Origin: Roseateles puraquae
GTDB lineage: Bacteria > Pseudomonadota > Gammaproteobacteria > Burkholderiales > Burkholderiaceae_C
Assembly (NCBI RefSeq): GCF_002205845.1
Contig: NZ_NISI01000001.1
Span: 1,426,001-1,490,000, forward strand
Direction of reading: 5' to 3'
DNA: 64,000 nt
The notes beneath the pieces are model-generated. The model saw nothing but the letters and a program-made list of their open reading frames with translations, was not told the origin of the DNA and searched no databases. The position numbers and the translations under genes were made by a program. Shown here in pieces: positions 1 through 64,000 of this stretch. Position 1 is the stretch's first letter. The number at the start of each line of letters is the position of its first letter.

Positions 1-145
1 CGGGGTGTTGCTTCATCACAACGCAACCGATCAGGACCAAGGGATTGGAACAGAAGGATTTTAGGGCGGCGCCCACGAAGCGCGCCCTTCGCGTGGAACC
101 GGCCTGTGCCGGGATTGCCCCAGCGACAACCCCGGAACAGCCAGC

Positions 146-1546
146 GTGACCGTTTTCCAGCAACGTATCCAGCAGCATCTGAAGCAACTCCAGGCCGGCG
201 TCCAGCGCGCCGAGGCCTTTGCCGCCCGCCACCCGCGCGCCCTGACGGCGACCGTGGTCGGCACGCTGAGCTGCTTCGCCGTGACGGCCTTCGGCATTGC
301 GCCGCTCGCGCCTGATGCGGCCGACCTGCCCAAGCGCACGGTGGTCCAGACCGTCGCTGCGCCCAGCATTGAAGACCAACTCGAAGAGCTTGCCGCCCAC
401 AGCATTGGCCTGACCCGCGCCGAGGCGACCCGCTCCAGCGACACCCCCGACACCCTGCTCAAGCGCGCTGGCGCCTTCGACCCCGCCGCTGCCGCCTTCC
501 TGCGCACCGACCCCCTGGCCCGCCGCATCTTCCAGGGCCGCGCCGGCAAGATGGTGCACCTCACCGCCGACTCGTCCGGCACGGTGCAAAAGATCATCGT
601 GCGCTTCCCGGCCGAAAAGGCCGAGCAGCAAGGCACCCACTTCACCCGGCTGACCATCGCCCGCGACGGCAGCCGCTTCACCGCGCGCACCGAGACGGCG
701 CCGCTGCAGGCCCAAGTGGCCCTGGGCAGCGGCACCATCCGCAGCTCGCTGTTCGCCGCCACCGACGACGCCAACATTCCCGACGCCATCGCCTCCCAGA
801 TGGCCGACATGTTCTCCGGCGACATCGACTTCCACCGCGAACTGCGCAAGGGCGACCGCTTCAGCATCGTCTACGAGACGCTCACCGCCGACGGCGAACC
901 CATCACCTGGGACGGTGGCGTCGGCCGCCTGCTGGCGGGCGAGTTCACCAACAACGGCCGCACCTATTCGGCGGTGTGGTTCAAGGACAGCGTGACCGGC
1001 AAGGGCAGCTTCTACGGCTTCGACGGCCAGAGCAAGCGCCGCGCCTTCCTGGCCAGCCCGATGGAGTTCTCGCGCATCACCAGCGGCTTCGCGATGCGCT
1101 TCCATCCCATCATGCAGACCTGGCGCCAGCACAACGGTGTCGACTACGGCGCCCCCATTGGCACCGCTGTGCGCACGGTGGGCGACGGCGTGGTGGAAGT
1201 GGCAGGCTGGCAGAACGGCTTTGGCAACGTCGTGCAAGTGCGCCACAGCGGTGACCGCACCACGGTCTATGCCCACCTGAGCCGCATCGACGTCAAGAAG
1301 GGCCAGCGCATCGAGCAGGGCCAGCGCATCGGCGCGGTCGGCATGACGGGCTGGGCCACGGGCCCGCACCTGCATTTCGAGTTCCGCGTCGGTGGCCGCC
1401 ACGTCGACCCGCGCGTCATCGCCCGCGCTTCAGAGGCCGTCACGCTGCCGAGCTACGCCAAGTCGCAGTTCGTGCAGACCGTCGCCAGCGTCAAGACCCA
1501 GCTGGCCGTGGCCCAGACGATGGATGGCGTCTCTGCCGCCGACTGA
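146..1546 (+). CDS. M23 family zinc metallopeptidase (peptidoglycan endopeptidase)
   Basis: Probable cell-envelope endopeptidase that cleaves peptidoglycan cross-links. The 466-residue protein starts at a GTG. It has a short basic N-terminus and one hydrophobic segment at about residues 32-52 (anchor or uncleaved signal). A central region resembles the OapA/NlpD-type domain preceding the catalytic part. The C-terminal LytM/M23 domain carries the zinc ligands in HNGVDYGAP (H329, D333) and HLHFE (catalytic H408, ligand H410), so it should be active rather than a degenerate activator. It overlaps the start of anmK by 23 bp, which suggests co-translation and links two steps of wall turnover. In relatives this pair lies beside tyrS, which would be just upstream of the window. 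Confidence 0.9.
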   Translation: MTVFQQRIQQHLKQLQAGVQRAEAFAARHPRALTATVVGTLSCFAVTAFGIAPLAPDAADLPKRTVVQTVAAPSIEDQLEELAAHSIGLTRAEATRSSDTPDTLLKRAGAFDPAAAAFLRTDPLARRIFQGRAGKMVHLTADSSGTVQKIIVRFPAEKAEQQGTHFTRLTIARDGSRFTARTETAPLQAQVALGSGTIRSSLFAATDDANIPDAIASQMADMFSGDIDFHRELRKGDRFSIVYETLTADGEPITWDGGVGRLLAGEFTNNGRTYSAVWFKDSVTGKGSFYGFDGQSKRRAFLASPMEFSRITSGFAMRFHPIMQTWRQHNGVDYGAPIGTAVRTVGDGVVEVAGWQNGFGNVVQVRHSGDRTTVYAHLSRIDVKKGQRIEQGQRIGAVGMTGWATGPHLHFEFRVGGRHVDPRVIARASEAVTLPSYAKSQFVQTVASVKTQLAVAQTMDGVSAAD

Positions 1547-2639
1547 CCCTCGCCGGCTCTACGTCGGCCTGATGTCGGGCACGTCGCTCGACGGCACCGA
1601 TGCCGTGCTCTTCGATGCCGGGTCCCGGGCCGTGCTCGGCCATGTGCATGCCCCGTTCCCTGCCGCGCTGCGCGATGAGCTGCTGGCATTGAACGCCCCG
1701 GGCGGCAACGAACTGCACCGCGCCGCCCTCGCGGCCAACGGCGTGGCGCGTGCCTATGCCGACGTCGTGGCCCAACTGCTGGAGCAGACCGGTACGCCGC
1801 GCAGCAGCGTCATCGCCCTGGGCGCCCACGGCCAGACGGTGCGGCATCAGCCCGGCGGCTTCGACGGCTACACGATTCAGCTGCTCAACGGCGCCCTGCT
1901 GGCCGAGCAAGCCCGCATCGCCGTGGTGTGTGACCTGCGCAGCCGGGATATCGCAGCCGGCGGCCAGGGGGCGCCGCTGGTGCCGGCCTTCCACCGCGCA
2001 ATGTTCGACGCGGCAGAGCAGGACGTGGCCGTTCTCAACCTCGGCGGTATCAGCAATCTCAGCCTGCTGCACGCGGACGGCCGCACCGGCGGCTTCGACT
2101 GCGGCCCGGCCAACTGCCTGATGGACGGCTGGATCGCCCAGCACCAGGGCCTGGGCTTCGATGCGGACGGCGCCTGGGCCGCCAGCGGCGAGATCCTGCC
2201 GGACCTGCTGGCAGCGCTGCTCGCCGAACCCTACTTCGCCCTGCCGCCGCCCAAGAGCACGGGTCGCGACCTCTTCCACCTCGGCTGGCTGCAACCGCAT
2301 CTCGCCCCCGACGCGCGCCCCGAGGACGTGCAGGCCACACTGCTGGCCCTGACCGCCCACACCGTGGCAGACGCACTGACGGCCCACATGCCGCAGGCGC
2401 GCCGGCTGATCGCCTGCGGCGGCGGTGCGCGCAACGGTCAACTCATGAAGGCACTGGGCCGGCTCTTGCCCGGCGTGACCCTGGCATCGAGCGCCGACCA
2501 TGGCCTGCCGGTCGATCAGGTCGAGGCCGCCGCCTTCGCCTGGCTGGCCCATCGCTTCATCGAGCGCCAGCCCGGCAATCTGCCCGGCGTGACCGGCGCG
2601 GCCGGGCCGCGCGTGCTCGGCGCCTTGCATCCGGCCTGA
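1524..2639 (+). CDS. anmK: Anhydro-N-acetylmuramic acid kinase
   Basis: Cytosolic ATP-dependent kinase that hydrolyses and phosphorylates 1,6-anhydro-MurNAc to MurNAc-6-phosphate during cell-wall recycling. The 371-residue length fits the family. The signature GLMSGTSLDGTD lies near the N-terminus, followed by GAHGQTVRHQP, LNLGGISN, GPANCLMD and the C-terminal CGGGARN nucleotide-binding segment. The ATG at 1524 was chosen because it places the LYVGLMSGT strand about 11 residues in. Longer in-frame starts would run through the M23 gene in another frame. It overlaps the peptidase gene by 23 bp and ends 12 bp from the convergent MFS gene. Confidence 0.95.
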   Translation: MASLPPTDPRRLYVGLMSGTSLDGTDAVLFDAGSRAVLGHVHAPFPAALRDELLALNAPGGNELHRAALAANGVARAYADVVAQLLEQTGTPRSSVIALGAHGQTVRHQPGGFDGYTIQLLNGALLAEQARIAVVCDLRSRDIAAGGQGAPLVPAFHRAMFDAAEQDVAVLNLGGISNLSLLHADGRTGGFDCGPANCLMDGWIAQHQGLGFDADGAWAASGEILPDLLAALLAEPYFALPPPKSTGRDLFHLGWLQPHLAPDARPEDVQATLLALTAHTVADALTAHMPQARRLIACGGGARNGQLMKALGRLLPGVTLASSADHGLPVDQVEAAAFAWLAHRFIERQPGNLPGVTGAAGPRVLGALHPA

Positions 2640-2651
2640 GCGGTGGCGGCG

Positions 2652-4115
2652 TCAGCCGGCCTCGGGCACGTCCTGCTCCCGACTGCTGCGCATCGCCTGG
2701 CTGTCCGCCTCGGCCAGCTGCCAGAAGATGCCCGCCGAAGCCACCGTGATCAGGGCCATGCAGCCGAAGGTCGCCTGAAAGGCCTGCAGCGTGCGCACAC
2801 CGCCGGCTTCGCTGCCAAAGAACTCAGTGAAGGCCGCCAGCACCGCGCCCGCAGCCGCGACACCCATGCCCATCGCCAGCATCTGCACCATCGACAGCAG
2901 GCTGTTGCCGCTGCTGGCAGCACCGGGCTCGAGGTCTTTCAGCGTCAAGGTGTTCATGGCGGTGAACTGCATGGAGTTGACCGCGCCGAATGCCGCCAAC
3001 TGCAGCAACAGCAACACCAGCGGCTGCTGCGGTGAGGACAACGCGAAGCTGGCCATCGTCAGGCCCACCAGCCCGGTATTGACCACCAGCACCCGCCGAT
3101 AGCCATGGCGCTGGATCAGCGGCGTGGTGATGCGCTTCATGGACATGCTGGCCAGCGCCACCGGCAACATCATCATGCCGGCCTGGGCCGGGGAATAGCC
3201 CATGGTCACCTGCAGCAGCAGTGGGATCAGGAAGGGCATGCAGGAACTGCCCAGCCGCGAGAACAGGTTGCCGATGAGGCCGATGCGCAGCGAGCCGACA
3301 CGGAAGAGCCGCGGCGAGAACAGCGGGTCGGGGCGCCGCAGCGCATGCAGCCAATAGGCCACGAGACTGGCCAGGCCGAAGATCATCAGCACCAGCACCG
3401 AAGCCTGGCGCAGGCCCAGGCCTGAGAGGCCGTCGAGCGCCAGCGACAGCGCCACCATGCCGAAGGCCAGCAGCAGATAACCGGCAAGATCGAAGCGCAC
3501 GCGCGCCACCGCAGGCGGCCGGGGCATCCAGCGCAAGGTCGCGAGCGCACCGAGCAGGCCGACCGGCAGGTTGATCAGGAAGATCCAGTGCCAGGAGGCC
3601 GCCTCCACCAGCCAGCCCCCCAGCGTCGGGCCGATCAGGGGGCCCACCAGCCCCGGAATGGCGACAAAGCTCATCGCCTGCAGAAAGCGCTCCCGCGGGA
3701 AGGTGCGCAGCACCACCAGCCGCCCCACCGGCAGAAGCAAGGCGCCGCCCAGGCCCTGGACCACCCGTGCGGCGACCAGCATCGCCAGGCTCGAAGCCAT
3801 GGCACACAGCACCGACCCGACGACGAACAGCAGGATCGCGCCCACGTAGATGCGGCGGGTACCGAAACGATCAGCCAGCCACCCCGAGGCCGGGATCAAC
3901 ATGGCCATGGCCAGCGAATACGCCACCACGACCGACTGCATGCGCAGCGGGCTTTCGCCCAGGCTGCTCGCCATCGCCGGCAGCGCGGTGTTGACGATGG
4001 TGGCGTCCAGCGTCTGCATGAAGAAGCCCACGGCGACCAGCCACAGCAGGCGCTTCAAGGCGCGCTCTTGTTCGGGGTCGAGCGGGACGGCGGGCGAAGT
4101 CGGTACGGAAGCCAT
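2652..4115 (-). CDS. MFS multidrug exporter, DHA2 (14-TM, EmrB/MdtD-like) family
   Basis: Inner-membrane proton-driven drug exporter. The 487-residue protein has the 14 hydrophobic segments of the DHA2 family. Motif A is in the loop after TM2 (GWLADRFGTRR), motif D1-like residues are in TM1 (LDATIVNTALP), and motif C in TM5 carries the antiporter-type glycines (GLVGPLIGPTLGG). It most resembles E. coli MdtD/YegB in length and motifs. The substrate cannot be predicted. It lies just downstream of the erpA terminator on the same strand, so it probably has its own promoter. Its end nearly touches the convergent anmK. Confidence 0.9.
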   Translation of the reverse strand: MASVPTSPAVPLDPEQERALKRLLWLVAVGFFMQTLDATIVNTALPAMASSLGESPLRMQSVVVAYSLAMAMLIPASGWLADRFGTRRIYVGAILLFVVGSVLCAMASSLAMLVAARVVQGLGGALLLPVGRLVVLRTFPRERFLQAMSFVAIPGLVGPLIGPTLGGWLVEAASWHWIFLINLPVGLLGALATLRWMPRPPAVARVRFDLAGYLLLAFGMVALSLALDGLSGLGLRQASVLVLMIFGLASLVAYWLHALRRPDPLFSPRLFRVGSLRIGLIGNLFSRLGSSCMPFLIPLLLQVTMGYSPAQAGMMMLPVALASMSMKRITTPLIQRHGYRRVLVVNTGLVGLTMASFALSSPQQPLVLLLLQLAAFGAVNSMQFTAMNTLTLKDLEPGAASSGNSLLSMVQMLAMGMGVAAAGAVLAAFTEFFGSEAGGVRTLQAFQATFGCMALITVASAGIFWQLAEADSQAMRSSREQDVPEAG

Positions 4116-4122
4116 GGCGCGG

Positions 4123-4150
4123 AAAAGAAAAAGCCGCCCGAAGGCGGCTT
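4123..4150 (-). terminator. Rho-independent terminator of erpA
   Basis: Read leftward, an 8-bp stem AAGCCGCC/GGCGGCTT with a TTCG tetraloop (4131-4150) is followed by a T-rich tract (4123-4130). It lies 39 bp past the erpA stop and just ahead of the MFS start. Confidence 0.85.
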
Positions 4151-4188
4151 GTGCAGGTGCGGGTCAGCGCAGGCGCGACATCAGGGTC

Positions 4189-4551
4189 TCAGACCGAGAA
4201 GCTGGAGCCGCAACCGCAGGTGGTGGTGGCGTTCGGGTTCTTGATGACGAACTGCGCGCCCTGCAGGTCTTCCTTGTAGTCGATCTCGGCGCCCATCAGG
4301 TACTGCAGGCTCATGGAGTCGATCAGCAGCGTCACGCCGTTCTTCTGCATCTGGGTGTCATCGTCGTTGACGGCCTCGTCGAAGGTGAAGCCGTACTGGA
4401 AGCCGGAGCAGCCGCCGCCCTGGACGAACACGCGCAGCTTCAGGTCCGGGTTGCCTTCTTCGGCCACCAGGTCGCGCACCTTGTCGGCGGCGCTGTCGGT
4501 GAACACCAGGGGCACGGGGATGTCGGTCGGGGTCTCAAGCACGGCGCTCAT
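4189..4551 (-). CDS. erpA: Iron-sulfur cluster insertion protein ErpA
   Basis: A-type carrier that delivers [4Fe-4S] clusters to apo-enzymes, including those of isoprenoid synthesis and respiration. The 120-residue protein has the three conserved cysteines of the HesB/IscA fold: one in [11 protein letters not shown] (about residue 68) and two in the C-terminal CGCGSSFSV. The N-terminal extension is short, as in other betaproteobacterial ErpA proteins. It follows rpsI on the same strand but has its own intergenic region with a terminator on each side, so it is likely a separate transcript. This ribosomal-protein/ErpA order is usual in Burkholderiales. Confidence 0.96.
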
Positions 4552-4602
4552 GGCGGGGCTCCTGTGGAACGGGTCGAAAACGAATGTGGGGATTGTCGGC
4601 CC

Positions 4603-4633
4603 AAAAACAAAAGGCCGCGTGAAGCGGCCTTTT
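4603..4633 (-). terminator. Rho-independent terminator downstream of rpsI
   Basis: Perfect 10-bp stem AAAAGGCCGC/GCGGCCTTTT around a 5-nt loop (4609-4633), with further A residues at 4603-4608 giving a T-tract in the leftward direction. It lies 38 bp after the rpsI stop. Confidence 0.85.
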
Positions 4634-4670
4634 GATGTAGGGGCATCGCGAACAATGCCCGGGGCGAAGA

Positions 4671-5063
4671 TCAGCGCTTGCTGAACTGCTTGCGACGACG
4701 GGCGCCGTGCAGACCGACCTTCTTACGCTCGACTTCACGCGCGTCACGCGTGACGAAGCCGGCGCGGCTCAGTTCGGGCTTCAGGGCGGCGTCGTAGTCG
4801 ATCAGCGCGCGGGTGATGCCCAGGCGCAGGGCGCCGGCTTGGCCGGATTCGCCGCCACCGTGGACGTTCACCTTGATGTCGAAGGCCTCACCGTTGTTCG
4901 TCAGCAGCAGGGGCTGCTTGGCGATCATGATGGAGGTCTGACGGCCGAAGTAGGTCTCGATGGACTTGCCGTTGACGATGATCTGGCCCGTGCCCTTCTT
5001 GATGAAGACGCGAGCGACCGACGACTTGCGACGGCCGGTACCGTAATTCCAGTTTCCGATCAT
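4671..5063 (-). CDS. rpsI: 30S ribosomal protein S9
   Basis: Small-subunit ribosomal protein whose C-terminal tail reaches the P-site tRNA. The 130 residues start with [18 protein letters not shown], contain GRQTS and [19 protein letters not shown], and end in the diagnostic basic tail RRKQFSKR. It lies 9 bp downstream of rplM in the classical rplM-rpsI operon. Confidence 0.98.
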
Positions 5064-5072
5064 GGCCGTTCC

Positions 5073-5501
5073 TTAGATCTCGAGAGCCTTGGGCTGCTGA
5101 GCGGTGTGCGGGTGCGTGGGACCTGCGTAGACCTTCAGCTTCTTGACCATGGCGTAACCCAGCGGGCCCTTGGGCAGCATGCCCTTGACGGCCTTCTCCA
5201 GCGCGCGGCCGGGGTGCTTGGCTTGCATGTCCTTGAACTTCGTGGCGTAGATGCCGCCAGGGAAGCCGCTGTGACGGTAGTACACCTTGTCGGTGGCCTT
5301 GTTGCCGGTCACACGGAGCTTGTCGGCATTGACGATGACGATGAAATCACCGGTGTCGACGTGAGGCGTGTAGATGGCCTTGTGCTTGCCGCGCAAACGG
5401 AGTGCCACTTCGCTGGCAACACGTCCGAGCACCTTGTCGGTGGCGTCAATCACAAACCACTCGTGCGTCACTTCGGCCGGCTTGGCGCTGAAGGTCTTCA
5501 T
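5073..5501 (-). CDS. rplM: 50S ribosomal protein L13
   Basis: Early-assembly large-subunit ribosomal protein. Starting at the ATG at 5501 gives 142 residues, the standard bacterial length, beginning [15 protein letters not shown]. An upstream in-frame ATG would add 11 unrelated residues and is not favoured. Family landmarks are [33 protein letters not shown] and the ending [12 protein letters not shown]. It is the first gene of the rplM-rpsI operon, with a leader of about 150 bp. Confidence 0.98.
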
Positions 5502-5653
5502 GAGAGTAGCTTTCGCTAGTGCCGGCATCTCCAATCAGACTGGAAACACCGGCGATGGATGGCTGATTTGCTCCCCCGCCTCGGTGCTGTGTCTTGGATG
5601 CACAACCTCTCGACAGGGTTCTTTCCCGCAGCCTTTTGACGGAAAAGCCCGCG

Positions 5654-5682
5654 AGTGTAGCAGCTTGAGCGCTGGTTTGAAA
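5654..5682 (-). promoter_or_regulatory. Candidate sigma-70 promoter of rplM-rpsI
   Basis: On the minus strand a TTTCAA (-35, 5677-5682) is separated by 17 bp from TACACT (-10, 5654-5659), followed by a GC-rich discriminator. It sits about 155 bp upstream of rplM. It was recognised by eye only, and nothing else in the gap scores better. Confidence 0.4.
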
Positions 5683-5735
5683 ACCGCCAAGGCGGTAACC
5701 TCTGCCAGAACGCTGCGGCCTCACGGCTTTCCTCC

Positions 5736-6539
5736 ATGCCCACCCCGACTCCCGCGCCCGCCCCCTTGCCGGACGACGCCGTCACCGGCTGGGATCACGA
5801 GTTGTCGGCGCTCGGCCCCGACCCGAGCCCGCCGCCCCCGCCTGCGCCCAGCCCGGCCACCGGGCCGCTGGCCGGCGCGCGTGCAGCCCTGGAGCGGCTG
5901 TCGACCTGGGTGCCGATCCGCTCGCTGGGCCGGCGGCACCGCCGCCGCATCATCGAACACCTGCTGGCGCTGACGCCCGATGACCGCTACCTGCGCTTCG
6001 GCTACCCGGCCTCCGACGAGCAGATCCGCAAATACGCCCTCAGCATCGACTTCAGCCGCGACGAGGTGCTGGGCATCTTCAACCGCCGGCTGCACCTGAT
6101 CGCACTGGCCCACCTCGCCTACGGCCTGCCCATGCCGGGCGAGCCGCAGCGCACGATGGCGGAGTTCGGCGTGTCGGTGCTGGCGCAATCGCGCAGCCGG
6201 GGCCTGGGGCGGCGCCTGTTCGACGCCGCCGCGCTGCACGCCCGCAACCGGGGCATCGACACGCTGTTCATCCACGCCCTGACCGAAAACCGCCCCATGC
6301 TGCGCATCGCAGCCGCCGCGGGAGCCGTCGTCGAGCATGACGGCGGGGGCGAGTCCGCCGCCTGGCTGCGCCTGCCGCCCGATACCGTCGGCTCCCAGGT
6401 CGAGCAGGCCCTGGAGCGCCATCTGGGCGAGCTGGACTTCCAGTTCAAGCGCCAGGCCCAGGTGATCAGCGGCATCGTCGACGGCGTGGCCGAGGTCAAG
6501 GCGCACTTTGACGCCTCTGGCCGGGCGGCCAAGCAGTAA
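5736..6539 (+). CDS. GNAT family N-acetyltransferase
   Basis: Predicted acetyl-CoA-dependent acyltransferase of unknown substrate, 267 residues. A proline-rich N-terminal stretch (about residues 1-45) is probably disordered. The GNAT core follows, with an acetyl-CoA pyrophosphate-binding loop of the R/Q-x-x-G-x-G/A type in QSRSRGLGRRLF and the downstream ALTENRPMLRIAAAAGA segment typical of motif B. The segment LTPDDRYLRFGYPASDEQIRKY is shared by a GNAT subgroup often found as stand-alone genes in Burkholderiales. It is transcribed divergently from rplM across a 234-bp gap. Confidence 0.8.
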   Translation: MPTPTPAPAPLPDDAVTGWDHELSALGPDPSPPPPPAPSPATGPLAGARAALERLSTWVPIRSLGRRHRRRIIEHLLALTPDDRYLRFGYPASDEQIRKYALSIDFSRDEVLGIFNRRLHLIALAHLAYGLPMPGEPQRTMAEFGVSVLAQSRSRGLGRRLFDAAALHARNRGIDTLFIHALTENRPMLRIAAAAGAVVEHDGGGESAAWLRLPPDTVGSQVEQALERHLGELDFQFKRQAQVISGIVDGVAEVKAHFDASGRAAKQ

Positions 6540-6686
6540 CGCCGCCTTCCACGTGAGTTACCACAAACCCGCCCCCTCATGCCGGGGGAATGGGGGCTAG
6601 CGAGTACTTCATTTTAGGGACGTTGCGCTACATTGGCCCCCCATTGCGCCGAGGGATTGGCGCCGTTGCCCCAACTCCCGAGGGAC

Positions 6687-7598
6687 ATGCCGTACGCCGT
6701 CTATTGGATCGCTGCCCTGGCTGTTTGCGTGCTGGGTCTGGCCGTCAGCCTGATCTGGGCGCTGCGGCGGCCGGCGCGCGCCAACAAGGGCCTGCCGGCG
6801 GAGTGGTCGCTCACGGCTAGGCCGGTGTTCAGCACCGATGAGCGCCGCGTCTTCCGGCTGCTGCGCGAGGCACTCCCCCACCATGTCGTGCTGTCCAAGC
6901 TGCCGTTGGTGCGCTTTTGCCAGCCGACCGAAGCCAAGGAAGTGCGCTACTGGTTCGACCTGCTCGGCGCCGCCCATGTGACCTTTGCCATCTGCAGCCC
7001 CAACGGGCGCGTGCTGGCCGCGATCGACCTCGAAGGCGAGCGCGGCGTGACGCCCCGCAGCCTGCAGATCAAGCAGGCCGTGCTGTCGGCCTGCCGCGTG
7101 CGCTACCTGCGCTGCGCCATGGACCACCTGCCCAGCGTCGCCGAGCTGCAGCTGCTGGTGCCCCAGGGCAGCAACACCCGCGGCCCGCTGCCGGCCCCGG
7201 CCGCCACGGCCAGCCTGAGCCGCCGCCGCCCAGCCCTGACGGAAGAAGACTACGGCAGCGACTGGGGCGGCCTGCCGCAGCCCATGCCGCTGTGGCAGGA
7301 CGCGCGCGTCTTCGCGGGCAGCCAGGATCACTACCGCGAGCCCTACGACGACCGCTACCCGCATCGGCCGGCCCGCAGCGCCCATCTCCCGCCGATGGAC
7401 CCGCATCTGCCGGAGCACCCCGGCCTGCCGCCACAGCCGCAGCGCCGCCAACCGCCCCGCAGCCTCGACACCTCGCGCTACAACCCGCGCAGCCTGCCGG
7501 TGCTGGACGACGCTGACGAAGAAGCCATGATGGACGACATCGTGGGCGTGGTCGTCGACGCGCCGCGCTACGCCACCGAGCGCCCCCGCCGCCGCTGA
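6687..7598 (+). CDS. DUF2726 domain protein with N-terminal membrane anchor
   Basis: Function unknown. The ATG at 6687 was chosen because GAGGGAC lies 5-6 nt upstream and the protein then opens directly into a transmembrane helix (YAVYWIAALAVCVLGLAVSL). Residues about 40-150 match the DUF2726 pattern: ARPVFSTDERRVFRLLREALP, then a segment ending FAICSPNGRVLAAIDLEGE. This fold is thought to be a restriction-endonuclease-like or nucleic-acid-associated module, but no catalytic residues could be assigned here. The C-terminal 120 residues are proline- and arginine-rich and low in complexity. The gene precedes srkA on the same strand with a 43-bp gap. Confidence 0.7.
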   Translation: MPYAVYWIAALAVCVLGLAVSLIWALRRPARANKGLPAEWSLTARPVFSTDERRVFRLLREALPHHVVLSKLPLVRFCQPTEAKEVRYWFDLLGAAHVTFAICSPNGRVLAAIDLEGERGVTPRSLQIKQAVLSACRVRYLRCAMDHLPSVAELQLLVPQGSNTRGPLPAPAATASLSRRRPALTEEDYGSDWGGLPQPMPLWQDARVFAGSQDHYREPYDDRYPHRPARSAHLPPMDPHLPEHPGLPPQPQRRQPPRSLDTSRYNPRSLPVLDDADEEAMMDDIVGVVVDAPRYATERPRRR

Positions 7599-7641
7599 CC
7601 GCGCCAGGGCGGCTGAGCGCCATCCCGGCGACACTCGCCGG

Positions 7642-8700
7642 ATGTCTCACGCCACCCCTGACCTCAGCTTCGGCGACCTCACGCCGGAATTCATGCTCGA
7701 CGCCCTGGACGCCGCCGGTCTGCGCGCGGACGGCCGGCTCATGCAGCTGAATTCCTTCGAGAACCGGGTGCTGATGCTGCATCTGGAGGACGCTCAGTTC
7801 GGCAGCACGGCGGCCGTGGCCAAGTTCTACCGCCCGGGTCGGTGGACCGACGCCCAGATCCTGGAGGAGCACGGCTTTGCCGCCGAACTGGCCGCTGCCG
7901 AGGTCCCCGTGGCCGCGCCCTGGATGCTGGCAGGGGGCTCCACGCTCTTTCATTACCAGGGCCAGCGCCTGGCTGTCACGCCGCGGCAGGGCGGCCGGGG
8001 CCCGGAGCTGGAAGACCCCGAGGTGCTGCGCTGGATCGGCCGCCTGCTGGCGCGGCTGCATGCGGTGGGCCGCCAGCAGCCCTTTGCCGAACGCCTGACC
8101 TGGGCCAGCGCCGCGCCGGCCCAGACCGCGCGCGACTGGCTCATCGACCATGAAGCCATCCCGCCAGAAATTGCTGCCGGCTGGGATGACGCCGCCCAAC
8201 GCTGCATCGCGGCCATCCAGGCTGCGTTCGACAGCCTGCCCGACCTGCAACTCACCCGCCTGCACGGCGACTGCCACCCAGGCAACATCCTCTGGACGCC
8301 CGACCGCGGCCCGCATTTCGTGGACCTGGACGATGCCGTCACCGGCCCGGTCGTGCAGGACCTGTGGATGCTGCTGCCGGGCGATCCCGACGCCGCGCGC
8401 CATCTGCTCAACGCGGTGCTCGACGGTTATGAACAGATCGCCGAGTTCGACGACCGCGAGCTGCGCCTGATCGAGCCGCTGCGCACGATGCGCATGATCC
8501 ACCACAGCGCTTGGCTGGCCCGCCGCTGGGGCGACCCGGCCTTCCCGCTCGCCTTCCCGTGGTTCGGCACGCCCAACTACTGGCACGACCAGGTCGCCAA
8601 GCTGCGCGAACAGCTGGAGGCCATGCGCCCGCGCGATGCCGCCCCCGCGCGGATGCGGGACGAAGACGAGGTGGACTTCGACGGCGACGGCTTCGCCTGA
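7642..8700 (+). CDS. srkA: Stress response serine/threonine kinase SrkA (YihE family)
   Basis: Cytosolic aminoglycoside-phosphotransferase-fold kinase, which in E. coli protects against envelope and redox stress by limiting MazEF-linked death. The 352 residues carry the catalytic loop HGDCHPGNIL (about residue 211) and the metal-binding DLDDAVTGP. The N-terminal SFENRVLML and AVAKFYRPGRW hold the ATP-binding lysine. Length and motif spacing match YihE/RdoA. The partner dsbA, adjacent in enterics, is absent here. Confidence 0.9.
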   Translation: MSHATPDLSFGDLTPEFMLDALDAAGLRADGRLMQLNSFENRVLMLHLEDAQFGSTAAVAKFYRPGRWTDAQILEEHGFAAELAAAEVPVAAPWMLAGGSTLFHYQGQRLAVTPRQGGRGPELEDPEVLRWIGRLLARLHAVGRQQPFAERLTWASAAPAQTARDWLIDHEAIPPEIAAGWDDAAQRCIAAIQAAFDSLPDLQLTRLHGDCHPGNILWTPDRGPHFVDLDDAVTGPVVQDLWMLLPGDPDAARHLLNAVLDGYEQIAEFDDRELRLIEPLRTMRMIHHSAWLARRWGDPAFPLAFPWFGTPNYWHDQVAKLREQLEAMRPRDAAPARMRDEDEVDFDGDGFA

Positions 8701-8719
8701 ACGCCCGCCCGGCTGAGCC

Positions 8720-9106
8720 TCAGCGCCAGGTGGCTGGCGTCTCGTTGGCCAGCACGCGCACGTCGGCGCGGGCGGCTTCGAGCGGGCGGATTTCCATCGT
8801 CAGGCCGAACTGCAGGCAGGGGTTCTCGGCCGCGATGGCGGCGGCCTGGTCGAGCGACTCGGCCACGATGAACCAGTAGCCGCCGACCCATTCCTTGGTC
8901 TCGGCGAAGGGGCCGTCCGTGACCACCCCGCCGCGCCCCACGACGCGCACGCCCGGCTCCAGGCGGCTGCCGGGCTTGAGCCGACCCTGGGCCAGGCCCT
9001 GCTCGTACCAGACATAGAACGCATCGATGGCTCGCTGCACCTCCTCGGGGCGGGCGTCGGGATCCCACTGGCCGCGGGACAGGAGCAGGTAGTCGTTCAA
9101 GGGCAT
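8720..9106 (-). CDS. YCII-related (DGPF-domain) protein
   Basis: Small ferredoxin-like-fold protein of 128 residues with the diagnostic VTDGPFAETKEWVGGYWFI stretch. The family is often fused or linked to ECF sigma factors and PhnB-like proteins, but no sigma factor is present here. The start at 9106 gives MPLNDYLLLSRGQWDPD, the normal beginning of the fold. It is convergent with srkA and divergent from the SOS operon. Biochemical role unknown. Confidence 0.8.
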   Translation of the reverse strand: MPLNDYLLLSRGQWDPDARPEEVQRAIDAFYVWYEQGLAQGRLKPGSRLEPGVRVVGRGGVVTDGPFAETKEWVGGYWFIVAESLDQAAAIAAENPCLQFGLTMEIRPLEAARADVRVLANETPATWR

Positions 9107-9196
9107 GGCGGAGGTCTTTCGTGAAGGCGCAGGGCGGAAACCCCGCGCAGAAGGCCGGCAATGCTGCCGCAATTGGGGTGGATGATCCAGCAAAAG

Positions 9197-9216
9197 TACT
9201 GGATATGCATACAGTA
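9197..9216 (+). promoter_or_regulatory. LexA (SOS) box controlling imuA-imuB-dnaE2
   Basis: The sequence tactggatatgcatacagta is a near-ideal SOS box: CTG-N10-CAG with TA-rich flanks. It lies 46 bp upstream of the imuA start and nothing similar was seen elsewhere in the window. Placement ahead of a mutasome operon fits LexA repression lifted by DNA damage. Confidence 0.9.
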
Positions 9217-9262
9217 TTGTGGTCTCATCCCTCCCCCGGTTTTCTGTTGTCACGACCTGGCC

Positions 9263-10132
9263 ATGCTGCCCGCCCCTGTCGCCCCGCCCCCGTCTTCACG
9301 CCCGCCCACACCCTCTGCCCGAGCGGCCGGGCTGCGCCCCGAAGAAGCCCCCGGCCTGCAAGGGCGGCTGTGGCGCGGTAACAGCCTGGGCTGCATGGCC
9401 GAGCCGGTGCTGGCCAGTGGCTTTGCCGCGCTGGACGCGGAATTGCCCGGCGGCGGCTGGCCGCTGAAGGCCGTCACCGAGTTGCTGACGCCCCAGGCCG
9501 GCGTCCTGGAATGGCGGCTGCTGGCGCCGGCACTGCGCCAGTGGTGGGCCGGCGCAGCCCCGGCGGCCCCGGCCCCGGGGCTGCGCCGCAGCCGGCCGGC
9601 GGCCCGGATGCCCGTTGCGCTGCGCTCGCTGCTGCTCATCAACCCGCCGCACACGCCGCATCTGCCGGGTCTGCAGGGACTGGGCCTACCCGCCTCGGCC
9701 CTGCTGTGGGTGGCGGCGGGCACGCCGGCCGAAGCCCTGTGGGCGGCCGAGCAGGCCATCAAGTCGCAGGTGGCCGTGCTCGCCTGGCTGCCCGAGGCCC
9801 GGCCCGAACAGGTCCGCCGCCTGCAGGTGGCGGCCCTGGGGTCCGACGCGCCGAGCTTTCTGGTGCGGCCAGAACGCTCAGGCACCCAGTCGTCCGCCGC
9901 ACCACTGCGTCTGGTGGTGAAGCCGGGCGATGGCTGGCAGTTGGCCGTGCACCTGCTCAAGCGCCGCGGCCCGGCGCATGACGGCTGGCTGGCCCTGCCC
10001 GCCGCGCCCGGCGCGGTGGAGCCGCTGCTCACCGCCGCCCGGCGCCAGGCGCAGCCGCAGCCCGCCTTGCCGGCAACCCTGCCCTCCCCGGAGCGCCTCC
10101 ATGCGCTGGCTCGCCCTGTGCTGCACGCCTGA
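9263..10132 (+). CDS. imuA: ImuA, RecA-like translesion synthesis accessory protein
   Basis: Component of the ImuA-ImuB-DnaE2 mutasome that carries out damage-induced mutagenesis; ImuA is RecA-related and interacts with ImuB. Starting at the ATG at 9263 gives 289 residues. The N-terminal region has the family stretch LWRGNSLG, followed by a GFAALDAELPGGGWP segment typical of SulA/RecA-like ImuA proteins and a degenerate nucleotide-binding core. Upstream in-frame codons would extend the protein across the LexA box and are not credible. The gene overlaps imuB by 32 bp. Confidence 0.88.
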   Translation: MLPAPVAPPPSSRPPTPSARAAGLRPEEAPGLQGRLWRGNSLGCMAEPVLASGFAALDAELPGGGWPLKAVTELLTPQAGVLEWRLLAPALRQWWAGAAPAAPAPGLRRSRPAARMPVALRSLLLINPPHTPHLPGLQGLGLPASALLWVAAGTPAEALWAAEQAIKSQVAVLAWLPEARPEQVRRLQVAALGSDAPSFLVRPERSGTQSSAAPLRLVVKPGDGWQLAVHLLKRRGPAHDGWLALPAAPGAVEPLLTAARRQAQPQPALPATLPSPERLHALARPVLHA

Positions 10133-11404
10133 GGCCCTGGCGGGTGATGTCGACGCCCTGGGCTGGCTGGCGCTGGGCTTCACACCGCGCGTGGCCCGGC
10201 TGGAAGAAGGCGTGGTGGCCGAGGTGTCGGCCAGCCTGCGGCTGTTCCGCGGCGCGCGGGCACTGCGCCTGAAGCTGCAGGCCGGTGCCGAGCAGGCCGG
10301 CCTGCCCCTGGGCGCCACCGCCTGGGCCCCCACGGCGCTGGGCGCCCTCGCGCTGGCGCGTTGCCCCGAGCCCCCTCGGCGTGGCAGCTTCGCCGAACGG
10401 CTGGACGCCCTGCCCCTGCGCGCCCTCAGCGCCGCCCAGGCCCACCAGGCCATGCTCGCCCGCCTGGGCTGCCAACAGCTCGGCGAGTTGCGTCGCCTGC
10501 CACGCGCCGCGCTCGCCCGGCGCTTCGGCCCCGCCCTGCTGACCGCCCTCGACCAGGCCTACGGCGACACCCCCGAGGCGCACACCTGGCTGACGCTGCC
10601 CGATCGCTTCGAAGCCCGGCTGGAGTTGCCCTGGCGGGTGGAGCACGCGCCGGTGCTGCTGAGCTTCGCCGAGCCCCTGCTGCGCCAGCTCTGTGCCTTC
10701 CTGGCTGCACGGCATGCCGGCGTGCGCACGCTGCGCCTGGCCTGGCAGCACGACGCCATGCGCGCCCGCGACGTGGCCGGCAGCGGCGAGCTCACCGTGG
10801 CCACCGCCGACACCACGCGCGACCTGCGTCGCCTGACCCGACTGCTGGGAGAACACCTGGCCCGCACCACGCTGGCCGCACCGGCGGGCGAACTCTCGCT
10901 CAGCGCCGAGCAACTGCTGCCGCTGCAGGAACTCAGCGCCGGCCTGCTGCCCGGCGAGGCGGACGAGCAGGCCCACACCACCACCCACGCGCTGCTGGAG
11001 CGGCTGTCGGTGCGCCTGGGTGCGGCCCGCGTGCGCCAGGGTCGGCTGTGCGAAGACCACCGGCTGGACCGCATGCAGCACTGGCAGCCTTGGCCGGCGC
11101 CCGCTGCAGCGGGGGGCACGGCCGCGCGACAGGCACCCGGCCCACAACCCACCTGGCTGCTCGACCCGCCGCTGCCCCTGCGCTGCGATGCCCACGAGCA
11201 GCCCCTCTTCGCCGGGCCGCTCACGCGCATCAGCGGCCCGCACCGCGTGGAAACCGGCTGGTGGGACGGGCCCGCCGGCCTGCAGACCCGCGACTACTTC
11301 GTCTACCGCAGCGCCACGCGCGGGGTGCTGTGGGTCTACCACGAGCGCTTTCCCGACCCGGCCGCGGCATGGACGTCGGGTTGGTTTCTGCACGGGGTGT
11401 TCGC

Positions 11405-11408
<4 letters not shown>
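10101..11408 (+). CDS. imuB: ImuB, Y-family polymerase-like mutasome hub
   Basis: Y-family DNA polymerase homologue lacking normal catalytic acids; it acts as a scaffold binding the beta clamp, ImuA and DnaE2. The 435-residue protein begins MRWLALCCTPEALAGDVDALGWLALGFTP, and the acidic residues of active Y-family enzymes are absent there. Later segments include an LGCQQLGELRRLPRAALARRFG helix-hairpin-helix-like region and the little-finger-type sequence RISGPHRVETGWWDG near the C-terminus, typical of ImuB. The start overlaps imuA by 32 bp and the stop overlaps the dnaE2 start (ATGA), so all three genes are translationally coupled. Confidence 0.92.
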
Positions 11409-14599
<3,191 letters not shown>

Positions 14600-14607
14600 A
14601 GTTAAAC

Positions 14608-14626
14608 TAGTCAGATAAATAGTCAG
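14608..14626 (+). promoter_or_regulatory. Direct repeat TAGTCAG x2, possible antitoxin operator
   Basis: TAGTCAG occurs at 14608-14614 and 14620-14626, phased by 12 bp in an AT-rich stretch inside the 39-bp gap between dnaE2 and the antitoxin gene. Toxin-antitoxin operons of this class are usually autorepressed through such short repeats. The assignment is by position only. Confidence 0.4.
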
Positions 14627-14638
14627 CAGAGGTGTGCG

Positions 14639-14896
14639 ATGCAAGCATGGCCTGTCCAAGACGCGAAGGCGCGGTTCAGCGAGTTCCTGGAGTCTTGCCT
14701 GACCGAAGGGCCTCAGATGGTGACCAAACGAGGTACGGAGACGGCCGTGCTGGTGCCCGTCGACGAATGGCGGCGCCTGCAGGCAGCCGCACGCCCCTCA
14801 CTCAAGCAACTGCTGTTGTCTGACGAGGGGCGCACCGAACTGGCTCTGCCCGCTCGCGGTTCGGCGCGCCGGCGCCCCCCGACCGCAGCGAGGTGA
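14639..14896 (+). CDS. Phd/YefM-type antitoxin
   Basis: DNA-binding antitoxin of a type II system, 85 residues. MQAWPVQDAKARFSEFLESC and KRGTETAVLVPVDEWRRLQ match the Phd/YefM N-terminal dimerisation and DNA-binding fold. The C-terminus ending in an arginine-rich LPARGSARRRP segment is the usual toxin-neutralising tail. A GAGGTG ribosome-binding site precedes the ATG. It lies 39 bp after dnaE2 and 3 bp before the PIN toxin. It may receive read-through from the SOS operon. Confidence 0.88.
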   Translation: MQAWPVQDAKARFSEFLESCLTEGPQMVTKRGTETAVLVPVDEWRRLQAAARPSLKQLLLSDEGRTELALPARGSARRRPPTAAR

Positions 14897-14899
14897 CCG

Positions 14900-15304
14900 A
14901 TGTACCTGCTCGACACCAACGTCGTCTCCGAACTGCGCAAACCCAAGCCGCATGGCGGCGTGCTCGCCTGGTTCCAAGGCCTGGAAGACACCCAACTCCA
15001 TCTGAGCGCGGTGACCCTCGGCGAAATCCAGGCCGGCATCGAGATCACGCGCGAGCAAAACGCTGCCAAAGCTGAAGAGATCGAAGTCTGGCTGGAACGG
15101 GTGGCTGCGGCCTACAACGTGCTCCCGATGGACGCAGCGGCCTTTCGCACATGGGCCCGGTTCATGCACAGGCGCTCCGACACCTTGTACGAAGACGCCA
15201 TGATCGCCGCCACGGCCAAAGTGCATGGCCTGACGGTGGTGACCCGGAACGTGGCCGATTTCAAGGCCTTTGGCGTGCCGCTGTTGAATCCGTTCAAGAC
15301 CTGA
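14900..15304 (+). CDS. PIN-domain ribonuclease toxin (VapC/FitB type)
   Basis: Mg-dependent endoribonuclease toxin of 134 residues. The PIN acidic residues are visible: D5 in MYLLDTNVVSEL, the glutamate in TLGEIQAGI (about residue 43), D in YEDAMIAATA (about residue 99) and the late D in VVTRNVADFKAFG (about residue 116). All catalytic positions are kept, so it should be active. Its ribosome-binding site lies inside the antitoxin stop region. The closest family relation is VapC/FitB paired with Phd-type antitoxins. Confidence 0.9.
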   Translation: MYLLDTNVVSELRKPKPHGGVLAWFQGLEDTQLHLSAVTLGEIQAGIEITREQNAAKAEEIEVWLERVAAAYNVLPMDAAAFRTWARFMHRRSDTLYEDAMIAATAKVHGLTVVTRNVADFKAFGVPLLNPFKT

Positions 15305-15338
15305 GTTTCATGAAGACGCCGACTGAGCCAGCGCGCGC

Positions 15339-15542
15339 TCAGTCTTCGACCACCCGGCGCGCAGCAGATCGGGGCGGCGTGGTCAGCATCAGGCGCTCGC
15401 CATCCTTGCCTTCCAGCTCGAACCGCGTCGGCAGCGGCTGCAGCAGACGGGCGCTCGTCGCCTTGTCGAGCACCGCGGCCACGTGATACGACTTGGTGTC
15501 TTTCCACAGCTTGCGCTTGTCGTCTTTGCTGAGCTTCTTCAT
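15339..15542 (-). CDS. Small hypothetical protein (67 aa)
   Basis: Function unknown. The ATG at 15542 is preceded by a strong GGAGGACAG ribosome-binding site, which supports translation from here rather than from the longer frame. The product begins with a very basic helix (MKKLSKDDKRKLWKDTK), followed by a compact region with FELEGKDGERLMLTTPP that looks like a two-strand sheet. It lies 71 bp downstream of the macro-domain gene on the same strand and is convergent with the PIN toxin. No family was recognised. Confidence 0.6.
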   Translation of the reverse strand: MKKLSKDDKRKLWKDTKSYHVAAVLDKATSARLLQPLPTRFELEGKDGERLMLTTPPRSAARRVVED

Positions 15543-15613
15543 GTCTGTCCTCCAGCACGCCCACATGAGGCGCGGACAGCCAGGTTCAAGAACCGGACGG
15601 CTTGCATGCTTGC

Positions 15614-16132
15614 TCATGGCGCGGGTTCGGTCAGTGCAAGCTCGTACACGGCGAGGTCAGCTGCCGCAAAGCAGCAAAAGATGACCTCATGGAGTTGCGG
15701 ATGTCGCTGGCTCACTGCCCGCACCGTCGCGATCGCGATGTCGGCTGCCAGCTCCACCGGATAGCCATAGATACCAGTGCTGATGCCGGGAAATGCGATT
15801 GACGCCACGCCCTTGGCACTGGCCACTTCCACCGAGCGGCGATAGCAGGACGCCAGCAAATCCGCCTCCCCGTGGCCGCCACCGCGCCAGACCGGCCCGA
15901 CGCTGTGCACGATGTACCGCGCTGGCAGACGATGGCCGGCGGTGATCTTGGCGTCTCCTGTCTTGCAACCGCCGAGCAGCCGGCACTCATGCACCAGGTC
16001 AGGCCCTGCGGCGCGGTGGATTGCACCGTCCACGCCACCGCCGCCCAGCAGCGACGAGTTGGCAGCATTCACGATGGCATCGACTCTCAACGTCGTGATG
16101 TCGGCGCGCAGGGCGCGAAGGATGACGGGCAT
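15614..16132 (-). CDS. Macro-domain O-acetyl-ADP-ribose deacetylase (YmdB type)
   Basis: Predicted ADP-ribose-binding hydrolase that removes acetyl or ADP-ribosyl groups; the E. coli homologue YmdB also modulates RNase III. The 172-residue protein is essentially one macro domain: [27 protein letters not shown] forms the adenosine/diphosphate-binding loop with the catalytic N and D, and [13 protein letters not shown] is the second phosphate loop. It is a single gene with no adjacent ADP-ribosyltransferase. Confidence 0.92.
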
Positions 16133-16187
16133 GGGCAGTGACGAGTGTGTTCAGGTCACCAGCGTACGCGACCCACCAAACAGCGAC

Positions 16188-17366
16188 TCAGAGCCGCTCA
16201 GCACGCCAGGCTGCGGCCAGCCGCTCGCGCGCCCCCGGCTGCACATTCGCCCGCCCCAGCTCCCCGCCGTAATGCGCCTTGACCCGCGGGTCCATCAGCC
16301 GAAACCACAGCGGCGGCACATACGCCACCAGCAGCAGGCCCGCATAGCCGCTGGGCAACTGCGGTGCCTGCTCGAAGTGCCGCAGCGCCTGGTAGCGCCG
16401 CGCGGGGTGGGCGTGGTGGTCGCTGTGGCGCTGCAGGTGGTACAGGAACAGGTTGGACATGCGGTGGTTGCTGTTCCAGGAGTGCTCCGGGGCGCAGCGC
16501 TCGTAGCGGCCGTCGGCGCCTTGCCGGCGCAGCAGGCCGTAGTGCTCGATGTAGTTCACCACCTCCAGCAGCTGCGCGCCGTAGGCCGCCTGCACGAGCA
16601 GGAAGGGCAGCACGGCCCAGCCGAGCCACGCGACGAGGCCGGTGTACAGCACCACCGTCATCGCCCAGGCCTGCAGGCATTCGTTGCGCCAGTGCCAGGG
16701 GCCGTGGCCGCGGCCGGCCAGGCGCTGGCGTTCGAGCTGCCAGGCTGAGCGCAGGCTGCCCAGCACGGTGCGCGGCAGGAAGGCCCAGAAGCTCTCGCCC
16801 AGGCGGGCGCTGGCGGGGTCTTCCGGCGTGGCAACCCGGCGATGATGGCCGCGGTTGTGCTCGACGAAGAAGTGGCCGTACGCCACTGGTGCGAGCACCA
16901 CGCGCGACAGCCAGCGCTCCCAGGCGGCATGCTTGTGGCCGAGTTCGTGCGCGGTGTTGATGGCCACGCCATTGATGCCGCCCACCGTCAGCACGAGGCC
17001 CATCAGGCCCAGCAGCCCCAGCCCGCCATGCACCGCCAGCCACGCGCCATGCACGGTGAGCCCGAACTGCAGCGGCACGAAGAGCACCAGCACCGCCAGG
17101 TACCAGCGGTCGGCCTCCAGCGCGGCCACCTGCGACTCGGGCGGGTTGCTGCGGTCCTCGCCCAGCAGCCAGTCCAGCAGCGGAATGACCGTGTACATGA
17201 CCACCGGCATGACCCACAGCCAGGCGACATGCCCGCTGCGGTCGGCATGCCAGACGTTCAGCCAGGCCAGGCCTGGAAAGGCGCCTGACAGCAGCCAGGC
17301 GTAGCGCTTGGTGTCGCGCCAGCGCGTGGGCGAAGGGGTGGCGAGGGCTGCGGGCATGGGCTGCAT
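16188..17366 (-). CDS. alkB: AlkB-type membrane diiron hydroxylase (alkane 1-monooxygenase family)
   Basis: Integral-membrane non-haem diiron enzyme predicted to hydroxylate medium-chain alkanes or other alkyl substrates. The 392-residue product has about six hydrophobic helices and the full histidine box set: HELGHK, EHNRGHH and [11 protein letters not shown]. The additional NYIEHYGL motif separates AlkB hydroxylases from desaturases. The ATG at 17366 was chosen (17357 is an alternative); longer starts add arginine-rich sequence that does not fit. No rubredoxin or rubredoxin reductase gene is nearby, so electron donors must be encoded elsewhere. Confidence 0.88.
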
Positions 17367-17510
17367 GCTCAGCCGGCCCGAGCCCGCGGTCAAGGCGGGC
17401 GACCCGCAGCGCGCTGCGCGCCATGCCCTTCCAGACAACTCCAGAAACACAGCCGGTGTAAGTTGCGCCCCTGGCCGTGCGACTCACGTCCATCACCTGC
17501 CGAGAGCCCC

Positions 17511-18479
17511 ATGCTGATCAAGACGCCTTTCTCCCACGAGCCCCTGCCCAGCGAGATCACGCCGCAGGGCGTCTACCTGAACCGCCGCACCGCGCTGGCG
17601 AGCCTTGGCCTGGCGGCAGCCTCGCCGCTGGCGCTGGCCCAGGGCATTGCCGGCGGCGGCAAGCTGCCCAAACTGCCGGCCACGCCGTCCACGGTGGCCG
17701 GGGCCATCACGAAGGACAAGGCCACCAGCTACACCGACGCGACCTCCTACAACAACTTCTACGAGTTCGGCACCGACAAGTCCGACCCGGCGTCCTACGC
17801 GCACACCCTCAAGACCCGCCCCTGGACGGTCAGCGTCGAGGGTGAATGCGCCAAGCCGATGCGCTTTGACATCGAGACCCTGCTCAAGCTCAGCGCCATG
17901 GAAGAGCGCATCTACCGCCTGCGCTGCGTGGAGGGCTGGAGCATGGTCATCCCGTGGGTGGGCTATTCGCTGGCCGAGGTGATCAAGAAGGTCGAGCCCA
18001 CCTCCAAGGCCAAGTACGTGGAGTTCACGAGCCTCGCCGACAAGTCGCAGATGCCCGGCGTGCGCTCCGGTGTGCTCGACTGGCCTTACGTGGAGGGCCT
18101 GCGCATCGACGAGGCCATGCATCCGCTGGCGATGCTGGTGTTCGGCATGTATGGCGAGCTGCTGCCCAACCAGAACGGTGCGCCGCTGCGGCTGGCCCTG
18201 CCGTGGAAGTACGGCTTCAAGTCGGCCAAGAGCCTCGTGAAGATCCGCCTGGTCGAGAAGGAGCCCGTGTCGAGCTGGACCAAGGCAGCCCAGCAGGAAT
18301 ACGGCTTCTATTCCAACGTGAACCCCAACGTGCCGCATCCGCGCTGGAGCCAGGCCACCGAACGCCGCATTGGCGAAGACGGCCTGTTCGCCAAGAAGCG
18401 GCCCACGCTGATGTTCAACGGCTACGGCGACCAGGTCGGCCAGCTCTACGCCGGCATGGACTTGAAGAAGAACTACTGA
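17511..18479 (+). CDS. msrP: Periplasmic methionine-sulfoxide reductase catalytic subunit MsrP
   Basis: Molybdopterin-containing enzyme that repairs oxidised methionine in periplasmic proteins. The 322-residue precursor has a Tat signal (twin arginine in [21 protein letters not shown]). The mature part contains the molybdenum-ligating cysteine in [17 protein letters not shown] and the family stretches [13 protein letters not shown] and [12 protein letters not shown]. The ATG at 17511 places the twin arginine at about residue 25. msrQ follows after 4 bp, forming the standard operon. Confidence 0.95.
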
Positions 18480-18483
18480 GCCG

Positions 18484-19101
18484 GTGAAGCGGGTCCTGAC
18501 CTCGGCGCTGCTCAGCCGCGCCGCCAAGCCGCTGCTGTTCCTGCTGTGCCTGGCGCCGCTGGCGTGGCTCGTCTATGCCGCGGCCACCAACCAGCTCGGC
18601 GCCAACCCGGCCGAAGCGCTGATCCGCCGCCTGGGCGACTGGACGCTGCGGGGCCTGTGGCTCACGCTCACGATCACGCCCCTGCGCGAACTCACGGGCC
18701 TTGCCGCCCTCGCGCGTTTTCGCCGCATGCTGGGCGTGTTCAGCTTCGCGTACGCCAGCCTGCACCTGCTGGCCTATGGCTGGCTCGACATGGGGCTGGA
18801 GATGGCCGACATCGCGCAGGACATTGCCAAGCGGCCCTTCATCCTGATGGGCTTCACCGCCTGGTTGCTGATGCTGCCGCTGGCGGCCACCAGCTTCAAC
18901 CGGGCCATCAAGGCGTTGGGCGCGAAGCGCTGGCAGGTGCTGCACAAGGCGGTCTACGCAGTGGCCGTGATCGGCCTGATGCACTTCATCTGGATGCGGG
19001 CGGGCAAGAACAACTTCATCGAGCCGGCCGTCTACGGCGCGCTGCTGGCCCTTTTGCTGGGTTGGCGACTGGTGCGGGCGCTGCGCCAGCGCCCCAGGTG
19101 A
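18484..19101 (+). CDS. msrQ: Haem-binding membrane subunit MsrQ
   Basis: Inner-membrane b-type cytochrome that passes quinol-derived electrons to MsrP. The 205-residue protein starts at a GTG 4 bp after msrP. It has five to six hydrophobic helices with conserved haem-ligand histidines in SFAYASLHLLAYG and RWQVLHKAVYAVAVIGLMHFIW. Family landmarks TLTITPLRELTG and RFRRMLGV are intact. Confidence 0.95.
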   Translation: MKRVLTSALLSRAAKPLLFLLCLAPLAWLVYAAATNQLGANPAEALIRRLGDWTLRGLWLTLTITPLRELTGLAALARFRRMLGVFSFAYASLHLLAYGWLDMGLEMADIAQDIAKRPFILMGFTAWLLMLPLAATSFNRAIKALGAKRWQVLHKAVYAVAVIGLMHFIWMRAGKNNFIEPAVYGALLALLLGWRLVRALRQRPR

Positions 19102-19143
19102 GGGCCAGCGGCCCAGGACACCGCGACGGGCAGGAACCGGGAA

Positions 19144-19761
19144 TCAGCGCGAACTCACGTAGACGACCTTCATCTCCTGGTAGGCGGTCAGCCGCCCGGC
19201 TGCTTCCAGGTTGAGAGGAAAGTAGGTGATCGATGCGGCGCTGAATCCCTCGCAGCGCAGCAGGTCACGCTCGGCCAGGTAAGCCCGATCGACAAACGTC
19301 TTGTGGGTGCGATCCGACCTGAAGCCGGCCCAGCCTGGCACCACCAACACCACTTTCGAAATGCCCAGCGCCCTGCAGCGGGCCAGCAGACGTCGCAGGC
19401 AGGCATCCGCCGCTTCGAAATGCTCCAGCACATGGGACAGCACCAGGCACCGATACACGCCGGCCGGCAGGAACGCCAACTCGAATGGGTCGGCACTGCC
19501 TGCTGCGTCGACCACCGACAGGCCGCGGCTGCGCAGATGGGCCAGCAGATGCGGATTGACCTCCACGCCGATGGACCCCGCCGGCATGCGCTCCAGCATC
19601 TGCCCAGCCCCACAACCGAGATCCACGCTCGGGCCGTCCAGTTCGCGCAAGACGCTGCGCAAGTAAAGCGACTTGATCTGGCGCCGCAGCGGATGGCGCG
19701 CGCGGCGCAATTGCTCCGCGGCGTATCCCAGGTCGAACTCCGAATGCTGCGACTCACCCAT
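19144..19761 (-). CDS. Class I SAM-dependent methyltransferase
   Basis: Predicted methyltransferase of unknown substrate, about 205 residues. The SAM-binding motif I is VDLGCGAGQMLERMP, motif II is GVEVNPHLLAHLRSRG, and the LSHVLEHF motif (post-I/IV) is typical of methionine_S-methyltransferase-like Methyltransf_11 proteins. The start at 19761 follows GGAAAGAG with 5-nt spacing; 19776 is an alternative. Codon choice looks slightly less GC-rich than in the neighbours, which could reflect later acquisition. It is divergent from the oxidoreductase-FolB fusion gene. Confidence 0.75.
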   Translation of the reverse strand: MGESQHSEFDLGYAAEQLRRARHPLRRQIKSLYLRSVLRELDGPSVDLGCGAGQMLERMPAGSIGVEVNPHLLAHLRSRGLSVVDAAGSADPFELAFLPAGVYRCLVLSHVLEHFEAADACLRRLLARCRALGISKVVLVVPGWAGFRSDRTHKTFVDRAYLAERDLLRCEGFSAASITYFPLNLEAAGRLTAYQEMKVVYVSSR

Positions 19762-19933
19762 TTCAACTCTTTCCATGAACCCCGTCCGGCCGTGCGTTCG
19801 GTGCGCCCCTGACCCAACGGCGGGCACCCGTCGAAGGATCGTAAACGCCCCGCATGCGGCGCCCACGCGCTTGCCGCACGCCTGCATGGCCGACGCACGC
19901 CGCCCATAATGGCGGCCCTCGCAGGATCGCCCC

Positions 19934-21181
19934 ATGACCAGCCCCCATTCCTTCGACGTCGTCATCCTCGGCGGTGGCCCCGCCGGCTGCAGCGCGGCCT
20001 CCTGGCTCCGTCAGCTCGGCCTCACGGCCCTGCTGGTGGAACGTGAAGCCCAGCTCTGCGCCTCGCTTGCAGCGCTGGACTTTCCGCAGGACTGGGTGCT
20101 GGGCGAACCCGCCACGCGGCTGTGCGACCTGGCCGCCGAGTACGCCGCCCAGGCACGTGCCACGCCCGGCCTGGCCTTGCGGCTCGGCGCCCAGGTCGAG
20201 TCGGCCCGGCACACCGCCGAGGGCTGGGCGCTGCAACTCGCGGGCGGCGAGCGAGTGCAGGCGCGCGCGCTGCTGATTGCCACGGGCCTGCGCCTGCTGC
20301 GACCGGCACGCTACTTCGCGTCGCCCCACGCCCGGGTGCTCGATGCCTCCAGCCTCACCGCGCAGCGCGACAGCCTGGCGCCCGGGCGCGCACTGCTGCT
20401 CGGCGCCGGTGACAACGCCGCCGAGAACGCGCTGCATCTCGCCGAACGCGGCTTCGAGGTCACGGTATGGACGCGCAGCGGTTGGCGCGCGCAGACGCAC
20501 CTCGTCGAACGCATCGAGCGCCATCCGCGCATCACGGTCCGCCTGTCCACGCCGCTCCCCGACGCCCTGCTGCCCGATGCCGACGGCGTGAGCGTGGGCG
20601 CGGAGCGCTTCGACATTGCCGCCGTGCTGTTGGGTTTCGAGCCCGAGCCCTCGGCCTTCGCGCTGCTGGACGAGCATGCCCGCCAGCGGGTGTTCGTCGC
20701 GGGCGACGCCAGCGGCCGCTGGCACCCCTGCGTGCAGACGGCCCTGGCCGATGGCGTGCAGGCGGCCAAGCAGATCGAGCAGGCCTTGCGCCCGCAGGCC
20801 ATGGCCGCACCGCTGCGGCACAACAACCGCCAGGTCATCCATCTGCAGGGGCTGCGTTTTCGGGCCAACCTCGGCGTGCTGGATTTCGAGCGCACCGGCC
20901 CTCAGCCCATCCAGGTGGATGCCGAAGTCAACCTCGGCTCGCTACCGGTGGTGGCGCGGGATGCCGACATCGGCCATGTGCTCGACTACCGCCGGGTGCG
21001 CACCGCCATCATCGATGAATGCACCGCCGAGCACACCGACCTCGTCGAGGCCTTGCTGGGCAAGCTGTGCAACCGGCTGATGAGCCTGCCCGGCGTCGTG
21101 GGCGTGCGGCTCAAGCTGACCAAGCTGGAGATCTTCCCCGACTGCGAAGTCGCCATCAGCACCGAAGTCGGCGCCTGGTAA
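19934..21181 (+). CDS. Fusion: thioredoxin-reductase-like FAD/NAD(P) oxidoreductase + dihydroneopterin aldolase (FolB)
   Basis: Two-domain protein of 415 residues. Residues about 7-290 form a flavin-dependent pyridine-nucleotide oxidoreductase: N-terminal FAD motif VVILGGGPAGCSAASWL, internal NAD(P) motif LLLGAGDNAAENALHLAE and the C-terminal VFVAGDASGR FAD loop. The CxxC redox pair of thioredoxin reductases is absent. Residues 301-415 are a FolB-like aldolase domain, with the glutamate in DFERTGPQPIQVD, the DYRRVRTAI segment and the catalytic-type lysine in LKLTKLEIFPDCE. No frameshift separates the parts. FolB cleaves dihydroneopterin in folate synthesis; the oxidoreductase might act on the same or a related pterin, which is inference. 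Confidence 0.85.
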   Translation: MTSPHSFDVVILGGGPAGCSAASWLRQLGLTALLVEREAQLCASLAALDFPQDWVLGEPATRLCDLAAEYAAQARATPGLALRLGAQVESARHTAEGWALQLAGGERVQARALLIATGLRLLRPARYFASPHARVLDASSLTAQRDSLAPGRALLLGAGDNAAENALHLAERGFEVTVWTRSGWRAQTHLVERIERHPRITVRLSTPLPDALLPDADGVSVGAERFDIAAVLLGFEPEPSAFALLDEHARQRVFVAGDASGRWHPCVQTALADGVQAAKQIEQALRPQAMAAPLRHNNRQVIHLQGLRFRANLGVLDFERTGPQPIQVDAEVNLGSLPVVARDADIGHVLDYRRVRTAIIDECTAEHTDLVEALLGKLCNRLMSLPGVVGVRLKLTKLEIFPDCEVAISTEVGAW

Positions 21182-21246
21182 GCCTGCCCTTGGGCCGCTT
21201 CCGCCTGCCACACCTTTGACCTGCGGCAAGCCGCAAACGCGAGGTC

Positions 21247-21260
21247 TTGACGCACATTAA
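21247..21260 (+). promoter_or_regulatory. FNR/DNR-like box
   Basis: TTGAC-GCAC-ATTAA matches 8 of 10 positions of the FNR/DNR consensus TTGAT-N4-ATCAA. It is centred about 45 bp before the start of the NirL-like gene, in a 117-bp gap. The context (siroheme-decarboxylase-like, NnrS and NsrR genes) fits oxygen- or NO-dependent control. Called by eye. Confidence 0.5.
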
Positions 21261-21298
21261 GGACGCCAGCGCGCCATGCGCCGAGCATTGGGGCGTCC

Positions 21299-22222
21299 AT
21301 GTTGCACACCTCGCACGTCAGTTGCTGCGCCAGCCTTCGGCAGACCCTGCTCCAGGGCTGGCAGCAGTCCTTCCCGCTGCATTCATCGCCGTTCCGGCAG
21401 ATGGCTGCCAGCAGCGGCGCGACCCCGCGCGAGCTGCTTGCGCTGTGCCAGGACCTGCACCGCCGCGGCGCGCTTCAGCCCGTGCTTCCCACCTGGGGCG
21501 AAGGCCTGTCGCGCGAGCGCTGGCGCCTGGCCTTCAGCCCGGGGTGGGACGATGCCGCGCTGGCGTCGGCCGTGGCTGCGCTGCCCGGCTGCTTCCACCT
21601 GGAGCGTGCGTCCGCCCCCCAGCCCGGCCTGCCGGCGCTGTGGGCGGAGCTGGATGTACTGGACGCGACCGCGCTCGCGGCCCAGCTGGCACGGCTGCCC
21701 GAGCCGCCTTGTGCAAGCCTGGCGCTGCACGCCGCCACGCCGGGCGCAGCGGCTTGCGATGACATCGACACCGCGATCGCGCTGGAACGGGGCCTGCCCC
21801 TGTGCTCCCGCCCCTATGCCGACTGCGCCCGGCGCCTGGGCTGCAGCGAGTCGCGGCTGCTCGCGCGGATGCAGACGTGGCGCCGCAGCGGGCTGCTGGC
21901 CGGCCTGTCGCTCAAGCCCCCGCCATCGCGCGTGCCGCAGCCCGGCCTGTTGGCGCTCTGGCGCGAGGCCGCCACACCGCAGAGCCTGCAGCGCCTGCAC
22001 GACCACCCCGGCGTGGAACGCATCCACACCGCCCACGGGACGCCGGCCTGGCCCTGGCGCCTGAGCCTGGTACTGCACGCCGCGCCCCAGCTGGCCCTCG
22101 ACCAACTGCGCGAAACTGCCGCCCACGCCGGCCTGCGCGCGCCCGACGCCAGCCTGCGGCTGCAGATCGAGCAGCCGCGCGACCAGGCACTGCTGTTTCT
22201 CACCCGAACCGGCAATGCCTGA
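21299..22222 (+). CDS. NirL/AhbAB-like (siroheme decarboxylase family) protein with two AsnC-type HTH units
   Basis: The 307-residue protein appears to be an internal duplication. HTH-like units at about residues 14-60 (QQSFPLHSSPFRQMAASSGATPRELL) and 155-205 (ERGLPLCSRPYADCARRLGCSESRLL) both follow the fP-x-x-x-x-Pf pattern of NirD/L/G/H and Ahb proteins, each followed by an AsnC-like alpha/beta region. In haem d1 synthesis such proteins decarboxylate siroheme. Here the RxG motif and catalytic histidine/arginine context after the helix are weak, and nirE, nirF and nirJ are absent. It may be an orphan enzyme remnant or an Lrp-like regulator. It lies downstream of an FNR-like box. Confidence 0.6.
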   Translation: MLHTSHVSCCASLRQTLLQGWQQSFPLHSSPFRQMAASSGATPRELLALCQDLHRRGALQPVLPTWGEGLSRERWRLAFSPGWDDAALASAVAALPGCFHLERASAPQPGLPALWAELDVLDATALAAQLARLPEPPCASLALHAATPGAAACDDIDTAIALERGLPLCSRPYADCARRLGCSESRLLARMQTWRRSGLLAGLSLKPPPSRVPQPGLLALWREAATPQSLQRLHDHPGVERIHTAHGTPAWPWRLSLVLHAAPQLALDQLRETAAHAGLRAPDASLRLQIEQPRDQALLFLTRTGNA

Positions 22223-22316
22223 GCGGCGTTGAAGCCGCCGCCAGATTCGCCGGCCAACGCGAGAGCTGGCTCACGTGCCGCCCGTGCACACGGGCCGCTT
22301 GCATTCGCCGGATGCG

Positions 22317-22397
22317 GCCACAGAGACACAGAGTCACAGAGAGTTCCGGACGCGGGTCCCGCCCAAGCGCCTCTGTGTCTCTGTGCCTCTGTGGCTG
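22317..22397. repeat. Imperfect palindrome built of CACAGAG units (copy 1)
   Basis: The left arm (22317-22341) contains three CACAGAG heptamers spaced every 8 bp. The right arm (22371-22397) carries the matching CTCTGTG units inverted. The arms are separated by 29 bp. The element lies in the convergent gap between the NirL-like gene and the nitronate monooxygenase gene. A second copy lies at 45651-45722. The pair resembles a dispersed REP-like element and could fold into a long stem in RNA. Confidence 0.85.
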
Positions 22398-22436
22398 CGT
22401 TCTCAGCGATCTCGCCTCATGACGCCCCGCCCCGAT

Positions 22437-23642
22437 TCAAGCCGGCGTGCCGACCGGCACACCCGGCGTCAGCAACCGCTCCAGCAACTGGCGCACGCTG
22501 GTGATCTGGCTGCCGAAGGGCAGCGCCCCGCGGCCGCGGAAGAACAGGCCCTTGGCCATGTCGCCGCGCAGGGCTGCGGCCAGGCGCTGGTCGATGCAGA
22601 ACTGGCCCCAGCCCTTCAGGCCGTCGCGCAGGCCGCACTGGCTCAGGCAATCAAAGGCCATGGTGCAGCGCTGCTTGAGCTGCACCACCGCCTGCAGGCG
22701 CTCCTCGGCCTTGAGGTACTTCTTGAGCCAGGGCGTCATTACCGCGCGCGCGGGCAGGCCGGCCACGCTGGTGAACTCCACCAGGTCTTCATCACGCGCC
22801 TGAGCCAGCACCTGCTTGAAGTGCGGATGGGCATCGCATTCCTCGGTCACGACGAAGGCGGTGCCCAGCTGCACGGCATCCGCACCCAGCGACTGCAGGC
22901 GCTGGATGTCCTCGCAGCAGCGCACGCCCCCAGCGGCGATCAGCGGTACCCGCCCTTCCATGCCGGCGTCACGGATCAGCTGGCGAACCGCGGGCAGCAC
23001 GGTCTCGAACTCGAAGCGCGCATCGCCCAGGTCGGCCACCTTGGCCGCACCGAGGTGCCCCGCAGCATGGGCCGGGTGTTCGATGACGATGGCGCTGGGA
23101 AGGCGCTGGCGGCGCTCCCATTTCTTCCACAGCAGGGCCACGCCGCGCGCGTCGCTCAGGATGGGCACGAGGGCGGTGTCGGGATGGTCCTGCGCCAGCT
23201 CGGGCAGGTCCAGCGGCAGGCCGGCCCCCACCACCAGCGCATCGATGCCCTCCTGCAACGCGGTGCGCACGCTGGCCGCGTAGTCACTGACCGCGCGCAT
23301 CACGTTCACCGCCAGCAGCCCGCGGCCACCGGCCAGCGCGCGCGCCTGGCGGATCTCGCGCGCCAGGGCCTCCTGGTTGGCCTGCTGGATGACATCCTTC
23401 TTGCGTTCGTCCGCGTCACTGAGGCCCTCGCTGCGGGCCATCAGGTCGGGGTGATGCCGGCGCAGGTCCACGGAAGCGATCGTGCCCCAGGCCCCCTGTG
23501 CGGCCACGCTGCCCGCCAGCCGGTGGGCCGAGATGCCCACGCCCATGCCGCCCTGCACGATGGGCAGAAGCTCGCGACTGCCCAGATGCATGGGCCTCAA
23601 GCCAGCGGCTTGGACGCGGTCCAGGAGCGGGGTGGGAGTCAT
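22437..23642 (-). CDS. Nitronate monooxygenase-family FMN flavoprotein
   Basis: TIM-barrel FMN enzyme of the nitronate monooxygenase/2-nitropropane dioxygenase family, predicted to oxidise propionate-3-nitronate or related nitronates. The 401 residues open with LLPIVQGGMGVGISAHRLAGSVA, the family's phosphate/FMN entry motif. HPAHAAGHLGA holds the active-site histidine region. LIAAGGVRCCEDIQRLQSLGADAVQLGTAFV is the C-terminal FMN phosphate-binding stretch. The C-terminal 80 residues form an alpha-helical extension. The ATG at 23642 follows GAGGCTG. It lies 97 bp downstream of nnrS on the same strand. Confidence 0.85.
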   Translation of the reverse strand: MTPTPLLDRVQAAGLRPMHLGSRELLPIVQGGMGVGISAHRLAGSVAAQGAWGTIASVDLRRHHPDLMARSEGLSDADERKKDVIQQANQEALAREIRQARALAGGRGLLAVNVMRAVSDYAASVRTALQEGIDALVVGAGLPLDLPELAQDHPDTALVPILSDARGVALLWKKWERRQRLPSAIVIEHPAHAAGHLGAAKVADLGDARFEFETVLPAVRQLIRDAGMEGRVPLIAAGGVRCCEDIQRLQSLGADAVQLGTAFVVTEECDAHPHFKQVLAQARDEDLVEFTSVAGLPARAVMTPWLKKYLKAEERLQAVVQLKQRCTMAFDCLSQCGLRDGLKGWGQFCIDQRLAAALRGDMAKGLFFRGRGALPFGSQITSVRQLLERLLTPGVPVGTPA

Positions 23643-23739
23643 GCGCAGCCTCGTCAGCAGTGGTGGGAGCCGGTGATGCTGGCGGCATGGGCGCCAGGGC
23701 GCCTTGATGTGGGGCAAGGTCAGGTCGATTGGCCGCGCG

Positions 23740-24930
23740 TCAGCCCGGCCGGCCGTCTATGCGCGGGCGCGACAGCACCGGCCAGTAGCGCACCGCATAG
23801 ACCGCGAAGCCGGCCGACCACAGCGCCGCCGAGGCCAGGGCGGCATGCACGGTCTCGGAGGGCGCGAGCAGCGGCAGGCCCACCCGCACCAGGGCGGCCG
23901 CCGCGATGAGGGCATAGCTGGCGACCTCCCAGCCATCGGCCTTCAGCGGCCGACCGGTGTGGCCGCGGGCGGTTCGGGTCATCATGCCGATGACCAGGCC
24001 GCCGATGGCGCCGACGGTGAGCGCATGCGTGGCCAGCGAAGGGAGCACCCATCCCGCCGCCGCCGCGGCGCGCAGCAGCAGATGCACCGGCACCCAGGCG
24101 TAGGCCGCATGAAGCACCCACACCATCGGCACTCGCCGCGTGCGCCAGGGCTGCCAGAGCCACCAGCGCATCCCATGCGCCGCAGCGGCCAGCACCGCCA
24201 GCATGGCCAGCAAGGGGCCACCCACGCCAAGCGCATCCACGGCCAGCAGGGTCAGCACGCTGCCCAACGCCGCTTGCTCGACGCGGGCGTGACGCGTCGC
24301 GGTCGCACCCGGCACGCCGTTGTTGGTGAACATCGGCACGACCCGCCCGGCCATCACCGCAACGATGAACAGCACGACATCAAGCGCGAGCGGCAGGCCC
24401 AGGCCCACCGGCCAGGCCGCATGGCCCAGTTGCGTGGCGTGCACGCCCGCCACGGCCAGGGCCATCAGGACGAGCAGCCCGATGAAAAAGTAGTTGCGCC
24501 GGTTGCCCGCTCGCACAAAGGGCCTGGCCAAGGCTGCGGCGGTCAACAGCGGGAAGGCCACGTTCACCACGGCCGCTGCGCCGCCGAAGGGCGTCAGCAC
24601 CAACACGCGCGCCAGCAGCCACAGTGCCGCCAGCGCCGCCAGCGGCCAGCCAGTGGGCGTGGGCTGGTTCGTCCAGTTGCGACCGGCGGTGAACAGGAAG
24701 CCCACGATGACGGCCAGCGCGAAGCCGAACAGCATCTCGTGCGCATGCCACATCGGGCCGGCGAGGTAGGTGTGCCCCAGCAGGCCACTGAACTGCAGGG
24801 CCCACAGCGGCACGGACAACGCGGCGAATCCTGCCGCCAGCAGGTAGAAGGGCCGAAAGCCCAGCGCGAAAAGTGCAAAGCCGGCCGGCGTCGCGCGGGG
24901 CGGCTCCTCCAGGCGGAGCAGCGGCGTCAT
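23740..24930 (-). CDS. nnrS: NnrS family haem-copper membrane protein
   Basis: Polytopic inner-membrane protein of about 396 residues and about 12 predicted helices, associated with nitric oxide metabolism; in Rhodobacter and Vibrio it protects the iron-sulfur and iron pool under NO stress. Family landmarks are GFRPFYLLAAGFAAL, the MWHAHEMLFGFALAVIVGFLFTA stretch with ligand histidines, NRRNYFFI, GRVVPMFTNNG and HALTVGAIGGLVIGMMTRTARGHTGR. Its ATG overlaps the nsrR stop (ATGA), so it is co-translated with its likely regulator. Confidence 0.95.
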   Translation of the reverse strand: MTPLLRLEEPPRATPAGFALFALGFRPFYLLAAGFAALSVPLWALQFSGLLGHTYLAGPMWHAHEMLFGFALAVIVGFLFTAGRNWTNQPTPTGWPLAALAALWLLARVLVLTPFGGAAAVVNVAFPLLTAAALARPFVRAGNRRNYFFIGLLVLMALAVAGVHATQLGHAAWPVGLGLPLALDVVLFIVAVMAGRVVPMFTNNGVPGATATRHARVEQAALGSVLTLLAVDALGVGGPLLAMLAVLAAAAHGMRWWLWQPWRTRRVPMVWVLHAAYAWVPVHLLLRAAAAAGWVLPSLATHALTVGAIGGLVIGMMTRTARGHTGRPLKADGWEVASYALIAAAALVRVGLPLLAPSETVHAALASAALWSAGFAVYAVRYWPVLSRPRIDGRPG

Positions 24931-25382
24931 GCCGCAAGTCCGGTGGCCGCTGGCAAGCGCAGCAACTGCGCCAGTCCCTCGCGGTTGGCCGTGATGTCGG
25001 CCAGGGTGTAGCGGTCCAGCACCTCGTAGAAGGCCTCCAGGGCCTGCGCCAGCACGCCCTTGAGGCGGCATTGGCCCACGATGGCGCAGGGTCGGCCCCG
25101 GGAGGAAAAACACTCGGCGGGCAAGTCCGGCGCCTCGGTCTCGCGCACCACATCCCCGAGGCGGATCGCCTCGGGCAGGCGTGCCAGCGTCAGGCCACCG
25201 CCCTTGCCCCGCACGGTGCTGACCCATCCGTGGCGGCCCAGGTGATGGACCACCTTGGTGAGGTGATTGGCCTTCACGTCGAACGCGGCGCAGATCTCGG
25301 CCACCGTGGCACGGCGGTCGGGGTCGGTGGCCAGGTACATCAGCACGCGCAGGCTGTAGTCGGTAAAGGTGGTGAGTTTCAT
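24927..25382 (-). CDS. nsrR: NsrR, Rrf2-family nitric-oxide-sensing repressor
   Basis: [Fe-S]-containing transcription repressor that releases DNA when its cluster is nitrosylated. The 151 residues begin MKLTTFTDYSLRVLMYLA, the typical Rrf2/NsrR start. The winged helix includes VKANHLTKVVHHLGRHGWV and GKGGGLTLAR. Three cluster cysteines sit in ECFSSRGRPCAIVGQCRLKG with NsrR spacing. The ATG at 25382 is 56 bp from an NsrR-type palindrome, which implies autoregulation. The gene is the first of nsrR-nnrS, probably extending to the nitronate monooxygenase gene. Confidence 0.93.
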   Translation of the reverse strand: MKLTTFTDYSLRVLMYLATDPDRRATVAEICAAFDVKANHLTKVVHHLGRHGWVSTVRGKGGGLTLARLPEAIRLGDVVRETEAPDLPAECFSSRGRPCAIVGQCRLKGVLAQALEAFYEVLDRYTLADITANREGLAQLLRLPAATGLAA

Positions 25383-25437
25383 CGGGGTCGGGCCGGTCAG
25401 CAGGGCACCGGCATCAGCCAGCGCAGGCCGCCATTTG

Positions 25438-25460
25438 AACATGCATTTGCAATGCATTAA
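25438..25460 (-). promoter_or_regulatory. NsrR operator
   Basis: ATGCATT-TGC-AATGCAT (25441-25457) is a perfect 7-bp inverted repeat around three bases and matches the published NsrR consensus of two ATGCATT half sites. It lies between the divergent nsrR and ttcA genes, nearer nsrR. Confidence 0.85.
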
Positions 25461-25611
25461 TTCTAGAAAGCCACGCCAATCGGGCGTTTGACCGGCGTCA
25501 AGCCACGACCGGCGCGCGAAGATCGGCCGGGTTTGGGACAATGCGCGGGTTTTGCCTCGACGGCACCCGTCGCCACCCTCCAGCGCGCCCACCGAGCGCC
25601 CTGCTCCGCCC

Positions 25612-26547
25612 ATGTCCGAAGTTCTCGCCCCCCAAGCCCCCGCCACGCCCAGCGCTGAAGACCTCGCGGCCAAGAAACACGCCCACGAGATCAACAAGCT
25701 CTCCAAGCGCCTGCACCGCCAGGTGGGCCAGGCCATCACCGACTTCAACATGATCGAAGAAGGCGACAAGGTCATGGTGTGCCTGTCCGGCGGCAAGGAC
25801 AGCTACTCCATGCTGGACATCCTGATGAACCTGCAGCAGCGGGCTCCCATCAAGTTCGAGCTCATCGCCGTCAACCTCGACCAGAAACAGCCCGGCTTCC
25901 CCGAGGACGTGCTGCCCAACTACCTCAAGACCCGCGGCGTGCCCTTCCACATCGAAGAGCAGGACACCTACTCCGTCGTCAAGCGCGTGGTGCCCGAAGG
26001 CAAGACCACCTGCGGGCTGTGCTCGCGGCTGCGCCGGGGCATCCTGTACCGCGTGGCGGGCGAGTTGGGCTGCACCAAGATCGCGCTCGGCCATCACCGC
26101 GACGACATCGTCACGACGCTGTTCCTGAACATGTTCTTCGGCAGCCGCATGAAGGGCATGCCGCCCAAGCTGGTCAGTGACGACGGTAAGAACGTGGTCA
26201 TCCGCCCGCTGGCCTATGTGAAGGAGCCCGACCTCGTGCGCTGGGCCGAGCACCGTGAGTTCCCCATCATTCCGTGCAACCTGTGCGGCAGCCAGGAGAA
26301 CCTGCAGCGGGTGCAGGTCAAGGCCATGATCAACGAGTGGGAGAAGCGCTACCCCGGCCGCATCGACAACATCTTCACGGCCATGACCAACATCGTGCCC
26401 TCGCACATGATGGACAAGAAGCTCTTCCCCTTCGAGACCATCCAGGCCACAGGCCAGGCCACCGCCGATGGCGACATCGCCTTCGACGACGACGAGTCTT
26501 GCGCCACGCCGTCTGCCGGTGCTTCGGTGATCACGCTGCAAAGGTGA
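25612..26547 (+). CDS. ttcA: tRNA 2-thiocytidine(32) synthetase TtcA
   Basis: ATP- and [4Fe-4S]-dependent enzyme that thiolates cytidine 32 in certain tRNAs. The 311-residue product has the PP-loop SGGKDS in [18 protein letters not shown] and the CxxC cluster motif in [12 protein letters not shown]. The third ligand cysteine is in [27 protein letters not shown] is intact. The ATG at 25612 gives MSEVLAPQ; the lysine- and histidine-rich helix [20 protein letters not shown] follows, as in other betaproteobacterial TtcA proteins. Confidence 0.97.
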
Positions 26548-26605
26548 TTTACACGGGGGAAATCTGCACGGGTCAGAATCGCTCCATCCCTTGATGGAGG
26601 TGCTC

Positions 26606-27229
26606 ATGAACCGCCGCCTGATCCTCACCGCCTTCGCCGCCGCCTCGGTGGCGGCCCTGGCCGGCTGTGCCGGCCCCTACACCGTCTCCGCCGACGTATC
26701 GAGTTATGGGTCCTGGCCTGCCGACCGCAAGCCGGGCACCTATGCCTTTGACCGCCTGCCCTCGCAGCAGCAGAGCGAAGAGGCCGTGAAGCGCCAGACC
26801 ACGCTCGAGGACGCCGCCCGCGGCGCGCTGGAGCGAGCCGGCTTCAAGCCCGCAGCCGACGCCAAGACGGCTGACGTGCTCGTGACGCTCGGCGCCCGCG
26901 TCACCGCCTACGACCCCGTGCCCTGGGACGACCCGCTGTGGTGGCGCTGGCGTGGCCGCCTGTTCTCCCCGCGCTACGGCTATGCCGCCGGCTGGGGCGG
27001 CTGGGGCTGGCGCCAGGACCCCTTCTTCGACCGCCGCTACGACCGCGCCGTGGCCGTGCTCGTGCGCGACCGCGCCACCGGCGAAGCGTTGTTCGAGACC
27101 CACGCCAGCAACGAGGGCATGACGATGGGCAGCGACGCCGTCATCACCAGCCTGTTCGACGCCGCCCTGGCCGAGTTCCCCAAGGTCGAGCCCAAGTCCC
27201 ATCGGGTCTCGGTGCAGGCGATACGCTGA
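26606..27229 (+). CDS. DUF4136 lipoprotein
   Basis: Putative outer-membrane lipoprotein of 207 residues. GGAGGTG precedes the ATG at 26606, and the signal peptide ends in a lipobox (ALAGC, cysteine at about residue 21). The mature part has the DUF4136 pattern: GTYAFDRLPS, a helix, ADVLVTLGARV, a tryptophan- and glycine-rich insert (WWRWRGRLFSPRYGYAAGWGG) and the closing RATGEALFETHA strand. Function unknown; family members are often envelope-stress related. The gene lies between ttcA and glmU, same strand. Confidence 0.8.
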   Translation: MNRRLILTAFAAASVAALAGCAGPYTVSADVSSYGSWPADRKPGTYAFDRLPSQQQSEEAVKRQTTLEDAARGALERAGFKPAADAKTADVLVTLGARVTAYDPVPWDDPLWWRWRGRLFSPRYGYAAGWGGWGWRQDPFFDRRYDRAVAVLVRDRATGEALFETHASNEGMTMGSDAVITSLFDAALAEFPKVEPKSHRVSVQAIR

Positions 27230-27287
27230 GCACCCGGCCGGCCTGCCCATAATCGCGGCTTCGTCAAAACGTAGTCGCAAGGCAGGC

Positions 27288-28667
27288 ATGGCGCTGAACA
27301 TCGTGATCATGGCGGCGGGCAAAGGCACCCGCATGAAGTCCGCCACCCCCAAGGTGCTGCACAAGCTGGCGGGCCGCTCGCTGTTGGCGCATGTGCTCAA
27401 GCGCTGTGAGCCGCTCAGCGCCAATGCGCGCATCGTCATCACCGGCCATGGCGCCGAGCAGGTGGAAGCGGCCGTGCAGGCCGAGGGCCTGAGCTTCGTG
27501 CGCCAGATGCCCCAGCTCGGCACGGGCCACGCCATCCAGCAGGCTGTGCCTGCGCTGGTGGGCGACGGCACCACGCTCATCCTCAATGGCGACGTGCCGC
27601 TCATCGAGACGAGCACCGCCAAGGCCCTGATCGATGCCTGCGCCGGCCATGCCCTGGTGCTGCTGACCGTCGACCTGGCCGACCCCACCGGCTACGGTCG
27701 CATCATCCGCAACGCCGATGACGGCGGCGTGCTTGCCATCGTCGAGCACAAGGACGCGACGCCCGAGCAGCGCCTCATCCACGAGGGTTACAGCGGCATG
27801 ATGGCCGCACCCACGGCCGCGCTCAAGCGCTGGGTGGGCCAGCTCAGCAACAACAACGCCCAGGGCGAGTACTACCTGACCGACATCGTCGCGATGGCCG
27901 TGGCCGAGGGCCTGCCCGTGCTCGGCATCAAGGCCCACAACGAGACCGAGGTGCTGGGCGTCAACGACCCGGTGCAGCTCGCACAGCTGGAGCGCGCCTT
28001 CCAGGCCCAGCAGGCCGAAGGCCTGATGCGCGCCGGCGTGCGGCTGGCGGACCCCACCCGCTTCGACCTGCGCGGCACGCTGACGCATGGGCAGGATGTC
28101 GAGATCGACGTGAACTGCGTGTTCGAAGGCCAGGTGACGCTCGGCGACGGCGTGCGCATCGGCGCGAACTGCGTGATCCGCAACGCGACCATCGCTGCCG
28201 GTGCGCGCATCCACGAGTTCACGCACATCGACGGCGAAGCCGCCGGGGCCAGCGTGGGCGAAGGCGCGCTGATCGGCCCCTTCGCACGCCTGCGCCCGGG
28301 CGCGCAGCTCGGCGCCGAGGTGCATATCGGCAACTTCGTCGAGGTGAAGAACTCGACGCTGGCCAAGGGCGCCAAGGCCAACCATCTGGCCTACCTGGGC
28401 GACGCCACCGTGGGCGAGCGCGTCAACTACGGCGCCGGCTCCATCACCGCCAACTACGACGGCGCGAACAAGCACCGCACCACCATCGGCGACGACGTGC
28501 ACGTGGGTTCCAACTGCGTGCTGGTGGCCCCGGTGACCCTGGGCAACGGCGCCACCATCGGCGGCGGCTCCACCATCACCAAGGACGTCAACCCGGGCGA
28601 CCTCGCGGTGGCGCGCGGCAAACAGGTGGCCCTGACCGGCTGGACCCGCCCAGCCAAGAAGCGTTGA
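27288..28667 (+). CDS. glmU: Bifunctional GlcNAc-1-P uridyltransferase / GlcN-1-P acetyltransferase GlmU
   Basis: Makes UDP-GlcNAc, the precursor of peptidoglycan and lipopolysaccharide, by acetylating GlcN-1-P and then transferring UMP. The 459 residues comprise an N-terminal pyrophosphorylase (MAAGKGTRMKSATPKVLHKLAG, QLGTGHAIQQA, LNGDVPLI) and a C-terminal left-handed beta-helix of hexapeptide repeats. The latter carries NYDGANKHRTTIGD with the acetyltransferase active-site residues. Length and order are standard. Confidence 0.98.
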   Translation: MALNIVIMAAGKGTRMKSATPKVLHKLAGRSLLAHVLKRCEPLSANARIVITGHGAEQVEAAVQAEGLSFVRQMPQLGTGHAIQQAVPALVGDGTTLILNGDVPLIETSTAKALIDACAGHALVLLTVDLADPTGYGRIIRNADDGGVLAIVEHKDATPEQRLIHEGYSGMMAAPTAALKRWVGQLSNNNAQGEYYLTDIVAMAVAEGLPVLGIKAHNETEVLGVNDPVQLAQLERAFQAQQAEGLMRAGVRLADPTRFDLRGTLTHGQDVEIDVNCVFEGQVTLGDGVRIGANCVIRNATIAAGARIHEFTHIDGEAAGASVGEGALIGPFARLRPGAQLGAEVHIGNFVEVKNSTLAKGAKANHLAYLGDATVGERVNYGAGSITANYDGANKHRTTIGDDVHVGSNCVLVAPVTLGNGATIGGGSTITKDVNPGDLAVARGKQVALTGWTRPAKKR

Positions 28668-28797
28668 ATCAAAACCTCGAATAGGCCGGTCGCCGTGACT
28701 TAGTTCCGGCGATTGACCCGGGATCGTTGGAATCAGGGGTCACGTTGCGCGCTTGGCCGCCGTTACGATGGCCCCGACTCACCCAGCCGCTGTACCC

Positions 28798-29226
28798 ATG
28801 GCCCACGAACTCGACTTTGCTGCGCTTTCGCTTGACGACGCCATTCCGGCGGACCTCGGCGCCTTCGAGATCGCCCAGACCCGGCGTGAACAGTCCGAAG
28901 CCGAGGCCCGCAACCGCGCGCTCGAACTCAAGGCCCAGGCCTGCGACAACGCGGCTGACGCGTGCTGGTACCTCGCCCGCAGCCTCGGCGCTGCCCGGGA
29001 CCTGCCGCAAGACGGTGAAGCCAGCCTGGAGCTGCTGTTCCAGCTGATCGGCGCGCTGGCTGACCTGCCCACCGACATCGCCACCGCCCCGCTGCCCGAC
29101 GTCGTGGGCGGCCGAGACGACGGCATCACCGAACTCTGCCTGCAGCTCGAAGCGGCCCGCGAGGTCACGCACGAGGCGCTCATCGACGCCGAACTCGCAC
29201 CGGCCCGTACCCAGCACTGCCACTGA
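28798..29226 (+). CDS. Hypothetical helical protein (142 aa)
   Basis: Function unknown. The product is acidic and mostly helical, with no signal peptide or membrane segment. It starts MAHELDFAALSLDDAIP; an in-frame ATG at 28768 is an alternative. Neither start has a clear ribosome-binding site. The middle (EARNRALELKAQACDNAADACWYLARSLGAARD) looks like a coiled coil or helical hairpin. A strong terminator follows at 29246-29275, supporting a real transcription unit. Confidence 0.55.
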   Translation: MAHELDFAALSLDDAIPADLGAFEIAQTRREQSEAEARNRALELKAQACDNAADACWYLARSLGAARDLPQDGEASLELLFQLIGALADLPTDIATAPLPDVVGGRDDGITELCLQLEAAREVTHEALIDAELAPARTQHCH

Positions 29227-29245
29227 AGCCGCACTGAACGCACAT

Positions 29246-29275
29246 AGAAAAGGCGCCTCGAGAGGCGCCTTTGTC
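29246..29275. terminator. Bidirectional intrinsic terminator
   Basis: A 10-bp stem AAAGGCGCCT/AGGCGCCTTT with a CGAG loop (29249-29272) lies between two convergent genes. A- and T-runs on both sides let it work in either direction. Confidence 0.85.
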
Positions 29276-29288
29276 ATGGGCGGACGGC

Positions 29289-30581
29289 TCAGCCGCCGCT
29301 GGCGGGCAGCCGGTCAGCCGAGGCCACCGGCGGCAGCGTCAAGCGGTTGTCCACCGCCTTGACGCCCACCGTGTTGGAGGCCACGACCGTGGCGCGCTCG
29401 CGGGCCTGCACGTCGGGCGCCTGGCCTTCGAGCTTGACCACACCGTGGTCCGTGCTCACCGCGATAGGCACGGCTGACAACGTCGCGTCCGCCGCCAAGG
29501 CCTGGCGCACCTGGACGGTGATCTGCGTGTCGGCCGGGTCCGGCGTGGCCGGCGCCGGTGCCGGAGCGGGGGCGGGGGCCGCCTGGGCGACGACCGTCGG
29601 CGTCCCGGAGCCGGCCGTCACGGGCGGGACGGTGGGCGAGGCGGCGGAGGCGGCAGAGGCGGCCTCAGCCGGCGTGGCCGTAGCCACCTGCGGAGCCGGC
29701 ACCACTTGCGGAGCCGGCACCACCTGCGGGGCCGTCAGCGCCTGCGGCGTCTCACGCACCAGCGGCGGCGGCGACACCTGGGCCAGCACCTCCGGCTGCG
29801 GTGTCAGCGTGCGCACCACCGGGGCGGGCGTCTCGGCACGCGGGGCCGGGGTCGCCGTCCAGACCGGCGGGCCGCTGGTGGCCGGCGCCTTGGCGATGCG
29901 GGCCTCGGCAGCCGCGGGTGCGGTCACCGGCGCAGCAGCGGCGGCCTTGGGCGTGGTGACCTCAGGCTTCACCGGCGCGGCCTCCACAGGTGCGGGTTCA
30001 GCCTTGGGCGACTCGGTCTTGGCCGTCGGCTCGTCCGACACCGGCGCGGCATCGACCGGTGTGGCCGTCGGCCCCGCACCCGGCGGCTGGCTTTGCAGCT
30101 GAGCGTCTTCCGGCGACGGCGTCACCTGGCCGACCACCACCGGCGTCGCCGACTCGGCGGGGTTGCTGGGCGAAAAGCTGCGCGACACCGCCACCGCACC
30201 GCCGATCAGCAGCACACCCACGCCCGCGCCCACCACCCAGGGCACGCTGCTGGAACGCGGCGCCGGCGTCGGTGCCGAGGTTGCAGCGGCTGGGCGCACG
30301 GTTGGTGCTGCCGATGCGAAGGCGGGGGCCGGCTTGCTCATCGGCTGCTGAACCGGCGCCGGGCGCACGGTTGCGGCGGCTGGCGCTGCCGAGGCGGCGG
30401 CGGCCGTCGGCGTCCAAGCCGGCGCATCACCGTGCAAAGGCGTGTGCAGGGACACGGGCTTGGCACCCGCCTTGAAGCCGCGCTTCTGGTTGAAAGCGGG
30501 GCTGTTCGTCTTGACGCGCGGTGCGTCTGCGCTGATGTGCGAGTCCCAGCCGTCAGCATGCATGGATTTCGGGAATTTCAT
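29289..30581 (-). CDS. Membrane-anchored, Pro/Ala-rich BON-domain protein
   Basis: The 430-residue protein has a cytoplasmic N-terminus with low-complexity Ala/Pro sequence and a single transmembrane helix at about residues 113-131 (WVVGAGVGVLLIGGAVAVS). A long Pro/Ala/Val linker that could span the periplasm follows. The C-terminal BON domain (about residues 350-420, including TQITVQVRQALAADATLSAV and VKLEGQAPDVQARERAT) probably binds membrane lipids or associates with the outer membrane or peptidoglycan. An AGGAGG site precedes the ATG. The gene contains an 18-bp triplicate repeat. The general design is TonB-like, but no TonB C-terminal domain is present. Confidence 0.7.
   Translation of the reverse strand: MKFPKSMHADGWDSHISADAPRVKTNSPAFNQKRGFKAGAKPVSLHTPLHGDAPAWTPTAAAASAAPAAATVRPAPVQQPMSKPAPAFASAAPTVRPAAATSAPTPAPRSSSVPWVVGAGVGVLLIGGAVAVSRSFSPSNPAESATPVVVGQVTPSPEDAQLQSQPPGAGPTATPVDAAPVSDEPTAKTESPKAEPAPVEAAPVKPEVTTPKAAAAAPVTAPAAAEARIAKAPATSGPPVWTATPAPRAETPAPVVRTLTPQPEVLAQVSPPPLVRETPQALTAPQVVPAPQVVPAPQVATATPAEAASAASAASPTVPPVTAGSGTPTVVAQAAPAPAPAPAPATPDPADTQITVQVRQALAADATLSAVPIAVSTDHGVVKLEGQAPDVQARERATVVASNTVGVKAVDNRLTLPPVASADRLPASGG
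29683..29736. repeat. Three 18-bp tandem repeats inside the BON-protein gene
   Basis: Near-identical 18-bp units at 29683-29700, 29701-29718 and 29719-29736 encode PAPQVV-type hexapeptides in the proline-rich linker. They are in frame, so copy-number change would alter linker length only. Confidence 0.8.
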
Positions 30582-30763
30582 CAGAGCCTCCTGGGTCGTG
30601 ATCGACCGGTTCGTGATGAATCCATTCTTGGGACCGCGGCGGCCCCGCCATGCCGGTGCGGGTCACCTCGTCTTGTAGGACAAGCAGACCCGCCGGTGAG
30701 CAGATGTGAGCACTGTCAGTGAAGGCGGCGGCCCGAACCAGGGCGCACGCCGGGCGTCGCGCG

Positions 30764-31609
30764 TCAGAACCCCTGCACGGGCAGCTCTGCGCCGCGTTGC
30801 AGCCAGTTGCGTGGCGAGTAGTGGCTGGCCGCGTCGGTCACATGCAGGGTGTAGGCATGGCGCGACTTCTCGGAGCGGTTGGCCGCCGAGTAGTGCGGCA
30901 GCAGGCCGTGGAAGACGACCAGCGAACCGGCCTCCACCTCCAGGGGCACCGCTTCCTTGGAATCGGCCGCCGGCCAGGGCGTGGCATCGACCTGCTCCAT
31001 CCAGGCCTTGCGGCCCTCGCGCACGAAGCGCTCGCGCAGCACGCCGCGCGCGCCACGATGGCCGCCGGGTTCGGCCCAGAGGCAACCGTTCTGCAGCGTC
31101 GCGTCTTCCAGCGCGAACCAGAAGGTGGTGACGGTGATCGGGTCGCTCTCGAAGAAGCTCGCGTCCTGGTGCCAGCGCACCTCGCCGCCGATGCCCGGCT
31201 GCTTGAAGATGAACATGCTCTGCCAGACCTGGGGCCGCGTCAGGCCCAGCGCTGCCGCCACCTCACGCAAGGCCGGGCCCTTGGAGAAGCGGCTGAAGAC
31301 CGGATCGAGATCATGCATGGCATGGCCGATCTTGTTGATCGCCAGCTCCTTGGGCACGCGCAGCCGCCCTTCGGCATCGAAGGCCTCCTCCTCGAAGAAG
31401 CAGCGCACCTGGTCGCCGCTGTCCAGGAAGTAGTCGTCCACGTGCCGCTGCTGCTCCTCGGTCGTGAACACCGGGCGCTGCTCGCCGGGATCGAAGCCGT
31501 CGACGATCTGCAGTGCACGTTCTCGCAGCGCAGCGATCTCGGCGGCAGTCTTGAATCCGGGAATGACGAGGAAGCCTTGTTCGGCGTAGCGCGCGGTGTC
31601 GACGGTCAT
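30764..31609 (-). CDS. Phytanoyl-CoA dioxygenase (PhyH) family protein
   Basis: Non-haem Fe(II)/2-oxoglutarate-dependent dioxygenase of 281 residues; substrate unknown. The iron-binding H-x-D is in VRWHQDASFF and the distal histidine is probably in RSEKSRHAYTLHVTD. ENGCLWA-type PhyH sequence appears as LQNGCLWAEPGGHRG. The N-terminus YAEQGFLVIPGF matches the family opening. The family covers hydroxylases of amino acids, ectoine and phytanoyl-CoA, so the reaction cannot be fixed. It stands alone between the BON gene and a lipoprotein gene, all on the minus strand. Confidence 0.85.
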   Translation of the reverse strand: MTVDTARYAEQGFLVIPGFKTAAEIAALRERALQIVDGFDPGEQRPVFTTEEQQRHVDDYFLDSGDQVRCFFEEEAFDAEGRLRVPKELAINKIGHAMHDLDPVFSRFSKGPALREVAAALGLTRPQVWQSMFIFKQPGIGGEVRWHQDASFFESDPITVTTFWFALEDATLQNGCLWAEPGGHRGARGVLRERFVREGRKAWMEQVDATPWPAADSKEAVPLEVEAGSLVVFHGLLPHYSAANRSEKSRHAYTLHVTDAASHYSPRNWLQRGAELPVQGF

Positions 31610-31686
31610 GGCAGTGCGATGCGAAGTGAGCCCGATTGTGGCCTCACTGCGAAGCTCCGCCCGCTGTCACCGGCTTCAAGCTGGCT

Positions 31687-32370
31687 TCAGGCCGGCTCCC
31701 ACACGAGCGCCACCGCCAGGGCCGCCTCCGTCACAGCCTGCCCGAGCGGGCTGGCGGGATCGGGGCGGCGCAGATGCGGCACGCCGCGGCTCAGATCCAC
31801 GCTGCCCACCACGCGGTCGCCCTGCAGGAACTCATAGCCCACGGCGGAGGCGGTCGCGATGCCGCTGCCCTCCAGGCGGTGCACCGAGCGCACGGCCAGC
31901 GCCAGGTCGCCGCGCTGGTAGCGTCCTTCGCGCGTCTGCTGGCCCCACTGCACACGGCCTTCGCCCACGGTCATGGTCGCGTCGGAGGCGCCGCTCCAAC
32001 GGCAGGTCAACGTCCAGGGCTTGGTGGCCACCGTCATCACGCCACGGCCCACCTCGGTCTGGCGGGCCGTGCACTCCGCCTGGCTGTCGCCCGCGGGGCC
32101 GGACCATGTGTAGCGCAACGGCGCCTTGCCGGTGGCCAAGGTGTCGAACAGCGAGAGCCGGTCGGCGCCACGGTCGTAACGCACCCGCTGGCCAGACAGC
32201 GCGAAATCGCCCTGGCGCCCCCAGCCGGGCTTGCCAAAAGATTCGTCCGCCACCGCAGCCAGGCTGGCCGGCTGCGCCATGCGCGCTTCGCGCACCACGC
32301 CGCAGGCCGACAGCGCCAAGGCCGCAACCACCACCCCGCCCCGCAGGGCCCACTCATTGATCGCCTGCAT
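31687..32370 (-). CDS. Hypothetical lipoprotein (paralogue A)
   Basis: Function unknown, 227 residues. The ATG at 32370 follows AGGTGAAG and gives a signal peptide with lipobox ALSAC. The mature protein contains SFGKPGWGRQGDFALSG, RGADRLSLFD and a C-terminal LRRPDPASPLGQAVTEAAL block. All of these recur in the next gene upstream on the same strand, so this is a tandem duplicate. The pattern suggests a compact beta-sandwich with paired cysteines (CTARQ and CRWSG). No family was recognised. Confidence 0.7.
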   Translation of the reverse strand: MQAINEWALRGGVVVAALALSACGVVREARMAQPASLAAVADESFGKPGWGRQGDFALSGQRVRYDRGADRLSLFDTLATGKAPLRYTWSGPAGDSQAECTARQTEVGRGVMTVATKPWTLTCRWSGASDATMTVGEGRVQWGQQTREGRYQRGDLALAVRSVHRLEGSGIATASAVGYEFLQGDRVVGSVDLSRGVPHLRRPDPASPLGQAVTEAALAVALVWEPA

Positions 32371-32471
32371 GGCTTCACCTGGGTTCACATCAGGCGGCGG
32401 ACTCTAGGCCTCTGGCCGGCAGATGCCGGTCCTCACCCGTGACGGGCGTCATGCCCGCAAGGGCGACGGAC

Positions 32472-33149
32472 TCAGCGCGCGTCGGACGCCAGCGCCAGCG
32501 CCAGCGCGGCTTCCGTCACCGCGCGACCGAGCGGCGTGCTCGGGTCGGGGCGCCGCAGGCGGGGCACCGGCCCGCCCAGGTCCAGGCTGGCAACGACGGT
32601 GCCCTGGTAGAGCATCTCGTAACCGATGGCCGTGGCCTGGGGCTTGGCACTGCCCTCGGCGAGATGGGCCGACCGCAGGCCCACGGTCAACTCACCACGC
32701 CGGTAGGCGCCCTCCCGGCTGAGCTGGCCGCCGCGCCGCTGGCCCTCGCCGATCTGCAGCATGGCGGCGGGCGCGCTGCCCCAGCGGCAGCTCAGCACCC
32801 AGGGGCGCGGCTCGCCACTGCCCGCAGGCGTCCACCCTTCACAGACCGCGGCACTTTCACCCGCCGGCCCCGCCCAGCTGAACCGCAGCGGCGTGGCGAC
32901 ACCGGCCGGCAAGCGCTCGAAAAGGGCGATGCGGTCGGCGCCACGCTCGTAGCGCACGCGCTGGCCGTGCAGGCTGAACTCGCCCTGCCGCCCCCAGGTT
33001 GGCTTGCCGAAGGTTTCCTCGGCCACGCCGGCCACCGAGGCCGGCTGCACCATGCGCTGGTCGCGCCCGCCTGGCGCAGCCGGCTCACGCACGGCGGCAC
33101 AACCCGCCAGCAGGGCGATCATGGACAGTACAACTGGGCGAAAGCGCAT
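32472..33149 (-). CDS. Hypothetical lipoprotein (paralogue B)
   Basis: Function unknown, 225 residues. It starts MRFRPVVLSMIALLAGCAAV with a clear lipobox (LLAGC). It shares collinear blocks with the downstream gene: TFGKPTWGRQGEFSLHG, RVRYERGADRIALF and LRRPDPSTPLGRAVTEAAL. It lies about 100 bp upstream of paralogue A in the same direction. The paired cysteines of A are kept, which supports an extracytoplasmic disulphide. No partner gene suggests a role. Confidence 0.7.
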   Translation of the reverse strand: MRFRPVVLSMIALLAGCAAVREPAAPGGRDQRMVQPASVAGVAEETFGKPTWGRQGEFSLHGQRVRYERGADRIALFERLPAGVATPLRFSWAGPAGESAAVCEGWTPAGSGEPRPWVLSCRWGSAPAAMLQIGEGQRRGGQLSREGAYRRGELTVGLRSAHLAEGSAKPQATAIGYEMLYQGTVVASLDLGGPVPRLRRPDPSTPLGRAVTEAALALALASDAR

Positions 33150-33350
33150 GGGCAGCCGATGAGAGTAAGGTGCCTGCACTCTAGAGCCAGGCGGCCGATC
33201 GACTGTTACCTGGCGTTGCTTTCGTGAGCGGGCTGCAGCCTGTCGCCCCCGGCGGCCGCTGGTCCGCGGCGAAGCCCGGGCCATCGCAAACGCGGGTGCC
33301 AGCGCCGCGGCGGCTGTCATGCTGAGCACCTTTCCCACACAGGCCCCTTC

Positions 33351-33863
33351 ATGAACACGCCACTCACACTGCGGCTGCGCCTGGCCGCCCTCGCCTTGCT
33401 GGCCGAAGCCGCCCACCTGGGCTGGGAGGCGCTGCACGGCGGCATCGTCACCCACCACCTGCTTCAGCGCGCTGACCTGCCCGGTATCTCCAATGCCTGG
33501 GGGCTGCTGGTGCTGCCGGCGCTGGGCGCCTGGTCGGCCGGTCGCTGGCGGGCTTGGCGTGACGCTCGCTGGAAGGTCGCCCTGGGCGTGCTGCTGCCGC
33601 TGGTGATGGGCGCGGCCTTGTCCATCGCCTTCCGGCTGCAATGGCAGGCCGGCACCGAGGCCCTCTTCTTCAGCCTGCTCCTGGCGGCCCTGGTGCTGCC
33701 CGCACACCGGCCGGAAAGCCTGCTGGGCTTCGTGCTGGGGATGAGCTGGACGTTTGGCGCCGTCATCCCACTCGTCATCGGCGGCTTGCTGGCGCTGATC
33801 TCCTGGCTGGTGCGCGGCGTGGCCCGCTGGGCCTGGCAGTTCGTAGGCAGGGCCTCGGCATGA
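33351..33863 (+). CDS. Hypothetical integral membrane protein (170 aa)
   Basis: Function unknown. Four or five hydrophobic helices cover most of the protein, with polar residues in LGWEALHGGIVTHHLLQRADLPG (two adjacent histidines) between the first and second. It resembles a small membrane protein family without assigned role. It is separated from the VOC gene by 45 bp on the same strand and divergent from the lipoproteins across 201 bp with no evident motif. Confidence 0.65.
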   Translation: MNTPLTLRLRLAALALLAEAAHLGWEALHGGIVTHHLLQRADLPGISNAWGLLVLPALGAWSAGRWRAWRDARWKVALGVLLPLVMGAALSIAFRLQWQAGTEALFFSLLLAALVLPAHRPESLLGFVLGMSWTFGAVIPLVIGGLLALISWLVRGVARWAWQFVGRASA

Positions 33864-33908
33864 GGGCGGGTTCGTGCTGCAATCGGCGCTCGACTTCAGG
33901 AGGACACC

Positions 33909-34295
33909 ATGCAGCGCGTGACCGGCATTGGCGGCATCTTCTTCAAATCCCGCGACCCCGACGCGCTGGCCGCCTGGTACCGGCGCCATCTGGGCGTAGA
34001 CGTGCAGCCCTGGGGCGGCGCCGCGTTCAGCTGGGTGACGCCCGACAACCCGGGCGGCGTGGGCACGACGGTGTGGACGGCGTTCAAGGCGGACACCGAG
34101 TACTTCGCGCCCAGCAGCGCGCCCTTCATGGTGAACTACCGCGTGGCCGACCTGCACGGCCTGATCGCCGCGCTGCGCGACGAAGGCTGCCAGGTCGTGG
34201 GTGAGCCGCAGGACTCCGAGTACGGCAAGTTCGGCTGGGTGCTCGACCCCGACGGCAACAAGATCGAGCTCTGGGAGCCGCCCGCGGGTCAATAG
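33909..34295 (+). CDS. VOC superfamily (glyoxalase/bleomycin-resistance fold) protein
   Basis: Single-module metalloenzyme or binding protein of 128 residues. It begins GIGGIFFKSRDPDALAAWYRRHLGV, the usual VOC opening, and ends GKFGWVLDPDGNKIELWEPP, where the glutamate is a typical metal ligand. GGAGG precedes the ATG. The substrate is unknown. Its 3' end overlaps the convergent penicillin-binding-protein gene by 7 bp. Confidence 0.88.
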   Translation: MQRVTGIGGIFFKSRDPDALAAWYRRHLGVDVQPWGGAAFSWVTPDNPGGVGTTVWTAFKADTEYFAPSSAPFMVNYRVADLHGLIAALRDEGCQVVGEPQDSEYGKFGWVLDPDGNKIELWEPPAGQ

Positions 34296-36538
34296 CCCTT
34301 GACCGGGTCGGAGGCTGCGCCTTCGGGCGCCGAGGCAGCTTCGCCCGGCGCGGGCAGCCCGATGCGGGCGATCGCGAGGTCACCCGCAAACTCGGAATAG
34401 AACCAGTCGCCGTTGACCTGCACCAGCCCTTCGGCCGGTGGCGACAGCTGCACGTTCGGCTGCCCCTTGAGCGCCACCGCCATGGTGGCGGCCCACACCG
34501 GCAAGGCCAGGCCGCCGCCACTTTCCCGCTCACCCAGAGACTTGGGCTGCGGGTAGCCGATCCACACCGCGCCAGCGCGCGTGGCCTGGAAACCGCAGAA
34601 CCAGGCGTCCACCGCGTCATTGGTGGTGCCGGTCTTGCCGTACAGATCCCAGCGGCCCAGCATGGCGCTGGCCCGTGCCGCCGTGCCCTCGCGCGCCACG
34701 GCCGCCAACAGTTGAGACGTCATGAAGGCATTGCGCGCACTCACCGCCGGGCGCGGCCTGGGCGGGTCGGCCTTCCAGATGACCTCGCCCTGCGCATCCT
34801 GCACGCGCTGGATCAACCAGCCGGTGGGCAGCTGCCCCTCGTTGGCAAAGGCGGCATAGGCCTGGGCCATCTGCAGCGGCGTGACGCTGCCGGTGCCGAG
34901 CGCGATCGTGAGGTTCAGCGGCTGCTTGTCTTCATCCAGGCCGAAGCGCGCCGCCCAGGCGCGGGCGCGCTGCGGCCCGAGGGCCTGGGCCACACGGATG
35001 GTGACCATGTTCTTGGACCGGGCCAGGGCCTCGCGCAGCGTGAGGGCCTCCTCATACTGGCCGTCGTAGTTGCGCGGCGTCCAATCGCCCTGCTCGAAGG
35101 GCTGGTCGCTCACCAGCGTGCCGGCCCACGCGCCCTGCTCGATCAGCCCCGAATAGATGAAAGGCTTGAAGGCCGATCCTGGTTGGCGCCAGGCCTGGGT
35201 GGCCGAGTTGAACTGGTTGCGCGTGAAGTCGAAGCCGCCCACCAAGGCACGGATGGCGCCCGTGGCCGGGTCCAGCGTGACGACCGCGCCTTCGGCCTGG
35301 GGCGTCTGGCTGACCTGCCACTGCTTGTTGGACTCCAGCACCCGCAGCACCGCGCCCCGCTTGAGGTTCTGCACCGGGCGCAGCGCCGCGCCCTTGAGCG
35401 TGATGCGGTCGCCATCGGCCAGGGCCAGCTCCGCCGCGCCCTTGTCGACCTTGAGCAGCACCGCGGTGCGCAACTCCCCCAGGTCGGGGTGCGCGTCGAA
35501 GGCGGCGTCCAGCGCTTCGTCCTGCCCATCGCCCACCGGCACGTCAACCACGGCCTCCGGGCCGCGGAAAGGCTGGCGGCGTTCCAGCTCGAACAAGGCA
35601 TGACGCAGCGACTGCTGGGCCGCCGCCTGCTCGGCGTAGAGCAGCGTGGTCGTGACCGTGAGGCCGCGGGTGTAGGCCTCTTCGCCGAAGCGGGTCAGCA
35701 TCTCCTGGCGCACCATCTCGGCGGCATGGTCGGCAATGCCGGCCAGGCGCTTGGGGCGCTGGATGTCGAGCGACTGCTCGCGCGCGGCCTTGGCCTGTTC
35801 CGCGGTGATGAGGCCCACGCTGGCCAGCCGCTCCAGCACCACGGCCTGGCGGCGCTTGGCGCGCTCAGGGTAGACGGCCGGGTTGAGTCGGTTGGGGTCC
35901 TTGGGCAGGCCGATCAGCACGGCCACCTCGGCGGTGCTGAGCTTGTCCAGCGTCTTGCCGAAGTAGCGCTCGGCGGCCGCGGCAAAGCCGTAGGCACGGT
36001 TGCCGAGGTAGATCTGGTTCATGTAGATCTCAAGGATCTGGGCCTTGGTCAGCGCATGCTCGATCTTGATGGCCAGCAGCGCCTCCACGACCTTTCGCGA
36101 CCACCGCTGCTCCTTGGTGAGGTAGGTGTCGCGGGCGAGCTGCTGCGTGATGGTGGACGCACCGTGCAGCGGCCCGCTGTGCGTGAGGTTGCGCAGCATG
36201 GCGCGCAGGATGCCGCTGAAGTCGATGCCGGCGTGCTCGTAGAAGTCGGCGTCCTCCACGGCCAGCAGCGCGTCCTGCATGGGCTTGGGGATGTCCTTCA
36301 ACGGCACGAAGCGGCGGCGTTCGGCACCGAACTCGCCGAGCAACTGGCCATCGGCACTCAGCACGCGCAGCGGCTGGTGGGGCTGGTAGTCGGTCAGCAC
36401 ATCCAGCGCGGGCAGTTGGTGCCAGAGGATCAGGGCCACGATGGCGCCGATGAGGAGCAGCACCAGCGGCAGGCCCAGCAGGGCCATCAGCCAGGGGCGG
36501 GACATCAGCGCCTGGACAAAGGAGGAGCGTCGCAGCAA
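34289..36538 (-). CDS. mrcA: Class A penicillin-binding protein (PBP1A-type glycosyltransferase/transpeptidase)
   Basis: Bifunctional inner-membrane enzyme that polymerises and cross-links peptidoglycan. The 749 residues include one N-terminal transmembrane helix (about 17-40). A GT51 domain carries catalytic E95 in AVEDADFYEHAGID and STITQQLARDTYL. The transpeptidase domain has S455-x-x-K458 in GSAFKPF, S508-K509-N510 and K635-TG. The insert between the domains is OB-like. At 749 residues it is somewhat shorter than E. coli PBP1A, and it is not beside pilMNOPQ as in many relatives. It may therefore be a second PBP1A-like copy; that is inference. Confidence 0.93.
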   Translation of the reverse strand: MLRRSSFVQALMSRPWLMALLGLPLVLLLIGAIVALILWHQLPALDVLTDYQPHQPLRVLSADGQLLGEFGAERRRFVPLKDIPKPMQDALLAVEDADFYEHAGIDFSGILRAMLRNLTHSGPLHGASTITQQLARDTYLTKEQRWSRKVVEALLAIKIEHALTKAQILEIYMNQIYLGNRAYGFAAAAERYFGKTLDKLSTAEVAVLIGLPKDPNRLNPAVYPERAKRRQAVVLERLASVGLITAEQAKAAREQSLDIQRPKRLAGIADHAAEMVRQEMLTRFGEEAYTRGLTVTTTLLYAEQAAAQQSLRHALFELERRQPFRGPEAVVDVPVGDGQDEALDAAFDAHPDLGELRTAVLLKVDKGAAELALADGDRITLKGAALRPVQNLKRGAVLRVLESNKQWQVSQTPQAEGAVVTLDPATGAIRALVGGFDFTRNQFNSATQAWRQPGSAFKPFIYSGLIEQGAWAGTLVSDQPFEQGDWTPRNYDGQYEEALTLREALARSKNMVTIRVAQALGPQRARAWAARFGLDEDKQPLNLTIALGTGSVTPLQMAQAYAAFANEGQLPTGWLIQRVQDAQGEVIWKADPPRPRPAVSARNAFMTSQLLAAVAREGTAARASAMLGRWDLYGKTGTTNDAVDAWFCGFQATRAGAVWIGYPQPKSLGERESGGGLALPVWAATMAVALKGQPNVQLSPPAEGLVQVNGDWFYSEFAGDLAIARIGLPAPGEAASAPEGAASDPVKGY

Positions 36539-36691
36539 GGGAAAGGGCTCACGAAGTTGCAGGTCCGCCCGGACGCCCTGACCCGCCGGGCGATGCCGGG
36601 TGAGGCCGCGTCTGGCCGGGGCCGCAGCTTAGCGCCCCGTTGTAAACGCATGCGCCCGTCTTCGTCAGCCAGGGCGCCGAGGGGTTGTCAG

Positions 36692-37564
36692 TCAAGTGGC
36701 CGGCGTCGTGGCGGACGCCTCGCGCAGGCCGAAGCGCTGGGCCGCGTTGCCCCAGGCGATGCGGCCGGCCACCTCGGCAGGCAGTTGGCCGAGCCACTGG
36801 CGGTAGTCAGCGAACAGATCCCCGTAGTGCTGCCAGCGCTGCGTGATCCAGGTGTCCGAGCCGATGAGAAACCGGTCCGCGTGCCGGGTCAGCAGCGCGC
36901 GCCAGTCGCTGCTCAGCCGCCCGTCCTGCGTGAGCCCGGGCCGGTAGGAGAGTTCGCCACACAGGCCGGGATGCTTCTCCAGCAACTCGCGCACGCGCGC
37001 CAGGGGCTCGCCCGCGATGCCGGTGTGCGCCCAGATCAGCGAGGTACCCGGCGCATGACCGAGCAGCTTGTCGACGGCCACATCGTCCACATGGGCCAGC
37101 ACCGTCAGGCCCCGATCGCGCGCGAGCTTCATCAGCGCCACGGCCGTGGGGCCATCGGCATTCGCGCTGTCATAGAGGTGGAACTCGCCCAGGCCTCGAA
37201 ACGGCCCGGCGGGGCTGCCGGCTTCCAGCTGGGCCAGCACCATGCGGCGGATGCCGTCGTCGGCGAACCAGCCGGTGTAGTCGGCCCGGTTGCGGTACAG
37301 GCGCACGAAGGGCACCCACTGCGGCCCGGCTTCGGCCACCAGCCGCAAGGTGCCGTCGTTGGGCCGGCTGTTGACCAGCGCACCACGCACACCCGCACGT
37401 GCCATACGGGCCAGCACGTCAGCCGGCGGGTGGGGCTGCTGGGCGTCGTCGTTGTAGTGCAGGTGGGCGTCGAACATTGGCCCCGCATAAAGCGGCTGCG
37501 CCCACGCGCCCCGGGGCAACACCGTGCAGGCTGCACCGGCCTGCAGCAGGCGGCGCCGCTGCAT
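36692..37564 (-). CDS. Tat-exported amidohydrolase (TatD/Amidohydro_2-like)
   Basis: Predicted periplasmic metal-dependent hydrolase of 290 residues. The N-terminus [21 protein letters not shown] is a short Tat-type signal. The TIM-barrel ligands are visible: H-x-H in [11 protein letters not shown], the E in [11 protein letters not shown] in [10 protein letters not shown] in IWAHTGIAG and the late aspartate in RFLIGSDTW. The substrate is unknown. Its ATG overlaps by one base the stop of the upstream transposase-like gene (TGATG), so the two are probably co-translated. This is unusual for a mobile-element-type protein. Confidence 0.8.
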
Positions 37565-38412
37565 CAGAACGCCCGCTCCGCGCTGGCAATCAGCCGGCTG
37601 ATGCGCGACACCGACAGCCCCAGTTGCGCGGCCAGCGCCGTCATCGAGACGCCGCCCTCGGTGTGCGCCAACCACAAGGCCTGCTCGCGGATGCCGCCCG
37701 CGCGCCGCAGCCATTCGGCATACCCCACGCGCGACGCCCCACGGCGGCTGGCCGCCGCGGCCGCACGCATGCGCTCGGCAAAGGCGGCATCGCCAAGAAA
37801 GATCTGCTGCCGCAGCCGACCTGGCCAGAGCTGCAGCGCCGGCTCCGAGGCCACCAGCCGCGCATAGCGGGCGCCGGCCGTGCGATGGTCGGCCGCCGAC
37901 ACGGCGGGCCGGCCGAGCAGGTAGCCGTGCAGGCCCTCCACGTCGAGCCACTCGGGCGCAGGCTCAAGTGACGCCAGGGCGCGGTGGCTGCCGGCGGCCC
38001 AGTCGGCCGCGCTGGCCACGAGCCGGTGCCGCACCGGGCCCAGGTCGACATACCGGCAGGCATCGAGCAGATAGCGCTCGCGATCGACCAGCACCGCGCG
38101 GAATCGCCCCTGGAACAGCGGCCCCACGGCGCCGTGGCGCCGCTGGTGGTGCTGGGTGTAGACACCGTTCACGTGCCGCATCAGCTGCGACAGGTTGGCC
38201 CGCCGGGTGAAGAGCAGCAGTTGGTACTGGTCAGGCAGCAGGCAGTAGGCCAGCGCCTGGGCGTCGAATCGTGCCAGCGCCTGCGCCATCACCGCGCGCA
38301 TCTCGGCATGGTCCGTGTCGTCGGCGAACGCCGCGGCGCCACCCTCGGGCGGGCAGCGGGCACCCACCAGATAGGCGGCACCTGCGATCTCCAGTCGAAC
38401 CGGCCTGGCCAT
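37564..38412 (-). CDS. REP-associated tyrosine transposase-like (Y1_Tnp) protein with altered HUH motif
   Basis: The 282-residue protein follows the RAYT/TnpA_REP pattern: [16 protein letters not shown], the [27 protein letters not shown] block with the catalytic-type tyrosine, [15 protein letters not shown], and a C-terminal helix-turn-helix ending [20 protein letters not shown]. The metal-binding HUH site, expected as H-Y-H, reads Q-Y-Q (PDQYQLLLF), and the N-terminal RGN motif is also lost. It therefore probably cannot nick DNA and may be a domesticated DNA- or RNA-binding regulator. No inverted repeats flank the gene. It is translationally coupled to an exported amidohydrolase. Confidence 0.85.
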
Positions 38413-38477
38413 GCCCCACCTTAAGGGCCGGCGCGCGGAATGGCAAGATGGCGGCCTGCCGGCCCTCCTCCCGCCAC

Positions 38478-38717
38478 ATGAAGACTCACCAGATCGAAAT
38501 CCAGAAGTTCAAGGCCGCCGCGAACAACCTGCAAGGCCAGGTCGTGTTCAAGATCGACACGCTGGTGTCGCCGCGCACGCCCATCGACGGCATCGAGCCC
38601 AGCAGCCTGTTGATCATGACCGAGCAAAATGCCCGGGTGCTGATGGCCCTGCTGAAGACGCAGATCGCCGAATTCGACAGCAAGAAACCCAAGAGCCGCC
38701 ACGGCCGCCACGGCTGA
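38478..38717 (+). CDS. Small hypothetical protein (79 aa)
   Basis: Function unknown. The ATG at 38478 gives MKTHQIEIQKFKAAANNLQGQ, then a likely beta strand (VVFKIDTLVSP) and a helix (EQNARVLMALLKTQIAEFDS), ending in a basic K/R/H tail. It is soluble with no signal peptide. It sits 25 bp upstream of the YecA-family gene in the same direction, so they may form one transcript. It is divergent from the transposase-like gene. Confidence 0.65.
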   Translation: MKTHQIEIQKFKAAANNLQGQVVFKIDTLVSPRTPIDGIEPSSLLIMTEQNARVLMALLKTQIAEFDSKKPKSRHGRHG

Positions 38718-38742
38718 CGCCACCCGCCACAGGACCCACTGC

Positions 38743-39366
38743 ATGCAGTACCCGCAATACAACCCGGCCTCGGACAACCGCCCGCTGAGCGACGAGGAAC
38801 TCGAAGACCTCGACGACCTGCTGGCCGCCCTGCCCACCGATGGCGCCATGAACATCGAGGCGCTGGACGGCTACCTGGCCGGCCTGCTGCTGACGCCGGG
38901 CCGCCGCCTGGCGGACCTCCCGGGCCAGGCCTGGCTGCCCGAAGTCTGGGGCGGCGACACCGAGCCCGAACCCGCGCCGTTTGCCAGCGGCAAGCAGCGC
39001 AAGAAAGCGGTCATGCTGGTGCTGCGCCACCTGCACTCCATTGCCGTGGCATGGGCTGAACGGCCGCAGGCCTGGGAGCCCATCTTCAGCTTCGCCGACG
39101 GCGAGGACGAAGACACCGAGTACGCCGATGCCGAGGACTGGGCCGCCGGTTTCCTGATGGCGGTGGACCTGGCGCCCGACGCCTGGGCGCCCTGGTTCGA
39201 CCAGGGCGAGACGGCCGAGCTGCTGGCGCCGGTGGCCGCCCTGGGCAGCCCCGATGGCGCGCTGGCCGAAGGCTCCCCGGCAGAGCGCGACGAAGCCAGC
39301 CGCAAGATTCCTGACGCCATGCTGGCGCTGTGGGCCATCCGCCAAAAGATCGGCGACAAGGCGTAA
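38743..39366 (+). CDS. YecA/YgfB family (UPF0149) protein
   Basis: Helical protein of 207 residues. It matches UPF0149: LSDEELEDLDDLLAALPTDGAMNIEALDGYLAGLLLTP is the diagnostic N-terminal stretch, followed by LPEVWGGD and ADAEDWAAGFLMAVDLAPDAWAPW. The C-terminal SEC-C zinc motif seen in YecA is absent, so it is the shorter YgfB-like form. Function in the cell is unclear. Confidence 0.88.
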   Translation: MQYPQYNPASDNRPLSDEELEDLDDLLAALPTDGAMNIEALDGYLAGLLLTPGRRLADLPGQAWLPEVWGGDTEPEPAPFASGKQRKKAVMLVLRHLHSIAVAWAERPQAWEPIFSFADGEDEDTEYADAEDWAAGFLMAVDLAPDAWAPWFDQGETAELLAPVAALGSPDGALAEGSPAERDEASRKIPDAMLALWAIRQKIGDKA

Positions 39367-39419
39367 CCATCCCCTCAACGCAGGTGGTCGGCGGCGCGAG
39401 TTTGGTTCACACTCAGGTC

Positions 39420-39743
39420 ATGTTCCAGACCTTGCTTGCCGCCACCGGTCTCGTCGTGTGCATCGCGTTGGCGGTACACATGATGCTGCCCTACCGGCTC
39501 AAGACCCGTGTCGACCGCGCGGCCCGCGGTCTGGCGGATGGCGCGCAGCGGCAGTTCGCCCGGCTGATGGGCTGGCGCCGCCAGCGACGCCAGACCCGCG
39601 CCGCAGCGATGGAGGCGGAGCGCGTCATCCGCCGCGCCCGCGAGTCGGCCCTGCACGACGCGCGCGACAGCCGCACCGACGGCGCCTGGGAAGGCAACGT
39701 CTACCGGCCCAAGAGCTTCGAGAAGCCCAAAAAGCCCCATTGA
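39420..39743 (+). CDS. Hypothetical membrane-anchored basic protein (107 aa)
   Basis: Function unknown. One N-terminal transmembrane helix (LLAATGLVVCIALAVHMML) is followed by a highly basic Arg/Ala-rich cytoplasmic or periplasmic helix (GWRRQRRQTRAAAMEAERVIRRARES) and a YRPKSFEKPKKPH tail. The design suggests a membrane-tethered nucleic-acid- or phospholipid-contacting helix. It is 53 bp downstream of the YecA-family gene. Confidence 0.65.
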   Translation: MFQTLLAATGLVVCIALAVHMMLPYRLKTRVDRAARGLADGAQRQFARLMGWRRQRRQTRAAAMEAERVIRRARESALHDARDSRTDGAWEGNVYRPKSFEKPKKPH

Positions 39744-39881
39744 CGGCCCCCCGTACCGGCTGACGCCGGGCCCCCAAGGGGACGCATGCGGCTGACCGGC
39801 AGAGCCGGATCAGCGCATGCCGCTGGAAGAGGCGCCAACCTCCGGTGGCGCCGACTGACAAGTCAGCGCTTGACCCGTCAG

Positions 39882-41681
39882 TCAGTCACCCGACTGCTGC
39901 AGCCGCCACATGTCGGCATAGCGGCCGTTGCGGGCGAGCAGGTCGTCGTGGTGGCCGCGCTCGATGATGTGGCCGTGTTCGAGCACCAGGATCTCATGCG
40001 CATCGACCACCGTCGACAGCCGGTGGGCAATGACCAGCACGGTCTTGTCCTGTCCGACGGCTTCGAGCTCGGCCTGGATGGCGCGCTCGTTGGTGGAGTC
40101 CAGCGCCGAAGTCGCCTCATCAAAGATGAGGATGGGCGGGTTCTTCAGCAGCGTGCGGGCGATGGCCACGCGCTGCTTCTCGCCGCCTGAGAGCTTCAGG
40201 CCGCGTTCGCCGACCATGGTCTCGTAGCCCTTGGGGGTGCCCGCGATGAAGTGGTGGATGTGCGCCGCCCTCGCGGCGGCCTCCACCTCGGTCTGGCTGG
40301 CGCCCGGTCGGCCGTAGGCGATGTTGTAGGCCACCGTGTCGTTGAACAGCACCGTGTCCTGCGGCACGATGCCAATGGCGCGGCGCAGGCTGTGCTGCGT
40401 GACACTGCGCAGGTCCTGCCCGTCGATGCGGATGCTGCCGCTGTCAATGTCGTAGAAGCGGTAGAGCAGGCGCGCCAGCGTGCTCTTGCCCGAGCCGCTG
40501 GGGCCCACCACCGCCACTTTCTTGCCCGCCGGGATCTCGAAGCTGATGCCGTGCAGGATGGGGCGTGACGGCTCGTAGGCGAAGCGCACGTTGTCGAACA
40601 CCACCGACGCGCCGCTCACCTGCAGCTCGGCCGCACCGGGGGCATCGGCCACCTCGCGCTCGCGGTCCAGGAGCAGGAACATCTTCTCGATGTCCGTCAG
40701 GCTCTGCTTGATCTCGCGGTAGATGACGCCCAGGAAGTTGAGCGGGATGTAGAGCTGGATCATGAAGGCGTTGACCATGACGAGGTCGCCCAGCGTCATG
40801 TGCCCCTCCACCACACCCTGGGTCGCACGCCAGAGCATCAGCACCAGGGCCGACGCGATGATGAGCTGCTGCCCGGTGTTGAGCATGGACAGCGTGGTCT
40901 GGCTCTTGAGCTGGGCGCGGCGCAGCTTCTCCAGGCTCTCGTCGTAGCGGCGGGCCTCGAAGTCCTCGTTGTTGAAGTACTTGACCGTCTCATAGTTCAG
41001 CAGCGAGTCGATGGCCTTGCTGTGCGCGACCGAGTCCAGTTCATTGAGCGTCTTGCGGAACTGGGTGCGCCATTCGGTCACCACGACCGTGAAGCCGATG
41101 TAGACCACGAGGGCCGCCACGGTGATGCCGGCGAACCAGGCGTCGAACTTCACGCCAAGCAGCGTCAGCACCAGCACCACCTCGATCAGCGTGGGCACGA
41201 TGCTGTAGAGCGAGTAGCTGATCAGCGAATGCACGGCCCGCGTGCCGCGCTCGATGTCGCGCGTCATGCCGCCCGTCTGGCGCTCCAGGTGAAAGCGCAG
41301 CGAGAGCTCGTGCAGATGCCGGAACACCTGCAGCGAGATGCTGCGCGCGGTGCCTTCGGTCGCCTTGGCGAAGATCAGCTCGCGCAGCTCGGTGAAGAGC
41401 GACGTCGACAGGCGCAGCGCGCCATAGGCCAGCAACAGCCCGAGCGGCACCACCAGCAGCGCCTGCGGCTGGCCGGGCTTGAGATCCAGGCTGTCGATGA
41501 GGGACTTGAGCAACAGCGGCACGCCCACGTTGCTGAGCTTGGCGCCAACCATGAAGGACAGCGCCAGCCCGACGCGCCAGCGGTAATGCCAGAGGTAGGG
41601 GAGCAGGCGGCGCACGGTGCCCCAGTCGCCGCGCACAGGGGCGGCGCCTTCGGCAGGAAGCGGGAGGCTATGGGATCGCAT
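39882..41681 (-). CDS. Atm1-type ABC exporter (heavy-metal/glutathione-conjugate half-transporter)
   Basis: Homodimeric inner-membrane exporter of 599 residues; Atm1 relatives export glutathione polysulphide, metal-glutathione complexes or Fe-S precursors. Six transmembrane helices (about residues 40-320) precede the ATPase with Walker [12 protein letters not shown], the signature [10 protein letters not shown], Walker [13 protein letters not shown] and the H-loop VIAHRL. The coupling-loop region FFHLERQ-like sequence ([23 protein letters not shown]) is typical of Atm1/HMT1. The ATG at 41681 gives [12 protein letters not shown]; longer starts are not supported. Confidence 0.9.
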
Positions 41682-41857
41682 GTGTTGATTGTCGGCCGCC
41701 GGCCTATCTCTTGATGACGGTGTTTCGCTTGATGCGGCGCAAACTCCGTGTTGCCACGGCATCCGAAGATGGGGGCTTGACCTGGTCCGACAAGCCAGGT
41801 CGACCGGGACGGCAAGTCCTGGAGTGCGCCCCGAACGAACAATCACTGGAGGATTGC

Positions 41858-43663
41858 ATGCGCCAGAACCTGCCCGTCACCCAGAAGGACTACGCATTTC
41901 CCGCCGACCAGACGCTGATCTCCATCACGGATCTGAAGGGACGGATCACCTACTGCAACAGCAACTTCGTGGCCGTGAGCGGCTACTCGGAAGCCGAGTT
42001 GCTGGGCCAGCCGCACAACCTCGTGCGCCACCCCGACATGCCCGAGGAGGCTTTCCGCGACATGTGGGCCACGATCGAATCGGGCCTGCCCTGGACGGCG
42101 CTGGTGAAGAACCGCCGCAAGAACGGTGACCACTACTGGGTGCGCGCCAACGCGACGCCCGTGCGCGACGGCGATCGCACGGTGGGCTATCTGTCTGTGC
42201 GCACGCGCCCCTCCGATGAAGAAATCCGCCAGTTCGACACCCTGTACGCCCGCATGCGCGATGAGGCCGCCGCCGGACGCCTGCGCCATGTGCTGCACCG
42301 CGGCCAGGTGCGGCGCGCCGATCTGCTCGGGCGCACGCTGCAGTTCCTGAGGCCCGAGCTGCGTGGTCGCATCGCCGGCCTGGCCACGCTGGCCGCCGCC
42401 GGCCCGCTGCTGGCCAGCTGGCTGGGCGCGCCGGGCTGGGCCCAAGGGCTGGCCGCCGCCGCCACGATCGGCACGGCCAGCGCCGGCCTGATCAGCATCA
42501 TGCTGCGCCCGCTGCGCGCCGTGGTCGAGACCGCCAACCTGATGGCCGGCGGCGACCTCACCGAGCAGGTGACCGTACGCGGCCAGGGCGAGGTGCGCGA
42601 GCTGCAGCTGGCGTTGGCCCAGCTGACGGTGTCGGTACGCACGGTCGTGCGCGACGTGCGCGACGAGGTCGCCCACCTGATGAATGCATCGCGCGAGATC
42701 TCCTCGGGCAACCAGGATCTCTCGTCCCGCACCGAGTCCCAGGCCAGCAGCCTGGAACAGTCCGCCGCAGCCATGGACCAGATCGGCGGCACGGTGCGGC
42801 AGACGTCAGACCTCGCCGGCGAAGGCGCCCAGCTGGCCCACGGCACCGGCCAGGTGGCCCACCGCAGCCAGGAAGCCGTGCACCAGGTCTACGACACCAT
42901 GCAGGAGATCGCCGACTCATCACGGCGCATCGGCGACATCATCCAGGTGATTGAAGGCGTGGCCTTCCAGACCAACATCCTCGCCCTCAATGCCGCCGTG
43001 GAGGCCGCGCGGGCCGGGGAGCAAGGGCGCGGCTTCGCGGTCGTGGCATCGGAAGTGCGGGCGCTGGCCCAACGCACGGGTGCGGCAGCCAAGGAGATCC
43101 GGGCACTCATCGAGGAATCGCGCGAACGGGTGGAAACCGGCGGCCAGCGGGCCGACGAAGCCAAGCGGCGCATGGACGAAGTCATGCAGGCGGTGACCCG
43201 CGTCAGCGGCGTGCTGGAGGAGATCAACAGCGCGGCGCGCGAGCAGTCCATCGGTGTCGGTCAAGTCGGTGAGGCCGTGCAGCACCTGGACAGCCTCACG
43301 CAGCAAAACGCCGCCATGGTGGAAGAGCTCGCCGCCTCGGCCAGCTCCCTGAACGACCAGGTCGGCCGCGTGCACAGCGCGATCCGCGTGTTCCGCCTGA
43401 TGCCGCAGGACAAGAGCCTGGCCGAGGTCAGCGCAGTGGACCTGCGCAAGCAGCAGCGCGAGACGAGCGCCCCGGCACCCCAGGTGGCCGCGACGGCCGT
43501 CGCTCCCAAGCCGGCGGCGACCCCGGCCAAGCCGGCCTCCGCGTCCGCGCCTCGAAAGGCTGCACGGCCCGTGGCGGCCAAGCCCCTGCCGGTCGCCACG
43601 GCTGTGCCGGCACTCGCAGCCGCACCGGGCGGCGAGGCGGAAGGCGACTGGCAGAGCTTCTGA
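41858..43663 (+). CDS. PAS-domain methyl-accepting chemotaxis protein (Aer-like)
   Basis: Chemoreceptor of 601 residues that probably senses redox state or a small molecule through a flavin-type PAS domain. The ATG at 41858 follows CTGGAGGA. Residues about 10-120 form the PAS ([40 protein letters not shown]). Hydrophobic helices at about 165-215 anchor the protein, then a HAMP-like region and the signalling hairpin with [40 protein letters not shown]. An Ala/Pro/Lys tail ends in DWQSF, a W-x-x-F pentapeptide like the NWETF tether for CheR/CheB. No che genes are adjacent. Confidence 0.92.
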
Positions 43664-43776
43664 TCCGGCGCGGCATGGCGCGGGGAAGTGTGGAACGGTT
43701 CCTGCATTGGCGTTGACAGCGTCGCCGCGGCTGAAGCGGCTGCACCGACAATTCCACCTTCATTGCAGTACTCACC

Positions 43777-44181
43777 ATGACCGATCAGACCACCCCCGCT
43801 CCTGCCACCCACGAAGGGCGCCAGCTCGTGCTGCGCGTGATGCCCATGCCGGCGGATGCCAATGCCAACGGCGACGTCTTCGGCGGCTGGATCATGGCGC
43901 AGGTCGACATCGCCGGCTCCATCCTGCCGGCACGGCTGTCCAAGGGCCGCATCACGACGGTGGCCGTCAACGAGTTCATCTTCAAGCAGCCGGTGTCCAT
44001 CGGCGACCTGCTGAGCTTCTACGCCACCGTCACCCGCGTGGGCCGCACCTCGGTGACGGTGCATGTGGAGGTCTATGCCGAGCGCAACCCCGAAGCGCCG
44101 CAGGTGGTCAAGGTGACCGAGGCCAACCTCACCTACGTGGCCATCGACCGCGACGGCAAGCCCAGGCCCGTCATCGCCTGA
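43777..44181 (+). CDS. Acyl-CoA thioesterase, YciA type
   Basis: Hotdog-fold thioesterase of 134 residues that hydrolyses acyl-CoA esters to tune free CoA and fatty-acid pools. Landmarks are MPMPADANANGDVFGGWIMAQVDIAGS (catalytic N/D region), VNEFIFKQPVSIGDLLSFYATV and VTEANLTYVAIDRDGKPRP. The 3' end overlaps the convergent SGNH gene by 49 bp. Confidence 0.93.
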   Translation: MTDQTTPAPATHEGRQLVLRVMPMPADANANGDVFGGWIMAQVDIAGSILPARLSKGRITTVAVNEFIFKQPVSIGDLLSFYATVTRVGRTSVTVHVEVYAERNPEAPQVVKVTEANLTYVAIDRDGKPRPVIA

Positions 44182-44858
44182 TCGGCCAGGGCCTCGGCCC
44201 ACAGCGCATAGCCGCGGGGGCCGGGGTGAAAGCCGTCTGCCGCCATCAGGGACGCCGCATCCCGCTGCATCGCCGCGGGCAGGTGCAGCACCTGGCGGCC
44301 GGGTTCGCCCGCCACGTGGGCTTGCAGCGCGGCGTTGAACCGCGCCGCCTGCTGCCCGAAGAACCAGCGCAGAGGCTGCGGCAGCACGGGAAAGTGCTGC
44401 ATCGGCGGCGCTGCGCAGTGGATGCTCAAGCGCACGCCTGCGCGCTCGGCAGCGATGCGATGGATGTCGCGCAGCGCAGCCAGGGCATGGCTTGCCGGCA
44501 CCTGGTCCACCACGTCGTTCACACCCAGGGCCGTCACGAGCAAATCGGCCGGCGCGAGTTCGGCGGACTGAAGTGCGGCCAGCGCCTGCTCGGTGCGGTG
44601 GCCGCTGGTGGCGACCAACTGCCAGCCGACGGGCTGGCCGGTGCGGCGAGCCAGCGCTTCACTCAAGCGACCTGCCAGGGCTTCCTGCTGGTGCGCCGCC
44701 CCCACACCGGCCGCGGATGAATCACCCACCAGGAGCACGCGCAGCGTGCCGCCCGGCTGCGCGCGCGGCCCCGCCGCTTCGGGCAGGCGCAACGCGGTCG
44801 CACGCACCTGCCGGCCCTGCCAGAGCAGCAGCGGCCCGAGCAGGACTCTTGCGATCAC
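44133..44858 (-). CDS. SGNH/GDSL-family esterase
   Basis: Predicted serine esterase or lipase of 241 residues. The catalytic serine is in LLVGDSSAAGVGA (block I), the oxyanion asparagine in ALGVNDVV (block III) and the Asp-His pair in ADGFHPGPRGYALWA (block V). The N-terminus VLLGPLLLWQGRQV may be an uncleaved membrane anchor. It starts at a GTG that overlaps the enoyl-CoA hydratase stop (GTGA), so it is the last gene of the fatty-acid cluster. The final 15 or so codons overlap the opposing thioesterase gene. Confidence 0.88.
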   Translation of the reverse strand: MIARVLLGPLLLWQGRQVRATALRLPEAAGPRAQPGGTLRVLLVGDSSAAGVGAAHQQEALAGRLSEALARRTGQPVGWQLVATSGHRTEQALAALQSAELAPADLLVTALGVNDVVDQVPASHALAALRDIHRIAAERAGVRLSIHCAAPPMQHFPVLPQPLRWFFGQQAARFNAALQAHVAGEPGRQVLHLPAAMQRDAASLMAADGFHPGPRGYALWAEALADQAMTGLGLPSRSMAT

Positions 44859-45619
44859 TGGAACTTGGAGAAGTCCGGCGCGCGCTTCTGGAAGAAGGCC
44901 TGGAAGGCTTCCATGGCTTCAGGGCTGCGCAGGCGCGCGCCGAAGATCTCGGCTTCACGCGCGATGGCGGCCTTGACGGCTTCCTGCTGCGGCTCGCGGA
45001 TCAGGCGCTTGCTGTCACGCACGGCACCCGGCGCGAGGTTGTTGAAGCGCTCGGCCACGCGGCGGGCATGGTTGACCACCTCGCTGCCCGGCAACACGCG
45101 GTTGGCAATGCCGCATTCCACCGCCTGCTCGCCGGTGAACGGATCACCCAGCAGCAGCTTCTCGGCCGCGCGGCGGTTGCCCATCAGCTGAGGCACCACC
45201 AGGCTGGAGGCGAATTCCGGCACCAGACCCAGGCCGACGAAGGGCATGGCCAGGCGGGCGTCATCGGCCACGAAGACGAGGTCGCAGTGCAGCAGCAGCG
45301 TCGTGCCGATGCCGATGGCCGCGCCGGTCACGGCCGCCACCACCGGCTTGGTGCTGTTGACCAGCGCATGCATGAACTGGAAGACCGGCGCCTCGGCATC
45401 GCGGGGCGGCGCGGCCATGAAGTCTTCGAGGTCGTTGCCCGACGTGAAGATGCCGGGCTGACCGGTGATGAGCACCGCCCGCACGGTGGCGTCCTGGTCG
45501 GCAGCACGCAAGGCATCCGCCATGGCCTGGTACATGGCCTGGGTGATGGCGTTCTTCTTTTCGGGGCGGGCGATCTCGATCGTCGCCACGCCGTTAACGG
45601 TGTAGGTCTTGATGGTCAT
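44855..45619 (-). CDS. Enoyl-CoA hydratase/isomerase family protein
   Basis: Crotonase-fold enzyme of 254 residues acting on 2-enoyl-CoA in beta-oxidation or on related acyl-CoA intermediates. It has IARPEKKNAITQAMYQAM, the oxyanion-hole TSGNDLEDF, and AAVTGAAIGIGTTLLLHCDLV. The usual hydratase glutamate before the helix appears within PFVGLGLVPEFASSL, so hydratase versus isomerase activity is open. AGGAA precedes the ATG. It is downstream of a CACAGAG palindrome and overlaps the SGNH start. Confidence 0.9.
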   Translation of the reverse strand: MTIKTYTVNGVATIEIARPEKKNAITQAMYQAMADALRAADQDATVRAVLITGQPGIFTSGNDLEDFMAAPPRDAEAPVFQFMHALVNSTKPVVAAVTGAAIGIGTTLLLHCDLVFVADDARLAMPFVGLGLVPEFASSLVVPQLMGNRRAAEKLLLGDPFTGEQAVECGIANRVLPGSEVVNHARRVAERFNNLAPGAVRDSKRLIREPQQEAVKAAIAREAEIFGARLRSPEAMEAFQAFFQKRAPDFSKFQ

Positions 45620-45650
45620 GAAGGGTTCCTGGTGCGAAGGGCAAAGAACA

Positions 45651-45722
45651 CAGCCACAGAGGCACAGAGACACAGAGGCGGCTTCACGCGATTCTCTCTG
45701 CGGCTCTGTGCCTCTGTGGCTG
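45651..45722. repeat. Imperfect palindrome built of CACAGAG units (copy 2)
   Basis: The left arm (45651-45677) has three CACAGAG units every 8 bp and the right arm (45694-45722) mirrors them with CTCTGTG units, with a 16-bp spacer. The outer sequence CAGCCACAGAG is shared with copy 1. It separates the DUF1569 gene from the enoyl-CoA hydratase gene within the minus-strand cluster and may form an RNA hairpin there. Confidence 0.85.
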
Positions 45723-45738
45723 GATCCTGAGGTGACCG

Positions 45739-46284
45739 TCAGGCGGTGGCGGTCTTGGGCTGGAACTGGGTCCAGTGGTTGGCGAGGTGCATCAGGTGTG
45801 CACGCTCATACTGGACCTTGGTCAGCTCACCATAGGCAAAGTGCGGACGCAGCGTGCCGTTGAAGTTGGCGAAGGCCTCCATGGCATCCAGCAGGCGCTG
45901 CACCGACACCTTGAGCGCCTGGGCGGCGTCCAGCGCAGGGGCGCCGGGAATCGGCTCCGACAGGTCATGGCTCATCGCGCCACGGGCGTTGAACACCGTG
46001 AACGCCGCCGACCCGAGCGTGGAGCGAAACCACGCCCCCTTGAGGGCCGGGAAGCCCTGCATCGAGAACTCGATGCTCTGCGCCAGATGCTGCAGCACCT
46101 GGCTCAGGTTCCAGGGGTTGCCCTGCACGACCTGCTCGCGGAAGAGCAGGTCCAGCACCGCCTGCTGGCCCTGCTGCCAGGTGACGAAATGGCTGAGGCG
46201 GCCACTGCAGCCCACGAGCTGCGTGGCCGCGACCGGCGTCGCGAGCAATACCGCGGAGGTTTTGAGAGCGCGACGTCGATCCAT
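45739..46284 (-). CDS. DUF1569 family protein with Tat/lipoprotein-like signal
   Basis: Helical, DinB-like-fold protein of 181 residues, function unknown. The N-terminus MDRRRALKTSAVLLATPVAATQLVGC has a twin-arginine motif and a lipobox-like cysteine at about residue 26. The body has the DUF1569 pattern: NLSQVLQHLAQSIEFSMQGFP, an AFTVFNARGAMSHDLSEPIPGAP stretch and HLMHLANHW. It starts 3 bp after the thiolase stop, so it belongs to the fatty-acid operon by position. Confidence 0.75.
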   Translation of the reverse strand: MDRRRALKTSAVLLATPVAATQLVGCSGRLSHFVTWQQGQQAVLDLLFREQVVQGNPWNLSQVLQHLAQSIEFSMQGFPALKGAWFRSTLGSAAFTVFNARGAMSHDLSEPIPGAPALDAAQALKVSVQRLLDAMEAFANFNGTLRPHFAYGELTKVQYERAHLMHLANHWTQFQPKTATA

Positions 46285-46287
46285 GCC

Positions 46288-47502
46288 TTACAACCTTTCG
46301 AAAATGCCGGCAGCGCCTTGGCCGGCGCCGACGCACATTGTCACCATGCCGTACTTGCCGCCGGTGCGGCGCAGGCCGTGGATGACCGACGCGGCACGGA
46401 TGGCACCCGTGGCGCCCAGGGGGTGGCCCAGCGCGATGGCGCCGCCGTTGGGGTTGACCTTGGCGCGGTCGAGCTCGATGCCCTTGCTGTCCAGGTCGTT
46501 CAGCACAGCCAGGCTCTGCGCGGCGAAGGCTTCGTTCAGCTCCACCCAGTCCAGGTCCTTGGCGGAGATGCCAGCAGCCTTCAGCGCGGCAGGAATCGCC
46601 TCGATCGGGCCGATGCCCATGATCTCGGGCGGCACGCCGCGCACGGCGAAGGACACGAAGCGGGCCAGCGGCGTCAGGTTGTAGCGCTTGAGCGCGGCTT
46701 CGCTGACGATGATCAGGCCGCCGGAGCCGTCGGAGGTCTGCGAGCTGTTGCCGGCCGTCACGCTGCCCTTGGCGGCGAACACGGGCTTGAGCTTGGCCAG
46801 GCCTTCCAACGACGTGTCAGGGCGCGCGCCTTCGTCGAGCTTGACGGTGCGGGTCTTGATGTTGATGGTGCCATCCGCCAGGTTGGGCGTGCGCTCGATC
46901 ACGTCGAAGGGCGTCATCTCGGCATCGAAGTAGCCGGCCTGCATGGCGGCCACAGCACGGCGGTGCGACTCCACCGAGAACGCGTCCTGCGCCTCGCGGC
47001 TGATCTTCCACTGCGCGGCAACCTTCTCGGCCGTCAGGCCCATGCCGTAGGCGATGCCGATGTTCTCGTCCTTCTCGAAGATCAGCGGGCTCAGGGACGG
47101 CTTGTTGCCGCCCATCGGGATCATCGACATCGACTCGACACCGCCGGCGAACATCACGTCAGCCTCGCCCACACGGATGCGGTCGGCGGCCATCTGCACG
47201 GCGGTGATGCCCGAGGCGCAGTAGCGGTTGATCGTCACGCCGCCCACGGTCGGGCCGAAGCCGGCCAGCACGGAGGCCACGCGGGCGATGTTCATGCCCT
47301 GCTCGCCTTCGGGGAAGGAGCAGCCGACGATGGCGTCTTCAATCGCCTTGGCTTCCAGGCCCGGGGCCTGGGCCAGCGCGGCCTGCATCACCTTGACGAG
47401 CATCTCGTCCGGGCGGGTGTTCTTGAAGTAGCCCCGGCCGCTCTTGCCGATGGGCAGACGGGTGGCGGCGACGATGTAGGCGTCTTGGACTTGCTTGCTC
47501 AT
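46288..47502 (-). CDS. fadA: Acetyl-CoA C-acyltransferase (3-ketoacyl-CoA thiolase, FadA type)
   Basis: Last step of beta-oxidation: cleaves 3-ketoacyl-CoA to acetyl-CoA. The 404 residues include the acylated cysteine in VTINRYCASGITAVQ, GGVESMSMIPMGG, the catalytic histidine in NPNGGAIALGHPLGATGA and the second cysteine in MVTMCVGAGQGAAGIFE. AAAGGAA precedes the ATG at 47502. It lies between the hotdog thioesterase and the DUF1569 gene. Confidence 0.95.
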   Translation of the reverse strand: MSKQVQDAYIVAATRLPIGKSGRGYFKNTRPDEMLVKVMQAALAQAPGLEAKAIEDAIVGCSFPEGEQGMNIARVASVLAGFGPTVGGVTINRYCASGITAVQMAADRIRVGEADVMFAGGVESMSMIPMGGNKPSLSPLIFEKDENIGIAYGMGLTAEKVAAQWKISREAQDAFSVESHRRAVAAMQAGYFDAEMTPFDVIERTPNLADGTINIKTRTVKLDEGARPDTSLEGLAKLKPVFAAKGSVTAGNSSQTSDGSGGLIIVSEAALKRYNLTPLARFVSFAVRGVPPEIMGIGPIEAIPAALKAAGISAKDLDWVELNEAFAAQSLAVLNDLDSKGIELDRAKVNPNGGAIALGHPLGATGAIRAASVIHGLRRTGGKYGMVTMCVGAGQGAAGIFERL

Positions 47503-47513
47503 GTTGGTTCCTT

Positions 47514-48008
47514 TCAAGCCTGGGGCTTTTTCTCTTTGGGCACCCAGGCCCAGACAAATTCACACTCGATCGGCTCGATGCCGGCTTCGTCGGTCACGGT
47601 CACGGCGACCGTAACCTCGCCCTTGGTTTCATTCGCCATCGCTTGGCGCTGCGCTGCCGTCAGGTGCGCCTTGGCGACCAGGCCGCCGGTAGCACGCTTG
47701 CGGAAGTTCACCTGCAGCGACTTGCACAGCGGCAGGCAGTCGTCACGCACATTCATGCCCACCACCATGCCGGTGGCGGTTTCAGCAAGCAGCGACATCG
47801 CGGCCGCATGCACACCCTTGATGTGGTTCTGCACTGGCCGCCGGTTGGCGACGCGGATCTCGCTGCGCTCGGGCGTGAGCGCGACGAAGTCCAGCGACGC
47901 CGTGCCGGTGAAGGGCACGGCGCGCCGCAACGCGAAGTTGCGCGCCGGTCCACGCAACGCAGACGGCAGGCCGTCCAACTTTGCGAGGGTGCGTTGAAGC
48001 CGGTTCAC
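47514..48008 (-). CDS. Hotdog-fold thioesterase-like protein (DUF4442)
   Basis: The 164-residue protein resembles DUF4442/PaaI-like hotdog proteins that may hydrolyse or bind acyl-CoA. Segments include NHIKGVHAAAMSLLAETATGMVVGMNV, the core helix with the catalytic-type region, and SLQVNFRKRATGGLVAKAHLT. It starts at a GTG 8 bp after the dehydrogenase/hydratase gene and ends 11 bp before the thiolase start. The specific substrate is not evident. Confidence 0.8.
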   Translation of the reverse strand: MNRLQRTLAKLDGLPSALRGPARNFALRRAVPFTGTASLDFVALTPERSEIRVANRRPVQNHIKGVHAAAMSLLAETATGMVVGMNVRDDCLPLCKSLQVNFRKRATGGLVAKAHLTAAQRQAMANETKGEVTVAVTVTDEAGIEPIECEFVWAWVPKEKKPQA

Positions 48009-48016
48009 GGTGGATC

Positions 48017-50413
48017 TCAGTTGCGGACCGGCTTGCCGGTTTGCAGCATGCCCATGATGCGTTCCTGCGTCTTGGGGTTGTCCAGCAGCGAGCAGAAGTG
48101 CTTGCGCTCCAGGGCCATCAGGTACTCCTCGGTCACCAGCGAACCCGCCTCGACCTCGCCGCCGCAGACCACGTCGGCGATCGCCGCGGCCAGGTGGTAG
48201 TCATGGGCGCTGACGAAGCCGCCGTCACGCATGTTGGCGACCTGGCCCTTGATGGTGGCAATGCCGCTGCGGCCAGCCACCGGGAACACGGCCTTGTGCG
48301 GCGGGCGGTAGCCGGCCTCACTCATGCCCAGCGCTGTGGCGGTCGCCACGTGCAGCAGTTCGTCCTTGTGCGGAACGATGATGTCGCTGTCCAGCAGGAA
48401 GCCATTCTTCTTCGCTTCATGGGCCGACGTCGCAACCTTGGCCGTGGCCGCGGTCAGGAAGCCGTCCTTCAGGAAGGTCAGGATGTCGGCGCCGGCATTG
48501 CCGGCCGCGGCCATCTCGGCGGCGCGGCGGGCGATGTAGGTCAGGCCGCCACCGCCCGGGATCAGGCCCACGCCCACTTCCACGAGGCCCACATAGCTCT
48601 CGACGTGCGCCACGCGGCGGGCGCAGTGCACCGCCAGTTCAGCGCCGCCGCCCAGGGCCAGGCCACGCATCGCGGCCACGACCGGCACGGCGGCGTAGCG
48701 CAGGCGCAGCATCATGTCCTGCAGCTTCTTCTCTTCGGGCGCGATGCCCTTGCTGCCCATCTTCATGAAGACGGGCATCAGGCTCTCGAGGTTGGCACCG
48801 GCCGAGAACACGTCGTCCGGCGACCAGATCACGAGGCCCTTGTAGTCCGCTTCAGCGATCTCGACGGCCTTGAGCAGGCCCTCGGTCACGGCCGGGCTGA
48901 TGAGGTGCAGCTTGGCGGTGATCGAGGCGATGACGACCTGGCCATCCAGCGTCCAGACGCGCACTTCGTCGTTCTTGAACAGCTCGGTGCCGCTCTTGAG
49001 CGGATCGGCCGCGCCGGTGCCGAAGAGGCTTTCGCGGAAGGCCTGGCGGCTGTAGACCGGCAGTTCACTACGCGGCTTGAACTTGGCCTCTAGAGCGCTC
49101 CAGGAGCCTTGCGCCGTGTGCACGCCACCCGCTTCGGCCACCGGGCCCTCGGTCACCCACGCGGGCAGCGGGGCGCTGGAGAGGGTCTTGCCATCGGCGA
49201 TGTCGGCAGCGATCCACTCGGCGACCTGCTTCCAGCCAGCGGCCTGCCACAGCTCGAACGGGCCTTGTTGCGAACCGAAGCCCCAGCGCATCGCGAAGTC
49301 GATCTCGCGTGCGGTGTCGGCCACGGTGGCTAGGTGCACCGCGCAGTAGTGGAAGCTGTCTCGCAGGATGGCCCACAGGAACTGGGCCTGCGGGTTGCTG
49401 CTTTCGCGCAGCAGCTTGAGGCGATCCGCCGGCTGCTTCTTGAGCATGCGGGCCACGATCTCGTCGGCCTTCTTGCCGCCGGCGACGTACTCGCCCGTGG
49501 CGAAGTCCAGGCGCTGGATGTCCTTGCCGACCTTCTTGTAGAAGCCGGCACCGGTCTTCTGGCCGAGCGCGCCCTTCTGGATCAGGCCCGCGAGCACGGC
49601 CGGCGTGGCGTAAGTGCTGTAGAAGGGGTCGTCCTTCAGGTTGTCCTGCATCGTCTTGACGACGTGGGCCATGGTGTCCAGGCCCACCACGTCGGCGGTG
49701 CGGAAGGTGCCGGAGCTGGCGCGGCCGAGCTTCTTGCCGGTCAGGTCGTCCACCACGTCCACGGTGAGGCCGAACTTCTCGGCCTCGATCATCGTGGCCA
49801 TCATGCCGGCGATGCCGACGCGGTTGGCCACGAAGTTGGGCGTGTCGTGGGCGCGCACGACGCTCTTGCCGAGCGAGGTGGTCACGAAGGCTTCCAGCTG
49901 GTCCAGGATCTGCGGCTGGGTCGTCGGCGTGTTGATCAGCTCCACCAGCGCCATGTAGCGCGGCGGGTTGAAGAAGTGGATGCCGCAGAAGCGCGGCTTG
50001 ATGTCCTCGGGCAGCACCTCGGACAGCTTGGTGATGGACAGGCCCGACGTGTTGGACGCGACGATGGCGTGCGGAGCCACGAACGGCGCAATCTTGGTGT
50101 AGAGGTCGAGCTTCCAGTCCATGCGCTCGGCGATGGCCTCGATGACGAGGTCGCAGCCGCGCAGCAGCTCCAGGTGCTCTTCGTAGTTGGCCTGCTGGAT
50201 CAACGCGGCTTCAGAAGCGTCACCCAGCGGTGCGGGCTTGAGCTTCTTCAGGCCGTCGACGGCCTTGGTCACGATGCCGTTCTTGGGGCCTTCCTTGGCG
50301 GGCAGGTCGAACAGCACGACCGGCACCTTGCAGTTGACGAGGTGGGCGGCGATCTGCGCGCCCATCACGCCGGCGCCGAGCACGGCGACCTTGCGGACTT
50401 GGAATCGACTCAT
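48017..50413 (-). CDS. 3-hydroxyacyl-CoA dehydrogenase / enoyl-CoA hydratase fusion (beta-oxidation)
   Basis: Bifunctional enzyme of 798 residues with the order dehydrogenase then hydratase, as in FadN-type proteins and opposite to E. coli FadB. The N-terminal NAD-binding motif is VAVLGAGVMGAQIAAHLV, with SNTSGLSITKLSE and the catalytic H-N pair region FCGIHFFNPPRYM. The C-terminal crotonase part has AMRGLALGGGAELAVHCARR and LVEVGVGLIPGGGGL. AAGGAG precedes the ATG at 50413. It forms the core of the cluster with fadA and the acyl-CoA dehydrogenase. Confidence 0.94.
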   Translation of the reverse strand: MSRFQVRKVAVLGAGVMGAQIAAHLVNCKVPVVLFDLPAKEGPKNGIVTKAVDGLKKLKPAPLGDASEAALIQQANYEEHLELLRGCDLVIEAIAERMDWKLDLYTKIAPFVAPHAIVASNTSGLSITKLSEVLPEDIKPRFCGIHFFNPPRYMALVELINTPTTQPQILDQLEAFVTTSLGKSVVRAHDTPNFVANRVGIAGMMATMIEAEKFGLTVDVVDDLTGKKLGRASSGTFRTADVVGLDTMAHVVKTMQDNLKDDPFYSTYATPAVLAGLIQKGALGQKTGAGFYKKVGKDIQRLDFATGEYVAGGKKADEIVARMLKKQPADRLKLLRESSNPQAQFLWAILRDSFHYCAVHLATVADTAREIDFAMRWGFGSQQGPFELWQAAGWKQVAEWIAADIADGKTLSSAPLPAWVTEGPVAEAGGVHTAQGSWSALEAKFKPRSELPVYSRQAFRESLFGTGAADPLKSGTELFKNDEVRVWTLDGQVVIASITAKLHLISPAVTEGLLKAVEIAEADYKGLVIWSPDDVFSAGANLESLMPVFMKMGSKGIAPEEKKLQDMMLRLRYAAVPVVAAMRGLALGGGAELAVHCARRVAHVESYVGLVEVGVGLIPGGGGLTYIARRAAEMAAAGNAGADILTFLKDGFLTAATAKVATSAHEAKKNGFLLDSDIIVPHKDELLHVATATALGMSEAGYRPPHKAVFPVAGRSGIATIKGQVANMRDGGFVSAHDYHLAAAIADVVCGGEVEAGSLVTEEYLMALERKHFCSLLDNPKTQERIMGMLQTGKPVRN

Positions 50414-50435
50414 TGATTTCTCCTTGGGATTTCGT

Positions 50436-50861
50436 TCACTCGACGCGGATCCACGTCTGCGTGCGGTAGAAGGGGCCGATGTAGCCGCGCATCTCCAGTT
50501 TCTTGCCACCGTCCACGGGCTTCAAGCGCGTGCGGTAGGTCTTGCCGTTGTTGGGGTCGAGGATCTCGCCGCCGCCCCAGATGCCGTCACCTTCAGCCTT
50601 CACGCCGCGGATGATCTGCAGGCCGACCACCGGCTGGTCCTTGCGGTCGTCCTTGCACTTGTCGCACTTGGCGTCGCCGGGGTCCTTGGGGTCGAGCAGC
50701 TTGTCGATGCTGCCAACCAGGGCGCCGCCCTGTTCGGTGATGCGCACCAGCGACTTCGCGGTCTTGCCATCGTCGTCGATGGTCTTCCACAGCCCCATCG
50801 GCGTGGCCTGCGCGAACGCAAGGCCAGGCAGCAGCAGGGCGGTGGCGATCAGGGCTTTCAT
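50436..50861 (-). CDS. DUF2147 secreted protein
   Basis: Predicted periplasmic protein of 141 residues with a short Sec signal (MKALIATALLLPGLAFAQA). The body matches DUF2147: GLWKTIDDDGKTAKSLVRI, then CDKCKDDRKDQPVVGLQIIRG, WGGGEILDPNNGKTYR and LEMRGYIGPFYRTQTW. This is a small beta-barrel-like domain common next to beta-oxidation genes in Burkholderiales. Two CxxC-spaced cysteines could form a disulphide. Role unknown. Confidence 0.85.
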   Translation of the reverse strand: MKALIATALLLPGLAFAQATPMGLWKTIDDDGKTAKSLVRITEQGGALVGSIDKLLDPKDPGDAKCDKCKDDRKDQPVVGLQIIRGVKAEGDGIWGGGEILDPNNGKTYRTRLKPVDGGKKLEMRGYIGPFYRTQTWIRVE

Positions 50862-50902
50862 CGTGTCTCCTCGTTGTGATGTGTGTCGATGAGCCCTGGG
50901 CG

Positions 50903-52693
50903 TCAGAACAGCGCCTCGTCCATTTCCATCAGCGGCTTCAGGCCGGCGCGGCAGGTGCGGATCAGCGTGGCCGTCTCCGGCAGCAGCTTCGCGAAGTAGA
51001 AGCGCGCCGTGGCCAGCTTGGCGGTGTAGAACGGGTCCCCCGAGTCCTTCTTGGCCAGCGCGATCTTGGCGGCCTGCGCGAAGAAATAGGCAAAGCACAT
51101 GTGGCCGACCACGCGCAGGTAGTCCACCGCCGCGGCGCCGACTTCGTCGGGGTTGCCGAAGGCCTTCATGCCGATTTCCTGCGTGAGCTTGTTGACCTTG
51201 TCGCCGAGGTCGGCGAGCGGGTTCACGAACTCCTGCATGGCTTCGTTGGTGCCCTCTTCCTCGATGAAGGCAGCGATCTTCTTGCCGAACTTCTTCAGCG
51301 TGGCGCCGTTGTTGGCGAGCACCTTGCGGCCCAGCAGGTCCAGCGACTGGATGGTGTTGGTGCCTTCATAGATCATGTTGATGCGCGCATCGCGCACGAA
51401 CTGCTCCATGCCCCACTCGTGGATGAAGCCGTGGCCGCCGTAGACCTGCAGGCAGTGCGAGGTGGCCAGCCAGCCGTTGTCGGTGATGAAGGCCTTGATG
51501 ATGGGCGTCAGCAGCGCGACTTCGGCGTCCGCTTCCTTGCGCTCGTCCTCATCGTCGCTCTTGAGCGCCTTGTCGAGCTGCAGCACGGTGTAGCCCTGCA
51601 GCATGCGGCCACCTTCGGCGAAGGCGCGGGCGGTCAGCAGCATCTTGCGCACGTCGGGGTGCACGATGATGGGGTCGGCGGCCTTGTCCGGGGCCTTCGG
51701 GCCGGAGAGTGCGCGCATCTGCAGGCGGTCCTTGGCGTAGGCCACGGCGTTCTGGTAGGCCACTTCGGTCAGGCCCAGCGACTGGTTGCCCACGCCCAGG
51801 CGGGCGGCGTTCATCATCACGAACATCGCGGCCAGGCCCTTGTTGGGCTCGCCGACCATCGTGCCGGTCGCGCCTTCCAGCACGATCTGTGCGGTGGCGT
51901 TGCCGTGGATGCCCATCTTGTGCTCCAGGCCCGCGCAGAAGATCGGGTTGCGGCCGCCGAGGCTGCCGTCGGCGTTCACATGGAACTTGGGCACGATGAA
52001 GAGCGAGATGCCCTTGGAGCCCGCGGGGGCGTCCGGCAGGCGGGCCAGCACCAGGTGGACGATGTTGTCGGCCAGGTCGTGCTCGCCGGCCGAGATGAAG
52101 ATCTTCGCGCCGGTGATCTTGTAGGTGCCGTCGGGTTGCGGCTCGGCCTTGGTGCGCAGCAGGCCCAGGTCGGTGCCGCAGTGCGGCTCGGTCAGGCACA
52201 TGGTGCCGGTCCACTCGCCACTGGTCAGCTTGGGCAGGTAGAGCGCCTTCTGCTCGGGCGTGCCGTGGGCATGCAGGGCCTCGTAGGCGCCATGGCTCAG
52301 GCCCGGATACATCGTCCAGGCCTGGTTGGCCGAGTTCAGCATCTCGTAGAAGAACTGGTTCACCGTGTGCGGCAGGCCCTGGCCGCCGTAGGTGGGATCG
52401 CAGGAGAGTGCCGGCCAGCCGCCTTCGACGTACTGCTTGTAGGCTTCCTTGAAGCCCTTGGGCGCCTTCACCTCGTGGGTGGCCTTGTCGAGGGTGCAGC
52501 CCTCGGCATCGCCGCTCAGGTTGATGGGGGCAATGACTTCGGCAGCGAACTTGCCGCCTTCCTCGAGCACCGCATTGATCGTGTCGGCATCGATGTCCTC
52601 GTGGCCGGGCAACATCTTCAGTTCGTCGACGACGTTCAGCAGCTCGTGCATGACGAACTGCATGTCACGCATGGGCGGGGTGTACTGGGGCAT
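50903..52693 (-). CDS. Acyl-CoA dehydrogenase (long form, DmdC/FadE-like)
   Basis: FAD-dependent enzyme of 596 residues that starts beta-oxidation. It has the larger architecture with an extra C-terminal domain. The FAD-binding segment CLTEPHCGTDLGLLRTKA is followed by KIFISAGEHDL. The active-site region includes QVYGGHGFIHEWGMEQFVRDARINMIYEGTNTIQ, whose glutamate in YEGT is the catalytic base. The C-terminal extension (GKKIAAFIEEE onward) matches the acyl-CoA dehydrogenase C-terminal domain family. CAGGAG precedes the start. It is the first structural gene after tetR, 37 bp away. Confidence 0.93.
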   Translation of the reverse strand: MPQYTPPMRDMQFVMHELLNVVDELKMLPGHEDIDADTINAVLEEGGKFAAEVIAPINLSGDAEGCTLDKATHEVKAPKGFKEAYKQYVEGGWPALSCDPTYGGQGLPHTVNQFFYEMLNSANQAWTMYPGLSHGAYEALHAHGTPEQKALYLPKLTSGEWTGTMCLTEPHCGTDLGLLRTKAEPQPDGTYKITGAKIFISAGEHDLADNIVHLVLARLPDAPAGSKGISLFIVPKFHVNADGSLGGRNPIFCAGLEHKMGIHGNATAQIVLEGATGTMVGEPNKGLAAMFVMMNAARLGVGNQSLGLTEVAYQNAVAYAKDRLQMRALSGPKAPDKAADPIIVHPDVRKMLLTARAFAEGGRMLQGYTVLQLDKALKSDDEDERKEADAEVALLTPIIKAFITDNGWLATSHCLQVYGGHGFIHEWGMEQFVRDARINMIYEGTNTIQSLDLLGRKVLANNGATLKKFGKKIAAFIEEEGTNEAMQEFVNPLADLGDKVNKLTQEIGMKAFGNPDEVGAAAVDYLRVVGHMCFAYFFAQAAKIALAKKDSGDPFYTAKLATARFYFAKLLPETATLIRTCRAGLKPLMEMDEALF

Positions 52694-52730
52694 CGGTTAC
52701 TCCTGGGACTACGGTGGGGTGGTGAATCGG

Positions 52731-53453
52731 TCAGCGCCGTGCGGCGCCGGTCTTGGATGGGGAACGGTTGCGATCAACCTCCAGCCCCTGCGGCGTGGCA
52801 TAGAACTGGATGGTTCGCTCGAAACCGTTGCCGGCGCGTGACAGGGCGCCGGGGATGCGCATGAAGCGCGCGTCGTGATGCAGGGACAGGATCAGCCCAT
52901 GCAGCTCGAAGACGATCTGGTCAACGTCGGCGTCGGCCCGCAGATGGCCTTCCTGCACCGACAGGACGATGGCCTTGTGCAGCGCGTCATGCCAGGCCTT
53001 GACCATGCCGACCAGCGCATCACGCACCGGGCCCGGCCGGTCGTCGAACTCGACGGCGCCGCTGATGTAGATGCAGCCCGAGTCCACCTCGACCGACACG
53101 CGGCGCACCCAGCGCTCGAACATCGCACGCAGGCGCGGCAGGCCCCGCGGCTCGCGGATGGCGGTGAAGAAGACTTCTTCCTCGAACTTGGCGTGGTATT
53201 CGGTCACCACGGCGATCTGCAGTTCCTCGCGCGAGCCGAAGTGGGCGAAAACGCCGGACTTGCTCATGCCCGTCACATCAGCCAGCGCACCGATGGACAG
53301 GCCCTCCAGGCCCATGTGCGAAGCCAGGCCGAGCGCGGCTTCGAGGATGGCGGCCCGCGTTTGCTGGCCCTTTTGCAGCGAGCGCGCCACGCGAGCCGGC
53401 TTGGCGGCGCGCAGCGGGGCGGCTTTCTTGAGGGTGTCGGTCAGCGTGCTCAC
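52731..53453 (-). CDS. TetR family transcriptional regulator, likely of fatty-acid degradation
   Basis: Repressor of 240 residues. The helix-turn-helix is LSIGALADVTGMSKSGVFAHFGSREEL after a basic N-terminal tail, and the ligand-binding domain follows. It starts at a GTG. A perfect 12-bp palindrome lies 17 bp upstream, pointing to autoregulation. The downstream gene set suggests that acyl-CoA or fatty acid is the ligand. The betaproteobacterial regulator FadP has this role, but identity with it is inference. Confidence 0.88.
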   Translation of the reverse strand: MSTLTDTLKKAAPLRAAKPARVARSLQKGQQTRAAILEAALGLASHMGLEGLSIGALADVTGMSKSGVFAHFGSREELQIAVVTEYHAKFEEEVFFTAIREPRGLPRLRAMFERWVRRVSVEVDSGCIYISGAVEFDDRPGPVRDALVGMVKAWHDALHKAIVLSVQEGHLRADADVDQIVFELHGLILSLHHDARFMRIPGALSRAGNGFERTIQFYATPQGLEVDRNRSPSKTGAARR

Positions 53454-53470
53454 ACGGGCAGGAATAAAAC

Positions 53471-53482
53471 GAACGATCGTTC
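53471..53482 (-). promoter_or_regulatory. TetR-type operator palindrome
   Basis: GAACGATCGTTC is a perfect 12-bp palindrome ending 17 bp before the TetR GTG start. The central AACGATCGTT half-site pair is a typical TetR-family operator. It probably controls the whole downstream fatty-acid cluster. Confidence 0.75.
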
Positions 53483-53654
53483 TATTTTGCAGGTCACGCC
53501 CGTGACAGCGCCAGCTTGGTCCGAGTAAATCCTAGGGTGATGTGCCTAAAACTGCCACGAACCTAGGGATGACCCGGGGTCGCCCCGCTTGTCATGACCC
53601 CGCGCTTGAGCCCTGGCCCGGTTCTCGCTAGGCTCCTGGGAGGAGGTGTGCTCT

Positions 53655-54212
53655 GTGGATGTGCTCCAACTCGATGTCTCCGGCCGGCCCCAGGCCTGGA
53701 TCACCACGCGCGAAGCGGCCGTGATCTACGCCAGCGATGGGGTGGCGTGGACGCTCGGCGACCCCTGCCAGGTGCTGCGGGGTGGCCTGCAACGTGTGTC
53801 GGGGCAGCAGTCCCGCATTGAGGTGCACCCCATCATCGCGGTGCGCGGCGCGGTGCCCAGCCGCGCATGGCGGCAGGCGCCCGCGCTCACCAACAGCAAG
53901 TTGTTCGTGCGCGATCGCTTCGTGTGCGCCTACTGCGGCCACCGCTACCTGCCCGAAGACCTCACCCGCGAACACATCCAGCCCACCTCCCGCGGCGGCC
54001 AGGACAGCTGGATGAACTGCATCACCGCCTGCAAGTCCTGCAACGGCCGCAAGGGCAACCGGATGCCTGAGGAGGCCCACATGAGCCTGCTCTACCTACC
54101 CTACGTGCCCAGCCTGCATGAAGACATGATCCTGCGCGGACGCCGCATCCTGGCCGACCAGATGGACTTCCTGCTGGCCAGCGTGCCGCGCACCTCGCGT
54201 TTGCACGGTTGA
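53655..54212 (+). CDS. HNH endonuclease
   Basis: Predicted nuclease of 185 residues. The GTG at 53655 is placed 8 bp after a perfect AGGAGG. The zinc-HNH core has CAYCGHRYLPEDLTREHIQPTSRGGQDSWMNCITACKSCNGRKGN, with cysteine pairs around the catalytic histidine in REHIQP. It matches the stand-alone HNH family widespread in proteobacteria. No phage or restriction genes are adjacent. Confidence 0.88.
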   Translation: MDVLQLDVSGRPQAWITTREAAVIYASDGVAWTLGDPCQVLRGGLQRVSGQQSRIEVHPIIAVRGAVPSRAWRQAPALTNSKLFVRDRFVCAYCGHRYLPEDLTREHIQPTSRGGQDSWMNCITACKSCNGRKGNRMPEEAHMSLLYLPYVPSLHEDMILRGRRILADQMDFLLASVPRTSRLHG

Positions 54213-54308
54213 CACCTCCGTCGTAAATACTTGCAGCGGGCGGCGCCAAGCCGTCAACCCGAGGACAATTCGACACGTTGGGCATGTGCTTTGCCCTAGG
54301 AGATTCGA

Positions 54309-54806
54309 ATGTCCAAGCTCATGACTTCCCTCACCCTGGTCGCCGCCCTGGCGCTGTCGGCCTGCTCCACCACCAGCCCTGACGTGGTCCAACGCGGTGA
54401 TGCGCAGCGGCTGTCTCAGGTGCAGGACGCGACCGTGCTGTCGTCCCGCCCGGTGGTGGTGGATGGCTCGCAGAGCGGCATCGGCGGCGTCGCCGGTGGC
54501 GTGACCGGCGCGATCGCCGGCAGCTCGGTTGGCGGGCGCCGCGAAGGCCAGGTGGTCGGCGTGCTGGGCGCCGTGGCGGGTGCCGTGATCGGCAACGCCA
54601 TCGAGCGCAGCGCCACCCGCGAGGATGCCCTGGAGATCATCGTCCAGCTGCGCAACGGCGAGCGTCGCGCCATCATCCAGGCCAAGGGCAACGAGAGCTT
54701 CAACAGCGGCGACCCCGTCGTGCTGGTCACCACGGGCGGCAAGACCCGCGTGACGCGCGCGCCGGCCGTCACGGCTCCGGCGCCCGCTCCGGCGTCGAAC
54801 AGCTGA
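54309..54806 (+). CDS. Glycine-zipper outer-membrane lipoprotein (SlyB/PcP type)
   Basis: Lipoprotein of 165 residues. The signal ends in ALSACS (lipobox cysteine at about residue 19). GGVAGGVTGAIAGSSVGGRREGQVVGVLGAVAGAVIGN is a glycine-zipper double helix that inserts in the outer membrane. The C-terminus is a small beta domain with VQLRNGERRAIIQ. AGGAG precedes the ATG. SlyB-like proteins stabilise the outer membrane under stress. Confidence 0.88.
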   Translation: MSKLMTSLTLVAALALSACSTTSPDVVQRGDAQRLSQVQDATVLSSRPVVVDGSQSGIGGVAGGVTGAIAGSSVGGRREGQVVGVLGAVAGAVIGNAIERSATREDALEIIVQLRNGERRAIIQAKGNESFNSGDPVVLVTTGGKTRVTRAPAVTAPAPAPASNS

Positions 54807-54810
54807 TTTT

Positions 54811-56673
54811 TCAGCCTCCGAGCGCCTGCCGCACGCTGACCAGCGACTGCTGCAGGCGCTCCACGACCTGGGACGGCCCACACGCCGACAATGCCAGCTC
54901 GTGTGTGGCACGCGTCATGCCCACGTAAAGCAAACGCGCCGCGTCTTCCAGCGACTCGTCTTTCATCGGCAGCGCCTGCAGCCCGACCACCTGCACGGCC
55001 GCAAACTCCAGACCCTTGGCGCTGTGAAGCGTCATCAGCTTCACGCTGGGTGATTGCCAATCAAAGGCACGCGCGGCGCGGCTGCCCATGGATTGCACGG
55101 GCACTCGACGGCGCAGTAGTTCCCGCTCGATGGGCTGGAGCATGTATTTCGTGCGTGCCAGCACCCCAATGTCGGAAGGGTCGCGACCCTGCTCGAGCCA
55201 AGAGATCACGCGGTCCGCCACGCTCAGAACTTCCTCGCGCACATCGCCCACCCGTTGCAGCACGGGCATGGCACCGCGGCGTCCGGCCGTCGCTGGCTGA
55301 ACCAACGGAATGGCGCCCTCCACAGCCGTACCGTCGCTTGGCGCCTGCAACAAACCTTGCGCAAAGTGCACCGCCAAACTGAGCACCTCGGCGGTGTTTC
55401 GGTAGTTCAACTTCAGGATGCTGGTGCGCCCCTTGGCCTGGATGTCGACACTGGCCAGGCTGAACTGGCGGCGGCGGCGTTGGTAGATGCTCTGCGCGTC
55501 GTCGTAGAGCACCAGTAGGCTGTGAGTGGCCGGGTCCACGAGGCGCACGGCCATGCGGAGCCAGTCGTCCTCGAAATCGTGAGCCTCGTCGACCAGCAGC
55601 GCCGTGTACTGCCCTCTCGGTACGAAACCCGAGGCCAAGGCACGGTCCACCGCGAGGACCAGCTCCTGAAAATACTGCGGCGAATTTGCCGGGGCGGGCA
55701 CGTCCAGCTGGTAACTCCTGACCACATCCTGGCACCAGCCATGGAAGGTGGACACCTGCACTCGCTCGTCGACACCGCGCTGGCGCAACTGCGCCTCGAT
55801 CCGGTCAGCCAAAGAGCGGTTGAAGCACAGGACCAGCACCGGCCGATCGGGGCGAGCGGCTTGCGCCAGATGCTGGGCCCGGTAGATCAGGATCATGGTC
55901 TTGCCCGATCCCGCCACACCGTGGATGACGCGATGCCCCTCGCCCAGCGTGCGGGCAATCTGCTCTTGCTGCAGGTCCATCACCTCCAGCAAGTCTGGCA
56001 GCGCGATGCCCCCGGGCTCGTCCGACAGATCGAGCGCGGACTGGGCACCCATGCGCAGCTCAGGGAAAAGATGCCATCGAATACGGTCCCGCTGCGGCAG
56101 GCTCAACGTGTGCGGGTAGGCGACCGTGAACATGCGACCCAGGCGCTCGCCAAACGCCTGAGCCTCCATCGACTCTGACAGCTCATCCCTCAACAGGCAC
56201 TGATGCTCGGGGAACAGCTCCCGGAAATCCGTCCCGGCCACATCTGCTGCCGTCAGGTGCGAGAAGACCACGCCCCATCCATAAGGAAAGATCAACTTCC
56301 CTCGGAACGGCCCGCTGCCGTGGACAAGCATGGGATCGGCCTGCATGAGTTGGGCGAGCTCCATCGCATAGTCCCGCGCCTGCCGCAGCGGATTGGCCTC
56401 CGTGACTGGCCCGCGCGCGGTCAGCAGGCTCACGCTGTCGCGGGTGGCACGGGCCAGTGTGCCCCTCTTCCAGTCCTTCACCTCCAGCAGGAGCACACCC
56501 TGGCGCGGCCCCAGCACGACGAAATCAGGCTGTCTCGCACGCGGGCCGAGAGGCACGTTGTGCCAAATGAGGTGGTCGTCACCCAGGCAGCGCCGCAGCT
56601 GATGCAGCACCCGGCGCTCGCCCGCGTTGCAGCGCTGATCGACGTTGGTGAGCCCTTGCGGAAAAATCGCCAT
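54811..56673 (-). CDS. NERD-domain / UvrD-like superfamily I helicase
   Basis: A 620-residue fusion. The N-terminal NERD nuclease-like domain has PDFVVLGPRQGVLLLEVKDWKRGTL (the D, E and K catalytic pattern). The superfamily I helicase follows, with Walker A GVAGSGKTMILIYRA, Walker B LLVDEAHDFEDDW, motif III LLVLYDDAQSIYQRR, LNYRNT and the C-terminal VKLMTLHSAKGLEF plus LLYVGMTRATHELALS. Such proteins act in DNA repair or in anti-phage systems. No other defence gene is adjacent. It ends 4 bp from the convergent lipoprotein gene. Confidence 0.85.
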   Translation of the reverse strand: MAIFPQGLTNVDQRCNAGERRVLHQLRRCLGDDHLIWHNVPLGPRARQPDFVVLGPRQGVLLLEVKDWKRGTLARATRDSVSLLTARGPVTEANPLRQARDYAMELAQLMQADPMLVHGSGPFRGKLIFPYGWGVVFSHLTAADVAGTDFRELFPEHQCLLRDELSESMEAQAFGERLGRMFTVAYPHTLSLPQRDRIRWHLFPELRMGAQSALDLSDEPGGIALPDLLEVMDLQQEQIARTLGEGHRVIHGVAGSGKTMILIYRAQHLAQAARPDRPVLVLCFNRSLADRIEAQLRQRGVDERVQVSTFHGWCQDVVRSYQLDVPAPANSPQYFQELVLAVDRALASGFVPRGQYTALLVDEAHDFEDDWLRMAVRLVDPATHSLLVLYDDAQSIYQRRRRQFSLASVDIQAKGRTSILKLNYRNTAEVLSLAVHFAQGLLQAPSDGTAVEGAIPLVQPATAGRRGAMPVLQRVGDVREEVLSVADRVISWLEQGRDPSDIGVLARTKYMLQPIERELLRRRVPVQSMGSRAARAFDWQSPSVKLMTLHSAKGLEFAAVQVVGLQALPMKDESLEDAARLLYVGMTRATHELALSACGPSQVVERLQQSLVSVRQALGG

Positions 56674-56801
56674 GCCTGCCCCTGTGAATTGTCGTTAGCG
56701 GCAGAACCTATTGGAGCAGCAATGGCCGCGCGCATGACACCATCCCCTGGCCCTCGCGCCCAACCCGGCCACAATCACGGGCTTTGCTCACTGCTACGCC
56801 G

Positions 56802-57287
56802 ATGTCTGCTCCCGACGACGAACCTCTGCATGAAGCGCGCCTGTGGCGCGACAACGGCTGGACCGCCCAGGTCATCAAGAACGAAGACGATGAAGGCTGG
56901 GCGGTCGCCATGTACAAGGCGGGCGAGAGCGAGCCGGCGCTGGTGGGCCCGTGGACGATGGGGCGGGACAAGAAGAACCCCAAGCCGCTGGATGTCAATG
57001 CCTTCAACACGCTCGTGAAAACGGCTTCCGAGGTCATCCGCCGCCACGAGCAGCAGCTACACGCCCAGCTGAACAAGGCGCTCTACGTCGCGCGCGATGG
57101 CCAGTGGACGAAAGTATCGCTGGAGATCGTGCCCGCAGAGGACGACCCCTACGCCTGGCTCCGCGCCCACGATGCGGCAGGCGAGCAACTGGCCCAGGTC
57201 AAGGTGGCTGCGAACTTCCGCCTCAGCCAGAGCGCTGCGGAGCAGTGGGTGGACGCCGGCTTCGAGCGGCCAGCCGGGCGCGACTGA
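56802..57287 (+). CDS. Hypothetical protein (161 aa)
   Basis: Function unknown. The ATG at 56802 gives MSAPDDEPLHEARLWRDNGWTAQV. The product is soluble, acidic and alternates strand-like and helical stretches (WAVAMYKAGESEPALVGPWTMGRDKKNPKPLD). It lacks a signal or membrane segment. It is convergent with the nitrilase gene 1 bp away and divergent from the NERD helicase gene. Confidence 0.6.
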   Translation: MSAPDDEPLHEARLWRDNGWTAQVIKNEDDEGWAVAMYKAGESEPALVGPWTMGRDKKNPKPLDVNAFNTLVKTASEVIRRHEQQLHAQLNKALYVARDGQWTKVSLEIVPAEDDPYAWLRAHDAAGEQLAQVKVAANFRLSQSAAEQWVDAGFERPAGRD

Positions 57288-57288
57288 C

Positions 57289-58038
57289 TCAGCCCAGCTC
57301 GACGATCTCCAGCGCCGCGGTGTCACGCGGCAGCGTGATCAGGCACCGCCCATCCGGCGCCATCACCACACTCTCGCCAAAGCCCTGCGGCCCCGGCAGG
57401 TTCAGGCCCTCGGCCCAGTTGCTCTGCAACACCCAGGCACCGAGCTCGACGGCCATACGGCGGGCGCCTGCGCGGTAAGCCGCGCACAGTGCCGCCTGTT
57501 CGGCGTCGGACTCCCCGATGTAGCTCGGCCAGAAGATCAGCCGCGGCCCCTCGTCCGGCGCCGCCTGCAGTTCGTGCCGCAATGCATCGCCGTCCAGCAT
57601 CTCCCGGCACAGCACCGACGTCACTTGACAGCCGGCCAGGCGAAACCAGCCCCGCGCACTCCCCGGAGCGAACAAGCTGGCCTCGCTCGGCGTCAGCCCG
57701 CGCTTGTGCACGCGGCCGACCTCCTGCCCGTCCGCATCGATGTACACATGGCTGTTGAACACACGGCCCTGCGGCGTGAGCGTCGGCAGCCCGACAGCCG
57801 CGGCCAGCCCCAGGCGTGCACAGGTCGCACGCAGTTGCGCCTCGGCCTCGGCCAGCGCCGCTGCGTCCAGCAGGTCCGGCAGGCGCCGATGAAAGCCGGT
57901 AAGCGCAAGCTCAGTGCAGGCACAGCCCTCGGCACCCGCAGCCGCTGCGGCCTCCAGCGCGGCGAGGGTTTCGGCGAGATTGCCCGCCAGCGTCCAGTGC
58001 ATGCGCGGCTGGGCGATCGCCCAGCGGCGCCGCGTCAC
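57289..58038 (-). CDS. Nitrilase/carbon-nitrogen hydrolase family protein
   Basis: Thiol amidase of 249 residues. The catalytic triad is E43 in CTELALTGFHRR, K112 in RVHKRGLTPSE and C144 in SVLCREMLDGD, all at expected spacing. The GTG start overlaps the upstream stop (GTGA), making it the third gene of a coupled operon with the reductase-like and GNAT genes. A substrate cannot be assigned; the cysteine context differs from the canonical nitrilase sequence, so an amidase or carbamoylase is possible. Confidence 0.85.
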   Translation of the reverse strand: MTRRRWAIAQPRMHWTLAGNLAETLAALEAAAAAGAEGCACTELALTGFHRRLPDLLDAAALAEAEAQLRATCARLGLAAAVGLPTLTPQGRVFNSHVYIDADGQEVGRVHKRGLTPSEASLFAPGSARGWFRLAGCQVTSVLCREMLDGDALRHELQAAPDEGPRLIFWPSYIGESDAEQAALCAAYRAGARRMAVELGAWVLQSNWAEGLNLPGPQGFGESVVMAPDGRCLITLPRDTAALEIVELG

Positions 58039-59267
58039 GCCGCGATCTCGAACGTCAGCCCGGCCCGTGCATGCAGCCGCCGCACCAGGGCCAGGCCCAT
58101 CGCGCTGCCCGGAGTCCAGACGCCTCCGGGCGTGGCGGAGCGATCCACGTCTCGCAGCAGGCACAGCGCCGCCTCGCTGATGAGTTTGCAGGTCGAGCCA
58201 TAGCCGGGGTCGCGGTCGCCCTTGACGACGGCGCGCAGCATCCGGCCGTCCGCCGCCTTGCCGCTGAACCACACCTCGTAGCGCCCCGCCTCGCGCGCTG
58301 CGGCATTCGGGCCATCGCCCGGCTGCGTGAGCACGAAGCGCCGCAGCAGCGCGCGCGTCGGCGTGAAGCCCAAGGCCAGGTTCTGCAGCTTGGTGAAACG
58401 CGCCAGCGCGAGCGCCTTCTTGCGGCCCTTGTCGCCCTGCCCGGGTTTGCCGGTCAACATCTTCTCGCTGTAGACGAAGCCCTCGCCCCAGGGATGGCCG
58501 CGCAGCGCATTGCTGCGATGGACGTTCTTGGTGTTGATGGTGGCCATCACGAAGGGGCCGGTCCAGGCGTCGGCCCAGTCGTCGAAGTCGGCGCCCTGGT
58601 CGTGCGGCTGTTTCGGCCCCTTGAAGCCGCCGGCCAGCGAGAACGGGTTGACCATCACCTTGGCCAACGCCGGCTCACGCCGGATGGCCTCGATGGTCTC
58701 CATCATGCTGGCCAGCGTGCCGCCCGAAGCCCCGCCCTTGAGTCGCGCGACGCGGCCGCGCACCTCGGGCAGCGGCGCACCGAAACGCGCCTGCGCCTCG
58801 GCCTGCAGGTAGACCACGCCCAGGTCGAAGGGGATGGAGTCGAAGCCGCAGGAGAACACGATGCGCGCGCCGCTGCGCTGCGCCAGCGGCGTGAGCTGCG
58901 TCGTCATGCGCGCCATCCACAGCGGCTCGCCGCAGAGGTCCACATAGTCGGTGCCGCCCTCGGCACAGGCCGTGGCCAGGGGCTCGCCGTGCAGTTGATA
59001 CGGCCCGACCGTCGTGATGACGACCCGGGTGCGAGCCACCAGCGCCTTCAGCGCCGCGGGGTCTGCCGCGTCGGCCTTGAGCAGCGCGACTGACGGCGGC
59101 AGGTGCAAGGCGTCGCGCACCTGCCCGAGCTTGTCGAGGTTGCGCCCGGCAATCGCCCAGCGCGCGCCGTCGGCGCCGCTCAGGTGCAAATACTCGGCCA
59201 CCAGCCGCCCGGTAAAGCCGGTGGCGCCGAACACGATGACATCGAACTCACGGGTGTCGCGGCTCAT
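58035..59267 (-). CDS. Saccharopine dehydrogenase-like oxidoreductase (trans-acting enoyl reductase type)
   Basis: NAD(P)-dependent oxidoreductase of 410 residues. The Rossmann motif is VIVFGATGFTGRLVAEYL, followed by WAIAGRNLDKL and TTVGPYQLHGEPLATACAEGGTDYVDLCGE, typical of saccharopine_dh-N proteins and mycobacterial trans-acting enoyl reductases. The C-terminal half has GGASGGTLASMMETIEAIRREP and a late ESAALCL-type helix. The ATG at 59267 overlaps the GNAT stop. The real substrate is probably a lipid or a polyketide-like acyl chain; that is inference. Confidence 0.88.
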   Translation of the reverse strand: MSRDTREFDVIVFGATGFTGRLVAEYLHLSGADGARWAIAGRNLDKLGQVRDALHLPPSVALLKADAADPAALKALVARTRVVITTVGPYQLHGEPLATACAEGGTDYVDLCGEPLWMARMTTQLTPLAQRSGARIVFSCGFDSIPFDLGVVYLQAEAQARFGAPLPEVRGRVARLKGGASGGTLASMMETIEAIRREPALAKVMVNPFSLAGGFKGPKQPHDQGADFDDWADAWTGPFVMATINTKNVHRSNALRGHPWGEGFVYSEKMLTGKPGQGDKGRKKALALARFTKLQNLALGFTPTRALLRRFVLTQPGDGPNAAAREAGRYEVWFSGKAADGRMLRAVVKGDRDPGYGSTCKLISEAALCLLRDVDRSATPGGVWTPGSAMGLALVRRLHARAGLTFEIAA

Positions 59268-59809
59268 TCGCTGCGGCCTTTCATTGCCAGCCAGTCGCTG
59301 CGCAGCAGGCTCAGCGAATGGCAATCCACATACTCGCCAGCCACGAACACGATGCCGCGCTGGACGCCCTCGTGCTTGAAGCCGCATTTCTCGGCCACGC
59401 GCCGCGACGCATGGTTGTGCACGGACATGCCGCACGACAACCGGTTCACCGGCCAGTTCTCGAACAGGTAATCGACCAGCAGACTCGCCGCCTCGGTGGC
59501 CAGCCCCTGGCCGCGCATGGCCACGTCGGCCAGCGTCCAGCCGATCTCGCGTGCCGTGGTGTAGCGGGCGGCTGTGAAGTGCATGACGTCACCGATGACG
59601 CTGCCATCCAGCAGGTGGCAGATCAGCAGGCGCTCGGCGTCCTCGCCCGAGAAACCGTTGTCCTTCCAACGCTGCTCCACGGTGTGCGGCGTCATCATGC
59701 GCGTGCCCATGAAGGGGCCGCGAATCTGCGGGTCGCCGGTGGTGCGCTTGAGCCAAGGCAGGTCGTCCTCGGTCACGTGGCGCAGGCCGACGCGTTGTCC
59801 TCTGAGCAT
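59264..59809 (-). CDS. GNAT N-acetyltransferase (RimJ/RimL-like)
   Basis: Predicted acetyltransferase of 181 residues. LRHVTEDDLPWLKRTTGDPQIRGPF is the RimJ/RimL opening. ADVAMRGQGLATEAASLLVDYLFE gives the acetyl-CoA motif (R-G-x-G-x-A), and LSCGMSVHNHASRRVAEKCGFKHEGVQRG is motif B. It is the first gene of the coupled trio with the saccharopine-reductase-like and nitrilase genes. RimJ-like proteins can also be small-molecule acetyltransferases. Confidence 0.88.
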   Translation of the reverse strand: MLRGQRVGLRHVTEDDLPWLKRTTGDPQIRGPFMGTRMMTPHTVEQRWKDNGFSGEDAERLLICHLLDGSVIGDVMHFTAARYTTAREIGWTLADVAMRGQGLATEAASLLVDYLFENWPVNRLSCGMSVHNHASRRVAEKCGFKHEGVQRGIVFVAGEYVDCHSLSLLRSDWLAMKGRSE

Positions 59810-59825
59810 GGTGTCGGTCCCTGAA

Positions 59826-59850
59826 CAAAAAAGCCCGGCCGAAGCCGGGC
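59826..59850 (-). terminator. Rho-independent terminator of the acyl-CoA reductase gene
   Basis: Read leftward, GCCCGGC/GCCGGGC with a TTCG loop (59833-59850) is followed by a run of T residues (59826-59832). It lies 21 bp after the reductase stop and just before the GNAT gene. Confidence 0.85.
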
Positions 59851-59870
59851 CGCAACGAGAGTGTGCCTCG

Positions 59871-61862
59871 TCAGAAGTGAATACCCCGCATCATCTGCTG
59901 CAGTGCGATGGCCTCGGGCGACAGGCCGCCCTTGCCCTTCTCGCCCTTGGCCGCATCGCTGTCGGGGAACATGCGGAAGCTGGTGTTCATGACGATCTGC
60001 GCGATGCGCGGCGCCGCCGCGTGCAGCAACTCGCCCGAAATGCCCAGGCGGGTCGCGATGCGCACCGGCTTGTTGATGCAGGCCTCGGCGATCATGTCGG
60101 CCGCCTCTTCGGGCGACAGCGTCGGCACGTTGTTGTAGATCTTGGTGGGCGCGATCATCGGCGTGCGCACCAGCGGCATGTTGATGGTGGTGAAGGTGAT
60201 GCCGGTGTCGGCGAACTCGCTGGACGCGCAGCGCGTCCAGGCATCCAGCGCGGCCTTGGAGGCCACATAGGCCGAGAACCGCGGCGCGTTCGTGAGCACG
60301 CCGATGGAGCTGATGTTCACCACATGCCCACGCCGCTTGGCCGCCATGCCGGGCAGCAAACCCATGGTCACGCGCAGGCAGCCGAAGTAGTTCAGCTGCA
60401 TGGTGCGCTCGAAGTCGTGGAAGCGGTCGTAGCTGCTCTCGATGGCGCGGCGGATGGAGCGGCCGGCGTTGTTGATCAGGAAGTCCACGCCGCCGAAGTT
60501 GGTCGTGCACCACTCGATGAGCGACGCGCAACCCTCTTCGTCGGCGATGTCGCAGGCGAAGGCATGGATCTGGGCCTGCTTGCCGGCCTTTTCCTTGATC
60601 TCCTTCACGGCCTCATCGAGCTTGACCTGATCACGCGCACAGATGAGGGTGATCGCGCCGGCCTCGGCGAACTTGATCGCGGCCGCCAGGCCGATGCCCG
60701 AGGAGCCGCCCGTCACCAGCACCACCTTGCCGCCGGTCGCGCCCTTGAGCGAGCGGTCGATGAAGAGCGCCGGGTCGAGATGACGCTCCCAGTAGTCCCA
60801 CAGCCGCCAGGCGTAGTCCTTCAGGTCGGGGCAGGCGATGCCGCTGCCCTTGAGCATGGCCTCGGTGTCGCGACAGTCGAAGCGCGTGGGGTAGTTGATG
60901 AAGGTGAACATGTCCTCGGGCAGGCCGAGGTCCTTCATGACGGCGTTGCGGATGCGGCGCACCGGCGCCAGCGCCATCAGGCCCTTCTTGACGCTCTTGG
61001 GGATGAAGCCCATCAACGCCGCGTTGATGAAGAGGTTCATCTTGGGCGCATGCGCCGCCTTGCTGAAGATGTCCAGCACATCGCCAACGCGGTAGCCCTT
61101 GGGGTCGACGAGGTGGTAGCAGCCCTGACCCTTGCTGACCTTGTGGGAGATGTGGTCGAGCGCGTCGACGACGAAGTCCACCGGCACGATGTTGATCCGG
61201 CCGCCCTCCAGCCCGACGCTGGGCATCCAGGGCGGCAGGATCTGGCGCATGCGCTGGATCAGCTTGAAGAAGTAGTAAGGCCCGTCGATCTTGTCCATCT
61301 CGCCGGTGGTGGAGTCGCCCACCACCATCGCGGGGCGGTACACCGTCCAGGGCCGCTTGCACTCCTTGCGAACGATCTTCTCGCTCTCGTGCTTGGTCAG
61401 GAAGTAGGGGTGATCGAGGTTCTCGGCTTCGTCGAACATGTCCTCGCGGAACACGCCTTCATACAGGCCCGCGGCGGCGATGGAGCTGACGTGGTGCACA
61501 TGGCCGGCATCGATGGCCTGCGCGAACTCCACCATGCTGCGCGTGCCTTCGATGTTGACGGCAGTCTGCGCTTCCTCGTCGGCGCTCAGGTCATAGACCG
61601 CGGCGAGGTGGTAGAGATGATCGATCTGGCCCTTGAGGCTCTTGATGACGTCAGTCGCCACACCGAGCTTCTTGCTCGTGAGGTCGCCGTAGACCGGGAT
61701 CGCGCGCGTCTTGCCCACGCCCCAGTAGGCGAGCAGATCGGGCAGCTTGGCGGCGCTTTCCTCGCGCATCAGGAAGTAGACCGTGCTGCCGCGGCGGGCC
61801 AGCAGCTTCTTGACGAGTCGCTTGCCGATGAAGCCGGTCGCGCCGGTGACGAAATACTGCAT
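59871..61862 (-). CDS. Two-domain fatty acyl-CoA reductase-like SDR protein
   Basis: Large short-chain dehydrogenase fusion of 663 residues, the same architecture and length as Marinobacter-type acyl-CoA reductases that reduce fatty acyl-CoA to the alcohol. The first domain opens FVTGATGFIGKRLVKKLL and has the Y-x-x-x-K pair in YFLTKHESEK. The second begins at about residue 377 with VVLVTGGSSGIGLAAAIKF and has YVASKAALDAWTR. GGAGAC precedes the ATG at 61862. Longer reading runs into unrelated low-complexity sequence and is rejected. In vivo it may act in wax-ester or storage-lipid metabolism. Confidence 0.88.
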   Translation of the reverse strand: MQYFVTGATGFIGKRLVKKLLARRGSTVYFLMREESAAKLPDLLAYWGVGKTRAIPVYGDLTSKKLGVATDVIKSLKGQIDHLYHLAAVYDLSADEEAQTAVNIEGTRSMVEFAQAIDAGHVHHVSSIAAAGLYEGVFREDMFDEAENLDHPYFLTKHESEKIVRKECKRPWTVYRPAMVVGDSTTGEMDKIDGPYYFFKLIQRMRQILPPWMPSVGLEGGRINIVPVDFVVDALDHISHKVSKGQGCYHLVDPKGYRVGDVLDIFSKAAHAPKMNLFINAALMGFIPKSVKKGLMALAPVRRIRNAVMKDLGLPEDMFTFINYPTRFDCRDTEAMLKGSGIACPDLKDYAWRLWDYWERHLDPALFIDRSLKGATGGKVVLVTGGSSGIGLAAAIKFAEAGAITLICARDQVKLDEAVKEIKEKAGKQAQIHAFACDIADEEGCASLIEWCTTNFGGVDFLINNAGRSIRRAIESSYDRFHDFERTMQLNYFGCLRVTMGLLPGMAAKRRGHVVNISSIGVLTNAPRFSAYVASKAALDAWTRCASSEFADTGITFTTINMPLVRTPMIAPTKIYNNVPTLSPEEAADMIAEACINKPVRIATRLGISGELLHAAAPRIAQIVMNTSFRMFPDSDAAKGEKGKGGLSPEAIALQQMMRGIHF

Positions 61863-62049
61863 GCGGGTCTCCTGCTTGTCGAAGTTGTCGGGCCGATTCT
61901 TCACCACGGCGCATGACGATCCGCTGCGCACTTTCCCGGGTCGGCCGGCGCCCCATCGTAGAGCGCACTCACTAGGATTGAACGCGCCATCACGGGGCTG
62001 CGCCGCTACAGTCCCACCGGCAATTCGCTCAACTGCAAGGACACCCCAC

Positions 62050-62799
62050 ATGGTCAAGAAGCTCCAGAAGATGGCTGACAAGAAGAAGGCTGCAGCAGCC
62101 ACCCCCTTCCCCGCCGGCCTGCTCGACAGCGACATGGCCAAGAACGTCAAGGACAGCGCCCAGCAGATCTGGGCCGCCGGTCTCGCCTCCTTCGCCAAGG
62201 CCCAGGGCGAAGGCTCCAAGGTCTTCGAGGCCCTCGTCTCGGAAGGACTCAAGTTGCAGAAGAAGACCCAATCCGCCGCTGAAGAGAAGCTCAGCGCCGT
62301 CGCCAGCAAGGTCAGCGGCATGGCCGGTGACGTCGGCTCCAAGGCCGGCCAGCACTGGGACAAGCTCGAAACCATCTTCGAGCAACGCGTGGCCAAGGCA
62401 CTCAAGAGCCTGGGCGTGCCCTCGGCCGGCGACGTCGAGAGCCTGATCAAGCGCATCGACGCCCTGGCCGTGTCGGCCGGCCTGAAGAAGGCCACGCCCG
62501 CCAAGGCGGCCAAGAAGGCCGTCGTCAAGAAGGCCGCTGCCGTGAAGAAGGCCGTCGCCAAGAAGGCGCCTGCTGCCAAGAAGGCGGTGGTGAAGGCCGC
62601 CGCGCCGGTGAAGGCTGCCGTGAAGACGGCGGCCAAGACCGTCGCCAAGAAGGCCGCGCCGGCCAAGAAGGCGCCGGCTGCCAAGGCGGCGGCGACGCCG
62701 GCCAAGAAGGCGGCCCCCGCCAAGAAGGCCCCGGCCGCCAAGAAGGTCGCCGCTCCCGCGCCGGCCCCGGCCGCTGCCGAGAAGCCGGCCCAGGCCTGA
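62050..62799 (+). CDS. PhaF-like phasin with histone-H1-like tail
   Basis: Polyhydroxyalkanoate-granule protein of 249 residues. Residues about 20-140 form the phasin domain (DSAQQIWAAGLASFAKAQGEGSKVFEALVSEG and LKSLGVPSAGDVESLIKRIDAL). The C-terminal third is an Ala/Lys/Pro repeat tail of the AAKK type resembling eukaryotic histone H1. This design is that of PhaF, which binds granules and DNA. AAGGA precedes the ATG. It is divergent from the acyl-CoA reductase gene across 187 bp. Confidence 0.9.
   Translation: MVKKLQKMADKKKAAAATPFPAGLLDSDMAKNVKDSAQQIWAAGLASFAKAQGEGSKVFEALVSEGLKLQKKTQSAAEEKLSAVASKVSGMAGDVGSKAGQHWDKLETIFEQRVAKALKSLGVPSAGDVESLIKRIDALAVSAGLKKATPAKAAKKAVVKKAAAVKKAVAKKAPAAKKAVVKAAAPVKAAVKTAAKTVAKKAAPAKKAPAAKAAATPAKKAAPAKKAPAAKKVAAPAPAPAAAEKPAQA
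62491..62781. repeat. Low-complexity AAKK/KKA coding repeat
   Basis: The 3' third of the phasin gene is made of short GCC/AAG-rich codon repeats giving Ala-Lys-Pro motifs such as KKAPAAKK and KKAAPAKK. Such tracts are prone to slippage, so copy number may vary between strains. Confidence 0.7.
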
Positions 62800-62826
62800 A
62801 CCGCGCCTGACTGACCTTTCTGCACC

Positions 62827-64000
62827 ATGAGCCAACCACGCATCGGGTTGGCCCTGGCCGGCGGAGGCCCACTGGGCGCCATCTATGAAGTTGGCGCCCT
62901 TTGCGCTTTGGAGGAGGCCGTCGAGGGCCTGGACTTCACCGCCTGCGATGGCTACATCGGCGTCAGTGCCGGCGGCTTCATGGCCGCGGGCCTGGCCAAC
63001 GGCATGACGCCGCGCGAGCTCTGCGCGGCTTTCATCGAGAACACCGCCGAGCCGCCGGATCGCTTCGACCCGGCCGAGCTGCTGCAGCCGGCCTGGGCCG
63101 AGTTCGGCGCGCGGCTGCGCCAGGTGCCACGGCTGCTGCGTGATGCGGCGCGCGAGGTGCTGCTGGAAGGCCGCTCGGTGCTTGGCGCGGTTGAACGCCT
63201 GGGGCGGGCCCTGCCCACTGGCCTGCTGTCCAGCGAGCGCTTCGGCGAGGCGCTGCAGCAGGTGTTCGCCCGGCCCGGCCGCAGCAATGACTTCCGGCGG
63301 CTGCGGCGCCGCCTCATCCTCGTCGCGACCGACCTGGACAGCGGCGAAGCCATCCCCTTCGGCGCCGAGGGCTGGGACCACGTGCCCATCTCCCAGGCCG
63401 TGCAGGCCAGCGCAGCCCTGCCGGGGCTGTTCCCGCCGGTGGAGATCAACGGCCGCACCTATGTCGACGGCGCCCTCAAGAAGACCCTGCACGCCTCGGT
63501 GCTGCTGGACCGCGGCCTGGACCTGCTCATCTGCCTGAACCCGCTGGTGCCCTATGCCAGCAACCGGCTGACCTCCCGCGATGCGCGTTCGCGCCGGGCC
63601 CGCAAGCTGGCCAGCCGCCTGGGCCGCGCGCCACAGCCGCGCCTGCACCGGCTGGTGGACGGGGGGCTGCCACTGGTGCTGTCGCAGACCTTCCGCTCCC
63701 TCATCCATTCGCGCTTGGAGCTGGGCATGCGCGGCTACGAGCTGAGCCACCCGCAGACCGACATCCTGCTGTTCGAGCCCGATCCGCGGGATGCTGAGCT
63801 CTTCATGGCCAACACGTTCAGCTACCGCCAGCGCCGCCATCTCGCGGAGCACGCCTACCAGGCCACGCGCGAACTGCTGCGCGAGCGAGCGGCCGAGCTG
63901 CGCCCGAAGTTCGCCCGGGCGGGCCTGCGCCTGCGCGAGGACGTGCTGGCCAGCCGCGAGGCACGGTTGCTGCCGGCCCCGGGCGAAACCCGCACCGAGG
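62827..64000 (+). CDS. Patatin-like phospholipase (partial, runs off the window)
   Basis: Lipid acyl hydrolase cut by the window end, 391 residues visible. The N-terminus LALAGGGPLGAIYEVGALCALEE holds the oxyanion glycine loop. The catalytic serine is in YIGVSAGGFMAAG (G-x-S-x-G) and the aspartate in TYVDGALKKT. Both catalytic parts are intact. The gene starts 27 bp after the phasin gene; patatin-like enzymes next to phasins are common in betaproteobacteria and may act on granule-associated or membrane lipid. Confidence 0.85.
   Translation, partial: MSQPRIGLALAGGGPLGAIYEVGALCALEEAVEGLDFTACDGYIGVSAGGFMAAGLANGMTPRELCAAFIENTAEPPDRFDPAELLQPAWAEFGARLRQVPRLLRDAAREVLLEGRSVLGAVERLGRALPTGLLSSERFGEALQQVFARPGRSNDFRRLRRRLILVATDLDSGEAIPFGAEGWDHVPISQAVQASAALPGLFPPVEINGRTYVDGALKKTLHASVLLDRGLDLLICLNPLVPYASNRLTSRDARSRRARKLASRLGRAPQPRLHRLVDGGLPLVLSQTFRSLIHSRLELGMRGYELSHPQTDILLFEPDPRDAELFMANTFSYRQRRHLAEHAYQATRELLRERAAELRPKFARAGLRLREDVLASREARLLPAPGETRTE

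Follow-up and report, generated by a model that had tools for sequence, protein, structure and literature searches.

A flavoprotein–FolB fusion in Roseateles and its relatives appears to take the place of a pteridine-reductase-like SDR beside folB

Dihydroneopterin aldolase (FolB) cleaves 7,8-dihydroneopterin to 6-hydroxymethyl-7,8-dihydropterin for folate synthesis, and phenylalanine hydroxylase is a known user of tetrahydropterin. FolB can be one part of a larger protein, as in the FolB–FolK fusion of Bifidobacterium longum described in the accessible sections of PMC1971073, where the partner is a folate enzyme and not an oxidoreductase. The same sections offer a precedent for a flavin reductase joined to a folate-pathway enzyme, a flavin-dependent dihydropteroate reductase fused to DHPS and thus to a partner other than FolB, which we liken to the present case by description only. 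The motif TGX3RXG is given as the pteridine-reductase signature, marking PTR1, FolM and PruA (accessible parts of PMC1971073 and PMC13259868), and the available text of PMC13259868 and PMC5587915 presents FolM-type pteridine reductases as widespread in bacteria, their role beyond the phenylalanine hydroxylase cofactor as unsettled and pterin redox state as recently linked to signalling. The literature searched, a partial coverage with few subscription journals, held neither a flavoprotein–FolB fusion nor a flavoprotein replacing a pteridine reductase.

The window, the whole 64,000-nucleotide stretch of Roseateles puraquae contig NZ_NISI01000001.1 that was analysed, encodes such a fusion in a single frame, with a thioredoxin-reductase-type FAD/NAD(P)H domain (residues about 1-289) followed by a FolB domain (residues 301-415).

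19934..21181, + strand: flavoprotein–FolB fusion gene, single frame, 415 aa, stop counted in the coordinates
19934..20800, + strand: flavin domain (residues 1-289), thioredoxin-reductase-type two-Rossmann FAD/NAD(P)H fold without CxxC
19970..19987, + strand: FAD dinucleotide-binding motif GGGPAG (residues 13-18), read from the sequence, with G13, G15, P16 and A17 invariant in 55 rows
20402..20431, + strand: NAD(P)H-binding motif GAGDNAAENA (residues 157-166), with the GxGDN family signature
20699..20755, + strand: C-terminal FAD motif AGDASGRWHPCVQTALADG (residues 256-274), with nine invariant residues (given below)
20834..21178, + strand: FolB (dihydroneopterin aldolase) domain, residues 301-415, PF02152, with E319, Y352, E372 and K397

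Related loci were collected by a scan of genome contigs, from which the best 80 of 438 confirmed stretches were taken. The same open fusion is found in 54 of these 80 (L031-L084), with matched stretches of 413-464 aa in which the flavin and FolB parts share one stop-free frame, and 26 (L085-L110) hold FolB without the flavin part. Fused records are titled mainly Roseateles, Pelomonas, Paucibacter and Mitsuaria, plus MAGs. The fusion was also checked as one open frame in all 26 fusion genomes of a 299-genome family sample, a set that overlaps the 54 loci. This recurrence rules out a sequencing or assembly error behind the join, the event that the sequence-only reading had named as fatal to its division of the protein into a flavin part and a FolB part in one continuous frame, and the division itself is confirmed. 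One fused record, JAIPCJ010000087.1 (L031), is titled as a Methylotenera MAG, yet it is 97% identical to the window over the fusion and shares its neighbouring genes; the title looks wrong, or the bin mixed. Spread of the fusion on plasmids was rejected, as none of the plasmid records reaches 80% coverage of the query; of four plasmid matches, one is to FolB only and three are weak ones to the flavin part. A consensus scan for promoters and terminators gave no match and is uninformative. The FolB part of the predicted structure has low pLDDT, for which reason we propose no contact surface between the two halves. The Foldseek and VIA lists were filled by the flavin half, so the missing FolB folds there carry no meaning.

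The flavin domain has the two-Rossmann FAD/NAD(P)H fold of thioredoxin reductase, and its cofactor motifs are strictly kept: G157, G159, D160, N161, A162, E164, N165 and A166 of the NAD(P)H motif and A256, G257, D258, S260, H264, P265, T269, A270 and G274 of the C-terminal FAD motif are invariant in the 55 fused rows. R181 and R185, which by eye we align with the arginines of thioredoxin reductase that bind the NADPH phosphate, are each present in 54 of the 55. The redox-active CxxC, reported as missing when only the window had been read, is absent from 55/55 fused proteins and from 18/18 unfused homologues. The domain is thus like the low-molecular-weight thioredoxin reductase family (TIGR01292) in its fold and its FAD and NAD(P)H motifs, but differs in lacking CxxC, in carrying GxGDN and in being linked to folB, and the window protein falls far below the TIGR01292 cut-off (54.7 versus 343.45); not all members of that family are thioredoxin reductases, one exception being ferredoxin/flavodoxin-NADP reductase 2. 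Its Pfam list includes no SDR family, and its fold is that of thioredoxin reductase instead of the SDR fold with TGX3RXG and YX3K. Our proposal is that the domain may work like a pteridine reductase of the SDR family, not that it is an SDR.

The C-terminal half scores 62.8 bits against PF02152 (gathering cut-off 31.8) and keeps E319, Y352, E372 and K397, which we take to be the catalytic Glu, Tyr, Glu and Lys of FolB, in 55/55 fused rows. Against the TIGR00525 dihydroneopterin aldolase equivalog it reaches 44.1 for a cut-off of 72.15, a threshold also missed by four unfused FolB or FolB2 proteins of relatives in the window's family, f1 (52.2, 48.5, 56.0 and 50.3), and passed by the one FolB scanned from family f4 (79.3). 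We file this half as a FolB-domain protein and a putative aldolase. A separate complete folB, which had been listed among the findings that would tell against the earlier interpretation, did not turn up: a search with PF02152 gave the fusion as the sole FolB domain in 20/20 fusion genomes, with no second FolB elsewhere. The half is like described FolB proteins in passing the Pfam cut-off, in its residues, in being the sole FolB and in having ttcA downstream, and unlike them in being fused to a flavoprotein and in scoring below TIGR00525.

The neighbours that recur on either side of the fusion are the following.

17463..19101, + strand: msrP-msrQ, upstream neighbour (NF003767, 478 bits; NF003831, 173.5 bits)
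25552..26547, + strand: ttcA, conserved downstream neighbour (NF007972, 488.9 bits)

Among the fused loci within the best 80 of 438, msrP-msrQ lies upstream in 46/54 and ttcA is present, whole or partial, in 52/54; in the window a NirDL-NMO-NnrS-NsrR group separates the fusion from ttcA.

The position directly upstream of folB is where the two kinds of locus differ. Within the same best 80 of 438, an SDR lies directly upstream of folB in 26/26 loci with unfused FolB and in 0/54 fused loci (for L048 just 457 bases upstream of the fusion were available). YX3K is present in 26/26 of these folB-side SDRs and TGX3RXG in 25/26, the aligned part of L108 being without that end. Beyond the SDR, a divergent methyltransferase gene, MT28 (PF02636), is found in 24/26 unfused-FolB loci; L094 and L108 start too near for it to be seen. 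MT28 is retained upstream in five fused loci (L076, L077, L079, L081 and L082), which places the flavoprotein between MT28 and folB, as the SDR is elsewhere, and the fusion of G103 occupies the same MT28-flanked position. MT28 and the fusion are adjacent in L082, and the gap that separates them in L076, L077 and L081 is wide enough for a further ORF. The ORFs found in this gap in L076 (5034-5978, + strand) and L081 (5151-6023, + strand) are alike in their hydrophobic N-terminal region and in the sequence AIxIRRTSTxQ(V/I)D. In five of the 26 unfused-FolB loci (L095, L103, L105, L108 and L109) there is a tandem FolB pair, with FolB2 between the SDR and folB; these FolB2 proteins are 32-36% identical to the window FolB domain, and the SDR beside them is of a second type.

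Three folB-side SDRs were scanned against NCBIfam, and the best model for each was NF006597 (PRK09134), over the cut-off in two of the three. This model is labelled 'SDR family oxidoreductase' with no named function, and the literature searched, with few subscription journals covered, yielded no mention of PRK09134 by name. The pteridine reductase model NF006598 came second for these three proteins and the dihydromonapterin reductase model NF005066 lower still, both below cut-off. According to the accessible part of PMC5587915, folM of Burkholderia pseudomallei is in an operon with folE, that is, away from folB. Taking the best-scoring model and the B. pseudomallei arrangement together, we regard the displaced SDR as pteridine-reductase-like and not as a characterised FolM. 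The sequence-only reading had supposed a FolM-type reductase beside folB in relatives and a flavoprotein, fused to the aldolase, in its stead: an SDR with the pteridine-reductase motif is indeed there and the flavoprotein does replace it, but its identity with characterised FolM, and hence FolM as the replaced protein, did not hold up.

The replacement can be followed at short evolutionary range. Within the window's genus, G015 has the order msrP-msrQ-SDR-FolB2-NirDL-NMO-ttcA and the window msrP-msrQ-fusion-NirDL-NMO-ttcA, the G015 FolB being of the FolB2 kind and 28% identical to the window FolB; fused and SDR genomes also coexist in two genera, groups g99 and g85. The fused label requires four changes in both the FolB tree (119 columns, with many unresolved forks) and the TtcA tree (some loci missing), of which well-supported branches force at least two and three, respectively. 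A fused locus, L082, is sister to an SDR locus, L099, in both trees (99/91 and 100/100). In a flavin-domain tree of 39 rows (22 of the 55 fused rows plus 17 unfused, with G497 excluded), the fused flavin domains form one clade (100/100). We caution that the count of independent swaps is soft, because the L081 record is titled UNVERIFIED_CONTAM, and L076, L077, L079 and L082 are MAGs; G107 and L079 also seem to represent a single contig. The data fit a history in which folB stayed in place and the reductase gene ahead of it was exchanged, and equally one in which the flavin part was lost, and the SDR gained, more than once; under either history the flavoprotein and the SDR are treated as interchangeable. 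That the flavoprotein stands in for the folB-side SDR is well supported.

Genome-wide searches point the same way. The fusion is present in 20 of 60 relatives (G000-G010, G012-G014, G016-G019, G026 and G032), and none of the 20 holds a strong relative of the folB-side SDR used as query, so a separate SDR of that kind, another finding that would have weakened the earlier proposal, was not seen. The best matches in these genomes are at E 7e-26 or weaker, and all 14 of those inspected carry the ordinary TGX3GXG, not TGX3RXG; in 15/15 family members with FolB but without the fusion, the SDR is found at E 1.4e-54 or better. One further family member, G011 (83% complete), has neither the fusion nor a FolB match. 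Across 299 genomes of family f1, the flavin domain occurs in 27 at E <= 1e-15, fused with FolB in 26, and the SDR occurs in 257 at E <= 1e-36, the two counts having been made with the same sampling settings and being taken as the same genomes, with visible handles agreeing. The SDR is thus present in 1/26 fusion genomes versus 256/273 others (Fisher p 3e-24, kinship uncorrected). Both types occur together in two genomes: G158, whose fusion is where it normally lies and which has an SDR-FolB2 pair as well, on another contig of 5.5 kb (L205 and L206), and G268, which holds the only unfused flavin domain found in the 299 genomes at E <= 1e-15, a 33% homologue away from folB. The G158 SDR-FolB2 pair is a second cassette or contamination. 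Neither type was found in 17/299, some of them incomplete. In an order sample of 349 genomes, drawn with like settings for both searches and again treated as one set, the flavoprotein was found in 18 (window counted) and the SDR in 74, with an overlap of 0/18 that is weak evidence (p 0.017, kinship uncorrected, leaning on few families); most genomes of this sample have neither at the cut-offs used. FolA is present in 19/20 fusion genomes, the exception being G014 (91% complete). Phenylalanine hydroxylase was found in 1/20 fusion genomes (in G005, where a contig end leaves only a fragment) versus 9/15 non-fused family members (Fisher p 0.0006, kinship uncorrected). A further 37 genomes, 20 with the fusion and 17 with the unfused flavoprotein, gave 0/37 above cut-off.

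Outside the family the flavoprotein occurs unfused. Homologues with matched stretches of 273-310 aa were found at E <= 1e-20 in 17 other-family genomes of the 349, in a search started from the G268 homologue. Few candidates were scored in each genome: the window's own was the sole fused gene found, and the unfused count is a lower bound. All 18 unfused homologues (these 17 and that of G268) carry GGGDN. In family f4 the gene is divergent to folB-ttcA in 8/8 genomes, and in the other 9/17 (six f44 and one each of f35, f5 and f21) it does not lie beside folB: it adjoins MT28 in the six f44 genomes and the f5 genome, is next to ttcA in the f21 genome, where a single ORF separates it from MT28, and in the f35 genome has none of folB, ttcA or MT28 in view nearby. 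A strong match to the folB-side SDR was found in 0/17 of these genomes outside f1 (best E about 1e-21; cut-off 1e-16).

Position and presence–absence pattern suggest that the flavoprotein does the same job as FolM/PTR1/PruA-type proteins or a linked one, although its fold and flavin cofactor are different and the SDR displaced is PRK09134. The reading we favour, at a confidence just short of even, is that the fusion is a two-domain pterin enzyme whose flavin half would act as an NADPH-flavin pterin reductase in place of the folB-side SDR; here the swap is well supported, and that the substrate is a pterin is what we infer. NADPH would reduce the FAD, and the reduced FAD would transfer a hydride directly to a pterin that occupies the place of the CxxC of thioredoxin reductase; this transfer would take place beside the FolB step or immediately ahead of it. 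The acceptor might be a 7,8-dihydropterin, reduced to a tetrahydropterin, or an oxidised pterin, brought back to the 7,8-dihydro state on which FolB and FolK act, and the fusion would keep the two activities, reduction and cleavage, side by side for one pterin pool. Because the folB-side SDR belongs to PRK09134, which has no named function, the reaction does not follow from an equivalence of the two proteins. The near absence of phenylalanine hydroxylase indicates that supplying this enzyme is not the role of the flavoprotein, and it is improbable that the flavoprotein simply replaces a FolM that serves PhhA. Slightly more tentatively, the GxGDN, disulfide-free proteins of thioredoxin-reductase fold could form a new family of flavin-dependent pterin reductases that replaces SDR pteridine reductases across the order and supplies half of a bifunctional reductase–aldolase in the Roseateles–Paucibacter–Mitsuaria group. 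A structurally unrelated flavoprotein at the SDR's site, even within one genus, means that the reaction beside FolB is kept by more than one route, and the fused protein offers a direct assay handle on that step; if pterin reduction is the true activity, one more enzyme family would have come to it independently.

A more restricted version of this reading, which we hold to be rather unlikely taken by itself, is repair with no net production of tetrahydropterin: the flavin domain would restore over-oxidised pterins, or some other damaged product arising around the FolB step, to the 7,8-dihydro state and so make them usable by FolB and FolK. With phenylalanine hydroxylase missing almost throughout, tetrahydropterin has no known taker in these genomes, and the folate synthesis genes are kept (one FolB in 20/20, FolA in 19/20). 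The accessible part of PMC1971073 lends this idea PTR1, which permits the use of oxidised pterins, but also reports that E. coli FolM and Xylella PD0677 fail to reduce them, so that the SDR of this slot may be inactive on them too. The retained folA also bears on whether the flavoprotein is a back-up dihydrofolate reductase, an activity seen weakly in E. coli FolM (accessible part of PMC5587915): with folA already in 19/20 fusion genomes, we consider this very improbable.

That the true partner of the flavoprotein is a different neighbour and not FolB, for instance that it works as reductant for TtcA in tRNA thiolation or as partner of MT28, and was fused through adjacency only, seems improbable to us. 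It would account for ttcA in 52/54 fused loci (best 80 of 438), for the unfused gene of G497, which lies directly upstream of ttcA without folB, and for the six f44 genomes, whose gene beside MT28 has no folB or ttcA match in the stretch read; against this, ttcA lies downstream in the SDR-folB type as well, the fusion to FolB is maintained across many genera, and the mutual exclusion of flavoprotein and SDR, together with the TGX3RXG of the latter, indicates pterins. A decayed or accidental fusion, with the flavin domain as inactive ballast on FolB, is scarcely credible. The flavin part is the more variable (46-96% identical to the window versus 70-100% for FolB in 51 fused loci, L079, L081 and L082 excluded), but its dN/dS is 0.07-0.28, with 0-0.08 for FolB, in the nine usable pairs of ten (L043 was dropped as out of register), its FAD and NAD(P)H motifs are invariant in 55 rows, and the same flavoprotein family is maintained unfused elsewhere. 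The pterin-reductase reading remains the one we prefer.

Several further genes lie around the fusion in the window. A small SAM methyltransferase-like gene (19144-19965, - strand) is divergent from it and has no match in the loci of the 54 fused relatives. Downstream, 21299-22222 (+ strand) encodes a NirDL-like protein of 307 aa, a single frame that contains two HTH stretches of the siroheme-decarboxylase type. Among the 54 fused relatives it is matched only in L031, L032, L033 and L041, and beside its gene are those for NnrS, a nitronate monooxygenase-like protein and an NsrR-like Rrf2 protein. Also near the locus are genes for a PIN-domain protein (14900-15304, + strand) and a macro-domain protein (15614-16132, - strand).
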